This document shows positions 1-64,000 of a DNA stretch of 64,000 nucleotides, one piece after another (positions within the stretch are counted from its first letter, which is position 1; each line of letters starts with the position of its first letter). The DNA comes from Sphingomonas caseinilytica (GTDB lineage: Bacteria > Pseudomonadota > Alphaproteobacteria > Sphingomonadales > Sphingomonadaceae). Made by a program: the position numbers and the translations under genes. The DNA is taken from positions 434,001 through 498,000 of the forward strand of contig NZ_JAMGBA010000001.1 in assembly GCF_023516455.1 (NCBI RefSeq). Direction: 5' to 3'. The notes below the pieces were generated by a model, which was not told where the DNA came from, made no database searches, and was given only the letters and a program-made list of their open reading frames with translations.

Positions 1-802
1 TCACCGCCCGGGCCTCGATGTCTGGCGCGCCGAACAGCTCTAGCGGACGGGTGGTGCCCCTGCCCTCGCTCAATGTCGCGCCCTCGAGCATCACCGTTCC
101 GGCGTAGCAGCGCGCCATGTTGAGGTTGGCGGCATTGGGCGAAGGGTTCACCCAGATGCGGTCGGAAGGCCAACCGAAACCCGGGCCTTCGTCGGGGCGA
201 TAGCCTTCCATCTCGATCACGCGATAGTCGACGTCCAGCTTGAAGTGGTCGACGAACCATTTGCCGAGCTCGCCCAGGGTAAGGCCATGGCGCATCGGGA
301 TCGGCCCGGCGCCGACGAAGCTTTCATAGCCCTGGCGTAGGGTCAGGCCCTCGATCGGGCGACCGGCGGGATTGGGCCGGTCGAGTACCCATACGCTCTT
401 CTTATGCTCGGCCGCGGCCTCCAACATGTAGAGCAGGGTCGTGATGAAGGTGTATATGCGGCAACCGACGTCCTGGAGATCGATCAGGACGGTGTCGAAG
501 GTCGACATGGACTGGCCCGTCGGCCGGCGAACTTCGCCATATAGGCTGAATACCGGGATCTCATGCTCCGGATCGATGAAATCCGGGCTTTCGATCATAT
601 TGTCCTGCTTGTCGCCGCGAAGGCCGTGCTGGGGACCGAAGGCGGAAGTGACCCGCAGGTCGCCGCACACGGAAAGGGCATCCAGGCTGTGCGTCAGATC
701 GCGGGTGACCGAGGCGGGATGCGCAACCAGCGCCACGCGCTTTCCAGCGAGCGGCTCGCGCAGTTTCGGGTCCGCGAGCAGCCGTTCGATCCCAAGCTTC
801 AT
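1..802 (-). CDS. DUF1343 / NamZ-like exo-N-acetylmuramidase (3' end cut off)
   Basis: The N-terminal 267 codons of a DUF1343 protein, the family of NamZ, which releases MurNAc from the non-reducing end of peptidoglycan fragments. Visible family motifs are GPQHGLRGDKQDNM (about residues 55-68), DLQDVGCRIYTF (about 108-119), DRPNPAGRP and EGRGTTRPLELFG near the window edge. The C-terminus lies outside the window. The start MKLGIERLL has no signal peptide, although NamZ of Bacillus is exported, so a cytoplasmic role on imported fragments is possible (inference). The ATG overlaps the stop of the upstream DOMON-like gene as ATGA, which suggests translational coupling. It fits functionally with amgK and murU elsewhere in the window. 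Confidence 0.85.
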   Translation of the reverse strand, partial: MKLGIERLLADPKLREPLAGKRVALVAHPASVTRDLTHSLDALSVCGDLRVTSAFGPQHGLRGDKQDNMIESPDFIDPEHEIPVFSLYGEVRRPTGQSMSTFDTVLIDLQDVGCRIYTFITTLLYMLEAAAEHKKSVWVLDRPNPAGRPIEGLTLRQGYESFVGAGPIPMRHGLTLGELGKWFVDHFKLDVDYRVIEMEGYRPDEGPGFGWPSDRIWVNPSPNAANLNMARCYAGTVMLEGATLSEGRGTTRPLELFGAPDIEARAV

Positions 803-1320
803 TCCGCACTAACTCCATCCAACAAAAGCGACCGCGTGGCGGCGGCATGAAAATCCGGTTCCCCGGGGGCAAAGGCGGTTGCCCAATAACGGATGAGGCC
901 GTCGGTTTCTTCAATCACCGCCGTCAGTCCAATCGGAGCCGGATCAGGAAATTCAGATTCAATCTTTGCAGTTATCGACAAGCGCTTGTTATCAAGAGAC
1001 GTTTCTATTTCGATACCAGCATCGATGTCACGCCGTCCGCTGCGGTGGCTGTCGAATTCATAGGCCGCCCAGGCTCCGGACGGGGATAGATTGAACTCCC
1101 GATAGGTTTCGCCCGCGCCCGCGACGAACAGTTCGAAACAGGTGGTGCGCCACAGATCCTCGGCCCTCGCTGACGTGGCGGGCGCCGGCACGACCAGCTT
1201 TGCCGTGTCGCCGATCGCGTGAAAGGTCGCGACGACCCCGCCGGGAACGCGGCGAAGCTCGGCATCGACGGTGTGGATCGCGCCGGGCGGCGTATCGGGA
1301 TGGCGGGAGAGCAAGGGCAT
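799..1320 (-). CDS. DOMON-like domain protein
   Basis: 173 aa starting MPLLSRHPDTPPG. It resembles the DOMON-like proteins of alphaproteobacteria, a beta-sandwich fold of the carbohydrate/heme-binding DOMON type. Recognisable stretches are LWRTTCFELFVAG, YREFNLSPSGAWAAY and DGLIRYWATAFAPG. The frame stays open upstream to 1461, but that extension would translate the palindromic repeat at 1337-1408, so the start at 1320 is preferred. The stop overlaps the start of the NamZ-like gene by 4 bp, so the two are probably one operon. The biochemical role is unknown; binding of a sugar or cofactor would only be inferred from the fold. Confidence 0.75.
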   Translation of the reverse strand: MPLLSRHPDTPPGAIHTVDAELRRVPGGVVATFHAIGDTAKLVVPAPATSARAEDLWRTTCFELFVAGAGETYREFNLSPSGAWAAYEFDSHRSGRRDIDAGIEIETSLDNKRLSITAKIESEFPDPAPIGLTAVIEETDGLIRYWATAFAPGEPDFHAAATRSLLLDGVSAE

Positions 1321-1336
1321 GAAGGCCACCACTATC

Positions 1337-1408
1337 GTCATTCCCGCCGACGCGGGAACCCAGATTTTTTCTTTTGTTTTGCTGGGTCCCCACTTTCGTG
1401 GGGATGAC
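1337..1408. repeat. Palindromic intergenic repeat, family A (GTCATTCCCGC type)
   Basis: Two inverted copies of a roughly 27-nt unit, GTCATTCCCGC...GGGAACCCAG and its reverse CTGGGTCCCC...GGGGATGAC, separated by a T-rich spacer. Each half also folds into its own small hairpin. A second full copy is at 55546-55612 and a half copy at 51014-51040. It lies between the divergent DOMON-like gene and tyrS. Confidence 0.85.
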
Positions 1409-1441
1409 GAAGTGAATTGGCGCCGGTAAGCGGTGCTCCCA

Positions 1442-2668
1442 ATGACCGAATTCCAGTCCACCCTCCTCCGCCTGCTCGACGAGCGCGGCTATATTCACCA
1501 GGCCACTGACGCAGCTGGCCTCGACGCATTGGCATCGAAGCAGGTCGTGCCGGGCTATATCGGCTTCGACGCGACAGCGCCGTCGCTGCACGTCGGCAGC
1601 CTGGTGCAGATCATGATGCTGCGCCGGCTCCAGCAGGCCGGGCACAAGCCGATCGTCTTGATGGGCGGCGGGACAACCAAGATTGGCGACCCGTCGGGCA
1701 AGGACGAGAGCCGCAAGCTCCTCAGCCACGACGACATCCAGGCCAATATCGCCTCGATCCGGCGCGTATTCGAACCTTTCCTGACGTTTGGCGACGGCCC
1801 GACCGATGCAATCATGGTCGACAATGCGGAGTGGCTGGACAAGCTGGCCTATATCGACCTGCTGCGGACAGTGGGCACGCATTTCACCGTCAACCGGATG
1901 CTGACCTTCGATTCGGTCAAGCTGCGTCTCGACCGCGAGCAACCGCTGACCTTCCTTGAGTTCAATTACATGGTCCTTCAGGCCTATGACTTCCGCGAGC
2001 TGTCGCAGCGCCACGCCTGCCGGCTGCAGCTCGGCGGATCGGACCAGTGGGGCAACATCGTCAACGGCATGGAACTGGGCCGCCGCATGGACGGGACCGA
2101 GCTCTATGGCGTCACGACGCCCCTCATCACGACAGCGGACGGTGCGAAGATGGGCAAGACCGCGAGCGGCGCGGTATGGCTCAATGCCGACCAGCTACCC
2201 GCCTATGACTATTGGCAGTTCTGGCGGAACACGGCCGATGCCGATGTCGTCAAGTTCCTCAAGCTGTTCACCGACCTGCCGCTGGAGCGGATCGCCGAGC
2301 TGGCCAAGCTGGAAGGCCAAGCCATCAACGAAGCGAAGATCGTGCTCGCCAATGAGGCGACGGCATTGCTTCACGGACAGGACGCTGCTTCTGCCGCCGC
2401 CGAGACGGCCCGAAAGACCTTCGAGGAAGGCGCTGCGGGCGGCGATCTTCCGACCCTCAACGTGGCGGAAGGCAAGATCGGGATCGTCCAGGCGCTGACC
2501 GGGCTGGGTTTTGCCGCCTCTAACGGCGAAGCGCGGCGGAAGATCGGTGAAGGCGCGGTGAAGCTGAATGACGTCACCATCGACGATCCGCACCTCGTCG
2601 TTGCGATCGGCAGCGAGCCGATGAAGCTCAGCCTCGGCAAGAAGAAGCACGGCCTTCTGGTCGGCTAG
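1442..2668 (+). CDS. tyrS: Tyrosine--tRNA ligase
   Basis: 408-aa class I aminoacyl-tRNA synthetase that charges tRNA-Tyr. The HIGH-equivalent is HVGSL at residues 50-54, within [14 protein letters not shown]. The KMSKS-equivalent is KMGKT at 236-240. The middle carries the tyrosine-specific [14 protein letters not shown], and a C-terminal S4-like RNA-binding region (about 345-408) contains [16 protein letters not shown]. The ATG at 1442 is chosen over an in-frame GTG at 1433, which would add three residues. The stop codon overlaps that of the convergent DMT gene (CTAG). Length is normal for the family. Confidence 0.97.
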
Positions 2669-3114
2669 CTCCGCCGGACAAGCACGACTCCGGCGACGAC
2701 CAGCAAAGCGCCGACGATCCGACCGACGTTTACCGGCTCTCTCGGCAAGCCAAGCAGACCATAGTGATCCATCAGCAGGGCAGCGACGATCTGCCCGGTG
2801 ATTGCGATCGTCACCAATGATGCCAGACCGATACGCGGAGCGGCAAAGGCGGCTGCGCCTACGAAGAATGCTCCATAGAGGCCGCCAATCCATGCATACC
2901 AGGGCAATCCAGCAAAGGCGGAGGCCGCCGGGCGATTTCCGCTGGCCAGCCAGGTAACGGTTAGGGCCACAGTGCCGACGACGAAGGAAATGAGCGCGGC
3001 AAGTACCGGAGAGCCGCCGGCCTTCGACAGCATGGCGTTGGTCGGGGCCTGAACCGCGATCATCACGCCGGCAGCCATGACGAGGAGCGCCGGAAACAGC
3101 ACCGTGCCATTCAT
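2665..3114 (-). CDS. DMT-superfamily membrane protein (YdcZ/DUF606 type)
   Basis: 149 aa, almost entirely hydrophobic, with about five transmembrane helices. The opening [19 protein letters not shown], with its N-terminal Gln-Ala-Pro-Thr-Asn-Ala run, is typical of the DUF606/YdcZ half-size drug/metabolite transporters. These probably dimerise in the inner membrane; the substrate is not known. The gene runs in the same direction as recG, which ends up 10 bp upstream of its start, so recG and this gene may be co-transcribed. The stop overlaps that of tyrS by 4 bp. Confidence 0.8.
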
Positions 3115-3124
3115 ATATTCACTC

Positions 3125-5182
3125 CTATCCCGACCTCAGCAGTCCCACCGCCGCATCCCGTTCGAACAAGTAGAGGCAGAGACGGGCGGCCTGGCCTCGC
3201 TCGCTGGCAAGGCCGCCGTCGCGATCGAGCAGCAGGCGCGCGTCGCCCTGTGCGATGGGTGCCAGCTCGGCGACGTCTTCGGGCGAGGCGACGCGGAAGT
3301 TCTGCTCGCCCGACTGGCGCGTGCCAAGGATTTCTCCCGGTCCGCGCAGTCGAAGATCCTCTTCGGCGATGCGGAAGCCGTCATTGGTCTCGCGCATCAG
3401 GGCGAGACGGGCCCTGCCCGTTTCGCTGAGGTTCTGGCCGCGCAGCAGGATGCAGCGGCTGGCGCCCGCGCCCCGGCCGACGCGGCCGCGAAGCTGGTGG
3501 AGCTGCGCAAGGCCGAAGCGCTCGGCACCTTCGACAATCATCAGCGTGGCATTGGGAACGTCGACGCCGACTTCAATCACGGTCGTTGCGACCAGGACTG
3601 CAAGCTCGCCGGACGCGAATGACGTCATGACGGCATCCTTTTCCGGACCCTTCATGCGGCCATGGACGAGGCCGACGCGGTTGTCGCCGAAGCGCTGGCG
3701 AAGGATTGCAGCGCGGTCCTCGGCAGCAGCGGCATCGATAGCCTCGCTTTCCTCGACCAGCGGGCAGACCCAGAATGCCTGACCTTCGTTGGAAATGTGC
3801 CGCGCGAGACCATCCACCATCTCGCCAAGCTTTGCGTCGCTGATCACCAGTGTCTCGACGGGAGTGCGGCCCGGCGGCATCTCGTCGATGCGACTGACGT
3901 CCATCTCGCCGTAATGCGTCAGGGTGAGCGTTCGCGGGATTGGTGTTGCAGTCATGGCCAGTAGGTGCGGCGGGCGCTCGGCCTTCTCCGACAGCAGGAG
4001 CCGCTGCGAAACGCCGAAGCGATGCTGCTCGTCGATCACGATCAGGCCGAGCTTCTGATAGGCGACATGCTGTTGGAAAATGGCGTGCGTCCCGACGAGG
4101 ATGTCGATCGAGCCGTCCGCCAGCCCCATCAGCACGGATTCGCGAGCACGGCCCTTCTCGCGGCCGGTGAGAATGGCGATGCGAACGCCGATCGCCTCAC
4201 ATTGGCGCTGTAGAGTCGCAAAATGCTGCCGGGCGAGGATTTCGGTCGGGGCGAGCATCGCGGCCTGGGCGCCTGCCTCGACCGCTTCCAGCATGGACAG
4301 GAGGGCGACCAGCGTCTTCCCCGAGCCCACGTCGCCCTGAAGCAGGCGGAGCATGGGCTTGTCTTGCGCCATATCGCCGCGGATTTCGCCGATGACACGC
4401 TGCTGAGCGCCGGTCAGGCGGTAGGGTAGTTGCAGCTTGTTCGACAGCCGCCCATCGCCCTGAAGCGGCAAGCCCTTCTTTCGTCGGGCCACCTGACGAA
4501 GCAGCAGAAGTGCAAGCTGGTTTGCGAATATTTCGTCGTAAGCTAATCGCTTATGAGCATTTGTTGCGCCGGGATCTGAATGCGTTTCAGCTAATGCAGC
4601 TCGCCACGCCGGCCAATGGTCCCGCGCCAACTGCGATGGCTCAATCCATTCGGGCAGCTCCGGGGCACGTTCCAGTGCCGTCAGTGCCAGTTCGCGCATC
4701 CGCTTGTTGGATATGCCTTCTGTCAGCCCATAAACCGGCTCACGAAGCGGTACGTCGCCAACCTTTCCGGGCTCCAGCACCTCCGGATGGACGATCTGCC
4801 ACTCGCTTCCCCAGCTATCGAGCTTGCCGACGATCGTGCGCGGCTCGTGAAGCGGCAATTGCTTCTTCGCCCATGCGGGATTGTTGAAGAAAGTGAGGGT
4901 CAGTGTGTTGTCGTCGCCGTCGCGGGCATAGATGCGTAAGGGCGCCTTGCCCGCGCCGGCGCGGACGTCGACCGGCGTGACGTCAAGCACCACGATGCGG
5001 CCAAGCAATGCAGAGCTGGCGGCTGGAGCGCGAACCCGATCGATGGTTCCGGTCGGCAGGTGATACGCAAGATCGATCGCGCGGGTGAGGTCGAGCCGGG
5101 CCAGCGACTTGGCAATGCCGGGCCCAACGCCCTTCAGAGCCTCGGCCTCGGCGAACAGCGGATTGAGGATTTCTGGGCGCAT
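3125..5182 (-). CDS. recG: ATP-dependent DNA helicase RecG
   Basis: 685-aa superfamily 2 helicase that remodels stalled forks and Holliday junctions. An N-terminal OB-fold wedge region spans about 60-150. Walker A is GDVGSGKT near 284, motif II is DEQH near 382, motif III is TATPIPRTL near 411, and motif VI is QLRGRVGRG near 560. The C-terminal segment LRGPGEILGTRQSG is characteristic of RecG. A family-B palindromic repeat lies directly upstream, and sdhE is transcribed divergently. Length agrees with alphaproteobacterial RecG. Confidence 0.97.
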   Translation of the reverse strand: MRPEILNPLFAEAEALKGVGPGIAKSLARLDLTRAIDLAYHLPTGTIDRVRAPAASSALLGRIVVLDVTPVDVRAGAGKAPLRIYARDGDDNTLTLTFFNNPAWAKKQLPLHEPRTIVGKLDSWGSEWQIVHPEVLEPGKVGDVPLREPVYGLTEGISNKRMRELALTALERAPELPEWIEPSQLARDHWPAWRAALAETHSDPGATNAHKRLAYDEIFANQLALLLLRQVARRKKGLPLQGDGRLSNKLQLPYRLTGAQQRVIGEIRGDMAQDKPMLRLLQGDVGSGKTLVALLSMLEAVEAGAQAAMLAPTEILARQHFATLQRQCEAIGVRIAILTGREKGRARESVLMGLADGSIDILVGTHAIFQQHVAYQKLGLIVIDEQHRFGVSQRLLLSEKAERPPHLLAMTATPIPRTLTLTHYGEMDVSRIDEMPPGRTPVETLVISDAKLGEMVDGLARHISNEGQAFWVCPLVEESEAIDAAAAEDRAAILRQRFGDNRVGLVHGRMKGPEKDAVMTSFASGELAVLVATTVIEVGVDVPNATLMIVEGAERFGLAQLHQLRGRVGRGAGASRCILLRGQNLSETGRARLALMRETNDGFRIAEEDLRLRGPGEILGTRQSGEQNFRVASPEDVAELAPIAQGDARLLLDRDGGLASERGQAARLCLYLFERDAAVGLLRSG

Positions 5183-5190
5183 GGTCTTCC

Positions 5191-5261
5191 GTCATTGCGA
5201 GCGGAGCGAAGCAATCCAGCCCCGCTATGGATTGCCGCGTCGCTTCGCTCCTCGCAATGAC
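5191..5261. repeat. Palindromic intergenic repeat, family B (GTCATTGCGAGC type)
   Basis: An imperfect inverted repeat that begins GTCATTGCGAGCGGAGCGAA and ends in the near-reverse complement TTCGCTCCTCGCAATGAC. It has AATCCA/TGGATT internal arms. It sits in the recG/sdhE divergent region. Another copy is at 49755-49821, between the oxidoreductase gene and rimM. Confidence 0.85.
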
Positions 5262-5340
5262 GAAATTTTCGACTACATAGAGCGCTATAACCCGCTGCGA
5301 TTCCGCTGCGGGTCGATTTGCGTTGGAGGATGGCGCTCAA

Positions 5341-5601
5341 ATGGACGAAGTTTTGCGGGCGCTGAAGTATCGCGCCTGGCATCGCGGAACGCGCGAGGCC
5401 GACATGATGGTTGGCGGATTCTTCGATGCCTATCACGCGAGTTGGGATGCCCATGATCGCGCCCTGTTCGCGGCCCTTCTGACGGAGCAGGACGTCGATA
5501 TCATGGCCTGGGCCATCGGAACGCAGCAGGTGCCCGAGCGCTATCAGGGTCCGATGATGGACGCCTTCCGGCGGCTAGACTTCATCAAGGTGAACAAGTG
5601 A
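5341..5601 (+). CDS. sdhE: Succinate dehydrogenase assembly factor 2 (SdhE)
   Basis: 86-aa SdhE/DUF339 protein that promotes covalent FAD attachment to the SdhA flavoprotein. The RGxxE signature is present as RGTRE at residues 15-19, followed by ADMMVGGF, and the C-terminal half has the expected helical pattern ending in FIKVNK. GGAGGA at 5325-5330 is well spaced from the ATG at 5341, so the in-frame TTG at 5323 is not used here. The gene stands alone between recG (divergent) and mfd, which follows in the same direction after a repeat element. Confidence 0.93.
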   Translation: MDEVLRALKYRAWHRGTREADMMVGGFFDAYHASWDAHDRALFAALLTEQDVDIMAWAIGTQQVPERYQGPMMDAFRRLDFIKVNK

Positions 5602-5624
5602 AACTGGCGATGCACGCGACAAAG

Positions 5625-5731
5625 CCCCTTCTCCGCGTGGGGGAGAAGGCTGGGATGAGGGGGTTCGACGGCTGCGGAATGCTTCGTACGCCGAGCCCCC
5701 TCACCCTACCCTCTCCCCCCCGGGGAGAGGG
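5625..5731. repeat. GC-rich intergenic repeat (CCCCTTCTCC type)
   Basis: The segment opens with CCCCTTCTCC...GGGGGAGAAGG, contains GAGGGGGTTCG paired against GAGCCCCCTCACCC, and closes with CTCTCCCCCCCGGGGAGAGG. The result is nested hairpins. It ends just before the mfd start codon, so its 3' arm supplies the purine-rich ribosome-binding region of mfd. Confidence 0.7.
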
Positions 5732-5734
5732 AAA

Positions 5735-8700
5735 ATGAGCGACGCGCTTTCCCGCCTTCTCAAGGCCAATGAGCCGCTGACGCTGTCGAGCGTGCCGGCG
5801 GGGTTCCTGCCTTGGCTAGCGGCGGATCTTGCCCGAGCGGCCCATGGTACCGGCGCTGGTGGCCGGGCCGTCATCATCGCTGCGGATGAAGCGGCTATGC
5901 GCGCGTTGGCGGACACGGTGCCAGTATTCGCGCCCGAGGTTGAGGTGCTGACGTTTCCGGCCTGGGACTGTCTTCCCTACGACCGTGCCTCCCCTGCCCT
6001 TCGGGTGATGGCCGAGCGGCTGGCGACGCTGGAGAAGCTGCAAGCCAAGCGAAACGGCCCGCAACTGCTGATCGCCACGGCCAATGCGGCCACCCAGCGG
6101 GTGCTGACGCCGTTCAGGACCCGCCAGCTGACACGCCGACTGGCGGAAGGCGAACGGATCGAGCGCGACCGGCTGGTCTCCCTGCTGGTCGCCAACGGCT
6201 ACCAGCGCACCGACGCCGTCCATGACGCGGGTGAGTTCGCGGTTCGGGGGTCGATCGTGGACCTGTTCCCGGCGGGTGAAAGCGAAGCCATCCGGCTGGA
6301 TTTCTTCGGCGACGAGATCGAGACCATGCGTCGCTTCGACCCAGCCGACCAGCGCAGCACCGGCAAGGCCGACAGCTTCACCCTGATGCCGGCCAGCGAA
6401 GGACTGCTCGACGAGGACACCATAAAGCGGTTCCGTTCCCGCTATCGCGAACGGTTCGGCGCCAACGCGACCGGCGACCCGCTGTACCAGGCGATCAGCG
6501 ACGGGCGGCGGCTTGCCGGGATGGAACATTGGCTGCCGCTGTTCGAAGAGAAGTTGGCGACCCTGTTCGACCATCTCGGCGATCATGACGTCATCGTCCG
6601 TGACGCCAATACCGACAGTTCGCTGGAAGCACGTCACGAGGCGATCGAGGATTATTTCGCCAATCGCGAACGGGCGATGGTGGCGGAGCCGGGCAGCTAT
6701 CGCCCGCTTGCCCCCTCCACCCTCTACCTCAGCAGCAAGGAATGGCAGGGTGCGGTTACAGATCGTCCGATCCACCTGGCGACGCCTTTCCCGCAGCCGG
6801 AATCCGACCGGATCATCGACTTCGCGGTCGAAGGCCCGCGCGATTTCGCACCGGAGCGCGCTCAGAACGTCAATGTTTACGAAGCCGTAGCGCATCATGT
6901 CGCGAAGCTCAGGAAGCAGCAGAAGAAGGTCGTGCTGGCGAGCTACAGCGCCGGTGCCCGGGAACGGCTTGCCGGCCTGCTCGAGGACCATGGGCTGAAG
7001 AGCGTCAAGCTCGCCGACAGCTGGCAGGCGGCGCTTGGGGCACCGACCTACGTCGCGCTCCTCGTCCTCCCACTCGACCATGGCTTCAACGCCCCCGAAG
7101 TTGCGGTTCTCACCGAGCAGGACATGCTCGGCGACCGCCTTGTCCGCCGCAAGAAGCGGCGCAAGAGCGCTGACGCCTTCCTGGCCGAGCTCGCTGCGCT
7201 GACGCCGGGCGATCTTGTCGTGCACATGGAGCATGGCATCGGCCGCTACGAAGGGCTGACGTCGGTGATGGTCGGCAAGGCTCCGCATGATTGCGTGGCG
7301 CTGAGCTACGCCAGCGGCGACAAGCTCTATGTCCCGGTCGAGAATATCGACGTTCTGTCTCGCTATGGCGGCGCCGGCGAAGGCGCCACGCTCGACCGGC
7401 TGGGCGGCGAGGCCTGGCAACGCCGCAAGGCGCGGATGAAGGAGCGGATTCGCGAAATCGCGGGAGAGCTGATCAAGACCGCGGCGATCCGGGCAACCCG
7501 GGCGGGCCAGGTCGCGGCGGCCGAGGAATCCACCTATCCGCAATTCGTCGACCGCTTCCCCTATGAAGAGACGGACGACCAGGACCGGGCGATCGGCGAG
7601 GTTCTGGAGGATCTGGAGAGCGGCAAGCCGATGGACCGACTGGTGTGCGGCGACGTCGGGTTCGGGAAGACCGAGGTCGCGCTGCGCGCTGCATTCGTGG
7701 CCGCCATGGCCGGCTATCAGGTCGCGCTAATCTGTCCGACAACGCTTTTGGCCCGGCAGCATTATTCCAACTTCGTCAGTCGATTCCATGGCTTCCCGAT
7801 CGAGATCGGCCGGCTTTCGCGCCTCGTGCCGGCTGCAGAGGCCAAGACGACCAAGGAAGGCGTCGAAAAGGGCACGGTCGATATCGTCATCGGGACCCAC
7901 GCCCTCCTGTCCAAATCGATCAAGTTCAAGAAGTTGGGCCTGGTCATTGTCGACGAGGAGCAACATTTCGGTGTCGCTCATAAGGAGCGGCTGAAGGCGC
8001 TTAAGGAGGACGTTCACGTCCTGACCCTGACCGCGACACCGATCCCGCGGACGCTGCAGATGGCGATGTCGGGGCTTCGCGAATTGTCGGTCATCCAGAC
8101 GCCTCCGGTCGACCGGCTGGCGGTCAGGACCTATGTGACGCCGTGGGACGCGGTCGTCATGCGCGAGGCGCTCCTGCGCGAACATTATCGCGGCGGTCAG
8201 AGCTTCCTGGTGGCGCCGCGCATCGCCGACCTGCCGGACCTTGAGAAATGGTTGAGCGAGGTAGTGCCTGAGGTGAAGGCGGTCACCGCCCACGGCCAGA
8301 TGGGCGCGGGAGAGGTCGAGGAACGGATCGGCGCCTTTTACGACAAGAAATATGACGTGCTCTTATCGACGACGATCGTCGAAAGCGGGCTCGATATTCC
8401 GTCGGCCAATACGCTCATCGTCCACCGCGCCGACCGCTTCGGCCTTGCCCAGCTGTACCAGCTTCGCGGAAGGGTCGGCCGGTCGAAGACGCGTGCCTAT
8501 GCCTATCTGACGACACCGCCGAACCAGTCGCTGACCGAAGGGGCGGACAAGAGGCTGCAGGTGCTCGCCAACCTCGACAGCCTGGGCGCCGGCTTCCAGC
8601 TTGCCAGCCATGACCTCGACATTCGCGGTGCCGGTAACTTGCTGGGCGACGAGCAGTCGGGTCACATCAAGGAAGTCGGCTTCGAGCTTTACCAGTCGAT

Positions 8701-9235
8701 GCTGGAAGACGCGATCCTGGACCTCAAGTCCGGCGGCGCCGAGCGTCGCGAGGAATTCGCGCCGCAGATCAACGTAGAGGCGCCGATCCTTATCCCCGAG
8801 CAATATGTGCCGGACCTTGACCTTCGAATGGGTCTCTATCGCCGCCTGGGCGAGCTGGAGGACCGTCAGGAAGTCGAGGCGTTCGGGGCAGAGCTGATCG
8901 ATCGGTTCGGCAAGCTTCCGTCCGAAACGCAGAATTTGCTCCAGATCGTGGAGACCAAAATCAACTGCAAGAAAGCCTGCATCGCCAAGCTTGATGTCGG
9001 CGCAAAGGGCGCGGTCGTCACCTTTGCCGAAAGCGGCTTCCCCGACCTTCCCGGCCTTCTCGGCTATGTCGAGCGGTTGAAGGGCGCGGCGAAGCTCCGT
9101 CCCGACAGCAAGCTGGTGGTCAGCCGCGACTGGCCGAGCGGAGAGGCGCGCCTGAACGGCGCGCTCCAGATTTCGCGTGGGCTGATGCGGGTGCTGGCGG
9201 CGGGCGAACCGAAGAAAGCGCTTGAGCCGGCTTAG
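5735..9235 (+). CDS. mfd: Transcription-repair coupling factor Mfd
   Basis: 1166-aa DNA translocase that removes RNA polymerase stalled at lesions and recruits UvrA. The N-terminal UvrB-like region is followed by a CarD-like RNAP-interaction domain (about 480-550: GDLVVHMEHGIGRYEGL). In the RecG-like translocase, Walker A is GDVGFGKTE (about 638-645), the DEEQ box DEEQHFGV (about 739) and motif VI QLRGRVGRSKTRAYAY (about 905). A C-terminal D7 region follows. A strong Shine-Dalgarno (GGGGAGAGGG) precedes the ATG. The stop overlaps the convergent EAL gene by 4 bp (TTAG). Confidence 0.97.
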   Translation: MSDALSRLLKANEPLTLSSVPAGFLPWLAADLARAAHGTGAGGRAVIIAADEAAMRALADTVPVFAPEVEVLTFPAWDCLPYDRASPALRVMAERLATLEKLQAKRNGPQLLIATANAATQRVLTPFRTRQLTRRLAEGERIERDRLVSLLVANGYQRTDAVHDAGEFAVRGSIVDLFPAGESEAIRLDFFGDEIETMRRFDPADQRSTGKADSFTLMPASEGLLDEDTIKRFRSRYRERFGANATGDPLYQAISDGRRLAGMEHWLPLFEEKLATLFDHLGDHDVIVRDANTDSSLEARHEAIEDYFANRERAMVAEPGSYRPLAPSTLYLSSKEWQGAVTDRPIHLATPFPQPESDRIIDFAVEGPRDFAPERAQNVNVYEAVAHHVAKLRKQQKKVVLASYSAGARERLAGLLEDHGLKSVKLADSWQAALGAPTYVALLVLPLDHGFNAPEVAVLTEQDMLGDRLVRRKKRRKSADAFLAELAALTPGDLVVHMEHGIGRYEGLTSVMVGKAPHDCVALSYASGDKLYVPVENIDVLSRYGGAGEGATLDRLGGEAWQRRKARMKERIREIAGELIKTAAIRATRAGQVAAAEESTYPQFVDRFPYEETDDQDRAIGEVLEDLESGKPMDRLVCGDVGFGKTEVALRAAFVAAMAGYQVALICPTTLLARQHYSNFVSRFHGFPIEIGRLSRLVPAAEAKTTKEGVEKGTVDIVIGTHALLSKSIKFKKLGLVIVDEEQHFGVAHKERLKALKEDVHVLTLTATPIPRTLQMAMSGLRELSVIQTPPVDRLAVRTYVTPWDAVVMREALLREHYRGGQSFLVAPRIADLPDLEKWLSEVVPEVKAVTAHGQMGAGEVEERIGAFYDKKYDVLLSTTIVESGLDIPSANTLIVHRADRFGLAQLYQLRGRVGRSKTRAYAYLTTPPNQSLTEGADKRLQVLANLDSLGAGFQLASHDLDIRGAGNLLGDEQSGHIKEVGFELYQSMLEDAILDLKSGGAERREEFAPQINVEAPILIPEQYVPDLDLRMGLYRRLGELEDRQEVEAFGAELIDRFGKLPSETQNLLQIVETKINCKKACIAKLDVGAKGAVVTFAESGFPDLPGLLGYVERLKGAAKLRPDSKLVVSRDWPSGEARLNGALQISRGLMRVLAAGEPKKALEPA

Positions 9236-10074
9236 GCCGCGTCCCGATTGGCTGCGGCGACGAAGCGGGCGAGCTCGGCCTCGTCGAGCGCGCCGGCGCC
9301 GAGGAAGCCCTGGTAAAGGTCGCAGCCCCATTCCTCCAGCAGGTGGAGTTGGGCGGGGTTTTCGACCCCCTCAACGATCACCTTGAGACCGAGTTCGCGA
9401 GCGAGGCGGATCATCGCCTTGACGATGATGCGGTCCCGGCTTCCGCCGACGATATCGGCGATCATCGCGCGGTCGATCTTGATCGCGTCCAGAGGCAGTG
9501 ACGCCAGATAAGCGAGACTCGAGTAGCCGGTACCAAAGTCGTCGATCGCAATGCGAATGCCGGCGGCCCTCAGCCGGGCAAGGCGCCCCGCTACCTCGAG
9601 CCGGTCTTCCATCAGGCTGCTTTCGACGATCTCGGCGGTGATCTGATCGGGCCGCAGCCCGGCGGCTTTGATCTCGGCCAGCAGCCATTGCTCGTAACCG
9701 GGCCGGTCCAGGTCGCGCGGCAGGAGATTGATGGACATTTTCAGGCCGGAGAGCGGTCCGCGCCAGGCCGCGAACGTCCGAAGTGCCTTGCGCTGGATGG
9801 ACCGAGACAAGCGTTCCGAGAGGCCTGCCGCTTCCGCCCGCGCAAACAGGATTTCAGGCGATTCCACCTCGTCCCATCGGGCAAGCGCCTCGACCGCTGC
9901 GATGCGGCCACTGGCTGGCTCGATTTGCGGCTGGAAGCGAAGCTCGATGCGATCGCGCCGGATGGCCTGCTCAAGACGCCGGTCGCGCCTGTTCAAAGCG
10001 GGCGCCACGATCCCTCGATCGGACGCCCGCTTCCCCCCAAACACTGGCCAGTGCCACCCTCGCATGAGATGCAA
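9232..10074 (-). CDS. EAL-domain protein, probable cyclic-di-GMP phosphodiesterase
   Basis: 280 aa with one EAL domain covering about residues 35-275 and no recognisable GGDEF, PAS or receiver domain. Residues expected for an active enzyme are present: E62 (EAL), N116, E148/E151 (EIVES), D178-D179 (DDFGTG), K199 (IKID), E235 (VEGVE) and Q255 (YQGF). Hydrolysis of c-di-GMP is therefore likely (family knowledge, not shown here). The N-terminal 30 residues are basic and not clearly a membrane anchor. It is convergent with mfd and divergent from nadK. Confidence 0.88.
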   Translation of the reverse strand: MHLMRGWHWPVFGGKRASDRGIVAPALNRRDRRLEQAIRRDRIELRFQPQIEPASGRIAAVEALARWDEVESPEILFARAEAAGLSERLSRSIQRKALRTFAAWRGPLSGLKMSINLLPRDLDRPGYEQWLLAEIKAAGLRPDQITAEIVESSLMEDRLEVAGRLARLRAAGIRIAIDDFGTGYSSLAYLASLPLDAIKIDRAMIADIVGGSRDRIIVKAMIRLARELGLKVIVEGVENPAQLHLLEEWGCDLYQGFLGAGALDEAELARFVAAANRDAA

Positions 10075-10167
10075 TTACCCGCCCGATGCCGACGGCCCAA
10101 CGCGCCATTCGGCCGCGCACCGTTTCGGGACAGTAGCGCTTTCACCGCAAATCCGTATCTTGGGCCG

Positions 10168-10983
10168 GTGAACCAGGCCGCACCTTCGTCCCGATCGCCC
10201 CAGCGCGACCTCGCCGCCCATGGCATCGGACTGGTCGCCTCACCCGGCCAGGCGGCCCAATCGGCGGAAACATTGCTTCGCCGGCGCTACAGCTGGGCCG
10301 ATGCCGACAAGGCCGAGACGCTGGTGGCGCTGGGCGGCGACGGTTTCATGCTCCAGACGCTTCATTCCATGCTGGAGGATGGCGAGGCCCGCCCCGTATT
10401 CGGGATGAATCGCGGGACATTCGGCTTCCTGATGAACGAGTGGAGGCTCGATCGCCTTCACGAACGGATTGAGGCGGCAAAGCACATTCGCGTGACCCCG
10501 CTGGTCATGGAAGCGACGGACATTCACGGGAAGACGTGCAGGCATCCGGCAATCAACGAGGTGTCACTGCTCCGCGAGACGCGCCAGACGGCGAAGATCG
10601 AGATTTGCGTCAACGGCCGCGTTGTCATGCCGGAATTGGTAGCGGACGGCGTGCTGGTGGCGACTCCGGCGGGTTCGACTGCCTATAATCTGTCAGCGCA
10701 TGGCCCGATCCTGCCGCTGGCAGCGAAGATGCTGACGCTGACCTCGATCAGCCCGTTCCGTCCGCGGCGCTGGTCCGGCGCGATCCTTCCGGACGATGTT
10801 TCGGTCCGGTTCCGCGTCCTCGAGGCCGACAAGCGCCCAGTCGCGGCGGTGGCCGACCAGTTCGAAGTGCGCGAAGTCTGCACGGTAGACGTGGCCCTCG
10901 ACCGTTCGCGATCGCTCACCCTGCTGTTCGACCCCGAGCATGCCCTGGACGAGCGGATCGCGATGGAGCAGTTCGCTCACTGA
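10168..10983 (+). CDS. nadK: NAD kinase
   Basis: About 271 aa; makes NADP from NAD and ATP. Diagnostic motifs are GGDGF at residues 56-60, GMNRGTFGFLMNEW, NEVSLLRET and ATPAGSTAYNLSAHG. The reading frame is open far upstream through the EAL gene region, but homology begins only at GLVASPGQA. The GTG at 10168 (MNQAAPSS) is the best start close to it, with no strong ribosome-binding site visible. The exact start is therefore less certain than the identity. Confidence 0.92.
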   Translation: MNQAAPSSRSPQRDLAAHGIGLVASPGQAAQSAETLLRRRYSWADADKAETLVALGGDGFMLQTLHSMLEDGEARPVFGMNRGTFGFLMNEWRLDRLHERIEAAKHIRVTPLVMEATDIHGKTCRHPAINEVSLLRETRQTAKIEICVNGRVVMPELVADGVLVATPAGSTAYNLSAHGPILPLAAKMLTLTSISPFRPRRWSGAILPDDVSVRFRVLEADKRPVAAVADQFEVREVCTVDVALDRSRSLTLLFDPEHALDERIAMEQFAH

Positions 10984-11026
10984 TACCTCCCAGCTACATT
11001 TTCTCTCGCAAGGCCTCGACAGCCGC

Positions 11027-11054
11027 TTGCAACCCGCGATGAGCGCGTTATAGG
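11027..11054 (+). promoter_or_regulatory. Predicted sigma-70-type promoter of tRNA-Asn
   Basis: TTGCAA (11027-11032) and TATAGG (11049-11054) are separated by 16 bp and end 28 bp before the tRNA. Both hexamers are reasonable matches for a housekeeping promoter. This is prediction only. Confidence 0.4.
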
Positions 11055-11082
11055 GCGGCGTCGCTCCGGAAGACGGAGCCGC

Positions 11083-11157
11083 TCCCCGGTAGCTCAGCGG
11101 TAGAGCATCCGACTGTTAATCGGACGGCCGCCTGTTCGAATCAGGCCCGGGGAGCCA
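11083..11157 (+). tRNA. tRNA-Asn (anticodon GTT), CCA encoded
   Basis: A 75-nt cloverleaf. The acceptor arms TCCCCGG and CCGGGGA pair, the D arm carries AGCTCAGCGGTAGAG, and the anticodon stem TCCGA/TCGGA encloses loop CTGTTAA with anticodon GTT at 11115-11117. The T loop is TTCGAAT. Discriminator G is followed by a genome-encoded CCA, then a short T run (ATTTTTCC) that may terminate the transcript. Confidence 0.97.
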
Positions 11158-11289
11158 TTTTTCCTTGAAATGCGCTCCATGCGGCATGGCTTTCAGCCAA
11201 AGTCGCAGATTCGCCTCCGTAGTATCGCCGATTGTGACTGGACGAGCTCATTTCTAGGTCGGCCGTTTCGGCAGTGAAAGGAGACGCCC

Positions 11290-11703
11290 ATGAAACGGCT
11301 TCTCGTCACGCTCGGCGCAATTAGCCTTTGCCTGACCGCTACGCCCGCGGCCGCCGAGCACTATCATAGGTACTACGATCATAACGATCATGACGATGAT
11401 GCCGTGGCAGCCGCAGTAGTGGGCGGCCTGATTGGAGCCGTTGCCGGCTATGCCATCGGTTCGGCCCACCATCACGGCTACGGTTATGGCTACTACGGGT
11501 ATCGAGGCTATGGCTACGCGCCCTACGGATACGGATACGCTGTCCCGCCATACGCCTATCCGCTTCCCCCGCCGCCTCCGGTTTATGGCTATTACGGGCG
11601 CCAATATCGTTACGGATATTATGGCGGTTACCCCGCCTATCGCGGCTATGCCGTCCGCCATGCCTATCGCGTCTATCGTCGGCCCTACTACCGGCGTTAC
11701 TGA
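11290..11703 (+). CDS. Secreted Tyr/Gly-rich protein with glycine-zipper segment
   Basis: 137 aa. Residues 1-22 form a signal peptide (hydrophobic core, then TPAAA-EHYH). A His/Asp-rich stretch (HYHRYYDHNDHDDD) follows, then a glycine-zipper-like hydrophobic segment, VVGGLIGAVAGYAIGSA (about 43-59). The remainder is a low-complexity region of YGY/GYG repeats with a poly-Pro run and an Arg/Tyr-rich end. It resembles YMGG/glycine-zipper envelope proteins of sphingomonads; function is unknown. The His/Asp cluster could bind metal (inference). AGGAG lies 7-8 nt before the ATG. Confidence 0.8.
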   Translation: MKRLLVTLGAISLCLTATPAAAEHYHRYYDHNDHDDDAVAAAVVGGLIGAVAGYAIGSAHHHGYGYGYYGYRGYGYAPYGYGYAVPPYAYPLPPPPPVYGYYGRQYRYGYYGGYPAYRGYAVRHAYRVYRRPYYRRY

Positions 11704-11718
11704 AGGGCGGAAAATAAC

Positions 11719-11748
11719 AAAGCGGCCGGGTGTGGACCCGACCGCTTT
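11719..11748. terminator. Hairpin between convergent genes, possible bidirectional terminator
   Basis: AAAGCGGCCGGGT (11719-11731) pairs with ACCCGACCGCTTT (11736-11748) at 12 of 13 positions over a 4-nt loop. The T-rich tract lies on the minus-strand side (TTGTTATTTT), so it may serve putA better than the Tyr-rich gene. Confidence 0.6.
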
Positions 11749-11869
11749 GGCGAGATGCGTTCATGTCCCCCGAAAGAGACCATCCCGCAGCCGTATCAAC
11801 ACCGGCAAGGGAGACATTTGCCAGTGCCTTGTTTGGCCTGTTTCAGCACGGGACAGGAGCTGTGAGAGG

Positions 11870-14800
11870 CTAGCCCTCGATCGCCGCCATTAGCGACGCA
11901 TTTCCTCCGGCGGCAGTCGTATCGATGCAGGTCACCCGCTCCGTAGCGAACCGAGCCACATAATGCGGCCCGCCGGCCTTGGGTCCGGTGCCTGAGAGCC
12001 CTTCCCCGCCGAACGGCTGGCTTTCGACCACCGCGCCGATCTGGTTGCGATTGACGTAGAGATTGCCGACCCGGGCATTGGCCTCGACATATTGGCGGGT
12101 CGTGTCGATCCGGCTCTGCAGGCCAAGCGTCAGGCCATAGCCAGTCGCGTTGATCGCCTCGATCACCTTGTCGAGCTTACCCGACTTCCAGCGGACGACG
12201 TGCAGGACCGGGCCGAAATGTTCGCGGTCGAGCTCTGCAAGGCTGCTGATTTCGTACATCGACGGTTTGATGAAGTGGCCGTTCCCGGTGCTGGCCGGGA
12301 GCTCGATTTCCGCAAGCAGCCGGCCTTTTGCCTTAAGGTCGTCAAGGTGAGCCTGAAGTGCCGCCCTTGCGCCTTCGTCGATGACCGGGCCGACATCGGT
12401 GCGAAGATCGGCCGGGTCGCCAACCGTCAGCGCCTTCATCGCGCCCGCGATCATTTCCAGCATCGAATCCGCGACATCGTCCTGCACGAACAATACCCGC
12501 AACGCCGAGCAGCGCTGACCAGCACTCTGGAAGGCGGAGGAGATGACGTCGCGAGTCACTTGTTCTGGAAGGGCAGACGAATCCACGATCATCGCATTCT
12601 GGCCACCCGTTTCCGCGATGAACGGGATGATCGGCCCGTCACGATCGGCCAAGGTGCGATTGATCATGCGCGCGGTTTCGGTCGAGCCGGTGAAGACGAC
12701 GCCCGCGATCAGCGGATGTGCTGTCAATGTCCCACCGACCACACTGCCTGACCCTGGCGCAAGCTGAACGACTTCCTTCGGGATACCCGCCTGGTGCATC
12801 AACTTGATCGCGAGGGAAGCGACCAGCGGCGTTTGGCCAGCCGGCTTGGCGATCACGGCATTTCCCGCAGCAAGCGGCGCCGACACCAGTCCGGTGAAGA
12901 TCGCCAACGGGAAATTCCACGGCGATATGGCAGCGAACACACCGCGGCCGTGCAGGCGCAGTTCGTTCTGCTCGCCGGTGGGTCCAGGCAGCTGCAGCGG
13001 GCTGGTGAACTGGCGGCGCGCTTCCGAGGCATAGAAGCGAAGGAAATCGACTGCTTCACGCACCTCCAGCACGGCGTCGATGGTCGACTTGCCGGCTTCG
13101 CGGATGCAGAGCGAGAACAGCTCCTCCCGATGCTGTTCAAACAGATCGGCAGTGCGGTCGAGACAATCGGCGCGCGCTAGTCCTCCAAGCTGGTCCCACG
13201 CAACTTGCGCTGCGTGCGCAGTGCGCACCATGCGGTCGACATCTGCTTCATTCGCCCAAATCGCCTTGCCGACTTCGACGTTCGTATCGAACGGAGAGAG
13301 GACCGAGACCTCCTTGCCGCTTCCACCGCCGGTAGGTGCCGCAGTCCAAGCCTTGGCTTCCAGTTTGGCGAGCTGCTTCATCAGCGGATCGCGGACCAGC
13401 GGATCGCTAAGGTCGACGCCGGCGCTATTGAGACGGCCCTTGCCGAAGATGGCGTTGGGCAGCGGGATGGCCGGGTTGCGCTTCGGCTCGATCTTTTCAA
13501 GCTCCGCAACCGGATCGCGAACCAGGTCGTCGACCGGGATCTCGTCGTCGGCAATGCGATTGACGAAGCTGGAATTGGCGCCGTTTTCCAGGAGACGGCG
13601 GACGAGGTAGGCAAGCAGTTCCTTATGGCTGCCGACAGGCGCGTAGATGCGTACCGGCGTCGGTTCCTCGCCAATGCCGCGCTCAAGCTTGGCCAGTTCC
13701 TCGTAGAGTCCCTCGCCCATTCCGTGGAGGCGCTGGAATTCGAAGGGCGTATCGCCAGCAAGCGCCTTGATCGCGCCAATGCTGTTGGCGTTGTGCGTGG
13801 CAAAAGCGGAATAGATGCAGTCGCCAGCGGCGAGCATCCGTTTCGCGCAGGCGAGATAGCTGACGTCCGTCGCGACCTTGCGGGTGAAGACGGGATAGTC
13901 GGGAAGGCCCGCGACCTGCGCCATCTTGATCTCGCTGTCCCAATAGGCGCCCTTGACCAGACGCACCATCAGCTTGCGATTGTGCTTGCGGGCGAGCTCG
14001 ATGGTCCAGTCGACCAGCGGCACAGCGCGCTTCGAATAGGCCTGGAGGGCCAGCCCGAACCCGCCCCAGCCGTTAGCGAAGAGCGCATCGTCGGAGACGA
14101 TTTCCTCGATCAGGTCCATCGACAGTTCGAGGCGGTCAGCCTCTTCGGCATCGATGGTAAGGTGGATGTCGGCTGCGGCGGCCTTCAGCGCCAGTTCGCG
14201 AAGTACCGGAAGGATTGCGGCCTTGGCTTCCTTCGCGTGGCTCCATTCGTAGCGGGGATGAAGAGCGGAAAGCTTGACCGAGATGCCAGGCGCCTCGCGG
14301 AAGCCGCCTTTTGCCATGGCGGCGATCGTATCCAGCGCGTCGCCATAGGATTTCGCATAGCGAGCGGCGTCGGCATGGGTCTTGGCGGCCTCGCCAAGCA
14401 TGTCGAAGCTGTGGCTCCAGCCCTTGGCCTGTTCGGGCGCGGCACGCTTCAGCGCTTCGTCGATCGTGCGGCCGAACACGAACTGCTTGCCCAGGATCTT
14501 CATCGCCTGGCTGACGGCGGTCCGGATCACCGGCTCGCCAAGGCGGCCGACGGCACGGCCGAGGGCGGCGCGCCAGCTGTCCGACTTGTCGTTGGCTTCT
14601 TCCAGCACCTTGCCGGTGAGAAGCAGCGAGAAGGTCGCCGCATTGACGAACGTCGAGCGGCTGTCACCCATCTTCTCAGCCCAGTCGGGGCCCGACAGCT
14701 TGTCGGCGATGAGGTCGTCGGCGGTTTCGGCGTCGGGGATACGGAGCAGCGCTTCGGCCAAGCACATCAAGGCGATGCCCTCGTCCGACCCCAGGTCGTA

Positions 14801-14983
14801 CGCCTGCAGGAAGGCGTCGAGGCCAGCAGCCTTGTGACCACGCACCGCTTTCACCAAGGTTCGGGCGATCGCCGCTGCCTCGCCTTGCTGCGGCCCGCTG
14901 AGCTTGGCCTCCGCCAGCCGAGTGCGCACGATTGCATTCTCGTCGGGGCGGTAGGCCAGACGAAGCGACTTACGATCGATCAT
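11870..14983 (-). CDS. putA: Bifunctional proline dehydrogenase / L-glutamate gamma-semialdehyde dehydrogenase PutA
   Basis: 1037 aa; oxidises proline to glutamate in two steps with substrate channelling. The FAD-dependent proline dehydrogenase barrel is about residues 150-430 (GAYWDSEIKMAQ, GVDL-type C-terminal loop). The aldehyde dehydrogenase spans about 530-1000, with FTGSTETARMI, AETGGQNAMIVD and catalytic Cys near 825 in SAGQRCSALRV. No ribbon-helix-helix DNA-binding domain precedes the barrel, so this is a short PutA without the autorepressor seen in enteric bacteria. The start at 14983 follows AGGAAG; 12 further upstream codons are open but unlikely. It begins 14 bp after secA, an unusual pairing. 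Confidence 0.96.
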   Translation of the reverse strand: MIDRKSLRLAYRPDENAIVRTRLAEAKLSGPQQGEAAAIARTLVKAVRGHKAAGLDAFLQAYDLGSDEGIALMCLAEALLRIPDAETADDLIADKLSGPDWAEKMGDSRSTFVNAATFSLLLTGKVLEEANDKSDSWRAALGRAVGRLGEPVIRTAVSQAMKILGKQFVFGRTIDEALKRAAPEQAKGWSHSFDMLGEAAKTHADAARYAKSYGDALDTIAAMAKGGFREAPGISVKLSALHPRYEWSHAKEAKAAILPVLRELALKAAAADIHLTIDAEEADRLELSMDLIEEIVSDDALFANGWGGFGLALQAYSKRAVPLVDWTIELARKHNRKLMVRLVKGAYWDSEIKMAQVAGLPDYPVFTRKVATDVSYLACAKRMLAAGDCIYSAFATHNANSIGAIKALAGDTPFEFQRLHGMGEGLYEELAKLERGIGEEPTPVRIYAPVGSHKELLAYLVRRLLENGANSSFVNRIADDEIPVDDLVRDPVAELEKIEPKRNPAIPLPNAIFGKGRLNSAGVDLSDPLVRDPLMKQLAKLEAKAWTAAPTGGGSGKEVSVLSPFDTNVEVGKAIWANEADVDRMVRTAHAAQVAWDQLGGLARADCLDRTADLFEQHREELFSLCIREAGKSTIDAVLEVREAVDFLRFYASEARRQFTSPLQLPGPTGEQNELRLHGRGVFAAISPWNFPLAIFTGLVSAPLAAGNAVIAKPAGQTPLVASLAIKLMHQAGIPKEVVQLAPGSGSVVGGTLTAHPLIAGVVFTGSTETARMINRTLADRDGPIIPFIAETGGQNAMIVDSSALPEQVTRDVISSAFQSAGQRCSALRVLFVQDDVADSMLEMIAGAMKALTVGDPADLRTDVGPVIDEGARAALQAHLDDLKAKGRLLAEIELPASTGNGHFIKPSMYEISSLAELDREHFGPVLHVVRWKSGKLDKVIEAINATGYGLTLGLQSRIDTTRQYVEANARVGNLYVNRNQIGAVVESQPFGGEGLSGTGPKAGGPHYVARFATERVTCIDTTAAGGNASLMAAIEG

Positions 14984-14997
14984 TGATGGGCTTCCTG

Positions 14998-17745
14998 TCA
15001 GGCCGCCTGGCCGTGGCAATGCTTATACTTCTGCCCGGAACCGCAGGGGCACGGGGCGTTCCGGCTGGCCGGAGCGACGATGGTTTCGCCGTCGGCGAGA
15101 CGATCCGGCAGCGACGGCTGCGGCGAATGGAGCGGCGGCAGGTTGGACAACAGCGTTCCGCCAGCATCGAAGTCCGCCGAGTCATCGTCGCCCGACAGCG
15201 GGTCGATGTGATGCGTGATGAAGTCCGGAAGCGCGAAGGCTCCTGCCGGAGTCATCTGCACGGGTTCCTCGAACTGGACCTGTGCGCGCATCAGGAGACG
15301 CGTGACGTCCTCGCGGATGGTGATCAGCAGCCGCTCGAACAGCAGGAATGCTTCCTGCTTATATTCGTCGATCGGCTTCTTCTGCGCGTAGCTGCGAAGG
15401 TGGATGACCTGGCGAAGCGCATCGAGCGTGGCCAGATGTTCCTTCCAGTGATGATCGAGGTTCTGAAGAAGCACGTTCTTCTCGACTTCAATCCAGCGCT
15501 CCGGCTCGACCATACCCGTCTTGACCGCCATTTTTTCGGCCGCCAGCGAGCCCAGGCGCTCGATGATCATTTCCTGATCGACCGCTTCTTCGGTCAGCCA
15601 TTCGTCGACCGGCGGATCGAGATCGAGTACCTCGCGGATGCTGTCCTTCAGGCCCTCGACATCCCATTGTTCGGGATAGGTGGCTTCGGGGCAGCTGGCC
15701 ATCACCAGCCCCTGGATGGTCTCGGCCCGGAAGTCCTCGACCACGTCGCTGACATTGTCGGCGTCCATGATCTCGGCGCGCTGCTCGTAGATGACCTTGC
15801 GCTGGTCGTTCATCACGTCGTCGAATTCGACGACCTGCTTACGGACGTCGTAGTTGCGAGCCTCGACCTTCTTCTGCGCGGTCTCGATCGCCTTTGAGAT
15901 CCACGGGCTGACGATCGCCTCGCCATCCTCCAGATTCTTGTTCATCAGGCGCGCGAAGGCAGTCTGCGGGCCGAAGATGCGCAGCAGATCATCGTCGAGG
16001 CTGAGGTAGAAGCGCGACAGGCCCGGATCGCCCTGACGGCCCGAGCGGCCGCGCAGCTGATTGTCGATGCGGCGGCTCTCGTGCCGTTCCGTGCCAAGCA
16101 CGTAGAGACCGCCAGCTTCCAGCACTTTCTGCTTTTCGGCTTCAATCTCTGCGTCGATGCGCTCGATCGCTTTCTCGCGCTCCGGCCCTTCGGGCATCTC
16201 CTTCAGCTCGTCCTCGACACGGAATTCGAGGTTTCCGCCAAGTTTGATGTCGGTGCCGCGGCCCGCCATGTTGGTGGCGATGGTGACCATGCCGATGCGG
16301 CCGGCCTGGGCAACAATATGGGCCTCGCTCTCGTGGAAGCGGGCATTCAGGACGCTGTGCTGGATGCCTTCCTTGTCGAGATATTCGGACAGCATTTCCG
16401 ACTTTTCGATCGAAACGGTGCCGACCAGAACCGGCTGCCCCTTGCTCTGGCGCTCCTTGATCTCCTTGGCGATGGCGCCGAACTTGTCGGTGATGTTCTT
16501 GTAGAACTCGTCGTCATCGTCCTGGCGCTGGACCGGGACGTTGGTCGGGATGGTGACCACGTTCATGCGGTAGATGTCGAAGAACTCCGGCGCTTCGGTC
16601 GCGGCGGTGCCGGTCATGCCCGACAGTTTCGGGTACATGCGGAAATAATTCTGGAAAGTGATCGAGGCGAGAGTCTGGTTCTCCGGCTCGATCTGGACGC
16701 CTTCCTTGGCTTCCACCGCCTGGTGGAGGCCGTCCGACCAGCGGCGGCCATCCATCATTCGGCCGGTGAACTCATCGATGATGATGACCTTGTCGTCCTT
16801 GACGATGTAATCGATGTCCCGCTTGAACATCTTGTTGGCCTTGAGGGCCTGGTTCAGGTGGTGGACCACCTGGGTATTGGCGATGTCGTAGAGGTTCTGC
16901 CCTTCGATCAGGCCTGCCGTTTCCAGCATGCGCTCGGCCTTTTCAGTACCCTCTTCGGTAAGGACGATGCTCCGCTGCTTCTCGTCCTTCTCATAGTCGG
17001 CTTCGACGAACTGCTTCACGATGGCGTCGACGCCCATGTAGAGCTCCGACTTGTCATCGGTCGGACCCGAGATGATCAGCGGAGTCCGCGCCTCGTCGAT
17101 CAGGATCGAGTCCACTTCGTCGACGATCGCGAAATTGAACGGCCGCTGCACCATCTGGGCGCGGGTGTATTTCATATTGTCGCGAAGATAGTCGAAGCCG
17201 AGCTCGTTGTTCGTCGCGTAGGTAATGTCGCTGTTATAAGCGTCGCGCCGCTCATGATCCGAAAGATTGGGGACGATGACGCCGACCGTCATTCCAAGGA
17301 AGGTGTAGACCTGCCCCATCCATTCCGCGTCGCGCTTGGCGAGGTAATCGTTGACGGTGACGACGTGCACGCCCTTGCCGGGCAAGGCATTGAGATAGGT
17401 TGCGAGCGTCGCGACCAGCGTCTTTCCTTCGCCGGTCCGCATTTCGGCGATTTCACCGCGATGAAGGGCAATGCCGCCGATCATCTGCACATCGTAGTGC
17501 CGCTGCCCGAGCGTCCGCTTGGCGGCCTCACGGACCGTAGCGAAGGCTTCGGGGATCAGGTCGTCGAGCTTGGTCCCGTCGCCCAGGCGTTGCCGAAATC
17601 GCTCGGTCTGCCCGCGCAGCTCATCATCGCTCATCGCGGAAATGGTCGGTTCGTGGCTGTTGATCGTTTCGACGATCTTGCCGAGCTTGGCGACGTAACG
17701 GTCGTTGGCCGATCCGAAGATACTCTTGGCCAGGGAGGCAAGCAT
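14998..17745 (-). CDS. secA: Preprotein translocase ATPase SecA
   Basis: 915-aa motor of the Sec export pathway. Walker A is [13 protein letters not shown] near residues 102-110, motif II is [16 protein letters not shown] near 211, and the helicase core shows [14 protein letters not shown] and [13 protein letters not shown]. The C-terminal SEC-C zinc motif [14 protein letters not shown] ends the protein and normally contacts SecB and lipids. It lies downstream of trxA (136 bp gap) and directly upstream of putA in the same orientation. Confidence 0.97.
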
Positions 17746-17881
17746 GAGGCGGTCTATTCCTTAAAGACGACTGCGCGGAGCAGGAAAATTGGGCCGCCCG
17801 CGCGCGCGAAGCGACAATCGCGCGCGATGTAGGAGCCGCCCCGCATTCCGTCAAATCGAAACGGGGGCGGCTAGTCAGAGG

Positions 17882-18208
17882 TCAGAGCTGGCCTTCCAGC
17901 CACTGCTGTATCTGGCTGCGCGGTGCGGCGCCGACTTTCTGCGCCACTGCTTCGCCATTCTTGAACAGCAGCATCGTCGGGATGCCGCGAACGCCATACT
18001 TGCCGGGCGTATCGGGATTCTCGTCGATGTTGATCTTGGCGATCGTCACCTTGTCACCGAGGTCGGCGGCAATTTCCTCCAGTGCCGGAGCGATCATTCG
18101 ACAAGGGCCGCACCATTCCGCCCAGAAATCGACGAGGACGGGCTTGTCGGAGCCCAGCACGTCGGCCTGGAAGCTCTGGTCGGTTACGCTCTTGGTATTC
18201 TGGCCCAT
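17882..18208 (-). CDS. trxA: Thioredoxin
   Basis: 108-aa thioredoxin with the classical active site WCGPC at residues 32-36 and the cis-Pro loop GIPTMLLF. It supplies electrons for cytosolic disulfide reduction. The frame is open for 11 more codons (to 18241), but AAGGAG seven bases before the ATG at 18208 fixes the shorter, standard-length start. It follows addA by 54 bp on the same strand, an arrangement also seen in other alphaproteobacteria. A GC-rich inverted repeat (17835-17842 with 17864-17871) lies downstream but lacks a T tract. Confidence 0.96.
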
Positions 18209-18262
18209 GTAGGACTCCTTCGTATCTGCTTTGGCCGTCATATGGTGTTTCGTTTCAAATGC

Positions 18263-21200
18263 TCAACCGGTCAGGTCGATCAGCATCGGACCGGCGGTAT
18301 AGAGAAGCGAGGCTTCGATCCTCCGTCCCGGGAAGATCACCTTCAAGGCCTCCGTATAAGCTTCCATTTGAACGCGATGAGCGCGCGGTACGTCGGCGAT
18401 GCCGGACGGTACATGTCGGCCGGTCTTGAAATCGATCACCCGGACGCGCTCTTCGCCAACGCAGAGGCGATCGACCGTTCCGGCGATCACGCGTCCGTCA
18501 GGCAGGGCCGCTGCGATTGGAGCTTCCGCCAACGCTTCAGGAGAAAAGAGCTCGGCATAAGCCGGATCGGCGATCACCGAGCAGGCCGATGTCGCAATCT
18601 CTTCGGCCGTCGAACCTTCGACGCCTGACCGTTGCAGCCATTTGAGGGCCAGCGACATGCGCTCAGACGGATCAACCCCCGGCAATCGTTCGAACAGGGC
18701 ATGGAGAAGCGATCCGCGCCGGGCGGCCTCGCGCATTTCCGGCGATGGCGGCGGTGCCGTGTCGCTGTCCTCGACGATTTGTGAAGGCGCCAACGGTCGT
18801 GGCGGCCGCGCCTCGATTGGCGCTGGCTGTCGGAGAAAATCGGGAATGGCGATCGGCTGCAATTCGGCCTTTCGCTTACCGGCGGATGGCCGCGACGTGC
18901 CGCTGCCCTCCCAAACCAGGCCCGGTCCCCAACCGTCGATTTCTACGGATGCGGCACCGATAGCCTGCATCGCCTGGCCCGCGGCGGCGTGCCAGCTTAG
19001 CTGCGGCACGTCCCGCTTGGGCTTCTTCACCCCGGCGATGACCAGCCGCTCTGCCGCACGGGTCAGGCCGACATAGGCCAGGCGCCAATGCTCCTCCTGA
19101 CCGGAAGCGCGGCCAAGGTCGATCAGGGCGCGGAAGATGGGGGCGCACTCGTCCTTGCGAGGACGGATGAAGGGGATTTTGCCGATCCCGGGCAGTGGCA
19201 CTTCCAGAACCGACGACGTACCGCCGACCTTGTCCGGGTCGTGGGCCGCATCGGCAAGGATCACCAGCGGGGCTTCGAGCCCTTTAGCCCCATGGACGGT
19301 CATCACCCGAACCGCGTTGGTGGGCGCGCCCGGATCGCGTTTGACCTCGACTTCTCCCTGACCGAACCAGGCAAGGAAGCGATCGAGCGATGCAATTTCT
19401 TCCCGTTCGAAGGCCAATGCCGTCGCAACCAGTTCCTCGATCGGATCCCGCGCCGCTTCGCCCAGTCTGCTTAGAAGCTTCTGCCTGCCGCCCAAGGGCC
19501 CGGAGAGGATCGTTTCGAGGAAGCGGGCCGGCGTGACATAGTCGGCCATGGCCAGCCATCCGGAGAGGATGTCATGGGCCTCGGCCCAGTGTGGGTAACT
19601 CTCTCGCCGCGTTGCCAGTTCGGTCCACAATCGGCCGCCGCGATCGAATGCCAGTTCGTAAAGCTGTTCCTGGGTCCAGCCGATCAGCGGCGACACCAGC
19701 AATGCGGCGAGGTTCAGGTCGTCGAGCGGCTGTACGGCGAAAGTGATGGCCGACAGCAGGTCCTTGACCGCCAAAGGCTTGTGCAAATGTAGGCGGTCGA
19801 TCCCGGCTACCGGTACTCCCTGCGCATAGAGGCGGGCGACGATCAGCGAGGCAAGCTCGGTCCGGCTTCGGACCAGGATCAATATGTCGCCCGGCGACAG
19901 CGGTCGGCCGGTGCTTGCCATGACGGGTGCCTGTGCCAACCAGCGCCTAACCTGCCGGGCAAGCGCATCCGCATAGAGTCGAGCTGGCTCGTCAATCCAC
20001 GCTTCCTCGCCTTCGTCAGCGTCGGTGTCGGCCGCAGCCTCAAAGGCGGGCCAAAGTTCGACGCGCCCTGGCCGGCTGGAATGATGCGGCCGGTGAGGAT
20101 TAGGAGGCTCGCCCAGGCCCATCTTGTCAAAGCCGACAACGTCGATCACCGCGTCGACCACTTCCAATACCGGCGGCGAGGAACGAAAGCTGGCATCGAT
20201 CGAAAGCTGCCGGAATTCCCGAGCATCGCCATCCGCTTCGGCGGCGGATTTCACCAGGGCTTCAGCGCGAGCCGATATGCTGGCACGAAACGCCTCGAAC
20301 TCCTTGGGATCGGTGCCCTGGAAGCTGTAAATCGCCTGCTTGTAATCGCCGACCATGAACAGGGTGCGCCACCTATTCTCTGCCTCGGGATTTCCGGTGA
20401 AAAATTCGCCGGCTAGTGCGTCTACGATGGCCCATTGATCGGCGTTGGTATCCTGTGCCTCGTCGACAAGTATATGGTCGGTCCGCTGGTCGAGCTTGTA
20501 CCGCACCCACTCGCCCATCCCCGGCTGATCGAACAGACGGCGAGTCCAGGCGATAAGGTCGTTGAAGTCGGCAACTCCCTGCGTGCGCTTGGCCCGGGCA
20601 TAGGCCTTCGCGAACGCCTGTCCGGCCCGAAGTCCGGCTGTTTGAGTTTTCGCCAAGGTGGAGGCGGCTACCAAGGTCCGGATTTCCCCTAACCAGCCCG
20701 CGAAATCCGCGACTAATGCCTCATAGTCGGGCTCAAGCGCGATCTGCTTTGCTGTCACCTTGCATGGAATGCCGTCCTTGGTGACTAGTCCCCCGCCAAC
20801 GCTGGCAAGCAGGTTGCGACGGGCTTTCGGATCGGCGGCCAGAAAAGCCGTCAAGTTGGCGACGATCTTGTCGCCGGTGGACGTGCTCCATGCGAGGTTC
20901 GCCGCGGCCAGTTGCTCGATGAGCAAGATATCTAGGCCGGCATCGCTAAGGCGGTGCTGCAGCTCCACGTCCGGATCGCCGCCGGCGATGCCGATGAGCT
21001 CCATCAACCTGGACTCTATGGACCCCGCCTCTCCGAGCGCCTCCATCGCGTCATGCGCGCGTGCGCAGTCCATCAAATAACGTTCGGCGCCGAACTCACC
21101 GAGACGCAGGCTGATCGCCGAAACATCGTCGATCAGCTGCCTGTTCTCGCCCTCCTCCGCTGCCTCAAGCAATGCCGCCAATGTCCGCCGCGCAAGCTCC

Positions 21201-21670
21201 TCTTCGGCCCTACCTTCGACCGGCTTCAAGCCCGGCGAAATTTCCGCTTCTGCGGGGAAGGAAGCGAGCAAAGTTTGCGCGAAGCTGTGAATGGTCTGGA
21301 TGCGAAGGCCTCCGCCCGGCGCATCCAGCACCTGCGCGAAGAGCCGGCGGGCGCGGTCGCGCATCGGCGGGCTGAAGTCTTCGCACAGATGCTTGAGCTC
21401 CAAGCTCAACTCCGCGTCGGGCAGCCTCACCCAATGGGCCAGGCGCTCGCCAAGCCGATTGGCCATTTCCGCGGCCCCGGCCTTTGTGAACGTCAGGCAT
21501 AGAATGGATGAAGGCGGCGTGCCCCGGAGCAATAGGCGAAGGACCCGCGACGTCAGGACATGGGTCTTGCCGGTGCCTGCCGACGCCGAGAGCGACGCGT
21601 GGACGAGCGGATCCGAAGCAGATGCCTGGGCGCCCTCAAGCTGGTAGAATGGCTTCAGGCGGCGGCGCAT
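18263..21670 (-). CDS. addA: Double-strand break repair helicase-nuclease subunit AddA
   Basis: 1135-aa UvrD-like helicase with a C-terminal RecB-family nuclease; partner of AddB in end resection. Walker A is AGTGKT at residues 31-36, motif II is DEAQDTNADQ near 403, later helicase motifs include HGAKGLEAPLVILAD, and the nuclease motif VIDFKTGRHVPSG sits near 1075. Unlike the usual tight addB-addA coupling, 243 bp separate its start from the end of addB, and this gap contains a small opposite-strand ORF. The following gene is trxA. Confidence 0.95.
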   Translation of the reverse strand: MRRRLKPFYQLEGAQASASDPLVHASLSASAGTGKTHVLTSRVLRLLLRGTPPSSILCLTFTKAGAAEMANRLGERLAHWVRLPDAELSLELKHLCEDFSPPMRDRARRLFAQVLDAPGGGLRIQTIHSFAQTLLASFPAEAEISPGLKPVEGRAEEELARRTLAALLEAAEEGENRQLIDDVSAISLRLGEFGAERYLMDCARAHDAMEALGEAGSIESRLMELIGIAGGDPDVELQHRLSDAGLDILLIEQLAAANLAWSTSTGDKIVANLTAFLAADPKARRNLLASVGGGLVTKDGIPCKVTAKQIALEPDYEALVADFAGWLGEIRTLVAASTLAKTQTAGLRAGQAFAKAYARAKRTQGVADFNDLIAWTRRLFDQPGMGEWVRYKLDQRTDHILVDEAQDTNADQWAIVDALAGEFFTGNPEAENRWRTLFMVGDYKQAIYSFQGTDPKEFEAFRASISARAEALVKSAAEADGDAREFRQLSIDASFRSSPPVLEVVDAVIDVVGFDKMGLGEPPNPHRPHHSSRPGRVELWPAFEAAADTDADEGEEAWIDEPARLYADALARQVRRWLAQAPVMASTGRPLSPGDILILVRSRTELASLIVARLYAQGVPVAGIDRLHLHKPLAVKDLLSAITFAVQPLDDLNLAALLVSPLIGWTQEQLYELAFDRGGRLWTELATRRESYPHWAEAHDILSGWLAMADYVTPARFLETILSGPLGGRQKLLSRLGEAARDPIEELVATALAFEREEIASLDRFLAWFGQGEVEVKRDPGAPTNAVRVMTVHGAKGLEAPLVILADAAHDPDKVGGTSSVLEVPLPGIGKIPFIRPRKDECAPIFRALIDLGRASGQEEHWRLAYVGLTRAAERLVIAGVKKPKRDVPQLSWHAAAGQAMQAIGAASVEIDGWGPGLVWEGSGTSRPSAGKRKAELQPIAIPDFLRQPAPIEARPPRPLAPSQIVEDSDTAPPPSPEMREAARRGSLLHALFERLPGVDPSERMSLALKWLQRSGVEGSTAEEIATSACSVIADPAYAELFSPEALAEAPIAAALPDGRVIAGTVDRLCVGEERVRVIDFKTGRHVPSGIADVPRAHRVQMEAYTEALKVIFPGRRIEASLLYTAGPMLIDLTG

Positions 21671-21738
21671 CGAACCGCCCTTTCCAATTTGCCTCGTTCT
21701 GCATAGGGACGGATCGAACAGCCAGAAAAGAGGAATGA

Positions 21739-21903
21739 ATGAGCAATTCCGACAAGAGCGACGAAGAGCGGCGGGCCAAGCTGGTGAAGGCAGGCGTCGC
21801 AGTCGGGATCGGCTCGGCGGCGATCGTTGCCGCGCTCCTTTACGCCTCGACGGTCAGGAAGAAGGCCAAGCGAACTCCGCCGAGCGGCGACGCGACCGAT
21901 TGA
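21739..21903 (+). CDS. Small putative membrane protein (54 aa) between addB and addA
   Basis: ATG at 21739, preceded by GAGG at 21730-21733. The product has a charged N-terminus (SNSDKSDEERRAK), one hydrophobic segment of about 20 residues (roughly 18-38, GVAVGIGSAAIVAALLY), then a basic tail. This is a normal single-pass small membrane protein layout with positive charges on both sides. It lies opposite to addA and addB in their 243-bp gap and would read divergently from addA. There is no recognised family. Ribosome-binding site, sensible composition and location support it, but it remains a prediction. Confidence 0.55.
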   Translation: MSNSDKSDEERRAKLVKAGVAVGIGSAAIVAALLYASTVRKKAKRTPPSGDATD

Positions 21904-21913
21904 CGGAAGCGGC

Positions 21914-24850
21914 CTACTCACGGCCGTACCACTCCTCCAGCCGCATGAGCTGGTCATAATCCTCATAGGGCGCATAGGCCGGGTTGAGCTTGGCTTCGAA
22001 CTCCCTGGTGCCGAGCAGATAGTCCGCGGCCGCGACAGCAAATTGGGCATAGGCTCGCTCGACAAATGCGTCCGGGCCATCATCCTTGTCGGGTGATTGG
22101 CGATAGCCCAACTGACCATTCTTCTTCGCGAGAGACCAATATTCGTGGCAAGCGACGTCGCCCTGAGCGCCGCCGAAACCACCGGCTCGGGCGATCAGTG
22201 ACAGCAGGCCCAGCTGCAGGGCGAACCCTTCCGCCACAGCCTTCTTCGCCGGTGCTTGCCCCGTCTTATAGTCGATAATGGCAAGCTTTCCGTCCTGCAG
22301 CCGGTCAATGCGGTCGACCCGGCCATGAAGCAGGACGCCGGCAACCTTTGCTTCGCCCTTAGATTCCGCGACGACCGGCAGGCGGCCGGCGGCTCGATCC
22401 GCGGCTACCTGCTTCGCGATCCAATCGATTGCCTCCATGAGCCGAGGTGCCCACAGAGTTCGAAGCATCGGATGTATGGTTTCACTGGCGATCATGGCCT
22501 CGGCGCGAGACCTAAGTTTGGCCGGATCGCAATCATCCTCCTTGAACCACGCTTCCAGCACCTCGTGGACGGCGGTGCCCTTCCAGGCGGCGTGATGTTC
22601 CTCATCCACACTTTCGAGTGGACGGAGACCGAGGACCGCTTTGGCGTAGAAAGCAAAGGGGTCTGCCTTCAGGCGGTCGAGATCGGTAACTGCGATCCGC
22701 TTGGGCCTTGCTTCGAACGGCGGTCGTGGAGCGGGCCGGCCTACGGGCTTGACCACGGAACTGGCATCGAGCGCCAGCGCCAAACGCTCAAGCCGTTGGT
22801 CGCGGGTCATGCCTCCGGTCATTGCCTGCAGCCTCAGCCATAGGCGCGACGCGATCGTTGGCGAGCGGCCGTCGTTTCTTGCGCGGGTTAGCAGCACGCG
22901 CGGCGCGCCAAGCGCACTCATGAAATCATGAGCAGCAAGGCCTGTACGAAACTCGATGCCTGGCAGTCCCAGTGCCTTGCGAATTTGGGGCGGAAGCCAC
23001 GGATCCGGATCGGGAGAGGTCGGCCAACTGCCCTCGTTCATCCCGCCCAGGATCATCAGGTCCGCCTTTTGCAGCCTGGCTTCCAGCAAACCCCAGATGA
23101 AAACGCGCGGATGGCCGCCAAACGGCCGACGGACAGGCAGGCCGTCCATCAAGCCCCGGAAAATAGGGATGATGTCCTCGGGAGCGAGGCTGATGAGCGA
23201 CGCTTCCGATGACTGCTCCAGTTGCCCGAGCAGCTCGGCTGCAAGCCTGCCATCCGTTCCCCGCCAAGCCATATCGCCGGCCAGTTGCTGGGCGAGCTCA
23301 CGCAAGGTGGCTGCTGCATCGGCCATACTTGCTGAAAAGGTCGCACTGGACAGCGGGGCGACTAGTGGCCGAACTGCCGTCCAGGCGCGATCAACCTTCT
23401 TCTCCGCGAAGCGTTCGTCCAGGCCCTCGATCCCCGCAGGTGGCCGGGGTCCTCTGAGGGCAAGGTCGAGTACCCGCACCGTTTCGAGCCATTCCCGCCT
23501 GGAACCCAAGTCAGTAGGCTCACCCCGCTCGCCAGATGTGCCGACAAGCGGATGCTTGAGCAGCGACAATAGCGCGACCGGCGCCAGTTTCTCGATGGCG
23601 GCGGCCGCAACAGCCAACAGCAATGTGCCGGCCGGGCTGTGCGAGAGCGGCTGGCCGGCGCTGTCATCGGCCTCGATGCCCCAACGCTGCAGGTGAGCCG
23701 AAACGCGCGCCGCCAATGCGCGGTCCGGCGTAACCAGTGCCGCGGTCTTGCCGGGCGTTTCGATGGATTCGCGAAGAGCGATTGCAATCGCCTGGGCTTC
23801 ACTCGCGGGATCGGGAAGCTCGGCCACCTTGATACCGGTCAGGCGTCGTTCGGGCGCCGTCAACCTGGTCCATTTTTCGCTGAAAGCAGGCGAAACGAGC
23901 GCGTTCGCTACCGCCAGTCCACGGGCCCGTGTCGAAGATGCCCGGCCGCCGCCGGGCCAAGGCAAGACCTCTTCCCGCGCGACTTCGATGCGGGACAATA
24001 GCCTTTTCAGATGATGTTGCGGATGCGTCTGCTCGCTCTTGCCGTCTTCATCCGGCCCGAGTGCGTCCCACTCCTCAGAAGATACAGTGTCGATGGTGGC
24101 CAGCCCCGGAAGAACCACAGCGCCCTGATCCAGCCGGGCGATCCTTCCTAGCAAGGCAGCAATCGCCGGTGCGGAAGTCGTGATGCCGGCGGCCAGCGTG
24201 AAACCGCCGGGCGGATGCGTCGCCCATCGCCGCGTTAAAGCATGGAGCAGCTTGCTGCGCCGATCCGCCAGGTCGATCAGGCCGCGATCGGCAAGGAGCG
24301 CAGGCCAGCGGTCCATGATGGCCCGGAACCGGTCGATCGAGTGGAGCCAGTGGCCGGCCAGTTCGGGCGAGCCCGCGACGGCGTCATTGAGCTTCGAAGC
24401 CGCGACTTCCTCGATAGCCAGCTGGTCCATCGTCCGCGCGAGCTCCACGGCGAGGCGCATCGCCTCGGCAGCGCCTTCGTCGGGAGAGCGCAGCATTTGC
24501 GCGAGCAATAGCTGGCGTTCGAGCGGTTCTATCGCGACCGGGATTTCGTCAGCGAGCTCAAGCGGATCGAGCGCTCCGCCGATACGCTCTCCGATATCCT
24601 GGTCGCCGACGACGATGAGCCTCGGCAGCACAAGCCCGCCCTTGCTGGCGCGAACGAAGGCCTCGGTTACCGACCGGACCGCGCGACTGTTCGGGAGGAG
24701 AATGCGGCCATGCGCGAGTGCGAGGGGGTTGCGGCCGAGCGCTGCCAGCAGTCCGTGGACCAGGGCGTCGGCAAAGCTTCGGTAAGCTGGGATCGAGTAG
24801 ACAAGCGGGCTGCCGCGAACGCGGCGTTCGAACAGGCCGATGTCAGCCAT
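21914..24850 (-). CDS. addB: Double-strand break repair protein AddB
   Basis: 978 aa. The N-terminal helicase-like part is degenerate, as is usual in alphaproteobacterial AddB. The C-terminal PD-(D/E)XK nuclease core includes VTDLDRLKADPFAFYAKAVL, HEVLEAWF and LAIIDYKTGQAPAKK. With AddA it forms the exonuclease/helicase that loads RecA at breaks. The start overlaps the end of murU by 8 bp, tying it to the divL-tsaE-amgK-murU chain. The four-cysteine Fe-S cluster known in Bacillus AddB is not evident here. Confidence 0.94.
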   Translation of the reverse strand: MADIGLFERRVRGSPLVYSIPAYRSFADALVHGLLAALGRNPLALAHGRILLPNSRAVRSVTEAFVRASKGGLVLPRLIVVGDQDIGERIGGALDPLELADEIPVAIEPLERQLLLAQMLRSPDEGAAEAMRLAVELARTMDQLAIEEVAASKLNDAVAGSPELAGHWLHSIDRFRAIMDRWPALLADRGLIDLADRRSKLLHALTRRWATHPPGGFTLAAGITTSAPAIAALLGRIARLDQGAVVLPGLATIDTVSSEEWDALGPDEDGKSEQTHPQHHLKRLLSRIEVAREEVLPWPGGGRASSTRARGLAVANALVSPAFSEKWTRLTAPERRLTGIKVAELPDPASEAQAIAIALRESIETPGKTAALVTPDRALAARVSAHLQRWGIEADDSAGQPLSHSPAGTLLLAVAAAAIEKLAPVALLSLLKHPLVGTSGERGEPTDLGSRREWLETVRVLDLALRGPRPPAGIEGLDERFAEKKVDRAWTAVRPLVAPLSSATFSASMADAAATLRELAQQLAGDMAWRGTDGRLAAELLGQLEQSSEASLISLAPEDIIPIFRGLMDGLPVRRPFGGHPRVFIWGLLEARLQKADLMILGGMNEGSWPTSPDPDPWLPPQIRKALGLPGIEFRTGLAAHDFMSALGAPRVLLTRARNDGRSPTIASRLWLRLQAMTGGMTRDQRLERLALALDASSVVKPVGRPAPRPPFEARPKRIAVTDLDRLKADPFAFYAKAVLGLRPLESVDEEHHAAWKGTAVHEVLEAWFKEDDCDPAKLRSRAEAMIASETIHPMLRTLWAPRLMEAIDWIAKQVAADRAAGRLPVVAESKGEAKVAGVLLHGRVDRIDRLQDGKLAIIDYKTGQAPAKKAVAEGFALQLGLLSLIARAGGFGGAQGDVACHEYWSLAKKNGQLGYRQSPDKDDGPDAFVERAYAQFAVAAADYLLGTREFEAKLNPAYAPYEDYDQLMRLEEWYGRE

Positions 24851-25604
24851 GCACTAAAGCGCGTTCGGTCGCCTTGATCGCAGCAGGATTTCCGACGTCG
24901 AACCAAAGCCCCTGATGGACGGCACCAAAGCAACGGCCCTCCGCAATTGCCCGATCCCATAATATGTTGGTCGAGAACGGGCCTTCCGGAGCATCCCGCA
25001 ACAGCCGCTTCGATACCATCTGGATGCCGGTGTAGACGAACGGTGCCACCTTCGCCTTCTCCCGCCGCGCCAGTCGCCCGTCCGACTTCATGTGGAAGTC
25101 GCCCTGTCCACCATGATTGCCGGCATTCGCCAACGGAACAAGGAGAAGAAGAGCGTCCATTTCCTCCTCTCGCCACAGGGACGCCAGCAGCTGAAGCGTA
25201 TCGGCGGGTCCGTCGACCCAATAATTGTCGCTGTTCACCACCAGGAACGGATCGGCGTCCAGAAGCGGCAAGGCGTGGATCATGCCGCCGCCGGTTTCCA
25301 GCAGCTGCTTGCGTTCGTCGCTGATCCTGACTTCGAAATCGGTCGCGCGCGATTTCAGATGTGCTTCAAGCGCCTCGGGCAGATAATGCACGTTGACCAC
25401 GATCTTGCCGACGCCCGCTGCCCGAAGCCTGTCTAGGACATGATCGATCAAGGCCTTTCCCGCCACCTCGACCAGCGGCTTGGGCCGGGTAGCAGTCAAC
25501 GGACGCATTCTCTTGCCCAGGCCCGCCGCCATCACCATTGCGGTCTCAGGCACCTTTGCTTCGATCTCCGGGCGAAGCGCGAATGCACGGCCCTTTCGGT
25601 TCAT
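24843..25604 (-). CDS. murU: N-acetylmuramate alpha-1-phosphate uridylyltransferase MurU
   Basis: 253-aa nucleotidyltransferase of the MurU type, which makes UDP-MurNAc from MurNAc-1-phosphate in the fosfomycin-bypassing cell-wall recycling route. The signature MVMAAGLGKRMRPLTATRPK is near residue 22, followed by VVNSDNYWVDG and ETGGGMIHALP. The assignment over generic sugar-nucleotide transferases rests on its coupling to amgK: the ATG at 25604 overlaps the amgK stop as ATGA. The reading frame is open upstream, but that part overlaps amgK and is not used. Confidence 0.92.
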   Translation of the reverse strand: MNRKGRAFALRPEIEAKVPETAMVMAAGLGKRMRPLTATRPKPLVEVAGKALIDHVLDRLRAAGVGKIVVNVHYLPEALEAHLKSRATDFEVRISDERKQLLETGGGMIHALPLLDADPFLVVNSDNYWVDGPADTLQLLASLWREEEMDALLLLVPLANAGNHGGQGDFHMKSDGRLARREKAKVAPFVYTGIQMVSKRLLRDAPEGPFSTNILWDRAIAEGRCFGAVHQGLWFDVGNPAAIKATERALVHG

Positions 25605-26593
25605 TCGGCACCATCCTGCCAGGCGGCAGTTCGGGCCGACTGCGGGATATTGGCGTCGAACCAGTCGCGGACCGGTTCCAGGCCTGGTTGCGCAAGGTCG
25701 CGTTCGAGCAGGCCCCACATGCGCGGCTGGAACGCCTTATAGCGATCCTTGCCGTCGCGCTTCCAAAGCCTGCAGAAAACGCCAAGGATGCGCGTATTGC
25801 GCTGAGCAGCGAGCGCCCAATAGGCAGGCTCGAACCGCTGGTCGGCGCCGGCCTTGGCAACATAGCGGTCGATCATGTCGCGCTCGAGTTGAGGCGGGAC
25901 ATCCCGGCGGGCATCCTCAAGCACCGAGACGAGATCATAGGCCGGATGACCGGCAAGAGCGTCCTGGAAGTCCAGAAGGCCGAACCGCTCGATGCCGCCG
26001 CGACCGTCGATCAACATGACGTTCTCGGCATGATAGTCGCGCAGCACGGTGACCGGCGCGAGCCCGTCGTTTGCGACTGGCGCCAATACTTGCCGCCAGG
26101 CTTCCTCCCAGGAATGGACATCGATCGGGTCGAGGCCGACCGCCGGCACATACCAGTCGGGAAACAGGCGCAGCTCGGTCAGCCACTCTTGCAGGCCGTG
26201 CGGCGGCAATCCGGGCATCGGCGGCTGACGATGGAGATGGACGAGAACGTCCACCGCGGTCTCATATAGATCGCGTTCGACTTCCGGCTCGGCATCCGCC
26301 GTTTCGCGCATCCGGGCGTCGCCGAAGTCGTCGAGCAGCAGCAGTCCCTGTTCGAGATCCGCCGCAAGAATCCGCGGAGCGGCCAGTCCGATTTGCTGCA
26401 ACCAGCCCGCAATCTCCATGAACGGGCGGGGATCTTCGTGCGGCGGTGGCGCATCCATCAGCACGGCCCGGCGCACTCCGGAATGAATTCGAAAATAGCG
26501 ACGGAAACTCGCGTCCCCGGCAAGCGGAAGGATCTGTGCATCGTTCCACCCGTGGCGGGCGAGAAAATCGGGGGCGGATTTGGGTGGAATCAT
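25601..26593 (-). CDS. amgK: N-acetylmuramate/N-acetylglucosamine kinase AmgK
   Basis: About 330 aa, aminoglycoside-phosphotransferase fold. It phosphorylates MurNAc (and GlcNAc) at the anomeric carbon, feeding MurU. Visible are GDASFRRYFRI at the N-terminus, the catalytic loop VLRDYHAENVMLID and the metal-binding LLDFQDALAGHPAYDL. Three in-frame ATGs (26617, 26605, 26593) are possible. The one at 26593 overlaps the tsaE stop as ATGA and matches the overlap pattern of the whole chain, so it is preferred. Confidence 0.93.
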   Translation of the reverse strand: MIPPKSAPDFLARHGWNDAQILPLAGDASFRRYFRIHSGVRRAVLMDAPPPHEDPRPFMEIAGWLQQIGLAAPRILAADLEQGLLLLDDFGDARMRETADAEPEVERDLYETAVDVLVHLHRQPPMPGLPPHGLQEWLTELRLFPDWYVPAVGLDPIDVHSWEEAWRQVLAPVANDGLAPVTVLRDYHAENVMLIDGRGGIERFGLLDFQDALAGHPAYDLVSVLEDARRDVPPQLERDMIDRYVAKAGADQRFEPAYWALAAQRNTRILGVFCRLWKRDGKDRYKAFQPRMWGLLERDLAQPGLEPVRDWFDANIPQSARTAAWQDGAE

Positions 26594-27027
26594 CGCAACG
26601 GCCATCGACCTTCCCATGACGAGGGCACATTCGCTGTCAAGGCGCGTGAGCCGTCTTCCTCGACATTAAGCGACAAGCCGAGCGCCTCGGGCCATGCTGC
26701 CGCGCCGCCGTGTTCCGGCCATTCGATGATCAGCACTCCATCTTCCCGAATGTCTTCCAGGCCCAGTTCGGCGAGATCGGACGGATCGTCGATGCGGTAC
26801 AGATCAACATGCCAGACTGGCAGCTTTAGACTTTCATAGGGTTGCACGATCGCAAAGCTTGGACTGGGAACCTCTCCGTCATGGCCGAGCGCGCCCAGCA
26901 GACCCCTGACCATCGTTGTCTTTCCGGCGGAAAGTGGCCCGGACAGCGTGATCACATCACCGACCCGAAGCGCCTTGGCGAGCTTGCGTCCAAACGCAAT
27001 GGTCGCCGCTTCGTCCTTCAGCTTCAC
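26590..27027 (-). CDS. tsaE: tRNA threonylcarbamoyladenosine biosynthesis ATPase TsaE
   Basis: 145-aa P-loop ATPase required with TsaB and TsaD for t6A37 formation on ANN-decoding tRNAs. Walker A is GPLSAGKTT (about 30-38); SPSFAIVQ and the family-specific HVDLYRIDDPSDLAELGLED are present, followed by IIEWPEHG. It is overlapped 4 bp by both neighbours: the divL stop upstream and the amgK start downstream. mtaB, another A37-modifying gene, is also in the window, near 57 kb. Confidence 0.96.
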   Translation of the reverse strand: MKLKDEAATIAFGRKLAKALRVGDVITLSGPLSAGKTTMVRGLLGALGHDGEVPSPSFAIVQPYESLKLPVWHVDLYRIDDPSDLAELGLEDIREDGVLIIEWPEHGGAAAWPEALGLSLNVEEDGSRALTANVPSSWEGRWPLR

Positions 27028-29375
27028 TGCGGCGCCCTGGGGATCGAGATAGTGATGCTGGTCCCCTTTCCTACCGCGGATTCAAGCTCGACCGAACCGC
27101 CATGGGCCTCGACGAACTGACGCGTCAACGGAAGGCCCAGACCGAGCGCTGCTTCGCCACGAGCGGCGCCCGACCGGTGGAAGCGAGCGAACACCTGCTC
27201 TTGCTGCTCGGGCGGAATGCCGGGGCCATCGTCAACCACGATGATCGTCGCATTTTCGTCGTCGCCACTGGCCTTCAGCCAGATGTGGCCGCCTTCGTCC
27301 GTATAGGCGACGGCATTGCGCAGGATATGTTCGACCGACTCCCGCAATCGCCGGGCATCGCCGATCACGCTGCCGGCGCTTGGCTCAAGGTCCAATTCAA
27401 GCTTCTGCCTTTTGTCGGTCGCCCGGCTTCGCAGTGATTCCGCGGCTGCCCGGCACATGCCTGCGATGTCGACACGCTCCCGTTCCAGCACGACGCCGCG
27501 CGTGTCGGCTTGTGTCAGATCGAGGACGTCGTCGATCAGCTTCGATAGCCGGTCCACGGATTCCAAGATCGCACCGACATAATCAGAAGCGGCGGGCGGT
27601 AGCTCCCCCGCATATCCCGCCTGGAGCATTTCGGCGAAGCCTCCGACTGAGGTCAGCGGCGTGCGCAGCTCATAGCTCATATTCGCGACGAAGTCGGTCT
27701 TGACCCGATCCGCTTCCTCCAGCGCCGTCGCGCGCTCGCGGAGCGCTGCCTCGATCCGGCTGGAATCCGTCACGTCGATCATCGTGAAAAGTGCATTGCC
27801 GTCGGGCAACGGAACCGCGGCAAAGTCAAAGTGCCGTCCGTCGGTCAGCGATACTCGACCCGTACCCGACTGCCGCCCGCTTGTCGTGGAGCGGACCAAT
27901 TCCCGGACCTGCGCGGCCGCGGTCGGATTAACCAGACGCTTAGCCATCGCCGGAACAAGCTCGTCGACACGAGGATGCTCGGCCAGCCAGCCCTCATCGA
28001 GGTCCCAAAGTTCGCTGAAGCGCCGGTTCCAAAGGTAAAGCCGTCCGTCGGATGCAAATACGCTGATCACTTCGAATAGATTGTCGAACGTAGCCGCCCG
28101 GACCCGGAGCAGCGTGTCGCGCGCTGTCGCCAACCGGACTTGCTCGGTCCGGTCCTCGAAGATGAAACGGAGCCCGCCATCCGGAAGCGGCTGTCCAAGG
28201 ACCCGCAAATGGTCGCCGTTGGACAGGATCCAATCTTCCTCGATCGCTTCTTCCGGCGAGGTGAACCAGGCGCGACGTTCGGTCTTCCATGCCGGAAAGT
28301 CACGAACCTCCGGGATACGCCCATTCTCACGCATCCGCTCAAGCACGCGGTCGAATTCAGGCCGTTCGGCGAGCCAGTCCGGCTCCAGTTGAGCCATGAT
28401 GGCGAATGGCTGATTGAAGAAGGCAAGCTGACGATCATCGTCGAACTGAACCACGCCCGCGCTCATCCGATCGGCAAGCTCGCGTTGCGATTCCTGGTGA
28501 CTAGCGAGCTCGATGCGGGCGTCTTCGAGATCCTGGATATCGATGGCGAACCCGGCGACGGCGCCGGTGGGCAGCGGCACGTCGACGATGCGAAGCATGC
28601 GGCGCTCCTGGCCAATCGTGGCCGGCTGGGTCCGCGAATAGGGGCGGCCACTCTCCAGCGCCGCTTCCGCTCCCGCGCGTGCCCCTTCCGGACCGGTCGC
28701 GTCGATCAATTCGGCACCGCGCTGGATGACCTCCTCCGCATCCCGCCCCTCAACGGCCGCGACAAAGGCCGCGTTGACCAGCCCAAGGCCGAGATCGGGG
28801 CCTCGATACCACATGGGGAATGGCGCATTCTGTATGAGATGGGTGAGCGCGTCGAGCGCACCTTCCGTCTGCTGAAGGCGTCTCGTAAGTGCGCCCCGCT
28901 CCACATCCGCATCGCTGATATCGAACAGCCAGGCCAGCACTGAACCGGGCTTGGCCGGCTGAGGCGCAAGCGCGGCGCGAAGCTCCAGAACACGATCTCC
29001 ACCGGCAAGTCGCAACTGCCGGCGGAGCGGCGCAGCACCAAGCCGAACGTCCGCCAGGGATTCGATGAACGAAGAAAGGTCGTCCGGCTCGAAGCCTCCG
29101 CCGTCACCGGTCAACTCATCAATCCGCTGCGGGACTTTCGATAGTCCGAGTTCCTGGACCAGCCTGGCGTCAGCATCGACAGTCCCGTCCCCATGGATGA
29201 TCATGGCCCGGGCTGGCGCTGCGTCCAGCAAGGAGCGCATCGTGCGGGCGGCCCCGAGAACGGACTGCGCGCGGCGTATCCGCCCCGCCGCCAGGATCGC
29301 GAGAGCCGCGGCGAAAACGACCCATAGTGCCGCGAGGACAATGATCGCGGCAGAGGCGTTTGCGCTACTCAGCAT
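27024..29375 (-). CDS. divL: DivL-type PAS histidine-kinase homologue with Tyr in the H-box
   Basis: 783 aa. Residues about 10-31 form one transmembrane helix, followed by several PAS-like regions (about 45-540), a DHp helix and an HATPase_c domain with N box HILRNAVAYTDEGG, G1 VVDDGPGIPPEQQEQVF and G2 ALGLGLPLTRQFVEAHGG. The H-box reads NMSYELRTPL, with Tyr568 (codon TAT) where kinases have His. That is the hallmark of Caulobacter DivL, which controls CckA and thus CtrA. Together with the domain order, this supports the assignment; direct control of CckA here is inferred. It opens the chain with tsaE, amgK, murU and addB. Confidence 0.88.
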   Translation of the reverse strand: MLSSANASAAIIVLAALWVVFAAALAILAAGRIRRAQSVLGAARTMRSLLDAAPARAMIIHGDGTVDADARLVQELGLSKVPQRIDELTGDGGGFEPDDLSSFIESLADVRLGAAPLRRQLRLAGGDRVLELRAALAPQPAKPGSVLAWLFDISDADVERGALTRRLQQTEGALDALTHLIQNAPFPMWYRGPDLGLGLVNAAFVAAVEGRDAEEVIQRGAELIDATGPEGARAGAEAALESGRPYSRTQPATIGQERRMLRIVDVPLPTGAVAGFAIDIQDLEDARIELASHQESQRELADRMSAGVVQFDDDRQLAFFNQPFAIMAQLEPDWLAERPEFDRVLERMRENGRIPEVRDFPAWKTERRAWFTSPEEAIEEDWILSNGDHLRVLGQPLPDGGLRFIFEDRTEQVRLATARDTLLRVRAATFDNLFEVISVFASDGRLYLWNRRFSELWDLDEGWLAEHPRVDELVPAMAKRLVNPTAAAQVRELVRSTTSGRQSGTGRVSLTDGRHFDFAAVPLPDGNALFTMIDVTDSSRIEAALRERATALEEADRVKTDFVANMSYELRTPLTSVGGFAEMLQAGYAGELPPAASDYVGAILESVDRLSKLIDDVLDLTQADTRGVVLERERVDIAGMCRAAAESLRSRATDKRQKLELDLEPSAGSVIGDARRLRESVEHILRNAVAYTDEGGHIWLKASGDDENATIIVVDDGPGIPPEQQEQVFARFHRSGAARGEAALGLGLPLTRQFVEAHGGSVELESAVGKGTSITISIPRAPQ

Positions 29376-29454
29376 ATCCCCCGACCGACCGGTATCGATT
29401 TATTTACCGCGGACCCCATAGGACGCTTCATAGAAAACCCATTGAAGCAGGCAA

Positions 29455-29477
29455 GCGACAGCCGCGACGGCTGTCGC
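29455..29477. other. Perfect inverted repeat between divL and the TonB receptor
   Basis: GCGACAGCC (29455-29463) and GGCTGTCGC (29469-29477) are exact reverse complements around GCGAC. It lies in the 241-bp divergent region. It could be an operator or a hairpin in the receptor leader; no T tract follows, so a terminator is unlikely. Confidence 0.5.
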
Positions 29478-29616
29478 ACAAATGCAACACAAAAAAAGAA
29501 CCGTTCGCAGTTAACCACCGCGCCGTTGAACTTCGCTCAGGTGAATGGGTACGGGAGCTATCGGGATATTTAATGTCTGCCAGTTTTTTTACGCGGACGC
29601 GTCAAAGGGGAAAAAA

Positions 29617-32600
29617 ATGCGATTTAGCGATAACGCCAAGGCCGGGCGTTCCGGTCTGCTGCTGAGTGCGTCCATGGCCGCTCTCGTCATGGGGAGCCCA
29701 GCGTTCGCTCAAGAGGTTCAGAGCAACCAGGACGATCCTTCGACGCTCCAGAGCGAGGTCGAAGCCGAGTCAGGCGAAGACGCCCAGGGCCCGGATTGCG
29801 TCGCCAACCCCAACGCAGCGGGATGCCAGACGATCGTCGTCACCGGTTCGCGTATCGCTCGTCCGAACCTGGAATCGCCGGTTCCCGTCACCGCCATCAG
29901 CGGCGACGAGTTCTTCGAAACCGGCCAGGTTTCTGTCGGTGACGTGCTGAACGAACTGCCCTCGCTGCGTTCGACCTTCAGCCAAGCCAACTCCACCCGC
30001 TTCCTCGGAACCGCGGGCCTCAACCTGCTCGACCTTCGCGGCCTCGGCACCGTCCGCACCCTGGTGCTGCAGAACGGCCGCCGTCACGTCGGCGGCGACG
30101 TGCTGTCGAGCGGCGTCACTCCGGACGTCAACACCATTCCGACCGATCTCATCGAGCGCGTCGACATCGTCACCGGCGGTAACTCGGCCGTGTACGGTTC
30201 GGACGCCATCGCCGGCGTCGTCAACTTCATCCTGAAGGACGACTATGAAGGCATTCAGCTGCGCGCCCAGGGCGGCGTCAGCAAGTATGGCGATGCCGGC
30301 TCCTACTTCATCAGCGGCCTGTGGGGCACCAACTTCGCCGATGACCGCGGCAACGTCGCGATCAACGCCGAATATGCTCGCCAGCAGGAATATTTCGGAG
30401 CGGGACGTCCGTACATCGCCAGCCAGGACGCCTTCCTGGTCGTCGACTCCGATCCCGCCGGCGCCCCGAACGGTTCGGACGGCGTTCCCGACCGCCTGTT
30501 CTTCCGCGACATTCACTCGGGCAGCCTGACCAACCAGGGCGCTATGCGCTTTGGTGGCACTACGGCGGGCAATAGCTGCGGCGTCGACCCGCTTGGATCG
30601 TTCTATCCCTGCTTCTTCGTCTTCAATCCGGATGGAACGCTCGTACCTGCGACCGGCGAGCGTGCCGGCGTGACGACCGGCAGCTTCCTGGGCGGCAACA
30701 GCGAAAACTTCCGCGGCGGCAAGCAGATCCAGCTGTCTCCGCAGCTCGATCGCTACAACATCAACCTGATATCGCATTTCGAGATCACGCCGGCCTTCGT
30801 GCCGTTCGTCGAAGCGAAATATTCGCGTACCGACACCAAGGGCACCGGTGGATCGGGTCCGGCCTTCTCGCAGGGTGCGACCATGACCGATCCGCTGCAG
30901 TTCTTCGGCGGCCCGAACCGTGAACAGGTCCGATTGGACAATCCGTTCCTGACTCCCCAGGCTCGCACTGTCATCTGCGCGCAGCGTGCGCTCAGCGGAC
31001 AGGGCTGCTTGGACGGCAGCCGCGTTACGATCCGTGAGAATCTTCTCGGCCTCGGCGCCCGTACCGAAGAAGCCAAGCGCGAAACCTACCGCATTGTCGG
31101 CGGCGTCCGCGGCGACTTCAACGACGACTGGAACTACGAAGTTGCGGTCAACTACGGTCAGCTGAAGGAAAAGACCAAGATTCTCGGCAACCTCGACATC
31201 CAGCGCTTCCTGCTAGCCATGGATGCGGTTGACCAAGGCAAGTATAACGGCGGACTCAACAACGGCGTGCCAAACGGTAACATCGTCTGCGCCTCGCAGA
31301 TCGATCAGAACCGTGCGTTCGGCTACTGGCCGTGGGTATACGGCACGGACCCGAACGCCGATGCCCGGCTGGCGGCAGACGTCGCGGCTTGTACTCCGAT
31401 CAATCTTGCCGGTGGTCAATTCACGCAGGAGCAGCGGGACTATCTCCTGCTCGATTCAGTCGCCAAGGGTAAGACCAAGCAGTTCAACGCTGTCGGCTTT
31501 ATCGCTGGCGACACGAGCGGCTTCTTCAACATGTGGGGCGGCCCGATCAGCTTCGTGCTCGGTGCTGAATACCGTTCGGATGACCTTTTCTACCATCAGG
31601 ACGATCAGGTCTCGCTGGGTTACACCTTCTACAACGCGATCCCGACGTTCGAGGCGGAGAAGAGCAAGGTTAAGGAAGCCTTCGGCGAAATTCGCATTCC
31701 GATCGTCAACGACAAGCCGTTCCTGGAAGAGCTGGAAATCAGCGGCGCTGCGCGCGTCTCCGATTACAGCATCGGCAACACCGGCACCGTCTGGGCCTAC
31801 AACGCCAGCGGCGTCTGGTCCCCGGTCAAGGGTCTGCGCTTCCGCGGCAACTACGGCCGTTCGGTTCGCGCGCCGAACCAGGTCGAACTGTTCTCGCCGT
31901 TCGGCCAGAACTTCGCCCCTGGCTTTGGTGACCCCTGCTCGTCGATCAACATCGGTTCCGGTTCGGAAAACCGTGCAGCAAACTGCGCGTCAGCAGGTCG
32001 TCCCGGCGGCACCGATGCAACGATCAACCCGAGCAACGACACCACCCCGGCGCCGAACCCGGCGGGCCCGTACGACTTCCGGTACAGCTCCTCGCTGGAA
32101 ATCCGGAGCGGCGGCAACCCGAACCTGGAAGCCGAAAAGTCGGATAGCTGGACGCTTGGCTTCGTAGCCCAGCCGACCTTCCTGCCGGGCTTCTCGGCAT
32201 CCGTCGACTACTACAACATCAAGGTGAAGGACGTGATCACGGGCGTTACTGCCCAGACCATCGTCAATCAGTGCTACGACCTTGCTCCGGGTAACCCGTT
32301 CTGCGACCTCTTCGAGCGTGCACCAGCCGGTGGCGCAAACTCAGGTGAGCAGGAATTCCGGATCCTCGAAGGCAGCCTGATCCAGGGCCCGGTCAACTTC
32401 GCAAAGCTGCGCGCGGAAGGTATCGACGTCGAAGTCGCCTATCGCGGTCAGCTGTTCGATATCGGCCGGCTCGAAACGCGGTTCACCTACACCCACGTGC
32501 TCGATCTGTCCCAGTATCTGGATCCGACCGATCCGGACCGGAAGGACGTGATCGTCGGCAAGAAGGGCGGCGAACTGGGCGATCCAGAGGACGCGTTCAA

Positions 32601-32934
32601 CTGGAACACCTCGCTTCAGCGTGGTCCGATGACCTTCGGTTATCAGATGCGCTACCTGGCGCCGATGTACCTCAACACCTATGAGGACTTTAACAGCGTC
32701 CAGGGCCGTGATCCGCAGAACGCAGACTATGCGGACCAGAAGAAGTACCCGTCGGTGTTCTACCATGACGTCCGCTTCGCCATCGATGCGACGAAGGACT
32801 TCAATTTCTACATGGGCATCGACAACCTGACCAATAAGGAACCGCCGCTCGGCGCGACCGGTATCGGCGGGTTCAGCTCGGTCTATGACAACCGTGGCCG
32901 CTTCTTCTACGCGGGTGCGATTGCCAAGTTCTAA
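29617..32934 (+). CDS. TonB-dependent outer-membrane receptor
   Basis: 1105 aa. A signal peptide ends near A31 (MGSPAFA-QEV). A short acidic linker with two cysteines (C61, C70) leads into a TonB-box-like TIVVTGSRIARPN (72-84). The plug domain shows GDVLNELPSLRSTFS, LRGLGTVRTLVLQNGRRHVG and ERVDIVTGGNSAVYGSDA. The large beta-barrel ends in YDNRGRFFYAGAIAKF with a terminal Phe, as outer-membrane barrels require. The start at 29617 follows AAAGGGG. The substrate is unknown; size and plug type match the sphingomonad receptors for large or peptide/glycan ligands. A clear terminator follows, so the oxygenase genes downstream are separate units. Confidence 0.94.
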   Translation: MRFSDNAKAGRSGLLLSASMAALVMGSPAFAQEVQSNQDDPSTLQSEVEAESGEDAQGPDCVANPNAAGCQTIVVTGSRIARPNLESPVPVTAISGDEFFETGQVSVGDVLNELPSLRSTFSQANSTRFLGTAGLNLLDLRGLGTVRTLVLQNGRRHVGGDVLSSGVTPDVNTIPTDLIERVDIVTGGNSAVYGSDAIAGVVNFILKDDYEGIQLRAQGGVSKYGDAGSYFISGLWGTNFADDRGNVAINAEYARQQEYFGAGRPYIASQDAFLVVDSDPAGAPNGSDGVPDRLFFRDIHSGSLTNQGAMRFGGTTAGNSCGVDPLGSFYPCFFVFNPDGTLVPATGERAGVTTGSFLGGNSENFRGGKQIQLSPQLDRYNINLISHFEITPAFVPFVEAKYSRTDTKGTGGSGPAFSQGATMTDPLQFFGGPNREQVRLDNPFLTPQARTVICAQRALSGQGCLDGSRVTIRENLLGLGARTEEAKRETYRIVGGVRGDFNDDWNYEVAVNYGQLKEKTKILGNLDIQRFLLAMDAVDQGKYNGGLNNGVPNGNIVCASQIDQNRAFGYWPWVYGTDPNADARLAADVAACTPINLAGGQFTQEQRDYLLLDSVAKGKTKQFNAVGFIAGDTSGFFNMWGGPISFVLGAEYRSDDLFYHQDDQVSLGYTFYNAIPTFEAEKSKVKEAFGEIRIPIVNDKPFLEELEISGAARVSDYSIGNTGTVWAYNASGVWSPVKGLRFRGNYGRSVRAPNQVELFSPFGQNFAPGFGDPCSSINIGSGSENRAANCASAGRPGGTDATINPSNDTTPAPNPAGPYDFRYSSSLEIRSGGNPNLEAEKSDSWTLGFVAQPTFLPGFSASVDYYNIKVKDVITGVTAQTIVNQCYDLAPGNPFCDLFERAPAGGANSGEQEFRILEGSLIQGPVNFAKLRAEGIDVEVAYRGQLFDIGRLETRFTYTHVLDLSQYLDPTDPDRKDVIVGKKGGELGDPEDAFNWNTSLQRGPMTFGYQMRYLAPMYLNTYEDFNSVQGRDPQNADYADQKKYPSVFYHDVRFAIDATKDFNFYMGIDNLTNKEPPLGATGIGGFSSVYDNRGRFFYAGAIAKF

Positions 32935-32956
32935 GCTTCAATTCCAAATCAAACTT

Positions 32957-32989
32957 GAGGGGTCGGGTAATTCCGGCCCCTCTCTTTTT
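32957..32989 (+). terminator. Rho-independent terminator of the TonB receptor gene
   Basis: GAGGGGTCGG (32957-32966) pairs with CCGGCCCCTC across a short loop GTAATT, followed by TCTTTTT. It lies about 20 bp after the receptor stop codon. Confidence 0.85.
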
Positions 32990-33048
32990 GCCCACGCCAG
33001 CTCCCGCGCGCGGTGGACAGCGCTTGCGCTGAGTTCCATTCATCACGC

Positions 33049-34446
33049 ATGTCAGTGATCATGAGCGAACGTCTGGAGGCAGCGGAATGGGAGCGCAGGG
33101 CACTCGCCTTTGAAGCCGAACAACGGCTCGACGAGGCGCGCGAGGCGTTCGAAACCGCGCTTCGGCTGGACCCTTCCTCAAAATCCCTGGCAGAAGGCCG
33201 TGCCCGCATCGCCATCCGATTGGATGAAGACGGTGCGGCAGAGCATTGCGCCCGCGCCCTAGCGTTCCATCTTTCCGATCCCGATCTCCAAATCCAGATG
33301 ATCGCGACGGCCACCGCATCATTGGGAGGCGCTGCGAGGCCCCTTCTCGAATCATTTCTCGATCGTCAGCCCGACAACGTCACCGCGCACGAATTGCTTG
33401 CGTCCTTGAGATTCCAGGCTGGTGAAGGCGATCGGTCGGTCGACCGATACGTCAGCGCGCTGACATCCACTCCGGACAACAAACGCCTGTACCTGTCTTA
33501 CTTGGACACATTGACCCGTGCCCAGCGACTTACCGAAGCGCTGTACTTGATGGATCAGCAGCGGGACCTTTTCCGCGGTCACAGGGAATTCGACCTGGTC
33601 GAGGCCAATACAGCCAATCACGCCGGCCTTACCGACCGTGCCGAAAAGGCCCTGGATCGGCTTGATAACCAGCCCGACGCGCAGATGGCGCGCGGACAGC
33701 ATCGGCTTCAAACCAACCGGCCAGACGAAGCATCGGCATTGCTGGAAGAAGTTGTCCGGATCGAACCCGACAACCTATCCGCTTGGGCTTTGCTGGAGGT
33801 GGCGTGGCGCCTGACCGAGGACAGCCGCCACGAATGGCTTGCTGGCCAGCCGGGGCTTTTCGGGAGTGTTGATTTGGAACTCGGCGGTGTCGAGCTTGAT
33901 GCTATTGCGGGCATGCTCCGGACTGTCCATCGCTCACGAGCACAGCCAATCGGGCAATCAGTTCGGGGCGGCACTCAGACTCCCGGACAGTTGTTCGTCC
34001 GAAACGAGCCGGAAATCGGATTGCTGACAAATGCATTGGCAGAAGGCATCCGCCAATTCCACGGCAAGCTTCCGCCATACGATCCCAATCACCCCCTGCT
34101 GAAATACCGTAACGAAGGTCTCGCCTTCGGTCCCAGCTGGTCGGTGCGACTTACCGGAGGCGGGTTCCACGCGGCCCATTTTCACCCTGGCGGCGTCTTG
34201 AGTTCCGCCTGCTACATCAGCCTACCGGAGAGCGTAGCCGGCAGCGCCGACAGGGAGGGGTGGCTGGAGATCGGTCGTCCTCCGGCGGAAATGGGCCTAG
34301 ATCTGCCGCCATTGTCCACCTTTGAACCCAAGCCGGGGCGACTGGTGCTCTTTCCAAGTTACCTCTTCCACGGCACTCGCCCATTTTCCAACGGCGAACG
34401 CCTGACAGTGGCGTTTGACCTCGTCCCGGTCCCGCTGAACGGTTGA
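33049..34446 (+). CDS. TPR-like protein with C-terminal putative 2OG-Fe(II) oxygenase domain
   Basis: About 465 aa (461 if the ATG at 33061 is used; neither has a clear ribosome-binding site). Residues 5-290 are tetratricopeptide-like helices (EQRLDEAREAFETALRLDPS; DEASALLEEVVRIEPDNLSA). The C-terminus matches the putative 2OG-Fe(II) oxygenase family (2OG-FeII_Oxy_5): GGFHAAHFHPGGVLSSACYI with H374, H377 and H379, then FPSYLFHGTRPF with H441 and a downstream Arg near 452 for 2-oxoglutarate. This arrangement suggests a hydroxylase that recognises a protein or peptide through its repeats (inference). The next gene, 6 bp downstream, is a second oxygenase fusion. Confidence 0.85.
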   Translation: MSVIMSERLEAAEWERRALAFEAEQRLDEAREAFETALRLDPSSKSLAEGRARIAIRLDEDGAAEHCARALAFHLSDPDLQIQMIATATASLGGAARPLLESFLDRQPDNVTAHELLASLRFQAGEGDRSVDRYVSALTSTPDNKRLYLSYLDTLTRAQRLTEALYLMDQQRDLFRGHREFDLVEANTANHAGLTDRAEKALDRLDNQPDAQMARGQHRLQTNRPDEASALLEEVVRIEPDNLSAWALLEVAWRLTEDSRHEWLAGQPGLFGSVDLELGGVELDAIAGMLRTVHRSRAQPIGQSVRGGTQTPGQLFVRNEPEIGLLTNALAEGIRQFHGKLPPYDPNHPLLKYRNEGLAFGPSWSVRLTGGGFHAAHFHPGGVLSSACYISLPESVAGSADREGWLEIGRPPAEMGLDLPPLSTFEPKPGRLVLFPSYLFHGTRPFSNGERLTVAFDLVPVPLNG

Positions 34447-34452
34447 TCCCCA

Positions 34453-35409
34453 ATGAACCGCATCGAACAAGCCTATGAACTCGTCCAGCGCGGACAAGCT
34501 GAAGCCGCGGCTGGATTGCTGGAAGAAGGCGGACGGACCGGCAACGGAGACTGCTGGGTCGAATTGGCCACATGGTATCTTGGCGGACAAATTATCCCCC
34601 GCGAACTGGCGAAATCGCGCGAATGCTTCCGCCTCGCTGGTATGGCGGGCCACAATCGTGCCCAATCCATCTACATCGCACTTCTTGCCAATGGGACTGG
34701 CGGACCGCCCGATTGGCGGAGAGCGCGCTCCCTGCTGGCTGACCTGGCAGAGACGAATGAGGATGCGGCCAAGCAACTGGCTCTACTCGCTAGGATGGAA
34801 ATCGACGACGCCGGAAATCCGAGCGCCCTTCGCGCCCCCGAACTGCTTAGCGATGCTCCGGAAGTCAGCCTGTTTCCCCAGTTGCTCACGAGCGAGGAAT
34901 GTCGGCACCTGGTCGACGAGGCAGAACCCCGTTTCCAGCCATCGGTCATCGTGGATCCTGCCAGCGGGCAGTTGCGCCCGCACCCGGTGCGAACGTCGGA
35001 CAATGCCTTCTTTCCCTGGATCGACGAAACGCCGACTATTCACGCCATCAACAGGCGGATCGCCGCAGCAAGCCGGACCGAGGTCCATTCCGGAGAACCG
35101 CTACAAGTTCTGCGATATCGGCCGGGCCAGGAATATCGTCCGCACCACGATGCCCTGCCCCACACCGACAATCAGCGCATTCTCACCATGCTCGTCTATC
35201 TCAACGACGGGTATGAGGGCGGCGAGACTTTATTCCTCAGCACCGGGCTGAAAGTGAAAGGACAGATCGGCGACGCGCTTCTGTTCCGCAATGCGGACGC
35301 ACAAGGACGGCCCGACCCGATGGCTCAGCACGCCGGACTTCCAGTCACGGCCGGCGAGAAACTACTCGCCAGCCGCTGGATTCACGAAAAGCGCTTCGGA
35401 CCGCTTTAG
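34453..35409 (+). CDS. Sel1-like repeat protein with prolyl-4-hydroxylase-type oxygenase domain
   Basis: 318 aa. The N-terminal 130 residues are Sel1/TPR-like helices ([34 protein letters not shown]). The C-terminal half is a P4Hc-type 2OG-Fe(II) dioxygenase: [16 protein letters not shown] with H231 and D233, [18 protein letters not shown]293 in [13 protein letters not shown] and a basic residue near 303 for 2-oxoglutarate. The iron triad is complete, so activity is plausible; the substrate is unknown. It begins 6 bp after the preceding oxygenase gene, probably as one operon. The stop overlaps ahcY by 4 bp (TTAG). Confidence 0.87.
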
Positions 35410-36815
35410 TAGCGGTAGTGGTCCGGCTTGAACGGACCCTTGGCCTCGACGCCGATGTAGGCAGCCTGCTTGTCCGTGAGCTTGGTGAGCTTCACGCCCA
35501 GCTTGTCGAGATGCAGCGCCGCGACCTTCTCGTCGAGGTGCTTGGGCAGGACGTAGACGTCGTTCTGATACTGGTCCGACTTCGCCCACAATTCGATCTG
35601 GGCGAGCACCTGGTTGGTGAAGCTCGACGACATGACGAAGCTCGGGTGGCCAGTGGCGTTGCCGAGGTTCACGAGGCGGCCCTTGGAGAGCACGATGATG
35701 CGCTTGCCATCAGGGAAGGTAACTTCGTCGACCTGCGGCTTGATCTCGGTCCACTTCATATTGGCCAGCGAACCAATCTGGATCTCGCTGTCGAAGTGGC
35801 CGATGTTCGAAACGATCGCCATATCCTTCATGTCACGCATGTGGTCGAGCGTGATGACGTCCATGTTGCCGGTCGCGGTGACGAAGATGTCGGCGCGCTT
35901 CGCGGCCTCTTCCATCGTCACGACCTCATAGCCTTCCATCGCCGCCTGCAGCGCGCAGATCGGGTCGATCTCGGTCACGAGGACGCGTGCGCCGCCGTTG
36001 CGGAGCGATGCGGCCGAACCCTTGCCGACGTCGCCGAAGCCGGCGACGCAAGCGACCTTGCCGGCCAGCATCACGTCGGTGGCGCGGCGGATCGCATCGA
36101 CCAGGCTTTCCTTGCAGCCATAGAGATTGTCGAACTTCGACTTGGTGACGCTATCGTTGACGTTGATCGCCGGGAACGGAAGCTTGCCCTGCTTGGCAAG
36201 GTCGTAGAGGCGGTGGACACCGGTGGTCGTTTCTTCAGAAACGCCCTTGATCGTCTCGACCGTCTTGGTGAGGTAGCCCGGACGCTCGGCAAGGAAGCGC
36301 TTCAGCGTCGCGACGAAGATTTCTTCTTCCTCATTCTGCGGCGTGAACAGGCTTTCCCCGGCCTCAACGCGCGCTCCCCAAAGCGCGAACATGGTTGCGT
36401 CTCCGCCGTCATCGAGGATCATGTTGCAGGTCTGGTCTTCGCCCCATTCGAAAATGCGTGCGGCATAGTCCCAATATTCCTCAAGCGTTTCGCCCTTCAC
36501 GGCGAAAACCGGAACGCCAGAGGCGGCAATTGCCGCGGCAGCATGGTCTTGGGTCGAGAAAATGTTGCACGAGGCCCAGCGCACGTCGGCGCCGAGCGCG
36601 GTCAGCGTTTCGATCAGCACGGCGGTCTGGATCGTCATGTGCAGCGATCCGGTGATGCGCGCACCCTTTAGCGGCTTCGACGCGCCATATTCGTGCCGGA
36701 GGGCCATCAGGCCGGGCATTTCGGTTTCCGCGATCTCGATTTCCTTGCGGCCGAAATCGGCAAGCGAAATGTCCTTAACGATGTAATCGCGGGTCAGGGT
36801 TTCGACGGCAGCCAC
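35406..36815 (-). CDS. ahcY: Adenosylhomocysteinase
   Basis: 469-aa NAD-dependent enzyme that hydrolyses S-adenosylhomocysteine to homocysteine and adenosine. Motifs: [50 protein letters not shown], the NAD-binding [17 protein letters not shown], and the conserved C-terminus KPDHYRY. The length is that of the bacterial form with the 40-residue insertion. It is transcribed away from the sulfotransferase gene across a 170-bp divergent gap in which no known SAH riboswitch fold was recognised. Its end overlaps the P4H-like gene. Confidence 0.97.
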
Positions 36816-36985
36816 GCTTGGGTCTCCAGAAATTTGAGAATGGGGTGATCCGCGCTGCCCCTAGCCGCCACCAGCCCACATGGCAATTGTCCTGCTTCAA
36901 GCTGCTGGGACTATTCCTTGAGAGCCGTCGCTGGCGCCCCTATGACGCTTGGGCGCGTTGCGCTTACGTCCAGGAGCTCCCGGGA

Positions 36986-37780
36986 ATGTCCTTCGTAAAG
37001 ATCAATGTGAAACCGGACACTCTCGACGACGAGAACCGCGGGTTTGCGCAGCGGCCGCTGGAACAGCCGCTATTCCTCAACAGCGTTCCGAAAAGCGGAA
37101 GTCACCTGTTGCGCAACATCGTCCGGATGTTCGTGCCGGTCGAGGACCAGTATCAGGCAGAATTCATCCAGCACCACTTTCTGCAGCGCCACATCGCTGC
37201 GTTCGAGCCTTCCCGAAACCGCCTCAGTTGGGGTCATCTCTTTTTCATGGAGCCCTCTCGAGCGGCGCTGGCTGGAGTGCGTCACATCCTTCTCGTTCGG
37301 GACCCATATGATTGGGTTCTCGCACGGGCCCGTTTCGTCCTTAGCAACGAATTCAACGCTCCAGGGCTGGAGCATCTGAAAGAGCCGGGCGCTTCTGTTG
37401 AAGCCATCCTCAATCTGATGATTGAGGGAACCCGCCCAATGTTGGCGCCGCTCGACATCACCTATCACTTCAATGCGATTGCCTGGCTCGGCAATGGGGC
37501 CCATCTAATGCGGTACGAAGAGCTGATCGGGGCGCTTCGAGATCTCCAAGGCGAAAGGGCCGATGCCTATTTCGGGGCGCTGTTCCAGGCCTGCGGAATC
37601 GTACGTCCCGATGACTGGCTGGACCGCGTGCGCATCGGCTCCGACCCCAGGCAAAGCGGTACGGCGCGAGAAAATCTCACCGGGGTTGCCGCCAAAATTC
37701 CATCGGAGCTTCCCGAAAGGCAGAAACGGATGGTCGACAGCGCTGCGCCGGGACTGCGCTCCGCGCTTGGATACGCCTGA
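36986..37780 (+). CDS. Sulfotransferase-like protein
   Basis: 264 aa. The 5'-phosphosulfate-binding loop of PAPS sulfotransferases is visible as NSVPKSGSHLLRNI (PKSGSH at 35-40), and the 3'-phosphate region as HILLVRDPYDWVLARARF (RDP near 105). No transmembrane helix is apparent, so it is probably cytoplasmic. Acceptor unknown. The frame is open to 36818, but CAGGAG nine bases before the ATG at 36986 and the start of homology favour this start. It is divergent from ahcY and ends 6 bp before the yqgE stop. Confidence 0.78.
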   Translation: MSFVKINVKPDTLDDENRGFAQRPLEQPLFLNSVPKSGSHLLRNIVRMFVPVEDQYQAEFIQHHFLQRHIAAFEPSRNRLSWGHLFFMEPSRAALAGVRHILLVRDPYDWVLARARFVLSNEFNAPGLEHLKEPGASVEAILNLMIEGTRPMLAPLDITYHFNAIAWLGNGAHLMRYEELIGALRDLQGERADAYFGALFQACGIVRPDDWLDRVRIGSDPRQSGTARENLTGVAAKIPSELPERQKRMVDSAAPGLRSALGYA

Positions 37781-37786
37781 GCGCCG

Positions 37787-38347
37787 TCAGGCGGCGCCAG
37801 CCCCGCTGTCGAGCAGCCGCGGATCGATCCCTTCGGCCTTGAACGTCGCTTCCCAGCGCTCGGCAGTAGGGGTCTCGAACAAGATTTCCTGCCGGCCATC
37901 GGCCGCGAACCAGCCCGGCCTGGTCATTTCCTCGTCGAGTTGCCCTTCGCCCCATCCGGCATAGCCCAGCGCGATCAGGTAGCGGCTCGGCCCTGTTCCT
38001 TCCGCGATCGCCTTCAGTACATCGATCGTTCCCGTCAGCGCTCCGAGCCCGACGACCTGGATCGTGTCCTGCCCACCCCAGTCATCGCTATGGAGGACGA
38101 ACCCCCTGCCCGGCTCTACCGGTCCGCCATGCAGCACCGGTCCGTCAGGCGCCTGGCCCGGGTCCAGCCCCAGCTGTTCGAGCAAGCCGCGCACACCGAT
38201 CCCGGCACGCTGATGGCCGATGCCGATGCCGACAGCGCCATTTTCATCGTGCACGCACATCACGATGACGGCGTGTTCGAAGCGCGGGTCACCGATGCCG
38301 GGCATTGCCAGCAGTAACTTTCCGGAAAGGAAGCGCGGGCTTTCCAT
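37787..38347 (-). CDS. YqgE/AlgH family protein
   Basis: 186 aa of the UPF0301 (YqgE/AlgH) family. Visible are FLSGKLLLAMPGIGDPRFEH at the N-terminus, the H-x-G-G-P-V segment VLHGGPVEPGRGFVLHS, and IALGYAGWGEGQLDEE. Molecular function is not established for the family. The ATG at 38347 starts exactly where homology begins; the 12 extra upstream codons are not used. It is convergent with the sulfotransferase gene. Confidence 0.93.
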   Translation of the reverse strand: MESPRFLSGKLLLAMPGIGDPRFEHAVIVMCVHDENGAVGIGIGHQRAGIGVRGLLEQLGLDPGQAPDGPVLHGGPVEPGRGFVLHSDDWGGQDTIQVVGLGALTGTIDVLKAIAEGTGPSRYLIALGYAGWGEGQLDEEMTRPGWFAADGRQEILFETPTAERWEATFKAEGIDPRLLDSGAGAA

Positions 38348-38479
38348 GGCTGCAACAATGCGCCTCGGCCCAAATGGCTGCAAGTTAGATGCAGCCCCTT
38401 CGATATACTCAGGACAGCCTTGTGGCTGTCATTTCCACTGCCTATCTCGACGGTCGACCATTTCCACAGGAGACAATTC

Positions 38480-38959
38480 ATGGCCATTCAAATCGGCGAT
38501 CGACTTCCAGACGTTTCCCTCACGCTCGCGACGCCGGAAGGGCCGATCCCGGTCAAGAGCGGCGATTATTTCTCGGGCAAGCGCGTGGCGCTTTTCGCAG
38601 TACCGGGCGCCTACACACCGACCTGCTCAGCACGGCACCTGCCGTCCTATGTCGAAAAGGCTTCCGACCTGAAGGGCAAGGGCATCGACGAGATTGTCGC
38701 TACCAGCGTCAACGATGCCTTCGTCCTCGGCGCCTGGAACCGCGACCAGGGATCTTCGGACATCACCATGCTGGCCGACGGCAACGGCGAATTCGCCGAG
38801 GCACTTGGCCTGACGATGGACGCGTCGAAATTCGGGATGGGCAAGCGCAGCCAACGCTACTCGATGATCGTCAACGACGGCGTCGTCGAGCAGGTCAATG
38901 TCGAAGCGCCGGGAGAATATTCTGCTTCCAGCGCCGAGACGATGCTCGGCCAACTTTAA
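38480..38959 (+). CDS. Peroxiredoxin, Prx5 type (1-Cys)
   Basis: 159 aa. It reduces hydroperoxides through the peroxidatic Cys49 in the PxxxTxxC motif (PGAYTPTC, 42-49) followed by SARHLPSY. No other cysteine is present, so this is a 1-Cys enzyme needing an external thiol such as thioredoxin or glutaredoxin. Other family stretches are DAFVLGAWNRDQG and RYSMIVNDGVVEQ. AGGAG at 38468-38472 precedes the ATG. It is divergent from yqgE and followed by a small hypothetical gene in the same direction. Confidence 0.93.
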   Translation: MAIQIGDRLPDVSLTLATPEGPIPVKSGDYFSGKRVALFAVPGAYTPTCSARHLPSYVEKASDLKGKGIDEIVATSVNDAFVLGAWNRDQGSSDITMLADGNGEFAEALGLTMDASKFGMGKRSQRYSMIVNDGVVEQVNVEAPGEYSASSAETMLGQL

Positions 38960-39040
38960 ATTCTCTCCATTCGCCTTTCAGTAGAAACGCCGGCTGCCTC
39001 CGCGCGTTGTCTGCCGGGAGGCGAGTAAAGGAGAGCAGTT

Positions 39041-39382
39041 ATGCCCAATCAGAAGAGAGATTCACGCGGCCGCTTTGACAGCAGCTATTGGACCAGCGCC
39101 CGGGATAATCCCGGTACCACAGCTGCAGTCGCGGCCGGTGTCGCCGGAGTAGCCGCCGCTGGAGCCTTCTTGTGGACCCGCCGGGCCCAGATCGGCGAAG
39201 CGCTGAAAAGCGGAATGGACCAGCTGAGCGAGATGAAGGCCCAGCGGATGGCTTCGTCCCGAACGCAGGAAGAGATTGCCGAAGAGGCCCTGACCCTCAA
39301 GGAAACCGGCAAGAAGTCCCGGGGACCGCGAGGCCCGATCGCCCAGCAAGATATCAAGGCTGGGATGGCAACGGCCGAATAA
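39041..39382 (+). CDS. Hypothetical single-pass membrane protein
   Basis: 113 aa, no family recognised. A polar N-terminus (PNQKRDSRGRFDSSYW) is followed by one Ala/Gly/Val-rich transmembrane segment (about 27-45, TTAAVAAGVAGVAAAGAF). An amphipathic, probably coiled cytoplasmic tail (QIGEALKSGMDQLSEMKAQR, EEIAEEALTLKE) and a basic end follow. AAAGGAGAG precedes the ATG, and a strong terminator follows directly, supporting a real expressed gene. It is similar in layout, not sequence, to the 54-aa protein at 21.8 kb. Confidence 0.75.
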   Translation: MPNQKRDSRGRFDSSYWTSARDNPGTTAAVAAGVAGVAAAGAFLWTRRAQIGEALKSGMDQLSEMKAQRMASSRTQEEIAEEALTLKETGKKSRGPRGPIAQQDIKAGMATAE

Positions 39383-39383
39383 G

Positions 39384-39417
39384 AAAAAAGGGGAGCGGCG
39401 AACCCGCTCCCCTTTTC
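39384..39417. terminator. Bidirectional Rho-independent terminator
   Basis: AAAAGGGGAGCGG and CCGCTCCCCTTTT are perfect reverse complements around CGAAC, giving T runs on both strands. It can terminate the small membrane-protein gene and the convergent M2 peptidase gene. Confidence 0.88.
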
Positions 39418-39423
39418 ATTAGA

Positions 39424-41298
39424 TCACCAGCCGCACTGCTTCCCAGCGTTTTGCTGTTCCAGCCAGCGCTGCAGCGGCGCGAAATACTCCAGCATCGGCT
39501 TGGCCGACATTTCACGGCTGCCCGTAAAGGCCTGGAGCGCTTCCGGCCAAGGCTTTGACGCACCCATCGCGAGCATCGCGTTCAGGCGCTGTCCAACTTC
39601 CTTGTTGCCGTAGAAGCTGCAGCGGTGAAGCGGCCCCTTCCAGCCCGACATGTCGCAGGCTGCCTTGTAGAACTGGAACTGCAGGATGCGCGCAATGAAA
39701 TAGCGCTCATAGCTGGTGTTGCCAGGAATATGGAATTTGGCGCCCGGGTCAAAGTCCGTTTCGCTACGCGCCACCGGCGGCGTGATGCCCTGATACTGCT
39801 GCTTCAGGTCGACCCAAGCCTTGTTGTAATTGGCCGGCGTGATCGAACCGTCGAACACGCCCCAGCGCCATTTGTCGACCAGCAAGCCGAACGGAAGAAA
39901 GGCGACCTTGTCCATTGCCTGGCGGAGCAGGAGGCCGGTGTCCTTGTCCGCCGCGGGCACCTTGGAACGGTCGAGCAGGCCAATCTGCACCAGATATTCC
40001 GGCGTGATCGACAGGGCAATGAAATCGCCGATTGCTTCATGGAAGCCGCCATTCGCGCCGTTCAAATAAAGGTAGGGCTGCTGGTTATAGGCACGCTGAT
40101 AATAGTTGTGGCCAAGCTCGTGGTGGATGGTGACGAAGTCGTCGCCGTTGACCTTGGTGCACATCTTGATCCGCAAATCATCCTTGTTGTCGAGATCCCA
40201 GGCCGAGGCATGGCAGACGACTTCGCGATCGCGCGGACGAGTGATCTGGCTGCGCTGCCAGAAGGTTTCCGGCAAGGGCGCGAAGCCGAGCGAGGAATAG
40301 AAGCCCTCACCGATCTTCACCATCGCGACCGGATCTTTCTTCTTGGCCTCGAGCAGTTCGCCAACGTCATACCCGATATCGCCCGAGCCCTTCGGCGCTA
40401 CGACGTCGTAGATATTGCCCCATTCCTGGGCCCACATATTGCCGAGCAGGTCGGCGCGGATCGGGCCGCTGGCCGGCTGAATTGCGTTGCCATATTTCTG
40501 GTTGAGCTTGGTGCGGGTGTAGCAATGGAGCTGGTCGTAAAGCGGCTTCGTTTCCGCCCACAGACGATCCGCCATTGCCACAAATTCTTCCGGCGTCATG
40601 TCATATTGCGAGCGCCACATGGCGCCCGTGTCGGCATAGCCGAGTTCCTTGGCGCCGGCGTTGGCGATTTCCACCAGCCGCTGATAATCCTGGCGCATCG
40701 GGCGCCCTGTCGTCTCATGCCAGCTTTGCCAGATTTCTGCCGTCTGCTTCGGATCGCGCAGCGTACCCATGAGCGCTTCGGCGTCGTCGCCGGTAATTAC
40801 CTTGCCGTTGTGCGTTGCGCGACCCTTTGCGTAAGCCGACTGAAGGCGCGTCGCGAGTTCGTTGAGCTGGGCCGCCGCTCCCGGCGTCTGCGGCGCCGCC
40901 AGGACCAGCGCGCCGCGCAATGTATTGAGCTTGCGCGCCGTATCGAAATCGAGGCCCGGCACCTGCGCGAATTTGGCCGCTTCGGTGGCGTATTTGACGC
41001 CCTTTTCGGTGCCGATCGTCCCGAAGTAAGCGGCAAGCGCGTCCGTATCGTCGTTGATGTAGGTCGCATTGACCCAACCGGCGCGGCTACCGATCACGCT
41101 GAGGTCGAAGAGATCCTTTTCGACCGCGGCAATGAACGCGCGGGCGCCCTCTGCAGTCATCGGATATTCGCCGGCCGCAGTGGCAGCGGCGGGAGGAGCT
41201 TCGGTGGGAGCCGTCGCAGCCATCTGGGCCAGCGGAGTGGATGCGCAGCCTGCAAGAGCAAGCGCGGTAAGCGATACGGAAGCGGCAAATTTCATCAT
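39424..41298 (-). CDS. M2-family (ACE-like) peptidyl-dipeptidase, lipoprotein
   Basis: 624 aa. The N-terminus has a lipoprotein signal, MMKFAASVSLTALALAGC, with the lipobox LAGC. The zinc site is HHELGH near residue 394, and the downstream glutamate lies in GGFHEAIGDF near 423, the gluzincin pattern of the angiotensin-converting-enzyme family (M2). Other family stretches are QEWGNIYDVV and CTKVNGDDFVTIHH. It should remove C-terminal dipeptides from periplasmic peptides (family knowledge). GAGG precedes the double ATG; the start at 41298 is preferred. It shares the bidirectional terminator at 39384. Confidence 0.93.
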   Translation of the reverse strand: MMKFAASVSLTALALAGCASTPLAQMAATAPTEAPPAAATAAGEYPMTAEGARAFIAAVEKDLFDLSVIGSRAGWVNATYINDDTDALAAYFGTIGTEKGVKYATEAAKFAQVPGLDFDTARKLNTLRGALVLAAPQTPGAAAQLNELATRLQSAYAKGRATHNGKVITGDDAEALMGTLRDPKQTAEIWQSWHETTGRPMRQDYQRLVEIANAGAKELGYADTGAMWRSQYDMTPEEFVAMADRLWAETKPLYDQLHCYTRTKLNQKYGNAIQPASGPIRADLLGNMWAQEWGNIYDVVAPKGSGDIGYDVGELLEAKKKDPVAMVKIGEGFYSSLGFAPLPETFWQRSQITRPRDREVVCHASAWDLDNKDDLRIKMCTKVNGDDFVTIHHELGHNYYQRAYNQQPYLYLNGANGGFHEAIGDFIALSITPEYLVQIGLLDRSKVPAADKDTGLLLRQAMDKVAFLPFGLLVDKWRWGVFDGSITPANYNKAWVDLKQQYQGITPPVARSETDFDPGAKFHIPGNTSYERYFIARILQFQFYKAACDMSGWKGPLHRCSFYGNKEVGQRLNAMLAMGASKPWPEALQAFTGSREMSAKPMLEYFAPLQRWLEQQNAGKQCGW

Positions 41299-41394
41299 CA
41301 GGCGTCCTCGTCCCAAGGCGTTGTCATTATGTTGTCGCGTGGCGTTAGGACTGGAACCTGCCAGCCCCTTTCGTCAAGCGCGCATTAGGGTTCG

Positions 41395-42159
41395 TCAGGC
41401 GGCAACCAGAAAGCTGGCGATCGCTTCGCCGAATTCGGGCTTGGTCACCGAACTCATGTGCGTGCCCGGAACCTCCACATATTCGGCGTCGGAAAGGATC
41501 GATGCCAATTCCGGCGCGGACCCATTGTCCTGATCCTCGCTGCCGCACAGCACCAGCGTTCGCATGCTGAAGGCGTCGATCAGTCCATGCTTGTCTTCGC
41601 GATCGCGCATGGTGCCCAGAAGGAGGCGCGCCGCGTCGCGATCGACCTTCATGGTCTTCATGAACTGGACGGCGAACCAGTGCGGATCGCCCCGGACGGC
41701 GGTTTCGAAGCGGTCGATTGCTTCGACGTAGAAATTGCTGCGGCGATCCCAGTTTGTGAGGACGTCGAGCCCAGTGCCAGAAAGAATGGCGCGGCGAGGC
41801 CGCACACCGCCGATCACCGCTTCGATGACGGTCCGGGCCCCGAGCGAAAATCCGCCCAGGTCGAACTCGGCCAAATCCAGATGCTCGATCAGCTCGACCA
41901 GATCGCGCACCAGCACCAGTTGGGGATAGTGAACATGCTCATGAGGCTTGCCGCTGAGGCCATGGGCGCGGTGATCGGGCATGATCACTCGAAACCCTTC
42001 CGCTGCGATCCGCTCCGCATGCCCGAACTTGATCCAGTTCATCTGCGCATCGGAGAACAGACCATGCAGCAAGATTACTGGCCGCCCCTCACCTACCTCC
42101 CGCCAGGCGAGCTGGATGCCGTCGGAAGTCGTCCAATAATGGGTGCTGACGTCAGTCAT
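41395..42159 (-). CDS. Alpha/beta hydrolase
   Basis: 254 aa, alpha/beta-hydrolase fold. The oxyanion-hole region is VILLHGLF, the nucleophile elbow is GFSLG (near 103), the acid lies in the CGSEDQD strand, and the catalytic His is in VPGTHMSS. No signal peptide, so cytoplasmic. Substrate unknown; the family covers esterases, lactonases and C-C hydrolases. It follows the M2 peptidase gene upstream by 96 bp and is divergent from the TIR-TPR gene. The 208-bp divergent gap up to 42367 holds no gene that I can see. Confidence 0.88.
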   Translation of the reverse strand: MTDVSTHYWTTSDGIQLAWREVGEGRPVILLHGLFSDAQMNWIKFGHAERIAAEGFRVIMPDHRAHGLSGKPHEHVHYPQLVLVRDLVELIEHLDLAEFDLGGFSLGARTVIEAVIGGVRPRRAILSGTGLDVLTNWDRRSNFYVEAIDRFETAVRGDPHWFAVQFMKTMKVDRDAARLLLGTMRDREDKHGLIDAFSMRTLVLCGSEDQDNGSAPELASILSDAEYVEVPGTHMSSVTKPEFGEAIASFLVAA

Positions 42160-42367
42160 TGCGGCGAATGTTCACCAATGTTCGCACTCGTGCGCATCAA
42201 AAGAAGTGCACACTTGGATGCAGACAGGTTTGGTGGGCATTGCAGGTTCATATCGCGTGCCGGTTCCATTAGCGCGCCGATGGCAAAGCAGTTCCTACTC
42301 CGCAAGCCCCGTCTTGCGAATGTGAAGGTTTCGGCGCAAATCCCCGGCGAACAGGGGGCGGCGGCCG

Positions 42368-44290
42368 ATGGCGACCGTGTTCTTGAGCTACGACCATGAC
42401 GACGTCGAACGGGCGGCGCCCATTGCGTCTGCGCTCGAAAAGGGCGGCCATTCCGTATGGTGGGACCGTCACATCCACGGCGGCGCAGCATTTAATGACG
42501 AGATCGAAGCGGCGGTCGAGGCCGCCAATGCCGTCGTTGTGCTCTGATCGGAGCGGTCGATCCGCTCCACATGGGTTCGAGACGAGGCTGCGGAAGGGCG
42601 GGATCAGAACAAGCTGGTCCCAGTGTTGCTCGATGCCGTGAAGCCGCCAATGGGTTTTCGCCAGTTCCAGACAATCGACCTGTCGCGGTCCGGGCGAATA
42701 CCAAGCGCAAGCTCGTTTCAGCAAATATTGGACTCGATCAACAAGGTCGGGGGCACTTCCCAAACTCGCGCGCCGGCACCGATGCCAGCAGCCAAAGCCA
42801 AGTCATCGACCCCCTTCCCTGGCAGGATCAGCCGCCGAGCTGGCATTGCGATTGCCGCACTTCTGATCGCTGCTGTCGTCGCCGTGGTCGCGTGGAACGG
42901 GCGCTGGCAGCAGACGCTTCCGGTGGTCGCCGTCGCCGCATCAGACGCCACACCGCGTTCCGAAGCGCTTGCTCGCGACCTGTTTGTAAAGCTCGGAACG
43001 CTTGAGCATGTCGGTGCGGGCAAATGGGTGCTCGCCGATCCCCAATCTACGAAATCTTCTCCGGACCTGGTCTTCAAAGTGGCCCAAACCGGTTCTGCCG
43101 CGCAGTTGCAAGCCGGCCTGACGCTGGTCGATGGCGAAGGGAACAGCCTCCTCTGGTCACGTGAGTTTGCTCAATCGGACGGGTCCGAAGCGGATGTACG
43201 GCAGCAGGTGGCCCTGGCTGCCGGTCTCGCACTTCTCTGCTCGCTGGAGGCAAGGGAAGATCATGGCCTGCCTCCTGAACTGTTCAAGCGGTACATCGGA
43301 AGCTGTGCGGAAGCGGCCTTGGGCAGCGAAATGGATTCCGACAAGGCCGTCACAGCCCTGCGATCGATCATCGCCGAGCGACCGCGCTTCAAGGCGGCCT
43401 GGGCGTTACTATTATCGGCGCAAGCCAGCGTGGCCGCCATTGCCGAACTTGGAAGCCCAAGCGAAGCTGCCAGCCATCGCCGAACGCTGCTGCAGGACCT
43501 TGAGAAGGCACGCAAAATTGCACCCAACCTGCCGGAAATTGAAATGGCGGAAATCCAATTGCTGTCGCCGATGGACTTTGCCGGAAGGCTGGAGCGGATC
43601 GGCCGGGCCAAGGCGGAGGCACCCGAAAAGTCCGTCATCTGGGGTTACGAATGTACAACCTTGAAAAGCGTGGGCCGTGTGATCGAAGCAATTGCGGCGG
43701 CGCGGCGTGCAGCAGAACTTGAGCCCTTATCTCCGGCGGCAGCGAACGAAGTCATTATGACGCTGGCATATGCAGGAGAGTTTGAGGCGGCGAGAAAAGA
43801 GCTTGCCCGTGCTGAGCGAAATTGGGCCGGGACCAAGGCACTTCGCGATGGGCAATGGGCCTTTCACCTGCGCTTTGGCGACCCGAAGTTCGCAATGGCC
43901 CTGGCGGAGCAATCCACCAACCTTTACCTTCAGGCGCGACTTGCGCCGACGCCTGAAAAGGTCAACGCAATGATGGCCGAACTAGAGCTCGCATCGCCAT
44001 CGGTCGACGCCGAGTTCGGTTATGCGATACAAGCGCTCGCGGAATTTGATAGAACCGACGATGTGTATCGCTGGTTTGACCGCGCCCCGGTTTCGACCCT
44101 GGCAAGGCAGTCCTATCTCTTCTTCCGCCCGGCGTTTGCCGACGTATGGCGCGATCCCCGGTTCATGAGCGTGGCCAAGCGAAACGGCTTGCTCAACTAT
44201 TGGCAGAAGAGCGGCAAATGGCCGGACTTCTGCTACGATCCGAAGCTTCCCTACGACTGCAGGAAAGAGGCAGCAAAACTAGGCGCCTGA
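42368..44290 (+). pseudogene. TIR-TM-TPR protein gene broken by one in-frame TGA
   Basis: One reading frame of 641 codons with a single internal stop, TGA at 42545-42547 (codon 60). The first 59 residues are a TIR domain start (ATVFLSYDHDDVERAAPIAS, GGHSVWWDRHI, ANAVVVL). The stop falls where TIR proteins usually have Trp in V-L-W-S, and translation in the same frame continues SERSIRSTWVRDEAAE and KLVPVLLDAVKPPMGF. Next come a transmembrane helix (about 158-176) and a periplasmic TPR-like region ending WQKSGKWPDFC. The rest of the frame is intact, so the change looks recent: a mutation, a read error or read-through. The C-terminal part is paralogous to the gene at 53160. Confidence 0.82.
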
Positions 44291-44306
44291 ATAGCTCGCG
44301 CTCCGC

Positions 44307-44759
44307 CTAGTCAGGCAGTTTCCCGGTCGTTGCGACCCATTTGTCGACGAGTTTTTGATATTGGTCTGTCCGATATTCGGGCAGGCCTTCGGTGTTCAGC
44401 CAGGCGCGGTGCAAGCTCTCGACCCCGAAATGATGCTTCGGTTTGAACGGGGACGGGTCGTCGAACGCGGCGACGGTCAAATCCATCTTGTCGGCGTCGT
44501 CCTTGAACATGAAGCCGAGCGACGTTCCGCAACGTTTGCAGAATGGCCGCCTCGCGATCGGAGAGCTGTCGTACCAGTCCGGCTCCCCGTCCCAGCTCAC
44601 TTCGTCGATCATCGCGTTGATCATGGCGATGGAAACCGAGCCCGTAGCCTTCTGGCACATACGGCAGTGGCACAGATAGGCGTCGTCCGGCTCGACAGCT
44701 GCCTCGAACCTGACCTTCCCGCAGGCGCAGCCGCCGCTCATCCTTACTTTGGCTGTCAT
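44307..44759 (-). CDS. GFA/CENP-V family zinc protein
   Basis: 150 aa of the family named after the glutathione-dependent formaldehyde-activating enzyme. The zinc-binding cysteines are present: GGCACGKVRF, CHCRMCQKATG and CKRCGTSLG. The enzymatic role of most members is unproven. AAGGAAGGG precedes the ATG at 44759; a longer frame to 44885 is rejected on that ground. It is convergent with the TIR-TPR gene (16 bp between stops). Confidence 0.9.
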   Translation of the reverse strand: MTAKVRMSGGCACGKVRFEAAVEPDDAYLCHCRMCQKATGSVSIAMINAMIDEVSWDGEPDWYDSSPIARRPFCKRCGTSLGFMFKDDADKMDLTVAAFDDPSPFKPKHHFGVESLHRAWLNTEGLPEYRTDQYQKLVDKWVATTGKLPD

Positions 44760-44840
44760 TTCCCTTCCTTGCCTCCGCACGACTGTTTTCGCAACGCAGG
44801 ACGGTTGCAGCGCCTGAGTAGCCGCCGCTATGCCCAGCCA

Positions 44841-45857
44841 ATGGCCGAGCCGCTCGATCCTGCTGAAATCTTTGCCGATGCGCACTGGCTGGCCCAGGCA
44901 TATGACCCAGCGTCCGACATGGTCCGCTTCGTGGCAATGGAACCGTCGGATTATCGGGAGGCTTCGTTCCTCGACGATCGAATGTTCGACCGGTGGCGAG
45001 ATGTGCGCGTCATGCCACTGCCCGAGGTTCGGGATGCCGCCGCCTCAATTACACGGCAGGACGCCAGCTGGATCTTCCACATCGGCCATGTGGGCTCGAC
45101 ACTGCTCGCACGGATGCTTGGGGAGGTGGAGAGCGCCCTATCGATCCGTGAACCCCGCATCTTGCGAGACCTTGCATTCCTCGAACCGGACCGCCGCGAT
45201 GCCATGGTCCCGGTCGTCCGCAAGCTATGCTCGCGTTCATTTGCCGACAGCCAGCAAATCCTGGTGAAGGCAACGAGCTTCGTCAGCGAAATCGCACCAC
45301 TGCTCATTGCTTCGGAAGGCCGCGCGCTGTTCATGTCTGCTGGCGCGCGTTCTTACATCGAGACCATCCTGGCCGGCGAGAATTCGGTGCGGGAACTTCA
45401 TGCCCTTCACGAGTATCGGTCGCGCCGAATGGAGGGGCGGCTGGAATCGCTGGAAGGTGCGACTTCGAGCGACGCCCACCGCGCGGCAATGGCCTGGGCT
45501 TGCGAGATGACGGCGTTGGAGGCGGCAGTGGACGCCATGCCCGATCGTACGGTCCTTTGGCTCGATTTCGACCGGTTCCTGGCGGCCCCGGTCGAGGGTC
45601 TGACGAAAGCAACTGCTCATCTTGGAATTTCGCTTTCGGCCGATGAAGCCGGTCGCATTGTAGAAGGGCCGCTCATGCGCCGATATTCCAAGGGGTTGGA
45701 ACATGACTACAGCCCGGAGTTGAGACTGGAATTGCAGATCGAAGCGCGGCAAAGACATGGCGCGGCGATCGAAGCCGCATTGCGCATGTTGAACGAGGCA
45801 AGCAGTACGGCACCATTGCTTGCTCGTGCGCTTGGACGGGACGCCGGGAGGCATTGA
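44841..45857 (+). CDS. P-loop sulfotransferase-like protein
   Basis: 338 aa. An N-terminal region of about 75 residues precedes a P-loop strand-loop-helix, WIFHIGHVGSTLLARML (GHVGSTLL at 82-89), which resembles the phosphosulfate loop of sulfotransferase-type proteins. Later SIREPRILRDLAFLEPDRRD, VKATSF and TVLWLDFDRFLAAPVE fit the same fold. Activity and acceptor are unproven. The ATG at 44841 is where the family-like sequence starts. The stop codon is followed immediately by the ATG of the PKHD hydroxylase, so the two are certainly co-transcribed. Confidence 0.72.
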   Translation: MAEPLDPAEIFADAHWLAQAYDPASDMVRFVAMEPSDYREASFLDDRMFDRWRDVRVMPLPEVRDAAASITRQDASWIFHIGHVGSTLLARMLGEVESALSIREPRILRDLAFLEPDRRDAMVPVVRKLCSRSFADSQQILVKATSFVSEIAPLLIASEGRALFMSAGARSYIETILAGENSVRELHALHEYRSRRMEGRLESLEGATSSDAHRAAMAWACEMTALEAAVDAMPDRTVLWLDFDRFLAAPVEGLTKATAHLGISLSADEAGRIVEGPLMRRYSKGLEHDYSPELRLELQIEARQRHGAAIEAALRMLNEASSTAPLLARALGRDAGRH

Positions 45858-46514
45858 ATGTATCGGGTATTGCCGCTTCTGACGGATCAGGAAATCGAGG
45901 AATGCCGGCGGATCGCCGCATCGGCACCGTTCGCCGAAGGACGGCTCACCAACCCGCACAATCTGGCGAAGCAGAACGAGCAGCTGCATGACACGGACGC
46001 CTATAACCGCAGCTCGCAAATCCTACTCCAGGCCTTTGCCCGGAGCGAGGAATTCCGGGAATTCGCATTTCCCGAGATGATCGCGCCGCCGATGATCACC
46101 CGCTATCGCCCGGGAATGAAATATGGGGCGCACGCCGACGCCGCTTACATCCAGATGCCGGGAGGCTCGCTTCGCAGCGACCTAAGTTGCACCGTCTTCC
46201 TCAATGACCCCGAAAGTTATGAAGGAGGCGCCCTTAATGTCCGCTTGGGCGACAGTAACCTCACCTTCAAGCTGAAGGCGGGCGAAGCGATCATCTATTC
46301 ATCGGACTCGCTGCACCAGGTCGAGCCTGTGACGAAGGGCGAACGGCTGGTTGCGATCACGTTCATCCAGAGCCGGGTTCCCGACCCCTTCAAGCGCTAC
46401 ATGCTGTTCGAGCTCAATGAGATCGCCGCCCTTGAAGGCCGGCAGATGGATAATGAGAATTTCCAGCGACTGCAGCTGGTTCAGCAGAACCTGCTCAGGA
46501 TGTGGAGCAGTTAG
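45858..46514 (+). CDS. PKHD-type 2OG-Fe(II) hydroxylase (PiuC/YbiX-like)
   Basis: 218 aa. Iron ligands H92 and D94 (YGAHADAAY) and H153 (SLHQVEPV), and the 2-oxoglutarate Arg163 (GERLVAITF), are all present, with LSCTVFLNDPESYEGGALNV between. The family often sits next to TonB-dependent receptor or iron-uptake genes; here it directly abuts the sulfotransferase-like gene (no bases between). Substrate unknown. The stop overlaps that of asd by 4 bp (TTAG). Confidence 0.93.
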   Translation: MYRVLPLLTDQEIEECRRIAASAPFAEGRLTNPHNLAKQNEQLHDTDAYNRSSQILLQAFARSEEFREFAFPEMIAPPMITRYRPGMKYGAHADAAYIQMPGGSLRSDLSCTVFLNDPESYEGGALNVRLGDSNLTFKLKAGEAIIYSSDSLHQVEPVTKGERLVAITFIQSRVPDPFKRYMLFELNEIAALEGRQMDNENFQRLQLVQQNLLRMWSS

Positions 46515-47542
46515 GCCGCCTTCTGCAGGTGACGGCGGCCGAGCAACTCGGCGATCTGCACCGCATTCAGCGCCGCGCCCTTGCGCAGATTGTCGCTGAC
46601 GACCCAGATGCTGAGGCCATTGTCGACCGTTGAGTCCTCGCGGATGCGGCTGACGTAAGTCGCATATTCGCCGACGCATTCGACCGGCGTCACGTAACCA
46701 CCGTCCTCGCGCTTATCGACCAGCATGATGCCCGGCGCTTCGCGGAGGATCTCTCGAGCCTCGTCAGCCGAAATCTCATTCTCGAACTCGATGTTCACGG
46801 CTTCGGAGTGGCCTACGAAGACGGGGACGCGGACGCAGGTCGCGGTGACCTTTATCGACGGATCGAGGATCTTCTTGGTTTCCACCACCATCTTCCATTC
46901 TTCCTTGGTCGAGCCGTCGTCGAGGAAGCTGTCGATGTGCGGGATGACGTTGAAGGCAATCTGCTTGGTGAACTTCACCGGCTCGTTGGCGTCGCCGACG
47001 AAGATGTTGCGGCTCTGTTCGAATAGCTCGTCCATGCCGGCCTTTCCGGCGCCGGAAACCGACTGGTAGGTGGCGACCACCACCCGCTTGATCTTCGCCG
47101 CGTCGTGAAGCGGCTTCAGCGCGACAACCATCTGCGCGGTCGAGCAGTTGGGGTTGGCGATGATGTTCTTGGCGCGATAACCATCGATCGCCTCCGCATT
47201 CACTTCCGGCACGATCAGCGGAACGTCCGGGTCCATGCGATAGAGCGAGCTGTTGTCGATGACGGTGCAGCCGGCGGCCGCGGCCTTCGGAACATAGATC
47301 TTCGACACCTCGGAACCCGCCGCGAACAAGGCGATGTCCCAGCCCTCGAAGTCGAAATGCTCCAGGTTCTTGACCTTGAGTTCCTGCCCGCTGTCGCCGA
47401 AATCGATGATATCGCCGGTCGAGCGCGGGCTGGCCACAGCGGCCACTTCCGCCAGCGGGAATTGGCGCTCCGCCAGGATGTTGAGGATTTCGCGTCCAAC
47501 ATTGCCGGTCGCACCGACGACGGCGACCCGATAGCCTGACAT
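46511..47542 (-). CDS. asd: Aspartate-semialdehyde dehydrogenase
   Basis: 343 aa; makes aspartate semialdehyde for lysine, diaminopimelate, threonine and methionine. NADP-binding GATGNVGREIL opens the protein, catalytic Cys133 is in NPNCSTAQMV, the substrate region includes SVSGAGKAGMDEL, and CVRVPVFVGHSEAVNIEF carries the active-site His. The start ATG is at 47542, next to an unused TTG. dapF, later in the same pathway, is also in this window. It follows the rplS terminator and is convergent with the PKHD gene. Confidence 0.97.
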   Translation of the reverse strand: MSGYRVAVVGATGNVGREILNILAERQFPLAEVAAVASPRSTGDIIDFGDSGQELKVKNLEHFDFEGWDIALFAAGSEVSKIYVPKAAAAGCTVIDNSSLYRMDPDVPLIVPEVNAEAIDGYRAKNIIANPNCSTAQMVVALKPLHDAAKIKRVVVATYQSVSGAGKAGMDELFEQSRNIFVGDANEPVKFTKQIAFNVIPHIDSFLDDGSTKEEWKMVVETKKILDPSIKVTATCVRVPVFVGHSEAVNIEFENEISADEAREILREAPGIMLVDKREDGGYVTPVECVGEYATYVSRIREDSTVDNGLSIWVVSDNLRKGAALNAVQIAELLGRRHLQKAA

Positions 47543-47562
47543 CAAACCAATTCCTTATATTT

Positions 47563-47605
47563 CAAAAAGCGACGGCCGGACCCTCCATGTCGGAAGGCCC
47601 GGCCG
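47563..47605 (-). terminator. Rho-independent terminator after rplS
   Basis: On the minus strand, CGGCCGGGCC pairs with GGTCCGGCCG (one mismatch) and is followed by TCGCTTTTTG. It separates rplS from asd. Confidence 0.75.
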
Positions 47606-47635
47606 CGATTCAAGCGAAGAAGAGCTTGAAGGCGC

Positions 47636-48031
47636 TTAGCCCTCGCTGCTCTCCGTGCCCTTGGCCGGCCGGGTATCGCGGCGCTCGGCGATACGAGCCG
47701 ATTTGCCGCGGCGGCCGCGGAGGTAATAGAGCTTCGCGCGGCGGACTGCACCGCGGCGCACGACCTCGATCGAATCGACGATCGGCGAATAGAGCGGGAA
47801 GACTCGCTCGACGCCCTCACCGAACGAAATCTTGCGGACCGTGAAGTTTGAGTTCACGCCCTTGTTCGAGCGAGCAATGCAGACGCCCTCGTACATCTGT
47901 ACGCGGCTGCGCTCGCCCTCGACGACCTTCACGCCGACGCGGAGCGTGTCGCCCGGACGGAATTCAGGGATCTTCTTGCCTTCGCTGAGCGCGGCAACGG
48001 TTTCCGCCTCAAGCATCTGGATCAGGTTCAT
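47636..48031 (-). CDS. rplS: Large-subunit ribosomal protein L19
   Basis: 131 aa, bL19. Typical stretches: [56 protein letters not shown] and [13 protein letters not shown]. It lies at the subunit interface. It is the last gene of the ffh-rpsP-rimM-trmD-rplS order, 15 bp after trmD, and is followed by a terminator. A short polar tail ([16 protein letters not shown]) exceeds the core length slightly. Confidence 0.98.
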
Positions 48032-48046
48032 TTTTCTTCTCGTATC

Positions 48047-48769
48047 CTAATCTTTTCGCCGCGCGCCAGAGGGCGGTGCCTGCGAAGCGCCCCCATGGCG
48101 CTCGATCAGGTCCGGCCGCCTTAGCCGTGTGTCGTTGACCGCCTGTGCATGTCGCCATGCAGCGATCTTCGCATGATCCCCCGACCGCAGCACTTCAGGG
48201 ATCGTGCGCCCTTCCCATTCGACAGGTCGGGTATAGTGCGGATATTCGAGAAGCCCCGTTTCGAAGCTCTCCTCCTCACCGCTGGAAGCCGCGCCCATTA
48301 TCCCGGGAAGCAGGCGAACGCAAGCGTCTAGAAGGACCATCGCGCCTAGCTCGCCGCCCGACAAGACATAATCGCCGATCGAGATGGGTTCGACAGGGCG
48401 AGCTTCGAAGATCCGTTCGTCAAATCCCTCGAACCGGCCGCAGAGGATGATCGCGCCTTCGCCTGCCGCCAATTCGCGAACGCGAACCTGGGTAAGCGGC
48501 GCGCCGCGTGGCGTCATCGCCAACATTGGGCGGCCGTCGGCGACAGCGTCGAGTGCAGCGGCCAGCACATCGCAGCGAAGCACCATCCCGGCGCCGCCGC
48601 CAGCCGGCGTGTCGTCGACCGTGCGATGCTTGTCGATCGCATGATCGCGGATGTTGCACGCGTCCAGGCTCCAGATGCCGTCGGAAAGGCCCCGACCGGC
48701 AAGGCTTGTACCTAGCGGGCCCGGGAACATCTCCGGGTAAAGAGTGAGGATGGTTGCGCGGAAGGTCAT
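48047..48769 (-). CDS. trmD: tRNA (guanine-N1-)-methyltransferase TrmD
   Basis: 240-aa SPOUT methyltransferase making m1G37. Visible: [36 protein letters not shown], which forms the trefoil knot, and the C-terminal [20 protein letters not shown]. The gene is separated from rimM by the opposite-strand oxidoreductase gene, so it needs either its own promoter in the 59-bp divergent gap (48770-48828) or read-through from rimM across about 1 kb of antisense sequence. Confidence 0.97.
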
Positions 48770-48828
48770 TGGCCGCGCGTCCTAGCCTAGCGGGAACTCA
48801 TTCGGAAGGCTCCGCATTGGGCCTTACC

Positions 48829-49752
48829 ATGGACGACAAGCCACTCGACTGCCTGGTGATCGGTGCCGGCCCCGCTGGCCTCACCGCTGCCATCTATCTC
48901 GCCCGCTTCCATCTCGACATTTTGGTGGTGGACAGCGGCAAGGGCCGCGCCGCGATGATCCCGTGTACCCACAATCATGCTGGATATCCCGATGGCATCT
49001 CGGGAAAGGAATTGATCGGCCTGATGAGGGAGCAGGCCCAACGCCATGGGGCGAAGATCGTCGATGGCTGCGTTAGCCGACTTCATCGCGACGAGCAGAG
49101 CGGCCTGTTCGAAGCCGAGTGGGGATCCGGGCCAATGCGCGCGCGCTCCGTCCTCCTTGCGACCGGGGTCACCAACCGCCGCCCGCCAATGGATGAGGCT
49201 CTGCATGACGATGCCTTGGCACGCGGCCTGATCCGCTATTGCCCGATCTGCGACGGATATGAGGTTACGGACAAGAAAGTCGGAGTTCTCGGCAGCGGAA
49301 GGAACGGCGTGGCCGAAGCGGTGTTCCTGCGCGGATATACCGCCGACGTCACGCTGATTGCCCCGGACAAGGCCTTGAACGTTTCCAGCGTCGACCGGCT
49401 GGCGCTGGACGGTGCCGGCATCGAAACCGTCGACGGCCCCGCCGAAGCGGTAGCGATCGCAGAGGACAGCATCACCGTGGATACAGCCGAGGGACATTTC
49501 ACCTTCGACACCGTCTATCCGGCGCTGGGATCGGACGTTCACGCTCAACTGGCCGAGATGGTCGGCGCGCGATTGGGCGATGACGGCTGCGTCGGGGTCG
49601 ATGCGCATATGCGGACCAGCGTCGACGGTGTCTATGCCGCTGGGGACCTGGTCATTGGCCTCGACCAGATCAGCAACGCAATGGGACAAGGCGGGGTCGC
49701 TGCGACGACGATCCGCAATGATCTGGCGAAGGAAAGGCCGCTGCTGCGTTAG
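48829..49752 (+). CDS. Thioredoxin-reductase-like FAD/NAD(P)H oxidoreductase
   Basis: 307-aa two-dinucleotide-fold flavoprotein. FAD-binding GAGPAG is at 12-17, the redox CPIC pair at C138/C141 is followed by DGYE as in thioredoxin reductases, NAD(P)H-binding GSGRNGVAEA follows, and the C-terminal GVYAAGDLVIG binds FAD. The disulfide partner is not known; trxA at 17.9 kb is a candidate (inference). It lies on the opposite strand between rimM and trmD, splitting an otherwise standard translation operon. The start at 48829 fits the beginning of homology; further upstream codons overlap the trmD start. Confidence 0.88.
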   Translation: MDDKPLDCLVIGAGPAGLTAAIYLARFHLDILVVDSGKGRAAMIPCTHNHAGYPDGISGKELIGLMREQAQRHGAKIVDGCVSRLHRDEQSGLFEAEWGSGPMRARSVLLATGVTNRRPPMDEALHDDALARGLIRYCPICDGYEVTDKKVGVLGSGRNGVAEAVFLRGYTADVTLIAPDKALNVSSVDRLALDGAGIETVDGPAEAVAIAEDSITVDTAEGHFTFDTVYPALGSDVHAQLAEMVGARLGDDGCVGVDAHMRTSVDGVYAAGDLVIGLDQISNAMGQGGVAATTIRNDLAKERPLLR

Positions 49753-49754
49753 TC

Positions 49755-49821
49755 GTCATTGCGAGGAGCCGAAGGCGACGCGGCAATCCACTCTGGATTG
49801 CTTCGCTGCGCTCGCAACGAC
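49755..49821. repeat. Palindromic intergenic repeat, family B
   Basis: A copy of the 5191-5261 element: GTCATTGCGAGGAGCCGAAG at one end and TTCGCTGCGCTCGCAACGAC at the other, with AATCCA/TGGATT in the middle. It fills the gap between the oxidoreductase and rimM stops. Confidence 0.82.
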
Positions 49822-49829
49822 GGAATAAC

Positions 49830-50327
49830 TTAAGCCAGAAATTCAGGGTCGAGGATGACCCGATCACCCACCAGCCGCGCAATGGGTTCGCGAAATGGGA
49901 TCAGCGAGCGCTTGCCGTTCGGCCGCTCGACATCGAGCAGGTCTCCGGCACCGAAATTCTCGACGGAGACTACCGTGCCATGCGCCTGGCCCGCCTCATC
50001 AACGCAAGACAGGCCCACTAGGTCTGCATGGTAATATTCGCCCTCTTCCAGCGGAGGCAGGGCGTCGCGATCGATTTCGATCAGCTGACCGCGCAGCGCC
50101 TCGGCAGCGGTTCGGTCGGAAATGCCCTCGAAACGGGCAATGGCGGTCTTGCCGCCGTCCTTGATGTCCTTAAGCGCAAGTTCGCGCCCGCCGACATGGA
50201 GGCACGAATGGCGAGCCAGGCTCTCGACGCTGTCCGTGAACAGCTTGAGCCTTAGCTCGCCCTTCACCCCATGAGCCCCGGCGACCGCGGCGAGCGCCAC
50301 GCGCTTCCCGGTCGCCGGTGAACTCAT
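49830..50327 (-). CDS. rimM: 16S rRNA processing protein RimM
   Basis: 165-aa 30S maturation factor with the N-terminal RimM beta barrel (AAVAGAHGVKGELRLKLFTD, FEGISDRTAAEALRGQ) and a PRC-barrel C-terminus (GEYYHADLVGLSCVD, GDLLDVERPNGKRSLIPF). It starts 3 bp after the S16 stop. Its 3' neighbour is now the inverted oxidoreductase gene and a family-B repeat instead of trmD. Confidence 0.96.
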   Translation of the reverse strand: MSSPATGKRVALAAVAGAHGVKGELRLKLFTDSVESLARHSCLHVGGRELALKDIKDGGKTAIARFEGISDRTAAEALRGQLIEIDRDALPPLEEGEYYHADLVGLSCVDEAGQAHGTVVSVENFGAGDLLDVERPNGKRSLIPFREPIARLVGDRVILDPEFLA

Positions 50328-50330
50328 GAG

Positions 50331-50972
50331 TTACTCAGCCTTCGCTTCAGCGTCGCCCTCGGCTGCCGGAGCTTCCTCAGCGGCAGCTTCTTCAGCAGCC
50401 GGAGCTTCTTCAGCAGCAGCTTCCTCAGCCGGGGCCTCTTCAGCAACCGGAGCTTCATCAGCGGCAGCCTCTTCAGCCGGGGCTTCTTCAGCAACCGGAG
50501 CTTCCTCGGCGGCGGCTTCTTCAGCCGGAGCCTCTTCAGCGACGGCTTCGGCCGGTGCTTCCTCAGCCGGAGCTTCCTCGGTCACGGCTTCTTCCGCTGG
50601 AGCGGCAGCGGCAGCGGCGGCAGCCTCTTCAGCCTCGGCCAGCTTCGCAGCGCGCTCTTCGAGACGCTCCTTGGCCTTTTCGCCCGGCTCGCCCTTCTTC
50701 GGGTTGTTGCGGGCTGCGCGCTCCTTGATGCCGGCGGCATCGAGGAAGCGGGCAACGCGGTCCGACGGCTGGGCGCCGACCGACAGCCAGTGCGAAACGC
50801 GCTCGGCGTCGATCTTCACGCGCTCCGGCGAATCCTTCGCCAGCAGCGGGTTGTAGGTGCCGATCTTCTCGATGAAGCGGCCGTCACGCGAATTGCGGCT
50901 GTCGGCCACGACGATGCGGTAATAGGGCCGCTTCTTGGAGCCACCACGGGCCAGACGGATTGCAACTGCCAT
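50331..50972 (-). CDS. rpsP: Small-subunit ribosomal protein S16 with long Ala/Glu-rich tail
   Basis: 213 aa. Residues 1 to about 100 are an ordinary bS16 ([33 protein letters not shown]). The last 100 or so residues are an imperfect tandem repeat of [16 protein letters not shown]-like units ending in EGDAEAKAE. Normal bS16 proteins are about 80-100 residues, so the tail roughly doubles it. At DNA level the tail is a run of short related repeats (50340-50640), prone to slippage. It would be flexible, strongly acidic and solvent-exposed; function unknown. Confidence 0.96.
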
Positions 50973-51013
50973 TTCTTAAGTCCTTCTTCTAAAATACTAT
51001 AATTTAATCAAAA

Positions 51014-51059
51014 CTGGATCCCAGCCCTCGCTGGGATGACGATCTGTCGGGATCGTCAT
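51014..51059. repeat. Half copy of family A repeat plus short palindrome
   Basis: CTGGATCCCAGC...GCTGGGATGAC (51014-51040) matches one half of the family A element. Directly beside it, ATGACGAT (51036-51043) and ATCGTCAT (51052-51059) form an 8-bp inverted repeat that overlaps the ffh stop codon. It lies between ffh and rpsP. Confidence 0.65.
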
Positions 51060-52516
51060 TTCTTACCAAATTTATCGAAACCGGGAGGCAGGTTGAACGG
51101 CGAGGAACCGCCAAGACCGGGAAGGCCCGGCATTCCGCCCGGAAGCTGGCCGCCGGGAGCAAGACCCCCCAACGCCTCTTCCATTCCACCCTTGTTGAAC
51201 ATGGACGCGAGCTTGCCGAAGCCGCCGAGCTTCTTCAGCCGCTTCATCGCGTTGGACATTTCCAAATGCATCTTCAGCAGCTTGTTGACCTCCTGGACGG
51301 TGGTCCCGCTGCCCTTGGCGATGCGGATCTTGCGCTTGGCATTGATGATGTCGGGCCGCTGCCGCTCCTTGGCGGTCATGGAGCTCATCATCGCTTCCAA
51401 TCGGGTCAATGCCTTCTCGTCGACATTGGCCGCGCCCTTCATCCCCTTCATGCCCGGAAGCATGTTGGCGAGCGCTCCGAGGCCGCCCATGCGCTGCATC
51501 TGGCTGATCTGGAGGCGCAAGTCATCGAGGTCGAACTTGCCCTTCTCCATCTTCCTGGCGAGCTTTTCGGCGTCCTCGATCTTGACCGTTTCCGCGGCCC
51601 GCTCGACGAGGCTGACAACGTCGCCCATGCCGAGGATGCGGCCGGCAACACGGCTCGGATGGAAAGCCTCGAGCGCGTCAATCGCTTCGCCCGTACCGGC
51701 GAACTTGATCGGCTTGCCGGTGACCGCGCGCATGGAGAGCGCCGCACCGCCGCGCGCATCGCCGTCCATGCGGGTCAGGATGACGCCGCTGAGATCGACT
51801 TCGCCGGCAAAGCCCTTGGCGACGTTGACGGCGTCCTGGCCGGTCAGGCTGTCGACCACCAGCAGGGTCTCGACCGGGTTCGACGCGGCTGCGACCGCCT
51901 TCATCTCGGCCATCAACTGGTCGTCGACGTGGAGGCGGCCGGCGGTGTCGAGCAGGAGGATGTCGTAAGCCTGCAGCTTTGCCGACTGCAGCGCGCGCTG
52001 GGCGATCTGGACCGGCGTCTGGCCAGGAACAATCGGTAACGTGTCGACATTGGTCTGGCGGCCGAGCACTGCAAGCTGCTCTTGCGCCGCCGGGCGGGCG
52101 ACGTCGAGCGAGGCCATCAAGACCTTCTTGCGCTCGCGCTCCGACAGCCGCTTGGCGAGCTTGGCCGTGGTGGTGGTCTTACCGGAGCCCTGAAGACCAA
52201 CCATCATGATGACCGCCGGCGGATTGACGTCGAGGTGAAGTTCGGCCGTTTCCGCACCGAGCATCTCGACCAGCGCGTCGTTGACGATCTTCACGACCAT
52301 CTGGCCCGGCGTGACCGAACGGATCACCTCGGCACCGACCGCGCGTTCCGTCACCTGGTCGACGAAATCACGGGCCACCGGAAGTGCGACGTCGGCCTCG
52401 AGCAGCGCAACGCGAACCTCGCGCATCGCCCCACGTACGTCGTCCTCCGACAGCGCACCGCGACCGCGGAGCTTGTCGAAGACGCCGGACAGGCGATCGC
52501 TCAGTGACTCGAACAT
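51056..52516 (-). CDS. ffh: Signal recognition particle protein Ffh
   Basis: 486-aa SRP54 GTPase. The N domain is followed by the G domain with P-loop GLQGSGKTTTTAKL, LDTAGRLHVDDQL and LTRMDGDARGGAALS, then the Met-rich M domain (QMQRMGGLGALANMLPGMKG; MHLEMSNAMKRLKKLGG) that binds SRP RNA and signal peptides. It ends in a Gly/Pro-rich tail. GAGGAG precedes the ATG at 52516; 24 extra upstream codons are rejected. ftsY, encoding its receptor, is in the window at 58.1 kb. The leader has a GCCGGCG/CGCCGGC hairpin at 52555-52578. Confidence 0.97.
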   Translation of the reverse strand: MFESLSDRLSGVFDKLRGRGALSEDDVRGAMREVRVALLEADVALPVARDFVDQVTERAVGAEVIRSVTPGQMVVKIVNDALVEMLGAETAELHLDVNPPAVIMMVGLQGSGKTTTTAKLAKRLSERERKKVLMASLDVARPAAQEQLAVLGRQTNVDTLPIVPGQTPVQIAQRALQSAKLQAYDILLLDTAGRLHVDDQLMAEMKAVAAASNPVETLLVVDSLTGQDAVNVAKGFAGEVDLSGVILTRMDGDARGGAALSMRAVTGKPIKFAGTGEAIDALEAFHPSRVAGRILGMGDVVSLVERAAETVKIEDAEKLARKMEKGKFDLDDLRLQISQMQRMGGLGALANMLPGMKGMKGAANVDEKALTRLEAMMSSMTAKERQRPDIINAKRKIRIAKGSGTTVQEVNKLLKMHLEMSNAMKRLKKLGGFGKLASMFNKGGMEEALGGLAPGGQLPGGMPGLPGLGGSSPFNLPPGFDKFGKK

Positions 52517-53159
52517 CCAAAACTCCTCAAACGGCAGCGCGAAATGCACAAAACGCCGGCGGGCGAAACCTCGCCGGCCAGCGTGCACCCTTGGGCGCTG
52601 CCATCAATGTATGTCCGTTAAGACGGGGCGGCCCCTACGGTAGAGGGGCGCAAAGGTCAAGTTTCACAAGGCTCGAAACGTTGCTCGACCCGATCCCAAA
52701 ATAGAGAGGCGGAAGAAAAGCGCCCCCGCGCCCTCCTCCCGCCTCTTGGGAAGAAGCGGAAGGGCAGCATGCTCTCTGCCCTTTCCGCCTCTGGGGAGAT
52801 CAATCAAATGCCGCCGTCCCTGCTCGGGTTGAGGGACGGCGGCAACGCGGTACTGGCGGTGAAGCATCGACCGCGAAAAGAAACTGCTGCGGGTGGCTCG
52901 GGAGAGCGATGGCCTGGTCCGACAAGGGTGTGGCTGAATTCCCCCGACATTCACCAAGCTGAACAGCATCCATGGGGATGCTGCCCATGAGTGAGCCAAA
53001 TGGCAGAACCAACCTGGCTGAAGACGATGAATGCGGCATTGCGAACCCCCCGAGCAATTCCTCTCCATCGGCATCACTCCAGCGGGCTTCCGGAGCCATG
53101 GAGAAAAGATGATTTTTTTCTGATTTCTCTCTGCTAAGGCTCGTTTCAGGGGGGAATAG
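52517..53159. other. 643-bp intergenic region with three strong hairpins, no clear gene
   Basis: The divergent gap between ffh and the winged-helix gene. Hairpins: AGAGGCGG (52705-52712) with CCGCCTCT (52739-52746); AGCGGAAGGGCAG (52755-52767) with CTGCCCTTTCCGCCT (52776-52790); and a perfect 12-bp stem, GCCGCCGTCCCT (52810-52821) with AGGGACGGCGGC (52832-52843). Open frames here have no convincing start or composition. The structures are compatible with a small RNA or a long structured leader. It does not match the SRP RNA loop signature. Confidence 0.5.
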
Positions 53160-54986
53160 ATGGCGATTGATCTGGGGAAGGAGCCACCGCTCCACGTTGG
53201 CGGTGCATCCATCGACCCCGTATCCCGCGAAGCAAAATATGCTGGCGGCCTGGAAAGGCTTCAGCCGCAGACCCTCAAGGTATTGATCGCGTTGACCCGG
53301 CGTCGGAACGAGGTCGTGACCCGGACGGAGCTTGTCGAGTCCTGCTGGGATGCCAAATTCGTTGGCGACGACGTCATCAACCGGTCCATCCTGATGCTTC
53401 GCCAGTTCGCCGAGCGCGCTGGCGGTTTCACCATCGAGACGGTGCCCAAGACAGGCTACCGGCTGGTCGAGGACGAGGTAGGTCACGGACCCATCTCACG
53501 CCGATGGGTCGCCGCCGCTGTCGCGATACTGCTGCTGGCCGCCGCTGCTATCGCGATTTGGCGGCCATGGGCCGGCACGGATGTCACAACAGTAGCAGTG
53601 ACTGCGGCGGACGGGTCAAAGCTATCTACCGAGCTATCGCAAAGCCTGCTCACCAGGCTTGGCAGCCTTCAGGCGGCGAAGACCAACCGGATGAGGCTAT
53701 TCGAACTGGACCGGCAATCGGGCGGCAAGGCGGACCTGATCTTCGAGGTAGGCGGCACCACAAACGAGCATGTGACCGAAGCCAATATCGTCCTGCTTTC
53801 CGGCAAGGATCGATCGGTGCTGTGGTCGAAGGATTTCAATCAGCCGCCGGCCAAGCTAGCTGACCTGGAACAGACCGTTGCGTTTACGACCGGACGGGTC
53901 CTTGATTGCGCGCTGGAAGGACGCTCGGCCGAAGGCAGGCAGTTGCCGGGGGACAGCTTCAAACTCTACCTGAATGGCTGCGCGATCCTGGCCGATGCCT
54001 ACCGCGTCGATCCCAAGCGGGTCATCCCGATCTTCACGCAGGTCGTCCAGCAGGCGCCGAAATTTGCCAGCGGATGGGGCAAGCTGGTCCTTGCCGAAGC
54101 CCAGTTCGTGAATGTCGAGATCATCTTCTTCGACCGCAGGCCGGCAATCCCGGTCGAGCAGCACATCGCCCAGGCGCGCAAGCTCGATCCCCACATTCCG
54201 GAGGCCTATGTCGCCGAATTCCTGATGCTGCCGATCAGTTCATTCGATGAGCGGCTCAAGCTCATCGATAAGGCTTCGGGCGTTCATCCCAATAATCCGG
54301 ATCTTCTCACGATCCGTTCCGAATTCTTCCTGACGGTCGGGCGATTGAACGAAGCCGTAGAGGCTGCCCGCCGGGCGTTCGAGTATGACCCGCTGACACC
54401 TGGGCTCGGCAACAACCTAATCCAGACGCTTGCCTACTCCGGGCAGACCGAGGTTGCCGCCGGGGAACTGAAACGTGCCGAGCAACGGTGGCCGGGAACA
54501 CTGACCTTGCGCGATGCGCGCTTCCGCTTTCACCTTCGCTACGGCGATCCGCGCATTGCACTTCAGATCGTGCGGTCGGAGGGCATTAGCCAGGAATTTG
54601 AAGAATTCCTCGTCGCGCGGATCGACCCGACGCCGCAAAACATTGAGAACGCTGTCAACGCCGTTCGGCAACGGGGAACGACCACCGCCAAATCCATCAA
54701 CGACCTCACGCAGCTGCTTGCCCAGTTCGGCCGAGAGGATGAGGCCTATGACCTCATCATGGGATGGAAGCGCACGGACCAGGCGGGCGCAATGAGCGGC
54801 ATGCTGTTCCGGCCCACCACCAAGAAATTCAGGAGCAATCCTCGCTTCATGCGGGTTGCCCAGCATCTTGGTTTGCTGGCGCATTGGCAGAAGAGTGGGA
54901 AATGGCCCGATTTCTGCGCCGACCCCGACCTTCCTTATGACTGCAAGGCCGAGGCGGCAAAGCTCGCCAAGGAACGAACCAGCTAG
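53160..54986 (+). CDS. Winged-helix (OmpR/CadC-type) - TM - TPR protein
   Basis: 608 aa. An N-terminal winged-helix DNA-binding domain covers about residues 10-103 (LQPQTLKVLIALTRRRNEVV, NRSILMLRQFAE, TVPKTGYRLVED). One transmembrane helix follows at 116-134, then a periplasmic region of about 470 residues with TPR-like repeats (LNEAVEAARRAFEYDPLTPG). The layout is that of CadC-like membrane-bound regulators that sense with the periplasmic part. The C-terminus WQKSGKWPDFCADPDLPYDC is nearly identical to the broken TIR gene at 42.4-44.3 kb. GGGGGGAA lies 5 nt before the ATG. The stop overlaps the DUF924 gene by CTAG. Confidence 0.88.
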   Translation: MAIDLGKEPPLHVGGASIDPVSREAKYAGGLERLQPQTLKVLIALTRRRNEVVTRTELVESCWDAKFVGDDVINRSILMLRQFAERAGGFTIETVPKTGYRLVEDEVGHGPISRRWVAAAVAILLLAAAAIAIWRPWAGTDVTTVAVTAADGSKLSTELSQSLLTRLGSLQAAKTNRMRLFELDRQSGGKADLIFEVGGTTNEHVTEANIVLLSGKDRSVLWSKDFNQPPAKLADLEQTVAFTTGRVLDCALEGRSAEGRQLPGDSFKLYLNGCAILADAYRVDPKRVIPIFTQVVQQAPKFASGWGKLVLAEAQFVNVEIIFFDRRPAIPVEQHIAQARKLDPHIPEAYVAEFLMLPISSFDERLKLIDKASGVHPNNPDLLTIRSEFFLTVGRLNEAVEAARRAFEYDPLTPGLGNNLIQTLAYSGQTEVAAGELKRAEQRWPGTLTLRDARFRFHLRYGDPRIALQIVRSEGISQEFEEFLVARIDPTPQNIENAVNAVRQRGTTTAKSINDLTQLLAQFGREDEAYDLIMGWKRTDQAGAMSGMLFRPTTKKFRSNPRFMRVAQHLGLLAHWQKSGKWPDFCADPDLPYDCKAEAAKLAKERTS

Positions 54987-55534
54987 AAGGTTTCGCCGCG
55001 CTCGATCACTTCCCGCTCTTCGGGCGTGCTGACCCGTCCCAGGGCCTGGTTGCGCCCAGGAAAGCGGCCGAAGCGCCTGATCTGCTCGTGGTGAAGGATA
55101 GCGAATTTGTAGTTGAACGGATCGCGCTTCCGGAATTCGGCCAGCGACCGCTCCTGATCCTCTTCCTTCTCGCTGTGCATCAAGGGCATCAATATGAAGC
55201 TGGGAAGCGGCTGCTGAACCTTGTCGACCCAGTCCCTATCCAACGCTTCCCTGCATAGCTCCAGCGCGAGTCCGTCCGCCTCGAACGCCCTGGCCGAACC
55301 GCGATATATGTTCCGGCTGAACTGGTCGGTGAGGATGATCGCCGCAGCCAACGTCTCCGGCCTGTCGCGCCAGCCCGCTGCCTTCGTGGCCAGCACCTGC
55401 TCCCGCACCTTGCCGAACCGTTCGGCGATGTGTCGGTCGATCGACGTATCTTTTTTCCAATGCTGTTCGGACGAGAGCTCCTCGCACCAGAATTGCAGAA
55501 CGGCGCGCGCGAGATCAGCAGGAGAGCCGGTCAT
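54983..55534 (-). CDS. DUF924 family protein
   Basis: 183 aa of the DUF924 family, all-helical and TPR-like. Visible: VLQFWCEELSSEQHWKKD near the N-terminus, ILTDQFSRNIYRGSARAFEAD in the middle, FILMPLMHSEKEEDQE, and a conserved end, FGRFPGRNQALGRVSTPEE. No biochemical function is established. It is convergent with the winged-helix gene, the stops sharing CTAG, and a family A repeat lies just upstream. Confidence 0.93.
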   Translation of the reverse strand: MTGSPADLARAVLQFWCEELSSEQHWKKDTSIDRHIAERFGKVREQVLATKAAGWRDRPETLAAAIILTDQFSRNIYRGSARAFEADGLALELCREALDRDWVDKVQQPLPSFILMPLMHSEKEEDQERSLAEFRKRDPFNYKFAILHHEQIRRFGRFPGRNQALGRVSTPEEREVIERGETF

Positions 55535-55545
55535 AGAACTTACTC

Positions 55546-55612
55546 GTCATTCCCGCGAAAGCGGGAACCTAGCGTTATTATCCTTCTGGGTCCCCGCTCT
55601 TGCGGGGATGAC
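55546..55612. repeat. Palindromic intergenic repeat, family A
   Basis: Second full copy of the 1337-1408 element: GTCATTCCCGCGAAAGCGGG at one end and CCCCGCTCTTGCGGGGATGA at the other, with CTAG/CTGGG centre arms. It lies between two minus-strand genes. Confidence 0.85.
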
Positions 55613-55622
55613 GAATTATAGA

Positions 55623-56057
55623 TCACTTCGACGGTTTGCCCCGCGGCGGGCCGCCAGGACGGCCACCGCCCGGCTTTCCACCGCCCGGCCTTCCGCCTCC
55701 CGGTCCGCCATTGGGCCCTCTCCGCCCCGGACCCTTACGGAAATCGCGGCGGTCGGCCGGCGCGCGGCGATCGCGTTCCGGCACACGGTCCATCGGGCGT
55801 GATTGCTGAATTTCCTGCTTTGGACCGACCGCATAGCCTTCCTTCAGGAACTGGGTGAAGGCAGAACGTACGCTCTGCGCGATCGAATCCTGAACCGGCT
55901 TCGGCAGGTCGCCAAATGTCGTGTTGCGATGCACGCTTTGAAGATCGCGCAGCATCAGGTTGGGAACGCCTTTCGACGCGGCCTTCATGGCCTCCAGCGC
56001 GTCGATCACTGCTGACAGCAGGATCGATTGCATGACGTCGGACGCTGCTCTTTGCAC
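55623..56057 (-). CDS. Hypothetical protein with helical head and Gly/Pro/Arg-rich tail
   Basis: About 144 aa from a GTG at 56057 that has AGGAG seven bases upstream; the ATG at 56033 would give 136 aa. Residues 1-85 are ordered (MQSILLSAVIDALEAMKAAS, NTTFGDLPKPVQDSIAQSV, FTQFLKEGYAVG). The remainder is a basic, low-complexity RGG/GGRPGG-like tail, reminiscent of RNA-binding or disordered segments. No family was recognised. It is divergent from dapF, whose start is 66 bp away. Confidence 0.7.
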   Translation of the reverse strand: MQRAASDVMQSILLSAVIDALEAMKAASKGVPNLMLRDLQSVHRNTTFGDLPKPVQDSIAQSVRSAFTQFLKEGYAVGPKQEIQQSRPMDRVPERDRRAPADRRDFRKGPGRRGPNGGPGGGRPGGGKPGGGRPGGPPRGKPSK

Positions 56058-56123
56058 CTTCACTCTCCTGTTTTCGATGGCCTGCGGTGGACTAACGGCC
56101 AAGCGCTCCCTAATTCGGCGCGC

Positions 56124-56927
56124 GTGACGCGGCAATTCCACAAGATGCATGGACTTGGAAACGACTTTGTCGTGATGGACGGTCGCGAGCAGCCGATCGC
56201 CATGACCCCGGCGCTCGCCAAGGCGCTTGCCGACCGCCAATTCGGAATCGGCTGCGACCAGCTGATCCTGCTGGAGCCGTCGACCACTGCCGATGTGAAG
56301 ATGCGCATCTGGAACCATGACGGCAGCGAAGTGCAGAGCTGCGGCAACGCCTCGCGCTGCGTCGTCGCGCTGACCGGCGCGAAGAGCCTGGAAACTAGTG
56401 GTGGCATCGTCGAGGGCGGATCGTTCGGGGCCGAGGTCGAAGTCAGCCTTCCACCGCCGCATTTCGGCTGGGACGAGGTGCCGCTCAACTATCCGATGGA
56501 CACGGCGCAATTACCGCTGGCCTGGGGCCCACTGGAGCATCCCATGGCGCTCAATGTCGGAAACCCGCACCTGGTCTTCTTCGTGCCAGACGAGAAGGCG
56601 ATCGACCTCGTCAGCATCGGCCCAAGCATCGAACATGATCCGGCCTTCCCCGAGCGAATCAACGTCAATGTCGCGAGCATCGCCGACGACGGCATTCATC
56701 TTCGCACCTGGGAGCGCGGTTCGGGCTTGACCATGGCCTGCGGCACGGGTGCCTGTGCAACCGCAGTCGCTGCGATCGTCCAGAAGAAGGTCACGTCGCC
56801 AGTTCGCGTGCACATGCGCGGCGGCGACCTCACCATCAACTGGGCTCCAGGGGAACAGATCCAAATGCGCGGAAGCGCGACCCATGTATTCAAGGGCGAG
56901 ATCGACCTGGAGCAATTCGCCCGATGA
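56124..56927 (+). CDS. dapF: Diaminopimelate epimerase
   Basis: 267 aa; interconverts LL- and meso-diaminopimelate for lysine and peptidoglycan. The two catalytic cysteines are C73 (QSCGNASRC) and C206 (MACGTGACA). KMHGLGNDFVVMDG opens the protein, and GNPHLVFFV and ERGSGLT are also typical. The GTG at 56124 gives the expected N-terminus MTRQFHKMHG. It is first in a chain of six genes with 4-bp overlaps, its stop overlapping the mtaB start. Confidence 0.96.
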   Translation: MTRQFHKMHGLGNDFVVMDGREQPIAMTPALAKALADRQFGIGCDQLILLEPSTTADVKMRIWNHDGSEVQSCGNASRCVVALTGAKSLETSGGIVEGGSFGAEVEVSLPPPHFGWDEVPLNYPMDTAQLPLAWGPLEHPMALNVGNPHLVFFVPDEKAIDLVSIGPSIEHDPAFPERINVNVASIADDGIHLRTWERGSGLTMACGTGACATAVAAIVQKKVTSPVRVHMRGGDLTINWAPGEQIQMRGSATHVFKGEIDLEQFAR

Positions 56928-58141
56928 GCGCGCAGACAATCACGCTCGGTTGCCGGCTCAATTTCGCCGAGAGTGAGGCGATGCGCGTGTTGGCCGGCGA
57001 CGACGCGATCATCGTCAACAGCTGTGCCGTCACCAATGAGGCGGTGCGGCAGACCCGGCAGGCGATCCGCCGCGCTCATCGCGAAGCGCCGGACAAGCGG
57101 ATCATCGTTACCGGCTGCGCCGCGCAGCTCGATCCGACGAGTTTTGCGGAGATGCCTGAGGTCAGCAGGGTCGTGGGTAATGCGGAGAAGTATTCGGCTT
57201 CATCATTTGCCCTTACTCGTCGTGACGACAGTTGGGCGTCGAAGATCCTCGTATCTGACGTCATGGCGGCACCGGTTCCGCCGGTCGCCGCCGGCTTCCT
57301 TGCCCGGGTGCGTAGCTTCGTCGCGGTCCAGACGGGCTGCGACCATCGTTGCACCTTCTGCTCCATCTGGCAGGCGCGCGGGGCCAGCCGATCTCTGCCC
57401 TACGAAGCCGTTCGCGACGCAGTCACCCGCGAACTGGATGCTGGCGCCAGGGAAATCGTCCTCACGGGCGTCGACATCACCAGTTTCGAGGGCGGCCTTG
57501 GCCCCCTCTGCCAGCGGCTGCTGGCCGACCTGCCCAATTTACAGCGCCTGCGCCTGTCCTCACTCGACAGTATCGAGATCGACGATGCGCTGATGGAGCT
57601 GGTTGCGGGCGAGCCGCGGCTCCTGCCCCACTTCCACTTGTCGCTGCAGGCCGGCGACGATTTGATCCTCAAGCGGATGAAGCGGCGCCATAGCCGCGCA
57701 CAGGCCGTTGAGACGGTGCAACGACTAAAGGCTGCCCGGAATGACGTTACGATCGGTGCGGACCTGATTGCGGGCTTCCCCACCGAAAGCGAAGGCGCAG
57801 CACTCAATTCCCTAAAGCTGCTCGATGATTGTGACATCGTTACGGCGCACATCTTCCCCTTCTCGCCGCGACCGAACACGCCGGCGGCGCGCATGCCCCA
57901 GTTGGAGCGCGAAATCGTCAAGGCGCGGGCCGCACGGCTCCGTCAGGCGGCTGAGGAACGGCGAATGTCCTGGCTCGATAGCCTGATCGGCACCGACCAG
58001 ACCGTCTTGATCGAAAATAGCGAGAAGGGTCATAGCGATGGCTTCGCGCCTGTCCGTATTGCGGGCACAAAGCGCGGCGACCTTGGAACGGCCAGAATCA
58101 TCGGCCGCAATGTAGATAAATTAGTCGGGATTTTTGAATGA
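56924..58141 (+). CDS. mtaB: tRNA t6A37 methylthiotransferase MtaB
   Basis: 405-aa radical-SAM methylthiotransferase that converts t6A37 to ms2t6A37. The N-terminal cluster-binding cysteines are in TLGCRLNFAESEAM, NSCAVT and VTGCAAQ. The radical-SAM triad CxxxCxxC is C139-C143-C146 (GCDHRCTFCSIW). Downstream, VLTGVDITSF, HFHLSLQAGDD and HIFPFSPRPNTPA are typical. The TRAM-like C-terminus is short. Overlaps dapF and ftsY by 4 bp each. TsaE, which helps make its substrate t6A, is encoded at 26.6 kb. Confidence 0.94.
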   Translation: MSAQTITLGCRLNFAESEAMRVLAGDDAIIVNSCAVTNEAVRQTRQAIRRAHREAPDKRIIVTGCAAQLDPTSFAEMPEVSRVVGNAEKYSASSFALTRRDDSWASKILVSDVMAAPVPPVAAGFLARVRSFVAVQTGCDHRCTFCSIWQARGASRSLPYEAVRDAVTRELDAGAREIVLTGVDITSFEGGLGPLCQRLLADLPNLQRLRLSSLDSIEIDDALMELVAGEPRLLPHFHLSLQAGDDLILKRMKRRHSRAQAVETVQRLKAARNDVTIGADLIAGFPTESEGAALNSLKLLDDCDIVTAHIFPFSPRPNTPAARMPQLEREIVKARAARLRQAAEERRMSWLDSLIGTDQTVLIENSEKGHSDGFAPVRIAGTKRGDLGTARIIGRNVDKLVGIFE

Positions 58142-59052
58142 GTTGGCTCGAACGCCTCACAGGCGGTTTCAAGAAGACAGCGGACCGCCTGGGCGAGAAT
58201 ATCTCGGGCCTCGTCACGGAGCAGGCACTCGATACGGCAACCCTCGACGACATCGAGGAAGCGCTGATCGCGTCGGACCTCGGCCCCGAGGCGTCCAAGC
58301 GGATTCGAGAGAGCATCGCAGCCAGGCGCTATGAGCAATTGGACGAGCGGGGCCTTCGTACCATCCTCGCCGAGGAGATCGAGAAGATACTGGCGCCAGT
58401 AGCCAAACCGCTCGACGTCTGGGGCTTCCCCCGCCCTCATGTGATACTCGTGATCGGCGTCAACGGATCGGGCAAGACCACCACCATCGGCAAGTTAGGT
58501 CACTTGCTTCAGGAACAGGATTATGGAGTGCTGCTCGCCGCGGGAGACACGTTCCGCGCCGCGGCGATCGAGCAGCTCAAGATCTGGGGTGAACGGATCA
58601 ATGCGCCGGTCATCTCCGGCAAGGAAGGCGGCGATGCCGCCGGCATCGTCTATGACGGCGTCAAGCAGGCGACTGCGACCGGTATCGATGCCCTCATCGT
58701 CGACACTGCGGGCCGCCTTCAGAACAAGGCGCATCTGATGGACGAACTGGCCAAGGTCCGCCGCGTCCTCGGCCGCCTCAACCCGGAAGCGCCGCATGAC
58801 GTCATCCTGGTCCTCGACGCGACGACCGGACAAAATGCCTTGAACCAGATCGAGGTTTTCGCCCGCGATGCCGGTGTGACCGGCCTCGTCATGACCAAGC
58901 TGGACGGTACGGCACGCGGCGGCGTGCTGGTCGCTGCGGCCGAGAGGTTCGGCCTTCCGATCCATGCCATCGGGGTTGGAGAAGGAGTAGATGATTTGCG
59001 GCCATTCGATCCGCGCGCTGTTGCTCGCGCAATCGCGGGGTTACCGGCATGA
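58138..59052 (+). CDS. ftsY: Signal recognition particle receptor FtsY
   Basis: 304-aa SRP GTPase. P-loop GVNGSGKTTTIGKL, then GDTFRAAAIEQLKIWGER, VDTAGRLQNKAHLMDEL, MTKLDGTARGGVLVA and FGLPIHAIGVGEG. The long acidic A domain of enteric FtsY is missing, as in many alphaproteobacteria. It docks SRP-ribosome complexes at the inner membrane. Starts inside the mtaB stop (ATGA) and overlaps yciB by 4 bp. Confidence 0.97.
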   Translation: MSWLERLTGGFKKTADRLGENISGLVTEQALDTATLDDIEEALIASDLGPEASKRIRESIAARRYEQLDERGLRTILAEEIEKILAPVAKPLDVWGFPRPHVILVIGVNGSGKTTTIGKLGHLLQEQDYGVLLAAGDTFRAAAIEQLKIWGERINAPVISGKEGGDAAGIVYDGVKQATATGIDALIVDTAGRLQNKAHLMDELAKVRRVLGRLNPEAPHDVILVLDATTGQNALNQIEVFARDAGVTGLVMTKLDGTARGGVLVAAAERFGLPIHAIGVGEGVDDLRPFDPRAVARAIAGLPA

Positions 59053-59669
59053 AGATCGAATCCAACCGGGAACCGACCGGCCTTGCCCGCGTGCTGATCG
59101 ACATCGGTCCGCTGATCATCTTCTTCCTCGTCAATTTCGTCGCGCCGGTACCGAGCGCGATCAAGATCTTCGTCGCCACAGGCGCCTTCATGGCCGCAAT
59201 GGTCGCAGCGATGGTTTTTGCCGCCGTCCGCTATCGCTACGTCTCACCGCTATTGCTCTTTTCGGGCGTGATGGTCGTGGTCCTCGGCGGCCTCACCATC
59301 TGGCTGCACAATGAGACTTTCATCAAAGTGAAGCCGACAATCTACTATGGACTGGTGGCGGCTTTGCTGACTTTCGGGCTGGTGACCGGGCGGCCGTTTC
59401 TGAAACTGGTCCTTGGAAGCGCCTATCCCGGCCTAGACGAGGAAGGCTGGCGCAAGCTCACCCGCAATTGGGCGATCTTCTTCGCCGTCATGGCGGTCGT
59501 CAATGAAGCGGTATGGCGCAATTCCACGACAGATTTCTGGATCGCGTTCAAGCTATGGGGCGCGATCCCCGCGACCTTGCTTTTCGCGGTTGCCAACGTG
59601 CCGATGCTGATGCGGCATGGGCTGACCACCGACGATCCGAAACCAGCCGAACCGGGACCTGTTGAATGA
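59049..59669 (+). CDS. yciB: Inner-membrane septation protein (YciB/IspZ family)
   Basis: 206 aa with about five transmembrane helices. Family stretches are [53 protein letters not shown] and [20 protein letters not shown]. The family is linked to cell septation and envelope integrity in enteric bacteria; its mechanism is not clear. ATGA overlaps on both sides place it between ftsY and the ABC genes. Confidence 0.94.
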
Positions 59670-60601
59670 GTGACGCAATTGTCCGGATTGAAGGTCTCAG
59701 GAAGGCCTATGCCAATGGCGTCGAGGCACTGAAGGGCGTCGACCTCGACATCCGCAAGGGCGAAATTTTGGCACTGCTTGGCCCCAACGGTGCCGGCAAG
59801 ACCACGTTGATCAACATCGTCTGCGGCATTGTCACCGCGACCGGCGGCCAGGTGCTCGTCGATGGGAAGAACTGGCTGCAGGATTTCCGAAGCGCGCGCA
59901 CGCGCATCGGCCTTGTCCCGCAGGAACTCACCACCGACGCATTCGAAAGCGTCTGGGCGACCGTCAGCTTTTCGCGTGGTTTGTTTGGAAAGCCCCGGGA
60001 CGATGCGAAGGTCGAGGAGATCCTGAAGCGCCTGACCCTTTGGGACAAGCGCAAGTCCGAAATGCGGGAGCTTTCGGGCGGAATGAAGCGACGCGTGATG
60101 ATCGCCAAGGCACTGGCCCACGAACCCGACATCCTGTTTCTCGACGAACCGACCGCCGGTGTGGACGTAGAGCTTCGCCGCGACATGTGGGAACTGGTGA
60201 GGAAGCTTCGCGCCGACGGCACGACGATCATCCTTACTACCCACTATATCGAGGAAGCCGAGGAAATGGCCGACCGCGTCGGCGTCATCCGCAAGGGTGA
60301 GTTGGTCGCGCTCGGCGACAAGAAGGGCCTGATGGCGCAGCTTGGCCAGAGGACGCTCAAGATTACCCTCGACGATCCGATCAGCGAGGTTCCTTCAGGC
60401 CTGTCCGAATGGGGAGTCGCACTGGAAGATGAAGGCCATACTCTCTGCTATCGGTTCGATAGCCACGCCGAACAGACCGGCATCCCGCAGCTGATGCGCC
60501 GGCTGGATGAACTGCACCTTGGCTGGAAAGATCTCGCCACCCACCAGTCAAGCCTGGAGGACATTTTCGTCAGCCTCGTACACGAGGAGCGCGCCGCATG
60601 A
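59666..60601 (+). CDS. ABC transporter ATP-binding protein
   Basis: 311-aa ATPase. Walker [10 protein letters not shown] (39-47), signature [15 protein letters not shown], Walker [15 protein letters not shown] and switch His in [19 protein letters not shown]. The C-terminal 70 residues are of the DrrA/NodI type. With the adjacent permease it forms an ABC-2 exporter; substrate unknown (drug, polysaccharide or lipid are possible). Overlaps yciB and the permease gene by 4 bp. Confidence 0.94.
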
Positions 60602-61359
60602 ACGTCCAGGGCGTTAAATCCATTTACCGCTTCGAAATGGCGCGCTGGGGCAGGACCTTGTGGCAAAGCCTCGTCACGCCCGTGATCACGACAGCGCTCT
60701 ACTTCCTGGTATTCGGCTCGGCGATCGGCAGCCGCATGAGCGACATGGCGGGAATTCCATTCGGAAGCTTCATCGTTCCGGGATTGATCCTCCTGTCGGT
60801 CCTCACCCAGGCGTTGATGAATGCGAGTTTTGGGATTTTCTTTCCGAAGTTTACCGGAACGATCTACGAAATCCTCTCGGCTCCGCTGTCGCCGATCGAG
60901 ACGGTCACGGCCTATGTCGGCGCGGCGGCTACCAAGGCGGTGATCCTGGCGCTCGTCACCCTCGCCACTGCTACGTTGTTCGTCGACGTCTGGGTCACTC
61001 ATCCGCTGCTGATGGTCTTGTTCCTGATCGCCATTTCGATCGGCTTTTGCCTTATGGGATTCGCGATCGGCATTTGGGCCAAGAATTTCGAGCAGCTGCA
61101 GGTCATCCCGCTGCTGGTGGTCACGCCCCTCACCTTCCTTGGCGGCGTGTTCTATTCAGTGAACGCGATTGGCGAGCCGTGGCGCACCGTCACGCTTCTC
61201 AATCCGATCCTCTACCTGGTCGCGGGCTATCGCTGGACCTTCTTCGGCGTCAGCGACGTGCCCGTCTGGGCCAGCATCGCGGTGATGGCGGCAGCGATAT
61301 TGCTACCGCTTGCCGCCATCGTCTGGGTATTCAGGACAGGGTATCGGCTGAAATCCTAG
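60598..61359 (+). CDS. ABC-2 type transporter permease
   Basis: 253 aa with six predicted transmembrane helices ([57 protein letters not shown]; final helix before FRTGYRLKS). The pattern is that of YadH/NodJ-like ABC-2 permeases. It is the last gene of the dapF chain; its 3' end overlaps the convergent sodB gene by 29 bp. Confidence 0.93.
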
Positions 61360-61981
61360 CGCCTTCCTGGTCGGCCCGGCTCGCCCCGTTGCCGTCGAGG
61401 TTCTGGGCAACGAAGTCCCAGTTGATGATGTTCTCCAGGATCGTCTTCACATAGCGCGGCCGCTCGTTGCGATAGTCGATGTAATAGGCATGCTCCCACA
61501 CGTCGATGGTCAGCAACGGCTTCATGCCATGTGCGACAGGCGTATCAGCATCGTGGAGTGACGTCACTTCAAGCTTGCCGTTGTTGAGGACCAACCAGCC
61601 CCATCCGCTGGCGAAGTGATTGACGCTTTCCGTCGCCAGCTTCTCAAGCAGTTGCTGCTCGCCGCCAAAATCGGAACTGATCATCTCCGCCAGTTTGCCC
61701 GACGGGCGCGTTGAGCCCGCCGGCGCCAGGCACTGCCAAAAGAAGCTGTGGTTCCAGATCTGGGCACTGTTGTTGAACAGCCCTTTGTCGCCGCGCTCAC
61801 TGGCGGCGCGGATCACCTTGACCAGCGAGGCACTTTCCAGATCGGTGCCTGCGACCAGCCCGTTGGCCTTGTCGACATAGGCCTTGTGATGCTTGCCGTG
61901 GTGGAAATCCAGGGTTTCCCCGGACATGTGCGGGCCAAGCGCATCGCGGTCGAACGGCAGATCGGGGAGGGTGAAGGCCAT
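61331..61981 (-). CDS. sodB: Superoxide dismutase (Fe/Mn family)
   Basis: 216 aa. Metal ligands: His in LDFHHGKHHKAYV (H27), His in QIWNHSFFWQC, and Asp and His in DVWEHAYYIDYRN. FASGWGWLVLNNGKL fits the iron-dependent subgroup better than manganese. No signal peptide; cytoplasmic. The usual end, NWDFVAQNL, is followed by about 19 extra residues encoded antisense to the end of the ABC permease gene. The ATG at 61981 is preferred over an in-frame upstream start. Confidence 0.95.
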   Translation of the reverse strand: MAFTLPDLPFDRDALGPHMSGETLDFHHGKHHKAYVDKANGLVAGTDLESASLVKVIRAASERGDKGLFNNSAQIWNHSFFWQCLAPAGSTRPSGKLAEMISSDFGGEQQLLEKLATESVNHFASGWGWLVLNNGKLEVTSLHDADTPVAHGMKPLLTIDVWEHAYYIDYRNERPRYVKTILENIINWDFVAQNLDGNGASRADQEGARISADTLS

Positions 61982-62149
61982 GATCGTCTCCAATGGTCAG
62001 GGGGTTGGGTGCCGTCCCTCTAACGAAGCTGGCGGCCTCTGGCTCCCCCTAATCTGCCCCTGATTGGGCGCCGATCTTGCCCACCCCAGACGACGGTCGT
62101 AACACTTGCGCATTGAAGCGGGAAAACCCGCTAGTTCGAGGGGGGAAGC

Positions 62150-62710
62150 ATGGGAAAGATACTCGAAAACTTGAACCTGACGCTGCTGGTCGGCATCTTC
62201 ATCGCGATCGCGCTGATGATGGCGCCCTATTATGCGCCGGTGACTATCGCGATCGGCCTGTTGCAATGGCTGCACGTCTTCTTCGGCGTGATGTGGATCG
62301 GCCTGCTCTACTATTTCAACTTCGTGCAGATCCCGACGATGCCAGAGATTCCGGCGGAGCTGAAGCCGGGCGTTTCCAAGCATATCGCACCGAAGGCGCT
62401 GTTCTACTTTCGCTGGGGCGCTGCCTTCACGGTGCTTACCGGCCTGATCCTTGCCTATCTCTATGGCGAGGAGAAATCGCTGATGCTCAACGACCCGTCG
62501 ACGCGGCTGATCGGCATCGGCATGTGGCTGGCCCTCATCATGGCGTTCAACGTCTGGTTCATCATCTGGCCGAACCAGAAGAAGGCGCTGGGCCTGGTCG
62601 AAGCCGATGACGCCACCAAGGCGAAGTCGGCACGCACCGCGATGCTGACGAGCCGCATCAATGTGCTGCTATCGATTCCGATGCTGCTGGCAATGACCAA
62701 CGCTCGCTAG
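62150..62710 (+). CDS. PuuD-like membrane protein (urate hydroxylase membrane domain)
   Basis: 186 aa, four to five transmembrane helices, resembling the N-terminal membrane domain of PuuD urate hydroxylase (GLLQWLHVFFGVMWIGLLYY, FNFVQIPTMPE, LFYFRWGAAFTVLTGL, IMAFNVWFIIWPNQKKALGL). Full PuuD has a C-terminal cytochrome c domain, and no CXXCH is present here. Histidines in the helices could hold heme (inference). Urate oxidation is not proven for such short forms, and no other purine genes are nearby. A terminator follows. Confidence 0.78.
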   Translation: MGKILENLNLTLLVGIFIAIALMMAPYYAPVTIAIGLLQWLHVFFGVMWIGLLYYFNFVQIPTMPEIPAELKPGVSKHIAPKALFYFRWGAAFTVLTGLILAYLYGEEKSLMLNDPSTRLIGIGMWLALIMAFNVWFIIWPNQKKALGLVEADDATKAKSARTAMLTSRINVLLSIPMLLAMTNAR

Positions 62711-62727
62711 GCATTGGCTTTCAAGAC

Positions 62728-62767
62728 GGGCTCGCCGCGCCAATAGGTCGGCGGGCCCTTTTTCTTT
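62728..62767 (+). terminator. Rho-independent terminator
   Basis: GGGCTCGCCG (62728-62737) pairs with CGGCGGGCCC (62749-62758) at 9 of 10 positions, followed by TTTTTCTTT. It terminates the PuuD-like gene. Confidence 0.83.
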
Positions 62768-62776
62768 GCGCTTATG

Positions 62777-63031
62777 TCAGCGGTGAGGACAGCCCGGCCA
62801 GCAGCAAGGGCGCCGCTTGCCGTCGCTCAGATTTTCGCGGCCCCAATCGATGCGTTTGAGCCTGGTCTCGGCCTTCTTCGCGGAGTCGACCCAGCAAATC
62901 CATTCATTGCGGGCGAGCGGCGTGATGTCTTCCCACGTCGCCAGCGCCTTTGGATCAAGCTTCAGCGCGTCCTCAAGATCCTTGGGAAGATCGTGAACCA
63001 CGCCGCCGGGAAGGTGTCGATTGTCGCTCAT
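62777..63031 (-). CDS. YdeI/OmdA-like small protein
   Basis: 84 aa. LPKDLEDALKLDPKALATWE, PLARNEWICWVDSAKKAETR and KRRPCCWPGC match the bacteriocin-protection (YdeI/OmpD-associated) domain in shortened form. The function is unclear. The ATG at 63031 starts the homology; 13 upstream codons are open but would reach into the end of the GntR gene. Same strand as the GntR regulator, 10 bp downstream of it. Confidence 0.75.
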   Translation of the reverse strand: MSDNRHLPGGVVHDLPKDLEDALKLDPKALATWEDITPLARNEWICWVDSAKKAETRLKRIDWGRENLSDGKRRPCCWPGCPHR

Positions 63032-63041
63032 GGAGGCGAGC

Positions 63042-63692
63042 TTATGCTTGGGGAGTCCCCTCGATGGCAACCAGGATTACCGCCAATCCGCGCCGCCAAT
63101 GCGCCTCGATGGCATCGGCCGCGAGTGCGGGGCTCTCGTCCAACAGGCTGGCAATATGCTCATGTTCTTCGATCGACTGATCGCAAGGGCCGGCGGCGTC
63201 CATATAGGCATGCTCGTATCGGGCGATGGAGGCCTTCGCCCCTTCCAGCATGGCGGCTAGTCGTTGATTGCCGCTCACCGAGATCAAACAGCGATGCCAA
63301 TCGGCATCGATCTGTTTCCGTTCCTGTGGCGTGGTGGCGGATTCGAGGTTTCGGTTGAGTCCCCGAAGCTTCGCAATCAGGTCGGGTGAGACCTCGGTTA
63401 CGTCGCTTAGAGCCAGTCTCTCCAGGCTCCAGACAATCGGATAGAGCTGGCGCGCTTCCTCCGCGGAAAGCGGCAGGACCACGAAACCCCTGCCCGGGAC
63501 GGCCTTCACAAAGCCATCGCGCTCCAGGCCCAGCAGCGTTTCGCGCACCGGCGTGCGGCTGACACCAAGCTCCGACGCCAAGGCGTTCTCCCCGATCGAT
63601 TGGTTCGCGGGCAACCGTTGGCGCACGATCCGGTCCCGGATCGCCTCTCCCAGCTGGTCGCGAAGGTGCCGTCTCTCGATGATCTCCAACAT
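63042..63692 (-). CDS. GntR-family transcriptional regulator (FCD type)
   Basis: 216 aa. The N-terminal winged helix-turn-helix spans about 8-70 (LRDQLGEAIRDRIVRQRLPA, ALASELGVSRTPVRETLLGL, GRGFVVLPLS). The C-terminal helical FCD ligand domain has the D/H pattern DADWHRCL and EEHEHIASLL, expected to bind metal and a small carboxylate. The effector is unknown. An inverted repeat directly upstream of the ATG suggests autoregulation. It is divergent from the secreted-protein gene. Confidence 0.92.
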   Translation of the reverse strand: MLEIIERRHLRDQLGEAIRDRIVRQRLPANQSIGENALASELGVSRTPVRETLLGLERDGFVKAVPGRGFVVLPLSAEEARQLYPIVWSLERLALSDVTEVSPDLIAKLRGLNRNLESATTPQERKQIDADWHRCLISVSGNQRLAAMLEGAKASIARYEHAYMDAAGPCDQSIEEHEHIASLLDESPALAADAIEAHWRRGLAVILVAIEGTPQA

Positions 63693-63693
63693 G

Positions 63694-63712
63694 ATTGCAT
63701 AATGTATACAAT
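63694..63712. promoter_or_regulatory. Candidate GntR operator
   Basis: ATTGCAT (63694-63700) and ATACAAT (63706-63712) are near-perfect inverted arms (6 of 7) around AATGT, containing TGTATACA. Size and A/T flanks fit GntR/FadR-type operators. It sits 1 bp before the regulator's ATG and in the shared divergent region. Confidence 0.5.
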
Positions 63713-63776
63713 CCATGTAATTTGAACAAGTCAGGGCATTAACCGCGTACTTCGAACTTATTGTCGCGAGGTGGCC

Positions 63777-64000
63777 ATGAAGAACCGATCCCCTGCCCGC
63801 TCCCTGCCCGTTTACGCTGCAAAATGGTCGCGCCCGTTGATCGCATTGGGGCTTGGGGTAAGCTTGGCTGCCGCCACCAAAGCGCCGCCGCCAACGAGCG
63901 GTGAGAAGAACGCGATCATCGTCCAGGGTGAGAGATTGTCAGAGGGTGCGCTGGAGGAGCGAGCTTCCGAATTCGTTCGGGCGACCGGTGTGGCATCCGG
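63777..64000 (+). CDS. Secreted or membrane-anchored protein, 5' end only
   Basis: The first 74 codons of a gene running off the window. The N-terminus is long and basic (KNRSPARSLPVYAAKWSRP), then a hydrophobic stretch (LIALGLGVSLAAAT) and a probable cleavage or anchor region before APPPTSGEKNAIIVQGERLS. No family can be named from this piece. GAGG lies before the ATG. It is divergent from the GntR regulator, whose operator-like site may also control it. Confidence 0.7.
   Translation, partial: MKNRSPARSLPVYAAKWSRPLIALGLGVSLAAATKAPPPTSGEKNAIIVQGERLSEGALEERASEFVRATGVAS

Follow-up and report, generated by a model that had tools for sequence, protein, structure and literature searches.

A single in-frame TGA within a TIR membrane receptor gene of Sphingomonas caseinilytica: probably a recent nonsense allele

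A gene for a TIR membrane receptor in Sphingomonas caseinilytica is cut by one TGA at codon 60 (42545–42547), the sole internal stop of a forward-strand frame that runs from the ATG at 42368 to a terminal TGA at 44288–44290, which raises the question of whether this codon is a mutation, an error in the sequence or a stop that the cell puts to use. The gene lies in a stretch of 64,000 nucleotides that was analysed as a whole (the window; Table 1). The frame is continuous apart from the one codon, as originally described, and counts 640 codons before the terminal stop; domain matches flank the interruption, which rules out a chance open frame. The original prediction left three possibilities, namely a recent nonsense mutation, a read error and functional read-through. 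Our analysis best supports the first and places a read error second, but it speaks against read-through, as no relative carries the stop and the genome has no system to decode it. We put the probability that this is a recent nonsense allele of a dispensable TIR membrane receptor at about three in four.

Table 1. Positions of the interrupted gene, its parts and its neighbours in the window
Feature	Position	Strand	Remarks
Interrupted TIR-TM-TPR gene	42368..44290	+	640 codons + stop, one internal TGA
Likely ribosome-binding region 5' of ATG 42368	42352..42367	+	CAGGGGGCGGCGGCCG-ATG, plausible
Open part, 59 codons then TGA: TIR betaA-alphaA-betaB-alphaB-betaC only	42368..42547	+	
In-frame TGA, codon 60	42545..42547	+	TGG in all 113 distinct relatives
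Perfect 7-bp hairpin GGAGCGG-TCGAT-CCGCTCC, begins 2 nt 3' of TGA	42550..42568	+	not conserved
Codon 73, invariant Glu on alphaC, putative NADase catalytic residue, 3' of stop	42584..42586	+	
Residual frame from first in-frame GTG after stop, 555 aa, TM + ectodomain, no usable TIR	42623..44290	+	
Predicted TM helix, residues 159-178	42842..42901	+	predicted structure
Predicted periplasmic ectodomain, residues 186-640: alpha/beta domain then TPR-like helices, CadC-like by fold	42923..44287	+	
Flanking alpha/beta hydrolase	41398..42159	-	adjoins GFA gene in many congeners
Flanking GFA-family gene	44310..44768	-	adjoins hydrolase in many congeners
Intact paralogue, same TM + TPR ectodomain, winged-helix DNA-binding output instead of TIR	53160..54986	+	

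With Trp at codon 60, residues 4–110 match the TIR_2 family (Pfam PF13676) with an E-value of 1.6e-23 and 83.9 bits against a gathering score of 28, and the earlier claim that the TIR domain would be whole if the TGA were TGG is confirmed. The predicted structure of the read-through protein (mean pLDDT 82) has the TIR domain in approximately the first 110 residues, then a low-confidence linker, a helix at residues 159–178 compatible with a membrane span, an alpha/beta domain around residues 186–300 and TPR-like helices from there to the C-terminal end. Within the proposed TIR-TM-TPR architecture the TIR domain and the TM helix hold, but the TPR repeats are divergent and the Pfam TPR models stay below threshold in the interrupted protein; the evidence for TPR-like repeats comes from a family-profile search and the predicted fold. 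When the whole model is compared with solved structures, the periplasmic domain of CadC (3ly7; E 6.4e-6) comes out as the best fold match, at a sequence identity of approximately 14%, and the protein thus has two traits of CadC-like receptors, this fold match and a single predicted TM helix. We infer that the ectodomain is periplasmic, a location that the conserved cysteines fit: C291, C313 and C622 are nearly invariant in one comparison of relatives, and C622 and C631 are invariant in another.

Scanning contigs with the single protein as query found no relatives, though a scan with an alignment as query did, and codon 60 is TGG in each of the 113 distinct relatives with sequence at the site; the TGA occurs in the interrupted gene only, and the conserved Trp of the original prediction stands. 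According to the predicted structure and the alignment, this Trp is the last residue of strand betaC, followed by alphaC with Glu73, which is kept in 114 of 114 aligned sequences and aligns with the DE of the plant RUN1 and RPV1 TIR domains. The catalytic Glu of several TIR NADases has been catalogued (PMC10022894), and Glu73 falls in the same region. The 59-residue product lacks Glu73, the TM helix and the ectodomain, and because the stop precedes the invariant, putatively catalytic Glu it cannot work as a TIR domain; presumably NAD+ cleavage or signalling would be the activity lost with the TIR output. The change itself, TGG to TGA, is a plain G:C to A:T transition outside any homopolymer, and 48 codons of the gene, 15 of them TGG, are one such transition from a stop.

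The remainder of the frame had been described as free of decay, and leave-one-out profile scoring with 13 full-length members agrees, placing the interrupted protein among the intact ones at 1.165 bits per residue. Changes are seen at 3 of 65 invariant columns, the stop itself being one of the three, and downstream of the lesion there is no visible decay, as a young lesion predicts, in a comparison whose nearest relative is 47% identical. In a neutral simulation a second disabling change followed after a median of 5–16 substitutions, depending on the assumed share of indels; since the rest of the protein scores as intact, the lesion would be young. Taken by itself, the lack of decay fits a young stop, a gene still in use or a wrong base equally well.

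The genomic setting bears on whether such a gene could be lost. The two flanking genes, both uninterrupted, are direct neighbours in many congeners, often within 30 nt of each other; in other congeners 0.9–3.9 kb of differing content separates them, and no orthologue of the interrupted gene was found at the same slot in congeners. Gene order thus indicates that the interrupted gene is a lineage-specific insertion into a variable slot (42160–44309), on the strand opposite to its neighbours, and an insertion between genes that usually touch makes dispensability plausible. The hydrolase-GFA slot of two other genomes holds TIR-TPR genes of a different class (G009, L126:3487-5247; G043, L133:2908-4683).

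The wider family is large. We identified 14 TIR_2 genes in this genome of 2.78 Mb, and similar numbers occur in several congeners, with at least 18 in one. The interrupted gene is the only one of the 14 with a stop inside the domain, the other 13 being uninterrupted, and among approximately 150 TIR_2 matches listed from 71 congeneric genomes (the named ones being Sphingomonas and Sphingomicrobium) there is no other with a stop inside the domain. Loss in the family is nevertheless recurrent, since members are broken elsewhere as well: one in genome G025 by a TAG at the invariant Trp330 (L062, minus strand 10740-8839), and one in G040 by a frameshift. A second TIR match (8653-8339) lies just downstream of the TAG-broken relative on L062. 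Two further candidates for TAG-interrupted relatives, G040:368660 and G050:C67, both end naturally at that point and were left out of the broken count. On a contig labelled as a Klebsiella pneumoniae MAG (L214) we observed a TIR match 57% identical to the TIR domain of the interrupted gene; the label probably reflects contamination or mislabelling.

The interrupted gene belongs to a large and diversified family of Sphingomonadaceae membrane receptors, with a cytoplasmic TIR domain, one TM helix and a CadC-like periplasmic TPR ectodomain; the searches we made found no literature describing this exact TIR-TM-TPR architecture. A paralogue approximately 9 kb downstream (53160–54986, forward strand) shares the WPDFC..PYDC end and carries a Trans_reg_C winged helix at the place of the TIR domain. 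Judged from sequence, output domains (TIR or Trans_reg_C) appear to have been swapped on one ectodomain family. Elsewhere in the window, a forward-strand ORF at 55221–55802 contains, at about 55548–55613, HSRESGNLALLSFWVPALAGMT, which resembles a translated REP-like palindromic repeat of a kind common in this group.

A sequencing or assembly error, with a sense codon and an intact gene in the living strain, is the leading rival, and one that we consider unlikely though well short of negligible. The rest of the gene is intact and conserved, and the site adjoins a perfect inverted repeat, inverted repeats being a known context of short-read errors. However, the assembly is good (6 contigs, completeness 100, contamination 0.02), no interruption is seen in the flanking genes or in the other 13 TIR_2 genes, the base differs by a simple transition away from homopolymers, and other genomes have broken family members too. 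We take the mutation to be genuine in the living strain, the TGA being known from the assembly of one genome. A TIR-less second form, also proposed originally, fares much worse: a start after the stop would yield a TM-ectodomain protein acting as a decoy or silent sensor, and the frame left has 555 codons with the TM helix and ectodomain intact, but the in-frame starts (GTG 42623, TTG 42626, GTG 42638 and ATG 42650) come 75–102 nt past the stop and no ribosome-binding site is seen before any of them. Internal restart was accordingly rejected, and restart across 75 nt is in any case unlikely; we saw no relative that lacks TIR in this way, and the relative without a TIR domain that we examined in the window has a winged helix there. 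We regard this form as the least probable of the explanations considered.

Functional read-through, in which low-level decoding of the TGA as Trp would give a little full-length TIR receptor beside the short fragment, seems to us improbable. In several bacteria TGA leaks more than the other stops, and decoding by near-cognate tRNA-Trp would restore the exact ancestral residue (PMC7918605 and works cited there). The frame 3' of the stop is undecayed, and a 7-bp hairpin begins 2 nt downstream. Against this, the stop is kept in 0 of the 113 relatives, and the base after the TGA is U, so that it is not in the leaky context UGA-C. Nor does the genome offer a means of decoding. Selenocysteine insertion is ruled out, as no SelB is found in the genome above the TIGR00475 cut-off and the weaker hits resemble other translational GTPases. 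Among 42 tRNA loci (ARAGORN) none has a UCA anticodon, and the one tRNA-Trp is normal, with anticodon CCA and G24; the Hirsh-type suppressor change being G24A, both a suppressor tRNA and a mutated tRNA-Trp are ruled out. Loss of RF2 is likewise ruled out by an intact RF2, and a change of genetic code was rejected, as TGA is the terminal stop of the interrupted gene and of several relatives, and none of the other TIR genes contains an internal TGA. The perfect hairpin right behind the stop is unexpected and points the other way, but adds little. A similar one follows 0.8% of window positions. In most relatives 1–3 of the 7 pairs form, about as with slid partners, with a best case of 6 of 7 in one; the full 7 bp exist in the interrupted gene only, and a conserved stimulatory hairpin was therefore dismissed. 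With the TGA in the A site, a hairpin at 2 nt spacing would be inside the mRNA channel of the ribosome, which would be expected to melt it so near the stop, leaving it poorly placed to stimulate read-through. Having been spotted after the fact, not conserved and too close to the stop, it carries little weight. A more specific version, in which the TGA would be a strain-specific, slightly leaky stop, aided by the hairpin, that cuts the dose of a costly TIR receptor while near-cognate tRNA-Trp restores the ancestral residue, we offer as speculation and think quite improbable.

For the reading that we prefer, a recent nonsense allele, the events would be simple. A single G-to-A change would have made the invariant Trp60 codon TGA, and translation from the normal start would end after betaC with a 59-residue fragment without the catalytic Glu, with loss of the TIR output; the portion 3' of the stop would be essentially untranslated, and the gene would now be a pseudogene of recent date or a null allele at strain level. 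Such a broken gene is nothing unusual; it adds a clear example of what seems to be recent loss among the TIR membrane receptors, a large bacterial family. More useful as a lead is the family itself, with a CadC-like ectodomain joined to TIR or to a winged helix even within one window.

Comparison with known systems places the locus among single-nonsense pseudogenes and null alleles (PMC7918605), with which it has in common one in-frame stop, a conserved frame and a codon one transition from a stop. That survey took in-frame stops as functional, and kept them, where they are common to orthologues of at least two species (PMC7918605), whereas the TGA at 42545 is shared by no relative. Selenoprotein genes and other programmed UGA recoding similarly show an in-frame UGA followed by a hairpin, but here there is no SelB and neither stop nor hairpin is conserved. 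The order of the TIR fold is common to NADase-type TIRs (AbTir, ThsB of Thoeris, plant RUN1/RPV1), and the alphaC Glu aligns with the DE of RUN1 and the matching region of AbTir; unlike these, the TIR domain here is N-terminal on a membrane receptor, and the interrupted copy is broken before the Glu. No Thoeris model exceeds its cut-off on the interrupted protein (PADLOC ThsB 19 bits, Pfam ThsB_TIR just below its cut-off), and no ThsA partner lies next door, the Pfam-matched neighbours being a hydrolase, GFA, an M2 peptidase and a 2OG-Fe(II) oxygenase. The CadC/ToxR-like receptors share the layout of a cytoplasmic output domain, one TM helix and a TPR-containing ectodomain in the periplasm, though sequence identity in the CadC fold match is low. 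Their output is a DNA-binding winged helix, whereas that of the interrupted gene is TIR, and the winged helix is found in the paralogue downstream.
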